16,794 nucleotides of DNA. Origin: a bacterium (GTDB taxonomy: Bacteria > JACRDZ01 > JAJRWM01). The notes under the pieces were generated by a model, which had not been told where the DNA came from, made no database searches, and saw only the letters and a program-made list of their open reading frames with translations. The stretch lies in contig JAJRWM010000065.1 of NCBI GenBank assembly GCA_024276815.1, positions 1-16,794 of the forward strand. Reading direction: 5' to 3'. Both the position numbers and the translations under genes were made by a program. This document shows positions 1 to 16,794 of this stretch, in pieces. Positions within the stretch are counted from its first letter, which is position 1; each line of letters starts with the position of its first letter.

Positions 1-291
1 AAATGTGACATGACACGGATTGGCCGGCTCGTTGTCGGGGCATGCCTCCCCCGTCCAGACATTGCCTGCCCGTGCTCCGAGCTGTCATTCCAGCGCAAGC
101 GGTAATCCAGATGGATAGTCAGAACAGATACATCAATGAAAACACCCCAGAGGTCTAACTTCCATATAACCTTTCGATTAATAACCGCTCTACCAATTAA
201 TTTTCAGAAATTTTTGGAAGGGGGTCTGGGGGAGAACCTTTTTATCAAAAAGGTGTCCCCCAGCAAGTCTTTAAAGCTTTTGCTTTTGACT
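1..291. other. Intergenic stretch without a recognisable gene
   Basis: No reading frame here has a convincing start, ribosome site or family resemblance. An open frame on the plus strand from 136 is the shadow of the mscS gene on the other strand and begins in low-complexity AT-rich sequence. The only structured element is the long hairpin at 226-263, just downstream of the mscS stop codon. Whatever gene lies to the left of the window does not enter it visibly. Confidence 0.6.
226..263. repeat. Long extragenic palindrome (hairpin)
   Basis: Two nested stems are visible. CTGGGGGA (226-233) pairs with TCCCCCAG (256-263), and ACCTTTTT (236-243) pairs with AAAAAGGT (247-254). The loop is 3 bases, with a small GA/G internal bulge between the stems, giving 16 base pairs in 38 bases. 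It lies about 30 bases past the mscS stop. Neither strand has a proper T tract right after the stem, so it is not a textbook intrinsic terminator. It could still end transcription or protect the 3' end of the his-mscS mRNA. I recall similar G5A...TC5 palindromes between genes in delta-proteobacteria, so it may be a dispersed repeat family; that is memory, not shown here. Confidence 0.7.
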
Positions 292-1152
292 TTAGCTTTG
301 TTCCTTGCCGGTCCAGATGGTGCGTTGCGGGAAGGGGATTTCGATGTCTTCACGATCGAAGGCCTTTTTGACGCGGCCGCGGAAATTCCTGGCCACGTCC
401 CATTGCTTGAGGGGAACGGTCTTTATCAACACGCGCAAAGTAATCTGGGACTCGGCAAATTCCTCAACGCCCAGCACGGTCGGTTTCTCCATGATGAACT
501 TGCGCCACTCCGGCTCATTCATCATCTTTTCGCCCTCAGATTCCAGAATCCTGGTAACGTGGTCGAGATCCTCCTTGTAAGCGACCCCGATATCCAGGAC
601 GCAGCGGGACCAGGTGAAGGTCATGTTGGAAACGGTGGAGATATTGCCGTTGGGAATGACGTGCACCACTCCCTGCAAATCCCTCAATACGGTGGTGCGT
701 AAATTTATCTTTTCCACCAGGCCGGCCAACCCGGCAATTTTAACCACATCACCCACCCGGTACTGATTCTCCATGAGAATGAAGAAACCGGTCAGCACAT
801 CCTTGATCAAGCTCTGCGCGCCAAAGCCCACGGCCACGCCGATAATGCCGGCCCCGGTCAACAAGGGCGTAACATTGACGCCGAATTCCCGGCAAATCAT
901 CAGAACCGCGATGACAATAACTATGATCTGTGAAGTATGGCTGATAATGTTGACCAAAGTCTGGGCGCGTTTTTCCCGTTCCGAGACAGACAAGCGGTCA
1001 TCATCCTCGGTGTAATGGATAATCTTTTCACCGACCATCCTGATAAATTTGAAGGCGGCAGCAACGCCTATCAGAATCAATATAATGGTCAGAGCGTGGG
1101 GAATAACTTTAGTGATTAACAGATCAAGCAGGTATTCCTGGGAAATTTTCAT
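292..1152 (-). CDS. mscS: Small-conductance mechanosensitive channel, MscS family
   Basis: This 286-residue protein has the size and layout of a minimal MscS channel, which opens under membrane tension to release solutes during hypo-osmotic shock. Hydrophobic segments lie at about residues 17-38, 68-87 and 95-125. The third is Gly/Ala-rich and matches the pore-lining helix (GAGIIGVAVGFGAQ, then a short break and a second half), which is the family hallmark. It is followed by the beta domain (VGDVVKIAG...GVVHVIPNG) and an alpha/beta cytoplasmic domain, the expected cage. The ATG at 1152 has AAAGG upstream at a slightly long spacing. The gene starts 14 bases after the hisG stop, so it is probably the last gene of the hisI-hisG transcript. 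A link to histidine synthesis is not expected; it is probably just carried along. Confidence 0.93.
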   Translation of the reverse strand: MKISQEYLLDLLITKVIPHALTIILILIGVAAAFKFIRMVGEKIIHYTEDDDRLSVSEREKRAQTLVNIISHTSQIIVIVIAVLMICREFGVNVTPLLTGAGIIGVAVGFGAQSLIKDVLTGFFILMENQYRVGDVVKIAGLAGLVEKINLRTTVLRDLQGVVHVIPNGNISTVSNMTFTWSRCVLDIGVAYKEDLDHVTRILESEGEKMMNEPEWRKFIMEKPTVLGVEEFAESQITLRVLIKTVPLKQWDVARNFRGRVKKAFDREDIEIPFPQRTIWTGKEQS

Positions 1153-1166
1153 AAAGGTAAAACCTT

Positions 1167-2035
1167 TCAGATGACCTTGTTCAAAGGATATTCGACGATA
1201 TCAGAGGCGCCCAGGCGAATCAGCCGGGGAATAATATCCCTGACGATTTTTTCTTCCAGAATGGTCTCTATCGCCCACCACTCGGGATTACTCAAATGCG
1301 AGACGGTCGGATTGTGCAGTGAAGGCAGCTCTTTGAGCAGTTTATCCAGATTGTCTTTCGAGACATTCATTTTCAACCCGACCATGCCCTCAGCCTTGAG
1401 CGCGCCTTTGAGCAGCATGATGATATTTTCGATTTTCTCTCTTTTCCATTCGTCCTGGTAACTTTTTTTATTGACTATGAACTGGGTCACGGACTCCATG
1501 ATCGTGTCAATTATTTTGAGTTTATTCGCCCGCAGCGAACTGCCGGTTTCCGTGATCTCGATGATGGCGTCAACCAGTTTCGGCACTTTCACTTCCGTCG
1601 CCCCCCAGGAAAACTCGACTTCGGCCTTGACCCCGTTTTTCGCCAGATATTTCCGGGCCAGATTAACGGCTTCCGTGGCAATTCGCTTGCCTTCAAGGTC
1701 CCTGACCGTTTTTATGTCCGAGTCTTCAGGGACAGCCAAACCCAGCGGACCGGGCGCATCCCCTGCTTGGCGTAGACCAGTTCCGTGGCGACGACCACGT
1801 CGGCGTCATTTTCCCCGACCCAGTCCCGACCGGTCAAGCCGCAGTCGATGACTCCCTCTTCCACGTAACGGGCGATTTCCTGCGCCCGGATGAGCAGACC
1901 TTCCAGCTCCGGATCATCGATCGAAGGGAAATAGGAACGCGATCTGACGCTGATGTTATAGCCGGCTTTGGCGAAGATACGAAAGGTTGATTCCTGCAGG
2001 CTGCCCTTGGGCAAACCTATTTTTAAAAGGCTCAT
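1167..2035 (-). pseudogene. hisG: ATP phosphoribosyltransferase, long form, frameshifted
   Basis: HisG condenses ATP and PRPP in the first step of histidine synthesis. The N-terminal part (about 100 residues, with IGLPKGSL and [10 protein letters not shown]) reads in one frame to RPVRWV. The rest ([12 protein letters not shown], the PRPP loop [13 protein letters not shown], and a C-terminal ACT-like regulatory part) continues in the next frame from about 1739. Adding one T to the TTT at 1738-1740 (AAA on the plus strand) restores a continuous protein of 289 residues, the normal length of the HisZ-independent long HisG. No good -1 slippery heptamer is in frame there, so a homopolymer sequencing error or a real one-base deletion is likelier than programmed shifting. 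Its ATG overlaps the hisI stop by 4 bases, so the two are translationally coupled. Confidence 0.9.
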
Positions 2036-2412
2036 TTTTTATATACCTTTTCCGGATCGAAGACTTTATTATCTTTGATTAATTTCAGTTCACCGTCAGT
2101 CACTTTGCGGTAGAAACAGGTGCTGTAACCGGTGTGGCAGGCCGCGCCGCCAACCTGCTCAATTTTCAGGACGACGCAGTCAACGTCACAATCGATCAGA
2201 ATTTCCTTGACGAGCTGGATATTGCCTGATTCCTCGCCTTTCATCCACTGCTTGTTACGGCTGCGGCTGTAATAATGAGCCTTACCTGTTTTAAGCGTAT
2301 TTTCCCAGGCCTCCCGATTCATAAAGGCGACCATTAATACTTCGTTAGTCTGATGATCCTGCACCACGGCGGCGATCAGGCCATCCAGCTTATCAAAATT
2401 CAATTCCACCAT
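2032..2412 (-). CDS. hisI: Phosphoribosyl-AMP cyclohydrolase
   Basis: This is a stand-alone HisI (126 residues) that opens the adenine ring of phosphoribosyl-AMP in the third step of histidine synthesis. It has no fused HisE domain. The sequence runs through the family signature: [17 protein letters not shown], a YYSRSR motif near residue 47, the metal-binding DCDVDC at 74-79, and the late cysteines C92 and C99 in [13 protein letters not shown]. Acidic residues D74, D76 and D78 are the expected Mg ligands and the cysteines the Zn ligands. AGGGAGA lies about 10 bases before the ATG. It is the first gene of the hisI-hisG-mscS transcript behind the promoter at 2445-2473. The hisI-hisG adjacency is also known in Desulfovibrio. 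Confidence 0.96.
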
Positions 2413-2444
2413 AAGTAAATTATCTCCCTTTTGATATTGTCCAT

Positions 2445-2473
2445 ATTCTATAAAGCTTTATCCAAATAGTCAA
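2445..2473 (-). promoter_or_regulatory. Sigma70-type promoter for hisI-hisG-mscS
   Basis: Read on the minus strand, TTGACT (2473-2468) and TAGAAT (2450-2445) are separated by 17 bases, each one mismatch from consensus. Transcription would start near 2438, about 25 bases before the hisI ATG. No attenuator or leader peptide rich in His codons is visible in this short leader. Confidence 0.65.
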
Positions 2474-2640
2474 CCACCAAACTTACCAGGCAGGTGAGCC
2501 TGCTTTATGCGTCAGGTTATGGTTGCTGTTTACGTTCGTTAACGTTTTCCTGAAATTCCGCTTGATTGCCAGCGGCGCTGAATATTATTATTAGCGATGG
2601 TCTGTACCTAGGAAACGGAGATTTTGGGTAGAATAAGAAG
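2474..2640. other. Non-coding left flank of the cassette
   Basis: This stretch holds no convincing gene. A small perfect hairpin (GCAGG-TGAG-CCTGC, 2490-2503) contains CAGGTGAGC, a 9-base string also present in the attC of the cassette at 3569-3577. It may be a decayed recombination-site remnant or a coincidence. The flank ends at G2640, the presumed cleavage base where the cassette joins. Confidence 0.4.
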
Positions 2641-3584
2641 TTAGGCAGAAAACAGTAATGCTATGTGGTGGAAAATGATTCTGTTCGTGGCGGCAATAAT
2701 TGCCGTTGCCCTGGTATACGGCTCTCTTCGCTGGCAATCCGTCACGAAAACGATGCATGCCAAGCTGGAGGCAGCGCAGTTTCCCATTGAGTCTACGAGA
2801 TATGACTCCAAGGAATTAGATGGATTACCTGCACCGGTGCAACGTTATTTCCGTACCGTACTTACGGACGGGCAACCGGTGGTCTCGGCCGTCACCATTG
2901 AGCACATCGGCACTTTCAATATGAGCGAAACAGGCGAACAATGGAGGCCGTTCACTTCAATCCAGCGAGTGATAACCAAACGACAGGGATTTGTCTGGGA
3001 TGGCAGAATCAAAATAATGCCCGGCCTGACTGCGCGTGTACATGACGCCTACATCGCTGGTGAAGGAATCCTTCAGGCATCGCTTTTTGGGCTAATATCG
3101 CTGGCTAATCTACGGGGTACGCCTGAGATGGCCCGTGGTGAGTTGATGCGTTTCTTTGCAGAAGCCGCCTGGTATCCAACAGCGCTGTTACTAACCCAAG
3201 GCGTGCAGTGGGAAGCGGTAAATGAATCCTCTGCTAAAGCAACTTTGACAGACGGTGAAACTACAGTGACGTTACTGTTCCGTTTCAATGAAGAGGGCTT
3301 AATCAAGTCCGTTCGTGCCGAGGCACGGGGACGCAATGTTGCAGGCGAGATGGTGCCGACACCATGGGAAGGCCAATGGTGGAATTATGAGCTACGCGAC
3401 GGAATGCTCATTCCAATGGAAGGGAAAGTAGCATGGGTGTTTTCCGAAGGTCCGAAACCTTACTGGCGAGGTCGCATCACAAGAATCAATTATGAGTTTG
3501 CACAATGAGCAAGCCTAGTCGAATCATAAACAGCCTAACAAGGTGCTGCGCCTGACCACTATTCCGCTCAGGTGAGCTTGAACG
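2641..3584 (+). mobile_element. Single integron-type gene cassette, 944 bp
   Basis: The left end reads G/TTAGGC (G2640, then 2641-2646). One gene starts 22 bases in, and an attC-like site begins 24 bases after its stop with GCCTAAC (3533-3539) and ends with AACG (3581-3584). When the element is closed into a circle, G3584 joins TTAGGC to give GTTAGGC, the exact reverse complement of GCCTAAC. That is what an excised integron cassette must show, because IntI cuts between G and TT. The right flank reads TTCGCT, not the TTRRRY start of another cassette, and the left flank has no attC-like end. This therefore looks like a lone cassette in a secondary site (empty site G/TTCGCT), with no integrase gene in the window. 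The boundaries are read from sequence; the mechanism is inference. Confidence 0.75.
2663..3508 (+). CDS. Cassette-borne membrane-anchored DUF6544/DUF6920-like protein
   Basis: The protein has 281 residues. Residues 4-21 are a hydrophobic N-terminal anchor without a clear cleavage site, so the bulk probably faces the periplasm. The body has motifs I associate with the DUF6544/DUF6920 family: PVQRYFR near 59, W-RPF near 95, GFVWDGRI near 109, GTPEMARGELMRFFAEAAWYPTA at about 152-174, PTPWEG, and a final YWRGRI. Function is unknown; no catalytic motif is evident. It is the only gene of the cassette. The ATG at 2663 has no strong Shine-Dalgarno, which is common in cassette genes that rely on an outside promoter. 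The ATG at 2658 is in another frame and stops at once. No frame damage is seen, unlike several neighbours. Confidence 0.85.
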   Translation: MWWKMILFVAAIIAVALVYGSLRWQSVTKTMHAKLEAAQFPIESTRYDSKELDGLPAPVQRYFRTVLTDGQPVVSAVTIEHIGTFNMSETGEQWRPFTSIQRVITKRQGFVWDGRIKIMPGLTARVHDAYIAGEGILQASLFGLISLANLRGTPEMARGELMRFFAEAAWYPTALLLTQGVQWEAVNESSAKATLTDGETTVTLLFRFNEEGLIKSVRAEARGRNVAGEMVPTPWEGQWWNYELRDGMLIPMEGKVAWVFSEGPKPYWRGRITRINYEFAQ

Positions 3585-3590
3585 TTCGCT
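3533..3590 (+). repeat. attC-like recombination site
   Basis: R'' is GCCTAAC (3533-3539), followed by AAGGTGCTG. A central stem pairs CGCCTGA (3550-3556) with TCAGGTG (3568-3574), with one G-T pair. Then come AGCTTGAAC and the R' position, GTTCGCT (3584-3590). Only GTT of R' matches the consensus GTTRRRY; the remainder belongs to the chromosome flank, as expected after insertion at a secondary site. The length (58 bases) is in the short attC class. The AAGG...GGTGAGCTTGAACGTT arrangement resembles attC sites from environmental cassette arrays. Confidence 0.75.
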
Positions 3591-3977
3591 GTAACAAAAT
3601 GTACTGGGTTTGATTGGGATGAACTGCAATAGGCGAGACTTAATCTGACATTTCTCATCAAACAGGAAGTGAAGGGAAAGGATGTCAGGTGACAACAGAG
3701 CTACGGGCTTAATGGTGCGATAGAGCCTGCTTTCCGATGCAAACGTTTGATTTTTCGCAGCCAATCGGTTTACACTCCGAACCTTTTGGCGATCTCCTTT
3801 TGTGTGCCTTGTTTCTGCCGGCCGGTTTGTCATACTCGTGTCCGCAGATCCATGGAATATGTTTTCATGGATCTGATATCGGCCAGTTCCCAACAAAACA
3901 GTATAACTAATCGTTAAACGCTCCAGGGTTACCCGATACATAGCTGAGTACTCTTACGAAGCGGGGGGTTAAAAGTC
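3591..3977. other. Non-coding right flank of the cassette
   Basis: I find no recognisable gene in this 390-base stretch. A 151-codon open frame on the minus strand (3486-3941) crosses the attC site, lacks a ribosome site and has no family-like composition. A perfect 10-base inverted repeat lies inside at 3845-3875. Nothing resembles a transposase or integrase remnant. Confidence 0.5.
3845..3875. repeat. Perfect 10-bp inverted repeat, 11-nt loop
   Basis: CAGATCCATG (3845-3854) is exactly complementary to CATGGATCTG (3866-3875), with GAATATGTTTT between. The transcript could form a stable hairpin. No T tract follows on the plus strand, and on the minus strand the following bases are mixed, so it is a weak terminator candidate. 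It could also be a regulator-binding dyad or an element end. Confidence 0.6.
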
Positions 3978-4039
3978 GCGAAGCGATCTATCCTCAAACT
4001 GTAAGTTTGCGAAGCGATTTGTCCTCAAACTGTAGGTTT
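3978..4039. repeat. Two tandem 31-bp repeat units overlapping the cheV stop
   Basis: Units 3978-4008 and 4009-4039 match at 28 of 31 positions. Each begins GCGAAGCGAT and ends with an imperfect or perfect CAAACT/AGTTTG mini-palindrome. The second unit runs across the cheV stop codon (4025-4027), so the last few CheV codons lie in repeat sequence. On the minus strand TCGC-TTC-GCGA followed by CTTTT could act as a weak transcription end. Confidence 0.75.
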
Positions 4040-4932
4040 GTTGTTGGTTTGAAGTTTGAGTAAGAAGCCGACTTTTTCCAGCAGTTCGTCCATGTTTAAT
4101 TTGGTAATGTGATCGGCTTTGAGGTAGCTGGCCCGCTGTTTCATGCCAATATCCCCAATCGAGGAGTAAACGATTATCGGCAGGTCGCTTTTTTCCGGAT
4201 CATCCCGTACCATCTTGGTCAACGCCAGCCCGTCCATGCGGGGCATCTCCACGTCGGAGATAATCAGGTCAATTTTTTCTTTATTGAATTTTTCGAGGGC
4301 GTCTTTACCGTCTTTCGCGCTGATGACCGTAAAATTGTTATCCAGCAGTTCCTGTTCCAGAAAATCACGTATTGACGGACTGTCGTCGGCGATGAGGATT
4401 TTCAGCCCCCGACCGTCAAAGGACAAATTCTTAGTTTTTTCTTTTTCCTGTTCGGATTGTTCCGGGGTAAGTTCGAGCAGGATGGTCTCGTAATCGAGCA
4501 AGAGGATCATTTTCTCCACGGTCGGCTGGACAATGCTGATGACATAGGGGTTCTGTATATTCTCAAATATCTCCTCGGCGTTGATCACTTTCTCCCAGAG
4601 CAGGGTATGCACCGCTTCCACATTATCGACCAGCAACCCGTTCAGGACACCAAAAAATTCACAGACGATAATTCTACCTTTCCTTCCATCGCAGTTGGTT
4701 CACCGCCCAGAAACATGTTCAGATCGACCAGAGGGACGATATTCCCGTGGTCATTGAAAGCGCCGCGTACACAGGGAGCGGCGTTCACCAGGGTACGGAA
4801 ACCGTGCGGCTCTTTGAGAATACGGCTGACCTTGAGCATATTGATACCATAGAAATGACCGCCCGCCTCGTATTCCAGAACTTTTAAGACATTTGACCCG
4901 GAGCTTAAATATGTATCAGCTTGATGGCCCAT
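4025..4932 (-). pseudogene. cheV: Chemotaxis coupling protein CheV, frameshifted
   Basis: CheV couples chemoreceptors to CheA through a CheW domain and tunes this with a phosphorylatable receiver domain. The CheW part (LEYEAGGHFYGINMLKVSRIL...VPLVDLNMFLGG) reads from the ATG at 4932. A frame change at the six-T run (4652-4657 as A on plus) sends it to a TGA at 4642-4644. The next frame continues with FFGVLNGLLVDNV, the rest of CheW, and a receiver domain with ADDS, the phospho-acceptor Asp in ISDVEMP, YSS, and the late Lys in ITKLN. Adding one T gives 302 residues, normal for CheV. The break reads T TTT TTG in frame, a canonical -1 slip heptamer, so programmed shifting is conceivable, though the short product would be half a CheW. 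GGAGGAG lies 7 bases before the ATG, and the kinase stop is 2 bases upstream. Confidence 0.88.
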
Positions 4933-4934
4933 TG

Positions 4935-5645
4935 TTACACTCCTCCAGATGGTAGTTTTAAGGTGAATTCCACTAAGCCTTCATCATTGAAGGCGGCGTG
5001 GAGAATTCCTTTCTGAGCGGCTGTCGCCAGCTTGGCGAAGGTTAAGCCCAGCCCGTAGCCGCGGTAGCGTTTTGCCATTCGCAGTTTGACTTGTTGATAT
5101 GGTTCGAAAAGACGGGGTAAATCCTCCGCTTTCAATTCCTCGGTCTTGTTGGCAATTCCGACACAGTAATACTGCGCTTCCTGATAGGCGGTGATATGGA
5201 TCGTTTCGTTATCCGGTGAATGGCGGATCGCGTTGATTAGCAGGTTATTGATAATCCGGGTGGTCAGGTGCTCATCAATCATGATTTCTCTCTGGATTCG
5301 ACTCTTTTCCCTGAACGCCAGAAGATTGCCCGTTTCCCGTGCGTAGACCCGGGCTATTTCAAGACATTCCAGGAGTATCTTTCTCAGTGAGGCGGGAGCC
5401 GGGCAGGCTTTCAGTTCATCGTTGCCGGCCTTGGCGATGTCCATGATATCGGTGAGGATTTTTTCCGCCAGGGCCAGGGAATTATCGGTGATGGTCAGTA
5501 ATTTCCGGTGAGCGGGATTGTCAGCGTCGTAACGATTGGTTTTTACCCGGTTAATAAATTGCTTGGCGACGGCCAGCGGCGTCACCAGGTCGTGGAGCAG
5601 GAGCGCTAAAAAATCCAGCCGCAAATTGTCCTTTTCTTCCGTCAA
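4935..5645 (-). CDS. Minimal histidine kinase without sensor domain
   Basis: The 236-residue protein consists only of a dimerisation/phosphoacceptor domain and an ATPase domain. H18 lies in LLHDLVTPLAVA. The N box is NNLLINAIRHSP at about 133-144, then an F-box LFEPYQQ at about 179-185 and G2 GYGLGL at 196-201. The usual G1 box (DxGxG) is replaced by IANKTEEL, so ATP binding may be altered. There is no transmembrane or PAS segment, so its signal must come from a partner. The start is TTG at 5645: AGGAAGG sits about 9 bases upstream, an in-frame TAA lies further up, and no ATG fits between. It lies between zwf and cheV with near-zero spacing to cheV, whose receiver domain could be its target; that pairing is inference. 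Confidence 0.88.
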   Translation of the reverse strand: MTEEKDNLRLDFLALLLHDLVTPLAVAKQFINRVKTNRYDADNPAHRKLLTITDNSLALAEKILTDIMDIAKAGNDELKACPAPASLRKILLECLEIARVYARETGNLLAFREKSRIQREIMIDEHLTTRIINNLLINAIRHSPDNETIHITAYQEAQYYCVGIANKTEELKAEDLPRLFEPYQQVKLRMAKRYRGYGLGLTFAKLATAAQKGILHAAFNDEGLVEFTLKLPSGGV

Positions 5646-5695
5646 GTTTCGGCTTCCTTCCTGTTGATAATGTTAACGCTGAAAGACCAGCAATA

Positions 5696-7252
5696 TCAAT
5701 CACTATCACACAACAGCCAGTTCCGTCCATCACGCCGGATAAAATCCTCGGCGCTTCGCGGGCCCCAACTGAAAGAATCGTAATTGGGAAATTCCGGCGG
5801 AGGCTGTCGCCGCCAGCCTTCGATAACGGGATCGACAATGGACCACATGATCTCAACGGCGTCCTGACGGACAAACAAGGTCTGGTCGCCGGCCATGCAG
5901 TCCAAAAGCAAACGTTCGTACGGGGACAGGTTTTTGATCGTGAAAGCGTCCTTATAATTAAAGATCATGTTGGTGGTGCGGATCTTCATGCTGGTTCCGG
6001 GCTGCTTCACTCCGATGCGCAGATCAATTCCCTCGTCGGGCTGAATACGGATGAGCAGGCAATTTGGTTCATGCTGCTCGCAAGTGCGGCCAAACAACCG
6101 CAGAGGCGGTTGCTTGAACTGGATGGCGATCTCGCTGACTCCTTTTTTCAGCCGTTTACCGGTGCGCAGGTAGAAAGGCGTCCCGGCCCAGCGCCAGTTA
6201 TCGATATGAAATTTCAGCGCCGCGAAAGTTTCCACCTCGGATAAAGGACTGACCTTATCCTCCGCGCGGTAGGCTCGGGCGGTCTCGTTACCGTTTTCAC
6301 CCTCTCCATACTGTCCCCGACCGGTGAGTTCCCCGACCTGTTCCGGTTTTATCGGCCGGATTGAGCGAAAGACCTTAACTTTTTCGTCCCGGATAAAATC
6401 AGCCAGGAAGCCGATCGGAGGCTCCATCGCGACCAGGGCCAGCAGTTGTAACAAGTGGTTCTGGACCATGTCCCGGGCGATACCGGCCTCCTCGAAATAG
6501 GCGCCCCGGCTGCCGATTCCCAAACTTTCAGCGACCGTGATCTGGACATGGTCAATATAACGATTATTCCAGAGCGGCTCAAAAATCCCGTTGGCAAAGC
6601 GCAAAACGATGATATTCTGCACAGTTTCCTTGCCCAGGTAGTGGTCGATCCGGTAGACCTGATTTTCGTTGAAGACCCGGGAAATGAGCCGGTTCAATTT
6701 TTTTGCCGACGCCTGGTCGCGGCCAAAAGGTTTTTCGACGATCAGCCGGCAGAAGGATTTTTTTTCATTGATGCCGGATTCCCCCAGAGTTTCTATTATT
6801 AATCTTGAGACGCCGGGCGGAGTCGCCAGATAGGCGATGGCAGCGCAGGTCGGTGATTGTCCACCGTTGATTTCGCTAATATTTTTCGCTAATTCCCGGT
6901 AACTTTGCGGACGGTCATACTGGCCGCTGAAAAAGTGGAGATGCCGGGCAAAATCATCCCAGGTCCGCTCCTCAAAAATATCTCTTCGCAGAAAGTTCGC
7001 GATCGCCGCTTTTATCTCGCTTCGATATTCGTCAGTTTCGATGTGGGAACGGGCAAAGGCTATGATGCTGAAATTTTCCGGCAGGGACTTGGTCTGAAAG
7101 AGGTGATAAATAGCCGGCAACAGCTTGCGTTTCGCCAGGTCTCCGGTCCCGCCAAAGATAATCATGTTGAAGTCGGTGATTCTGGCGTCGGTTTCCGGCA
7201 GTTCACAGGTGTTGAGAAACTGGCTCAGGATTACCTTGGGGTCTTTGTCCAT
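5696..7252 (-). CDS. zwf: Glucose-6-phosphate 1-dehydrogenase
   Basis: Zwf oxidises glucose-6-phosphate to 6-phosphogluconolactone with NADP or NAD, the entry to the oxidative pentose phosphate or Entner-Doudoroff routes. The protein has 518 residues, near the family norm. The N-terminal Rossmann motif GGTGDLAKRKLLPA starts at residue 34, EKPFG is near 173, and the active-site signature RIDHYLGKE is at 201-209 with the catalytic His. The C-terminal half has the expected sugar-binding strand pattern (RTGKRLKKGVSEIAIQFK). The ATG at 7252 follows AAGGTG at good spacing. No gnd, pgl or opcA neighbour is visible, and instead a histidine kinase follows 50 bases later on the same strand, an unusual companion. 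Confidence 0.97.
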   Translation of the reverse strand: MDKDPKVILSQFLNTCELPETDARITDFNMIIFGGTGDLAKRKLLPAIYHLFQTKSLPENFSIIAFARSHIETDEYRSEIKAAIANFLRRDIFEERTWDDFARHLHFFSGQYDRPQSYRELAKNISEINGGQSPTCAAIAYLATPPGVSRLIIETLGESGINEKKSFCRLIVEKPFGRDQASAKKLNRLISRVFNENQVYRIDHYLGKETVQNIIVLRFANGIFEPLWNNRYIDHVQITVAESLGIGSRGAYFEEAGIARDMVQNHLLQLLALVAMEPPIGFLADFIRDEKVKVFRSIRPIKPEQVGELTGRGQYGEGENGNETARAYRAEDKVSPLSEVETFAALKFHIDNWRWAGTPFYLRTGKRLKKGVSEIAIQFKQPPLRLFGRTCEQHEPNCLLIRIQPDEGIDLRIGVKQPGTSMKIRTTNMIFNYKDAFTIKNLSPYERLLLDCMAGDQTLFVRQDAVEIMWSIVDPVIEGWRRQPPPEFPNYDSFSWGPRSAEDFIRRDGRNWLLCDSD

Positions 7253-7298
7253 CTTTCACCTTGCCCTGGATTTTGCGGCCATTAACCTTTTCGGCTGT

Positions 7299-7330
7299 TT
7301 CGCGGACATAGATTATCCTGATTCCGCGAA
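7299..7330. promoter_or_regulatory. 8-bp inverted repeat, possible operator upstream of zwf
   Basis: TTCGCGGA (7299-7306) and TCCGCGAA (7323-7330) are perfect reverse complements 16 bases apart, a 24-base centre-to-centre arrangement. They sit about 50-80 bases upstream of the zwf start in the gap between zwf and the divergent regulator. It could be a repressor site for either gene, or a leader hairpin of the zwf mRNA. Confidence 0.4.
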
Positions 7331-7431
7331 AAAAACAGACATTGCTCTCAGTTCGTAAAACTTAGAGCGGAAATAGCCCGATTTGGTTCGCTTTTTTTCA
7401 ATGAATAATCGTCCACACCTCATAAACCTTG

Positions 7432-7459
7432 TTTACATTCTGATTGTTCCGGGTATATT
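7432..7459 (+). promoter_or_regulatory. Possible promoter of the PAS/LuxR regulator
   Basis: TTTACA (7432-7437) and TATATT (7454-7459) are 16 bases apart and lie about 80 bases before the chosen ATG at 7537. The match is fair, not strong, in AT-rich sequence. Confidence 0.4.
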
Positions 7460-7536
7460 AATATTCATAAGTCAGACAATTGCAGGTTGTTTTATCCGGC
7501 CGCAGGAATGGAAACAAGGGAAAAGCAAGAGTGATT

Positions 7537-8616
7537 ATGACGGAACTTGAAAACCTGGTAATGTTTTTATCAATTATTTTTGGCGTTCTGCTGGGATTAA
7601 TCTCCAGCCTTATTGACTATTTCTTCTTCTACCACGACAAGAGTTTTATGGCCCTGGCGTTTACCAATGTTCCGCTATCCGAGATTTATATACGCCTGGC
7701 TTTTTTATTCGGCTTTACGGTTTACGGGATAATCATCTCCCTGGTTATGCGGAAACGCAGGCTGGCCGAAGAAGCTTTAGAGTTGTTAGCCAGGTAGAAA
7801 GAAGCGATCCTGGCCGCCGTTCCCGATATCATCATGGAGGTGGATGAAAACAAGGTCTATACCTGGGCCAATTCGGCCGGTTATAAATTTTTCGGCCAGG
7901 ATGTCATAGGTAAAGAAGCCGCCGGTTATTTTGAAGGAGAGCAGGATACTTATCATGAGGTTCAGCCTCTTTTCGCGGGCGAGGAAGATGTTGTTTACGT
8001 GGAAAATTGGCAGCGACGGATTGACGGGGAAAAACGTCTGCTGGCCTGGTGGTGCCGGGTTCTTAAGGACAGTAACGGCCGGGTAACCGGGGCTTTATCG
8101 ACCGCTCGTGATATCACCGACCAGAAAAGAGCTAAAGATGCTCTGCTTGCCTCCAAAGCGGACCTGGAAATTCAAAAACTGGCCCTGGAAGAAAAGAATA
8201 TAGCTCTTCACGAAGTGCTGGAACATATAGCTTCCGAAAAAGAGAAAATCAAAAAAGATGTTCAGGCCAACGTCGAGAAACTGTTATTACCAACCTTGGA
8301 GAAAATCAAAATTCAAGGTAATTCGGCTGACAACCGCTATCTTGATATGCTGCGGCAGGACCTGGAAAGTCTGACCACCTCATTTGGCAGTAAAATCACC
8401 GCCCGGGAAGTGAAGCTGGCCCCCAGGGAGATCGAAATATGTCATCATATAAGAAGCGGCCACACCAACAAGGAAATCGCTGACCTGTTAAGTATTGACA
8501 TCAGAACAGTGGAAACCCACCGTAACCGCATCAGGAAAAAACTGGGCATTTCCCATACCAACATCAACCTGACCACTTACCTCCAATCCCTCGGCAGGCC
8601 TGTGGACCTGTTTTAA
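7537..8616 (+). pseudogene. Membrane PAS/LuxR-HTH regulator split by an in-frame TAG
   Basis: Two hydrophobic segments (about residues 8-31 and 52-71) are followed by a PAS domain (AILAAVPDIIMEVDENKVYTWANSAGYKFFG... through ARDITDQK, about 89-197). A charged coiled-coil linker (about 200-260) comes next, then a LuxR-type HTH (about 292-345: LAPREIEICHHIRSGHTNKEIADLL...TVETHRNRIRKKLGI). This suits a membrane-tethered transcription factor responding to a PAS ligand or redox cue. Codon 87 is TAG (7795-7797). The frame is the same on both sides, so this is a point nonsense change, probably from CAG or AAG, and not an indel. The ATG at 7834 after the stop has no ribosome site. The start at ATG 7537 fits the hydrophobic N-terminus; GTG 7531 and TTG 7480 are in frame too. 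Confidence 0.82.
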
Positions 8617-8758
8617 TACGCTTTACTCCGCCTTCCCTCTACCAGCCATAACCTCCTCCATTGCTTTATTGTTTTCTTGCCTTCTTTGCCCAGTATCCAG
8701 ATCTTCACCAGGGGGGTACGATGTTCCTTCCCTTTTCCACCTTGGTAATAAAAACATT

Positions 8759-8787
8759 TTTACATATCTCAACTAAAGTGCTATAAT
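8759..8787 (+). promoter_or_regulatory. Promoter of the first antiporter gene
   Basis: TTTACA (8759-8764) and a perfect TATAAT (8782-8787) are 17 bases apart, giving a start near 8794 and a leader of about 34 bases before the ATG at 8828. The preceding 8617-8758 holds no gene; it is pyrimidine-rich with no clear terminator for the upstream regulator. Confidence 0.65.
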
Positions 8788-8827
8788 CTTACAATTCATT
8801 AAATCCCCCTGAAATGTTTTAACTTAA

Positions 8828-10063
8828 ATGAATATTTTCTCAATATTTTCTCGGATGGATATTCTCTTCTTCGTTTCGCTCGCGCTTTTCGCCGGACTGG
8901 TCGGTGGCAAGTTTTTTCGTAAACTACGCTTCCCCCAGCTGGTGGGTTATATCGTTATCGGGGTGATCATCGGGGTTTCAGGATTTAACCTGATCAGCGA
9001 GGAAATCTTCAAGAGTTTGGAGATCATCGAATATTTTACTCTGGGAATTATTGGCTTCATGGTGGGACGGGAGTTGAAATTTTCCGTTTTCGCGCGGTTA
9101 GGTAAAACGATTTTCACGATTCTCTGCTTTGAGGTTCTGGGCGCTTTTTTGCTGGTTACCCTGACAGTCTGGCTCATCACCCGAAATATCGTTATCGCGC
9201 TTATCCTGGGGTCTCTCGCCACAGCCACGGCTCCGGCGGCAACAGTTGAGGTGCTCTGGGAATATAAGGCCAAGGGAGTCCTGACCACGACGATTTTCTC
9301 CCTGGTGGCCCTGGACGACGTGCTGGCGCTTTTTATTTACGTTTTCGCTGTTTCCTACGCCAAGACAATGATTGGCAATTCGGAGTTTTCACTTGTTAAA
9401 ATAATCTTCATGCCGCTGATTGAAATCGGCTCTTCTGTTCTTCTGGGAGTCATCAGCGGTTTTGTTTTGGGCTGGCTGGCTGAAAAAGTGTTCAGGGAAA
9501 AGCAGTGTTTACCGCTCATTTTGGCCATGATTATGCTCAATATGAGTATCGCCAAATATTTTCACCTTTCCCACATACTTTCCTGTATGATACTGGGAAT
9601 GACCCTGGTCAACCTGAACATATCCCGAGGCAAATACGCTTTTATGGTTATTGAGGATTTCACCGGGCCGCTCTATATCCTCTTTTTTGTTTTAGTCGGT
9701 TCCCAACTGCAAGTCAGGGAGCTTCCCAACATCGGCATGTTGGGCCTGGCCTACATCGGGGCGCGGATGGCTGGCAAGATCACTGGCGCCAAGGTGGGCG
9801 GGAAAGTGTCCCACGCGGCGCCGGCGGTCCGGAAATATTTAGGCTACGCTTTGTTCGATCAAGCCGGAGTCGCCATCGGTCTGGCCCTGGCAGTCAAGCG
9901 TGAATTCAGTTATTCAGGCGTTCAGGGTGAGCAAATTGGCGAACTGGTGTTAAATATAATCATGGCTTCGACCTTTGTCGTTCAGTTGATTGGTCCGTCT
10001 TTTGTTAAGTACGCGATTGTCAAAGCCGGAGAAGCGGGAGTGGACCCCAAAGTGGCGGCCTGA
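8828..10063 (+). CDS. CPA2-type cation/proton antiporter, copy 1
   Basis: This 411-residue integral membrane protein has about 11-13 hydrophobic segments along its length. It carries the Na+/H+ exchanger fold signature ATATAPAAT (about 131-139) with an ALDDVLAL motif whose acidic pair is D163-D164, the ion-binding site in NapA/KefB-like exchangers. It probably exchanges Na+ or K+ for H+. There is no C-terminal TrkA-N domain, so it differs from full KefB/KefC. It shares most of its sequence with the next gene. No Shine-Dalgarno is evident before ATG 8828. The ATG at 8855 (MDIL...) aligns with the start of the second copy and is a possible true start. The ion is not decided by sequence. Confidence 0.88.
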   Translation: MNIFSIFSRMDILFFVSLALFAGLVGGKFFRKLRFPQLVGYIVIGVIIGVSGFNLISEEIFKSLEIIEYFTLGIIGFMVGRELKFSVFARLGKTIFTILCFEVLGAFLLVTLTVWLITRNIVIALILGSLATATAPAATVEVLWEYKAKGVLTTTIFSLVALDDVLALFIYVFAVSYAKTMIGNSEFSLVKIIFMPLIEIGSSVLLGVISGFVLGWLAEKVFREKQCLPLILAMIMLNMSIAKYFHLSHILSCMILGMTLVNLNISRGKYAFMVIEDFTGPLYILFFVLVGSQLQVRELPNIGMLGLAYIGARMAGKITGAKVGGKVSHAAPAVRKYLGYALFDQAGVAIGLALAVKREFSYSGVQGEQIGELVLNIIMASTFVVQLIGPSFVKYAIVKAGEAGVDPKVAA

Positions 10064-10135
10064 TTTTTCGGACTCAGGTTCTTCCGGCTTCCTCGCTTAT
10101 TAAAAACCGATAAATATTGTGATCAGGTATAATTT

Positions 10136-11332
10136 ATGGATATTCTTTTAATTCTTGGCATTATCATCGCCGCCGGGCTGGGAAGCGGGAAGTTCTTCCA
10201 GAAAATCCGCTTTCCCCAGGTGGTGGGTTTTATCGTTATCGGCGCTGTTATCGGCCGCTCAGGTTTTGGCCTGCTTAACGCCGAGCTGTTTGAGAGCATG
10301 TCGCCGATTAACAGTTTCGCCCTGGGCTTGATTGGTTTCATGGTGGGGCGGGAATTAACCTTTTCGGTTTTCAAGCAGTTGGGCAAGACGATCTTCACGA
10401 TTCTCTGCTTTGAGGTTCTGGGCGCCTTCTTCCTGGTCACCCTGGTTATCTGGCTTATCACTCAAAAGCTTTACATCGCTTTGGTCTTTGGCGCTTTAGC
10501 CACGGCTACCGCTCCGGCGGCGACGGTTGACGTTTTGTGGGAGTGCAAGGCCAAGGGAGTCCTGACCACGACGATTTTTTCCCTGGTGGCCCTGGATGAC
10601 GTGCTGGCGCTTTTGGTCTACGCCTTTGCTGTTTCTTATGCCAAGGCTTTAATCAGCAGTTCCACGTTGTCGGTTATGAAAGTATTGTTTGTGCCCTTGT
10701 TTGAGATCGGCGCCTCCATGATACTGGGGGTTGCCTGCGGCTTTATTCTGGGCTGGGTCGCTGAAAGGATAAAGGATGAAAAGCAGTACCTGCCGCTGAT
10801 GCTGGCGACGATCATGATTTCTATCGGGATCGCCAACCATTTTCATCTCTCGCTGATATTGAGTTGCATGATGCTGGGGATGACGCTGGTTAACTTACGG
10901 CTTTCCCGCAGTCAGCACGCTTTTAAGGTGATGGAGGATTTTACCGGACCGGTTTACATCATCTTTTTTGTTCTGATCGGTTCCCAGTTCCAGATCAACA
11001 CGCTACCCAGCATGGGCTTGTTGGGCTTGGCGTATATCGGGGCGCGGATGGCCGGCAAAATTGCCGGCACCCGGCTCGGAGCAACCGTTTCCCAAGCTGA
11101 TCCGGCGGTCAGGAAATATGTAGGTCTGGCTCTTTTTTCTCAGGCTGGGGTAGCTATCGGTCTGGCTCTGGCTGTCGATCATGAGTTCAGCTACCTGGGC
11201 ACCCAGGGTGAAGAGTTAGGCAGTATGGTAATAAACGTGATCATGGCTACGACGTTCGTTGTCCAGCTTATCGGCCCTCCCTGCGTCAAGTACGCGGTAA
11301 CCAAAGCTGGCGAAGTCCCGACAAGAGGATAA
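10136..11332 (+). CDS. CPA2-type cation/proton antiporter, copy 2
   Basis: This 398-residue paralogue of the preceding gene lies 72 bases downstream on the same strand, probably in one transcript. It has the same membrane plan, with ATATAPAAT at about 122-130 and the acidic pair D154-D155 in ALDDVLAL. The start MDILLILG has AGG about 9 bases upstream. DNA identity with copy 1 is very high in places: 9113-9144 equals 10394-10425 exactly, and 9266-9332 matches 10547-10613 with two differences. This points to a tandem duplication, perhaps with later gene conversion. The loops and the 50-60 region differ more, leaving room for different regulation or ion choice. The stop lies 4 bases from the CCA end of the convergent tRNA gene. 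Confidence 0.88.
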   Translation: MDILLILGIIIAAGLGSGKFFQKIRFPQVVGFIVIGAVIGRSGFGLLNAELFESMSPINSFALGLIGFMVGRELTFSVFKQLGKTIFTILCFEVLGAFFLVTLVIWLITQKLYIALVFGALATATAPAATVDVLWECKAKGVLTTTIFSLVALDDVLALLVYAFAVSYAKALISSSTLSVMKVLFVPLFEIGASMILGVACGFILGWVAERIKDEKQYLPLMLATIMISIGIANHFHLSLILSCMMLGMTLVNLRLSRSQHAFKVMEDFTGPVYIIFFVLIGSQFQINTLPSMGLLGLAYIGARMAGKIAGTRLGATVSQADPAVRKYVGLALFSQAGVAIGLALAVDHEFSYLGTQGEELGSMVINVIMATTFVVQLIGPPCVKYAVTKAGEVPTRG

Positions 11333-11336
11333 ATAA

Positions 11337-11411
11337 TGGAGGCGGCAATCGGATTCGAACCGATGAATAATAGATTTGCAGTCTACTGCCTTACCACTTG
11401 GCCATGCCGCC
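11337..11411 (-). tRNA. tRNA-Cys (GCA)
   Basis: The acceptor stem GGCGGCA pairs with TGCCGCC, followed by discriminator T and an encoded CCA (11337-11339 as TGG on plus). The anticodon arm AGA-CTGCAAA-TCT gives anticodon GCA, and the T arm has the invariant GGTTCGAATCC. The D arm (GCCAAGTGGTAAGGC) fits tRNA-Cys closely. Transcribed from its own promoter at 11429-11457. Confidence 0.96.
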
Positions 11412-11428
11412 TTTTTTCCATTGAGAGA

Positions 11429-11457
11429 ATTTTATTCATTCCCGGTTAAATTGTCAA
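11429..11457 (-). promoter_or_regulatory. tRNA-Cys promoter
   Basis: On the minus strand TTGACA (11457-11452) and TAAAAT (11434-11429) are 17 bases apart, ending 18 bases before the mature tRNA 5' end. It diverges from the polyamine-operon promoter about 40 bases away. Confidence 0.75.
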
Positions 11458-11494
11458 GTAGTTTCTCTCTGGAGTTTGGGAAAGGGAAAAAAAC

Positions 11495-11522
11495 TTGACA
11501 AAATACAGGATAACCATATAAT
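11495..11522 (+). promoter_or_regulatory. Consensus promoter of the polyamine operon
   Basis: TTGACA (11495-11500) and TATAAT (11517-11522) are both perfect, spaced 16 bases, so strong constitutive initiation near 11529 is expected. The leader to speD would be about 245 bases and holds the small ORF at 11566-11658. Such a strong promoter with a long leader suggests that control is post-initiation; that is inference. Confidence 0.75.
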
Positions 11523-11565
11523 ACCCTATGTTTTTAAACTAGCTTTGGTGAAGGAGGTTAGTAAT

Positions 11566-11658
11566 ATGAACATGAGAAATCCTGAAACTTGCCCCCGCCT
11601 AAAGTTGTTTATCGCAAAATGTTTTATATATAAAAGAATATTTGTTTTTCGGATATAG
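11566..11658 (+). CDS. 30-residue leader peptide with ideal ribosome site
   Basis: AAGGAGGT (11551-11558) lies 7 bases before ATG, an ideal Shine-Dalgarno. The peptide MNMRNPETCPRLKLFIAKCF... has 30 residues, is basic and rich in aromatic and Ile/Phe residues at its C-terminus, and has two Cys. It is first on the transcript from the consensus promoter and ends 116 bases before speD. Directly after its TAG comes CCTCCTT (11660-11666), an exact complement of AAGGAGG, followed by a T run. Ribosome position on the ORF could thus control exposure of that anti-SD, a plan like known polyamine or antibiotic leader peptides. I recognise no known family, so function is inferred from layout only. A longer frame from 11476 starts upstream of the promoter and is not used. 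Confidence 0.6.
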   Translation: MNMRNPETCPRLKLFIAKCFIYKRIFVFRI

Positions 11659-11717
11659 TCCTCCTTTTTCCGTTAACGTTGGTTTTGAGTTTTTGAAGAT
11701 GGTGGCGCTCCGCCCGG

Positions 11718-11727
11718 GAGACGTCTC
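11718..11727. promoter_or_regulatory. 10-bp perfect palindrome in the speD leader
   Basis: GAGACGTCTC lies 48 bases before the speD start, inside a GC-rich block. TTCCG and CGGAA pair a little downstream. It may be part of leader RNA folding or a protein site; no known riboswitch class is recognised. Confidence 0.3.
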
Positions 11728-11774
11728 ACTTTTCCGGGATCTGAAACGGAAGTTATATCACGAAAGGAAAGCTA

Positions 11775-12173
11775 ATGAAAGCGTTAGGCAGACATATTTT
11801 AGTCGAATACTATCAGTGTAACGCTGATATCCTGAACAATCAAAATCTGGTTGAAAACTACATGGTCGAAGCCGCTAAATCGACCGGCTCAACTGTAGTA
11901 AACAGCTCTTTTCATAAATTCAGCCCCCACGGGGTCAGCGGAGTCGTCGTAATCGCCGAAGCCCATCTGGCTATTCATACCTGGCCGGAATACAACTATG
12001 CCGCCGTTGATCTTTTTACCTGCGGCAACACGGTAAACCCATGGAACGCGTATTAATACCTAATGGAGAAGCTGGAGGCCCAAAACGGAAAAACCCAGGA
12101 AATTTCACGCGGTATTTTCTCCCTTCCTGATGGGTGTGAACTGCGGCACAAACCTCTTGCGCAGGCAGTATGA
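11775..12173 (+). pseudogene. speD: S-adenosylmethionine decarboxylase proenzyme, inactivated
   Basis: SpeD makes decarboxylated AdoMet, the aminopropyl donor for spermidine. It self-cleaves at Glu62-Ser63, turning the serine into the pyruvoyl cofactor. Here the numbering matches the Thermotoga class 1b enzyme: S55 in HGVSG, H68 in IHTWPEY and C83 in FTCG are all present. The cleavage serine, however, is alanine ([10 protein letters not shown], codon GCC at 11961-11963), so no pyruvoyl group can form. Codon 94 is TAA (12054-12056), after which the same frame continues with YLMEKLEAQNGKTQEISRGIFSL to TGA at 12171-12173. The full length of 132 codons is normal. The ribosome site AAAGGA is intact. 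It overlaps the next gene by 4 bases (ATGA). Two separate hits suggest a dead gene; a sequencing error could explain either one alone. Confidence 0.87.
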
Positions 12174-12649
12174 TAATAAAAACTCCTGATTGTTTTTTTC
12201 TGGTAAAGGGGTGTAGCGAGGGCTATCAATTGCTGAACGCTTTTGACGGCGCCTTGCTGAAAGCGGGTATCGGCAACACCAATTTGATAAAAATGAGCAG
12301 TATCGTACCGCCGAAGTGCCGGTTGATAGAGCCGGTCAAGCTTCCATATGGCGCTCTGGTGCCGGTAGCGTACGCTTCACTGAGCAGTTCGCTACCCGGG
12401 GAACATATCGCCGCCGCGGTCGCCGTCGCTTTTCCGGTTAACGCTGAACTTCCCGGCGTTATCATGGAATATTCCGGCAAGGAGCCGCTGACCATAATTG
12501 AGAACCGGGTTCGGGAGATGGCCGAACACGCTTTGACAATGCGAGGAGAGTCCTTGAGAGAGATTAAAAGTATCGGTATCGAATACACGGTAAACAAAAT
12601 CGCTGCCGTTTTTGCCGGAGCTGTGCTCTGGACGAACGATGAAGCATAA
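12170..12649 (+). CDS. pdaD: Pyruvoyl-dependent arginine decarboxylase
   Basis: This enzyme converts arginine to agmatine, the first step of this polyamine route, using a pyruvoyl group formed by self-cleavage. The protein has 159 residues, typical for the family. The N-terminal part (FFLVKGCSEGYQLLNAFDGALLKAGIGNTNLIKMSSIVPP) carries the cleavage pair S43-S44 in MSSIVPP, intact here unlike in the SpeD next door. Glu in the IMEYSG stretch near 94 fits the proton donor region. The ATG overlaps the speD stop, so it was designed for translational coupling. The TAA inside speD lies 114 bases upstream and might lower its translation, if coupling matters. It lies upstream of dksA, speE and speB on the same strand. 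Confidence 0.92.
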   Translation: MIIKTPDCFFLVKGCSEGYQLLNAFDGALLKAGIGNTNLIKMSSIVPPKCRLIEPVKLPYGALVPVAYASLSSSLPGEHIAAAVAVAFPVNAELPGVIMEYSGKEPLTIIENRVREMAEHALTMRGESLREIKSIGIEYTVNKIAAVFAGAVLWTNDEA

Positions 12650-12715
12650 AAAGACAGGACTGCTTTATTAGCCCTTGAAATTTTGGCTTATACGCAGAAA
12701 GATGGAGGAGAGTGC

Positions 12716-13141
12716 ATGAGAAAAACGATAATTGAGAATTTCAGGAAGTATATCGAAAAGGAACGGAAGCTGCTGGTGAGTCAGAATCAGAAGAAGCTCA
12801 AAGATTATTTAGAGCGCACCAATGACGAGAACCGGGATATCGCCGACCTGGCGAACGAAGAGTATGAGAGTAGCATTATGGCCACCAACAACACGCATCA
12901 GTATCGTCATCTCAATGAGATAGACCGCGCGCTCGACAAGATCGAGGATGGCAGTTACGGCAATTGCGATGAATGCGGCGGCGAGATCAGCATTGACCGT
13001 TTGAAAGCGATCCCCAACGCCTCGTTTTGTATCAGTTGCCAGGAAAAACGGGAAAAATCGGGTCTTATGGAAAGCGGTGACGAGGCCACCAACGGTTTTA
13101 ATCTTCCTCCTATCAGCAGTTCCATGTTGAAAGACGGATAA
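12716..13141 (+). CDS. dksA: DksA/TraR-type zinc-finger RNA polymerase regulator
   Basis: The 141-residue protein has a charged coiled coil (about 1-76) and a C4 zinc finger: C84-x2-C87, then C105-x2-C108 (CDECGGEISIDRL...FCISCQEK). The coiled-coil tip reads DIADLANEE, matching the D-x-x-D-x-A tip (Asp71, Asp74, Ala76 in E. coli DksA) that acts in the RNA polymerase secondary channel. It is therefore likely a real DksA, working with ppGpp, and not just a TraR-like finger. The start is ATG 12716 with GGAGGAG 5 bases upstream; a TTG at 12683 would add 11 residues without a ribosome site. It lies between the arginine decarboxylase and speE, so it may be cotranscribed with polyamine synthesis. 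Confidence 0.9.
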   Translation: MRKTIIENFRKYIEKERKLLVSQNQKKLKDYLERTNDENRDIADLANEEYESSIMATNNTHQYRHLNEIDRALDKIEDGSYGNCDECGGEISIDRLKAIPNASFCISCQEKREKSGLMESGDEATNGFNLPPISSSMLKDG

Positions 13142-13168
13142 AAAGTTTCATCTACAGGAGCTTGTTCA

Positions 13169-14005
13169 TTGGATTTATGGTTCAAAGAGATACACAATGG
13201 CAGTTTTGGCTTATTGATAAAAGTCAGGAGAAGCTTGTATCATGGGGAAAGTCAGTATCAAAAGCTAGACATCGTTGAAACAGAAGACATGGGTCGGATG
13301 ATGCTTCTGGACGGCCTGGTAATGTTCACGGAAAGAGATGAATTTGTTTATCATGAGATGATCGCCCATGTACCCCTGACAGTTCATCCCAATCCCGGGA
13401 ACGTCCTGGTGATTGGCGGCGGCGACGGCGGCACGGTCCGAGAAATTGCGCGGCACCCCCAGGTCACGCGAATTGATCTGGTAGAGATAGATGAACTGGT
13501 CGTTGATAAAGCGAAAGAGTTTTTCCCGACCGTGAGTTGTGAGCTGGATAATCCCAAAGTCACAGTCCACTACAAGGATGGAATTGAGTTCGTCAAAAAA
13601 TCAAAAGACAAGTATGACGTGATAATCGTGGATTCGACCGACCCGATTGGCCCGGCGGTCGGTCTTTTCAGCCACGAATTCTATCAGGACTGCTTTAACG
13701 CCCTGCAAAAAGACGGGATTCTGACAGCCCAGACGGAAAGTCCTTTTTTTGATGTTGAGCTGATTAAAAAGATCTATGCCAATCTGCAACAAGCTTTTCC
13801 CCTGTTCAGGATGTACCTGGCGCCGGTGCCAACCTATCCCGGCGGATACTGGAGCTTCGCCTTCGCCTCAAAAAAGTATCGCCCGATTCTGGACCTGAAC
13901 AAAGAGCGGGCGGAAACCATCAGCCGGAGCACAAAATTTTACAATCCCCAAATCCATGTATCGGGTTTTTCCCTGCCCAACTTCGTGAAAAAAATATTCT
14001 CATGA
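13169..14005 (+). CDS. speE: Spermidine synthase (polyamine aminopropyltransferase)
   Basis: SpeE transfers the aminopropyl group of decarboxylated AdoMet to putrescine. The 278-residue protein starts (L/M)DLWFKEIH, typical of SpeE, at a TTG (13169) with AGGAG 8 bases before it; no ATG fits better. YHEM (61-64) and GGGDGG (83-88) form the substrate pocket and AdoMet loop. DSTDP (155-159) holds the catalytic Asp, and PTYPGGYWSFAFAS closes the site. It overlaps speB by 4 bases (ATGA). With the local SpeD inactive, it needs decarboxylated AdoMet from another SpeD, or is idle. Putrescine comes from the neighbouring SpeB. Confidence 0.96.
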   Translation: MDLWFKEIHNGSFGLLIKVRRSLYHGESQYQKLDIVETEDMGRMMLLDGLVMFTERDEFVYHEMIAHVPLTVHPNPGNVLVIGGGDGGTVREIARHPQVTRIDLVEIDELVVDKAKEFFPTVSCELDNPKVTVHYKDGIEFVKKSKDKYDVIIVDSTDPIGPAVGLFSHEFYQDCFNALQKDGILTAQTESPFFDVELIKKIYANLQQAFPLFRMYLAPVPTYPGGYWSFAFASKKYRPILDLNKERAETISRSTKFYNPQIHVSGFSLPNFVKKIFS

Positions 14006-14862
14006 GTAACCAGTTCTCGCGAATGAATTACCTCGGCGCGGATAAGAATTTCGCTGACAGTAATATCGTCTTGCTCGGCCTTCCCTTCGACGGAACCTCC
14101 TCATACCTGCCGGGAAGCCGCTTCGCGCCCAACGCCATTCGCCAGGCAAGCCAGGCGCTTGAGACCTACAGCCCTTATCAGGGACAGGATATTGAATCGC
14201 TCGCCTTGACAGATGTTGGCGACATTGAACTGCCGCTGAACAACACCGAAAAAGTTCTGACCCTGATAAAAAACACCGCCCATGATCTTTTGAAAAATGG
14301 CAAGCGGATAATCTCTCTGGGAGGCGAGCACCTGGTAAGCCTGCCGGTGGTGGAAGCATATTACGATTACTTTCCCGACCTGCGGGTTATTCAACTGGAC
14401 GCTCACGCCGACCTGCGGGATGATTACCTGGACGAGAAGCTTTCTCACGCGACTGTCATGCGCAGAATCGCCGACAAAATTGGATTTGACAACCTGTTTC
14501 AGGCGGGTATTCGTTCCGGCGACGAAGCTGAATGGACCCTGGGAGCGACACTGCCCCATTTTCATCCCTACAATCTGGACGCTTGGGATGATTATCTGGC
14601 GGCAATAGCCGAACATCCCATTTACCTGACTCTGGACCTGGATATCCTGGATCCGGGCTGTTTGCCGGGCACCGGGACTCCTGAACCGGGCGGAATTGAT
14701 TTCAACACTTTACTCGACGCCCTCCTGAAGTTAAAAGACCATAACCTGGTTGGCGCTGATATTGTCGAACTCAATCCTCATAACGATCAATCCGGCTGTT
14801 CGGCGATCACCGCCGCCAAGCTGGTCAGGGAGCTTGCTCTTCTGGTTAAAGCGTTTAACTAG
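14002..14862 (+). CDS. speB: Agmatinase
   Basis: SpeB hydrolyses agmatine to putrescine and urea with a two-manganese centre. The 286-residue protein has the full ureohydrolase ligand set: H110 in GGEH, D133, H135 and D137 in DAHADLRDD, and D212 and D214 in LDLDILDPG. The GTGTPEPGG motif follows. Its start overlaps the speE stop, so both are coupled. Together with the arginine decarboxylase it gives an arginine-to-putrescine route with no ornithine decarboxylase. It is the last gene of the operon on this strand; no strong terminator is visible in the 150 bases after it. Confidence 0.95.
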   Translation: MSNQFSRMNYLGADKNFADSNIVLLGLPFDGTSSYLPGSRFAPNAIRQASQALETYSPYQGQDIESLALTDVGDIELPLNNTEKVLTLIKNTAHDLLKNGKRIISLGGEHLVSLPVVEAYYDYFPDLRVIQLDAHADLRDDYLDEKLSHATVMRRIADKIGFDNLFQAGIRSGDEAEWTLGATLPHFHPYNLDAWDDYLAAIAEHPIYLTLDLDILDPGCLPGTGTPEPGGIDFNTLLDALLKLKDHNLVGADIVELNPHNDQSGCSAITAAKLVRELALLVKAFN

Positions 14863-14970
14863 CTAATGATCCGGCAAAACAAGAACCTTAAAAAAACAGC
14901 TCGTCGGTAGACAGCGAAAAAAAGCAGGGTTCCAAACCTTCCCCCAAAAACTTTAATTGGCAAATCGGTA

Positions 14971-14997
14971 AAAGAAAAGATTGCCTCTGAGCGGCAA
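14971..14997 (-). terminator. Possible terminator of the copB-DUF302 operon
   Basis: On the minus strand a 5-bp stem TTGCC/GGCAA (14997-14993 with 14985-14981) with a 7-base loop is followed by a T-rich tract (TCTTTTCTTTT). It lies 14 bases after the DUF302 stop. The stem is short, so confidence is limited. Confidence 0.35.
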
Positions 14998-15011
14998 CCC
15001 ACTCTAAAAAA

Positions 15012-15398
15012 TCAGAGCGACTCAGCCACCCTTTTTAACTTCTCCTCAACGTCCTCCGCGATCGACTTCAGTTCCTGATTATCAATCATACCCATCGCCG
15101 TGTTCGGCTTGATGATCGAGACGACCGTTTCATCGTCCCGCTCATAAACAATAACGTTGCAGGGAAGCATCAGGCCGATGTTTTCCTCGGCCAGAATGGC
15201 TTTATGAGCATGGACAGGACTACAGGCGCCCAGGATCACGTATTTCTTGAAGTCAACGCCGAGCTTCTCTTTGAACTTGTCCCTGACATCAATCGTGGTA
15301 AGAATACCAAAGCCTTCTTTCTTCAATTCTTCCGTCACCAGCTTGACAGCCTCTTCATACGGCACACTCAGCATCTTGCTTAAACCGTAATCAATCAT
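15012..15398 (-). CDS. DUF302 domain protein
   Basis: The 128-residue protein is soluble in appearance, with the DUF302 layout: SKMLSVPYEEAVKLVTEELKKEGFGILTTIDVRDKFKEKLG, then the CSPVHAHKAIL and GLMLPCNVIVYE motifs, and a C-terminal helix. Function is not established. The family is often found by heavy-metal or sulfur genes, and the Cys at VILGAC and MLPC might bind metal or a cofactor. AAGGAG lies 8 bases before ATG. It begins 16 bases after the stop of the copper ATPase gene and is probably cotranscribed with it, suggesting a role in copper or silver handling. Confidence 0.88.
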   Translation of the reverse strand: MIDYGLSKMLSVPYEEAVKLVTEELKKEGFGILTTIDVRDKFKEKLGVDFKKYVILGACSPVHAHKAILAEENIGLMLPCNVIVYERDDETVVSIIKPNTAMGMIDNQELKSIAEDVEEKLKRVAESL

Positions 15399-15414
15399 CG
15401 TGAATCTCCTTTTC

Positions 15415-16794
15415 TCAGCGGCTCATCTTCAGTAAACGGGCGTTAACAGCCACGATTACCGTACTCAAAGACATCAGAACCGCCCCCATCGCCGGGCTTA
15501 GCAGTATTCCATATTTATACAGCGCCCCGGCCGCCAGGGGAATGGCGAAAGCGTTATAACCCGTCGCCCAGACCAGATTCTGAATCATCTTCTTGTAAGT
15601 CGCCTGGGCAAGCCCGATGATGGCCACAACATCAAGCGGGTTGCTTTTCACCAGGACGATATCGGCAGTTTCCACCGCGACGTCCGTACCGGCGCCAATG
15701 GCGATTCCCACGTCCGCTAACGCCAGGGCCGGGGCGTCGTTCACCCCATCGCCGGTCATGGCGACAATGAGTCCCCGCTCCTGGACTTCTTTTATTTTCG
15801 CCGACTTCTCGGCCGGCAGCACCTCGGCGAAATAATCATCAAGCCCCAATTCCTCCGAGACCCACCTGGCCACGTGTTTATTGTCTCCGGTGAGCATCAT
15901 GCACTTAATCCCCAGGCCCTTAAGCCGGGCAATCGCCTGCTTCGATTCAGGCCTGATTATGTCCGCCAGCGCGATAGCGCCGCTTAATTTACCGTCGATA
16001 ATTACGAAAACCACCGTCTTGCCCTGGGAAAAGAGCTTTTCGATCCTGGAATCGTCCATTTTTATACCCTTTTCCCTCAGGTAGCCGGGGCTGACCACCC
16101 GCACTTCCCGCCCCTGGACTTTTCCCTCCGCGCCTTTTCCGGGAATGGCCTTAAATCCCTCAACGGCTAAATTCTTGCTGGAAGACAAAGCGATCGCCTG
16201 GGCAATCGGATGCTCGGAGTTAGTCTCAACCGCTGCGGCCAGCTCAAGTATTTCCGGTTCTTTCAGCTCGGAGGAAAAGACCACGGTATCGGTAATACCA
16301 AACTTTCCTTCCGTAAGCGTGCCGGTCTTGTCAAAAACAATCGCCTGAATGTTCCTGGCCTGCTCAAAAGCGGCCCGGTCGCGGATTAACAGCCCGTTTT
16401 GCGCCGCCAGAGCGGTGGAGACGGCAACCACCAGGGGAACCGCCAGCCCCAGGGCGTGGGGACAGGTAATCACCATAACCGTAACAGTCCGTTCCAGAGC
16501 GAAGGCGAAATCCTTACCCATCACCGCCAACCAGATAAAGAGGGTCAGCGCTCCCCCACCAAGAGCGATCAGGGTAAGCCACAAGGCCGCCCGATTGGCC
16601 AGGTCCTGAGTTCTGGACTTGCTCTCCTGCGCTTCTTTAACTAAATCAATGACCTGGGAAAGGAACGAATCCTTGCCCGTTTTCTTGATCTCAACGGTGA
16701 TGGAGCCTTCCCCGTTAATAGAACCGCCAATAATTTTAGCTCCCGTTTTTTTGGCAACCGGTTTCGATTCGCCGGTAAGCATGGCTTCGTTGAC
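15415..16794 (-). CDS. copB: CopB-type copper/silver-exporting P-type ATPase, 5' end cut by window
   Basis: The visible 459 residues start within the actuator domain (TGESKP) and run to the true C-terminus. The membrane motif is CPH (not CPC), the mark of the PIB-3 CopB group that exports Cu2+ or Cu+/Ag+. The phosphorylation site is DKTGTLTEG about 155 residues in, followed by HPIAQAI, MLTGDN and TGDGVNDAPALALADVGIAIG. The last two helices have YN...PLAAG and MSLSTVIVAVNA, as in the family. The frame is open through the window edge (first visible codons V-N-E-A), so about a third of the protein, with any N-terminal His-rich region, lies outside. No frame damage is seen. Confidence 0.95.
   Translation of the reverse strand, partial: VNEAMLTGESKPVAKKTGAKIIGGSINGEGSITVEIKKTGKDSFLSQVIDLVKEAQESKSRTQDLANRAALWLTLIALGGGALTLFIWLAVMGKDFAFALERTVTVMVITCPHALGLAVPLVVAVSTALAAQNGLLIRDRAAFEQARNIQAIVFDKTGTLTEGKFGITDTVVFSSELKEPEILELAAAVETNSEHPIAQAIALSSSKNLAVEGFKAIPGKGAEGKVQGREVRVVSPGYLREKGIKMDDSRIEKLFSQGKTVVFVIIDGKLSGAIALADIIRPESKQAIARLKGLGIKCMMLTGDNKHVARWVSEELGLDDYFAEVLPAEKSAKIKEVQERGLIVAMTGDGVNDAPALALADVGIAIGAGTDVAVETADIVLVKSNPLDVVAIIGLAQATYKKMIQNLVWATGYNAFAIPLAAGALYKYGILLSPAMGAVLMSLSTVIVAVNARLLKMSR

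Follow-up and report, generated by a model that had tools for sequence, protein, structure and literature searches.

A single integron gene cassette lies between hisI and a cheV-like gene in the window, the whole contig of 16,794 bp (C230) that was analyzed. The locus is probably, with a chance of roughly two in three, a decayed integron outside the clinical classes, which has kept an attI site, perhaps a promoter, and one cassette after the loss of its integrase gene, intI. The contig belongs to an assembly (G000) of 2.39 Mb in 246 contigs that is 91% complete. The first-pass annotation had recognized the cassette, its starting G/TTAGGC and its attC site, and we agree on these points; however, it had explained the cassette by capture at a random secondary G/TT. 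In contrast, our comparison identified the left flank as a conserved attI-like site that recurs on a second contig of the same assembly (C28) and at an intI-linked position in a Deltaproteobacteria MAG (G060).

The cassette and its attC site

The cassette occupies positions 2641..3584 of the plus strand. Its left junction is G/TTAGGC at 2640/2641, so that it starts as TTRRRY behind a G with TTAGGC, and it ends with an attC site plus G. The two ends are complementary, since GTTAGGC, recreated by joining them (the final G and the first six bases of the cassette), is the exact reverse complement of the R'' box GCCTAAC, as previously noted. In other carriers, too, the similarity sets in at this junction. 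The right flank, TTCGCT, is no cassette start, also in agreement with the first-pass annotation.

The attC site (3533..3590, plus strand) spans 3533-3584 within the cassette and extends through the flanking TTCGCT up to 3590. Its register fits that of clinical and class 1 attC sites: R'' of 7 bases (3533-3539), a spacer of 5, L'' of 3 plus 5 bases around 1 extrahelical base (3545-3553), L' of 8 (3570-3577), a spacer of 6, and R' from 3584. All 8 pairs of the L boxes form, one as G-T, and R and L pairing was also seen across the attC sites of an alignment that includes the window site. A strict attC descriptor matched the window site and one more, on the minus strand at 13760, while its background was 0.3 matches per Markov-shuffled window.

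A covariance model from 14 clinical attC sites ranked the window site first, but weakly (9.1 bits, E 1.5); this score is not significant and was not accepted alone as proof. The low value is perhaps in part due to the post-crossover bases, which are now TTCGCT. The identity of the site was settled by a broader model, which was built without it and gave 35.9 bits and E 7e-7, with the next match in the window at E 0.65. Sites of its attC type on C28, C73, and C95 are among those in the model. By this model, the contig has only one attC. The folding energy, also proposed earlier as a check, is not remarkable for the inserted site alone (z -0.42) and somewhat better for the circular form (z -1.94). 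In blastn comparisons, the attC of C73 in G060 was 93.9% identical to the window attC over 33 bp and 95.5% identical to the C28 attC over 66 bp. The unit in the window is confirmed as a genuine integron cassette.

A simple scan for near-perfect complementarity between R'' and the following R' was discarded; it misses even the sites of genuine arrays, in which R' is part of the cassette that follows. Two other candidates in G000 were also rejected: an attC-like match on C126 (20.5 bits, model R2) appears inside a coding region, and a pattern match on C228 is unsupported by the attC models. A plasmid search with the rejoined attC yielded chance matches only.

A conserved attI-like site precedes the cassette

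The first hint of an attI site came from the closest homologue (L004, in G060), which shares bases left of the supposed cassette border. The attI-like site of the window, GGAGATTTTGGGTAGAATAAGAAG^TT, occupies 2613..2642 of the plus strand, with the crossover between 2640 and 2641. A 23-base junction motif, GATTTTGGGTAGAATAAGAAG/TT, occurs just twice in the 2.39-Mb assembly when <=3 mismatches are allowed. When all four genomes of the phylum (G000-G003) were searched for it with this tolerance, both matches fell in G000, each at a cassette start. These copies precede the two clearly supported attC cassettes of G000, namely those of the window and C28, whose left junctions read GGAGATTTTGGGTAGAATAAGAAG^TTAG and GGAGATTTTGAGTAGAAAAATAAG^TTAG, respectively; the similarity between the two flanks has a p of about 0.003 against shuffles. 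The C28 unit (L185, 568-1705) is a second lone cassette consisting of an attI-like site, a TIR gene (PADLOC TIR-TM match, 380 bits), and an attC, and a PEP-CTERM protein gene comes after it.

G060 has the motif as GGAGATTGGGTAGAAC in the interval that separates intI from an attC. There, it stands upstream of the divergent intI at a distance of about 140 bp, in the position of attI. Three more copies in this genome, on C73, on C95, and at L004, each start a cassette; those on C73 and C95 read GGAGATTGGGTAGAATAAGGAG^TT, and C95 carries a two-cassette array. Window positions 2613-2652 were 87.5% identical to C95 over 40 bp (blastn, E 1.6e-5). In two genomes (G000 and G060), the window motif thus recurs at one site linked to intI and at the starts of four further cassettes, and this comparison suggests that it functions as attI. 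Thus, the earlier statement that the left flank has no attC was correct in that the site is not an attC, but a recognizable attI-like recombination site is present.

The consensus of this attI family, recognized by comparison in G000 and G060, is GGAGATT(TT)GGGTAGAAY-N-G^TT, which can be written as the pattern GGAGATTN{0,2}GGGTAGAAYRAN{1,3}GTT. Little has been described of attI sites outside class 1 integrons, and IntegronFinder does not find them (PMC9024848). In our comparison, the attI type of the window was matched to no described class. An exact search of viral contigs for the motif found none. The sequence GTAAATAAGAAGTT beside intI in G003 resembles the window flank; it was not used as proof, because the homology between contigs C35 and C21 of G003 continues to a later G/TT.

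Behind the same motif, the cassettes on C95 (L204, 3455-6665) and C73 (L203, 7456-9800) have genes of the OLD/GajA-like, DUF2726, and CARF-nuclease-like types. One C73 cassette, which has an attI copy of its own, lies in inverted orientation to the intI-linked attI, and its attC end abuts GTAGAAC of the latter.

Promoter-like pair and integrase gene

A promoter-like pair, TTGATT-18-TATTAT, stands at the Pc position (2562..2591, plus strand). It matches the promoter consensus and may be the cassette promoter Pc; by count, such pairs are no commoner than chance, with 3 in the window against 2.1 expected. C28 has a similar pair (515-543) at nearly the same distance before its cassette, and a pair TTGACA-17-TATATC can be read upstream of the intI-linked attI of G060. 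A further promoter-like pair belongs to hisI itself, and this gene starts at a distance of just 228 bp from the crossover. The earlier description of the cassette gene as promoterless is doubtful for its present place, because the promoter-like pair stands before the attI-like site.

No intI was found at the locus, as the first-pass annotation had stated, and no trace of one lies left of the attI-like site in either the window or C28. The annotation had also proposed a search for intI elsewhere in the genome. In the 91%-complete assembly, no IntI exceeded the cut-off, and the one match, to a recombinase-like frame, was weak; since the assembly is incomplete and divided into 246 contigs, it may lack an intI that the genome has. 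IntI matches over the cut-off were found in 3/3 other genomes of the phylum (G001, G002, and G003), one or two in each, and G002 and G003 also yielded attC arrays. In G003, contig C35 carries a complete integron and contig C21 an attI-like site with an attC array but no intI; the two contigs are similar over about 190-230 bp up to the crossover. The C21 locus (L191, 249-2176), whose attC array is weak, lies beside a suhB-like gene.

The intI of G060 appears in different states. The copy on C73, the only strong IntI match in this genome, is truncated and has no C-terminal part, as its homology to several other integrases ends at 9593-9623. A relic on C95 retains residues 1-65 (tblastn, E 0.017), with a DNA identity of 74.7% over 83 bp (E 1e-8). 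The stretch examined around L004 contained no intI. These loci look like a series of intI decay, with the window and C28 as its end states.

Origin of the locus

In the reading that we prefer, an integron with intI left of the attI-like site would once have stood here. On the circular cassette, IntI would have taken the attC as a folded bottom strand and joined this attC to the G/TT of attI, and the joining would have placed the cassette gene downstream of Pc. intI would then have been lost, while the attI-like site (2613-2642), perhaps Pc (2562-2591), and one cassette were kept. Several findings speak against a decayed integron: the region left of the site, where hisI with its own promoter-like pair starts 228 bp from the crossover, has no trace of intI, and the G060 integrase gene that neighbours the motif is itself incomplete.

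Alternatively, dispersed attI sites without an intI of their own may be loaded in trans, now or recently, by an integrase encoded elsewhere. Integrons of some bacteria would then be scattered small attI sites with a promoter and one or two cassettes, and the window would be one satellite. G000 has two intI-less attI-like loci and G060 has several, and we leave some room for this explanation because G003 has an intI-less array (C21) beside a complete integron (C35) in the same genome. However, G000 has no IntI over the cut-off to supply such sites, the only strong IntI of G060 is truncated, and the relic on C95 points to decay of full platforms. We therefore regard supply in trans as unlikely.

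The explanation given by the first-pass annotation, an off-target (attG-type) insertion at a random chromosomal G/TT between hisI and cheV, agrees with the lack of a nearby intI and with a right flank that is no cassette start. Off-target inversions (PMC10127599) and secondary sites (PMC2426708) are documented, and off-target insertion is described for integrases in general, according to the passage of PMC11023631 that cites Loot et al. 2024. However, the left flank is shared with the independent C28 locus and with the intI-linked and cassette-linked sites of G060, so that the target is related to att sites, and we consider random insertion quite improbable. The hisI-cheV adjacency is not kept in the other three genomes of the phylum (G001-G003), and the proposed comparison with an empty site thus gave no answer. 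A conserved left flank offers a practical test between a decayed integron and a true off-target insertion, and a cassette that seems stranded in the chromosome can be what is left of an integron.

We give hardly any weight to a larger moving unit, in which promoter, attI, and cassette left an integron together as one circle and were reinserted whole: cassettes carrying pieces of attI exist in class 1 and 2 integrons (PMC12901181), and the similarity between the C73 and C95 copies of G060 extends further (82% over 558 bp, with the repeat counted in), but the known cassettes carry the piece downstream of the gene, not upstream, and neither the window nor C28 has a left border with G/TT and shared ends.

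As a probable decayed integron, the locus can be compared with several known systems. A CALIN, a cluster of attC sites lacking an integron integrase, is thought to be a degraded integron (PMC9024848). The window similarly has an attC cassette without a nearby intI; however, the default threshold of IntegronFinder for a CALIN is two attC sites, whereas the window has one, and the definition asks for no attI, whereas the window keeps an attI-like site. An attG or secondary-site insertion is likewise a single cassette without a platform, but its target is a one-off genomic G(W)T, in contrast to the motif here, which is conserved among loci and genomes. The “pseudo-integrons” with intI pseudogenes (PMC2426708) are also chromosomal remains after loss of integrase function; their intI is broken by a stop or frameshift, whereas in the window intI is entirely absent, and attI and one cassette are left. 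Defence-like genes (TIR, OLD/GajA-like, and CARF-nuclease-like) make up cargo of the sibling cassettes, which would fit cassettes outliving the integrase when what they carry is useful.

Relatives of the cassette and its protein

Eighty relatives are spread over very different phyla. Two loci (L005 and L006) share DNA with the window from about the left junction rightward, and homologues in other phyla begin at the same G/TT. At L005, another attC immediately precedes the same cassette start, and at L008, L010, L011, L021, and L022 an attC lies beside the gene or in its array. The same unit thus occurs in other arrays or behind other attC sites (L005; L008, L010, L021, and L022), and these comparisons indicate that the cassette is mobile. 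The MAG labels of the contigs carrying such DUF6920 cassettes are to be treated with care. L010 and L008, on contigs labelled cyanobacterium and Hadarchaeum, are further DUF6920 cassettes and apparently solitary.

The only gene in the cassette (2663..3508, plus strand) is intact, as was claimed earlier; it encodes 281 amino acids with no stops, and the product is predicted to be membrane-anchored. It belongs to DUF6920/DUF6544, with Pfam matches of E 4e-81 and 6e-69 (272 and 232 bits, above the curated cut-offs of 27 and 25). The dN/dS was 0.31 against L004 and 0.10-0.12 against three other relatives, and the protein is under purifying selection. Its structure model (pLDDT 93.5) combines a single long N-terminal helix with a curved sheet that resembles that of LolB/LolA. 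Residues 53-280 match the LolB/LolA fold with Z up to 11.5 (192 residues, 4.2 A), and Foldseek matched a LolA/LolB-like fold with E 1.8e-5, whereas the sequence identity to this superfamily is only 3-9%; no solved structure gave a significant sequence match. In contrast to LolA/LolB proteins, it is anchored by the N-terminal helix, and the likeness concerns the predicted fold. Judging from the model, the protein is most likely a membrane-anchored binder of lipid or another hydrophobic ligand. PADLOC gave no match for it, and our literature search found no papers naming DUF6544 or DUF6920.

Flanking sequences

On the left of the cassette, hisI (2035-2412, minus strand) has a PRA-CH domain match, and hisG (1167-2035) is split into two frames, between which the HisG domain is divided. 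On the right, cheV (4025-4932) is also split into two frames, with the CheW and receiver parts divided between them. Both splits are frameshifts, either from assembly errors or from gene decay.

About 37 unique bases separate the cassette end from a repeat of ~305 bp (3624..3928), a probable insertion sequence remnant with a ~96% identical copy on C219. One end of the repeat is common to a transposase-like frame with a helix-turn-helix domain on C43, and we take the repeat to be of the IS481 type. It does not belong to the cassette but represents a separate insertion next to it. Positions 3929-4020 hold a short repeat that recurs in about 20 partial copies in other parts of the genome. Farther to the right (8828-11332), two adjacent antiporter-like genes with a DNA identity of 72% over 1.15 kb represent a tandem duplication.
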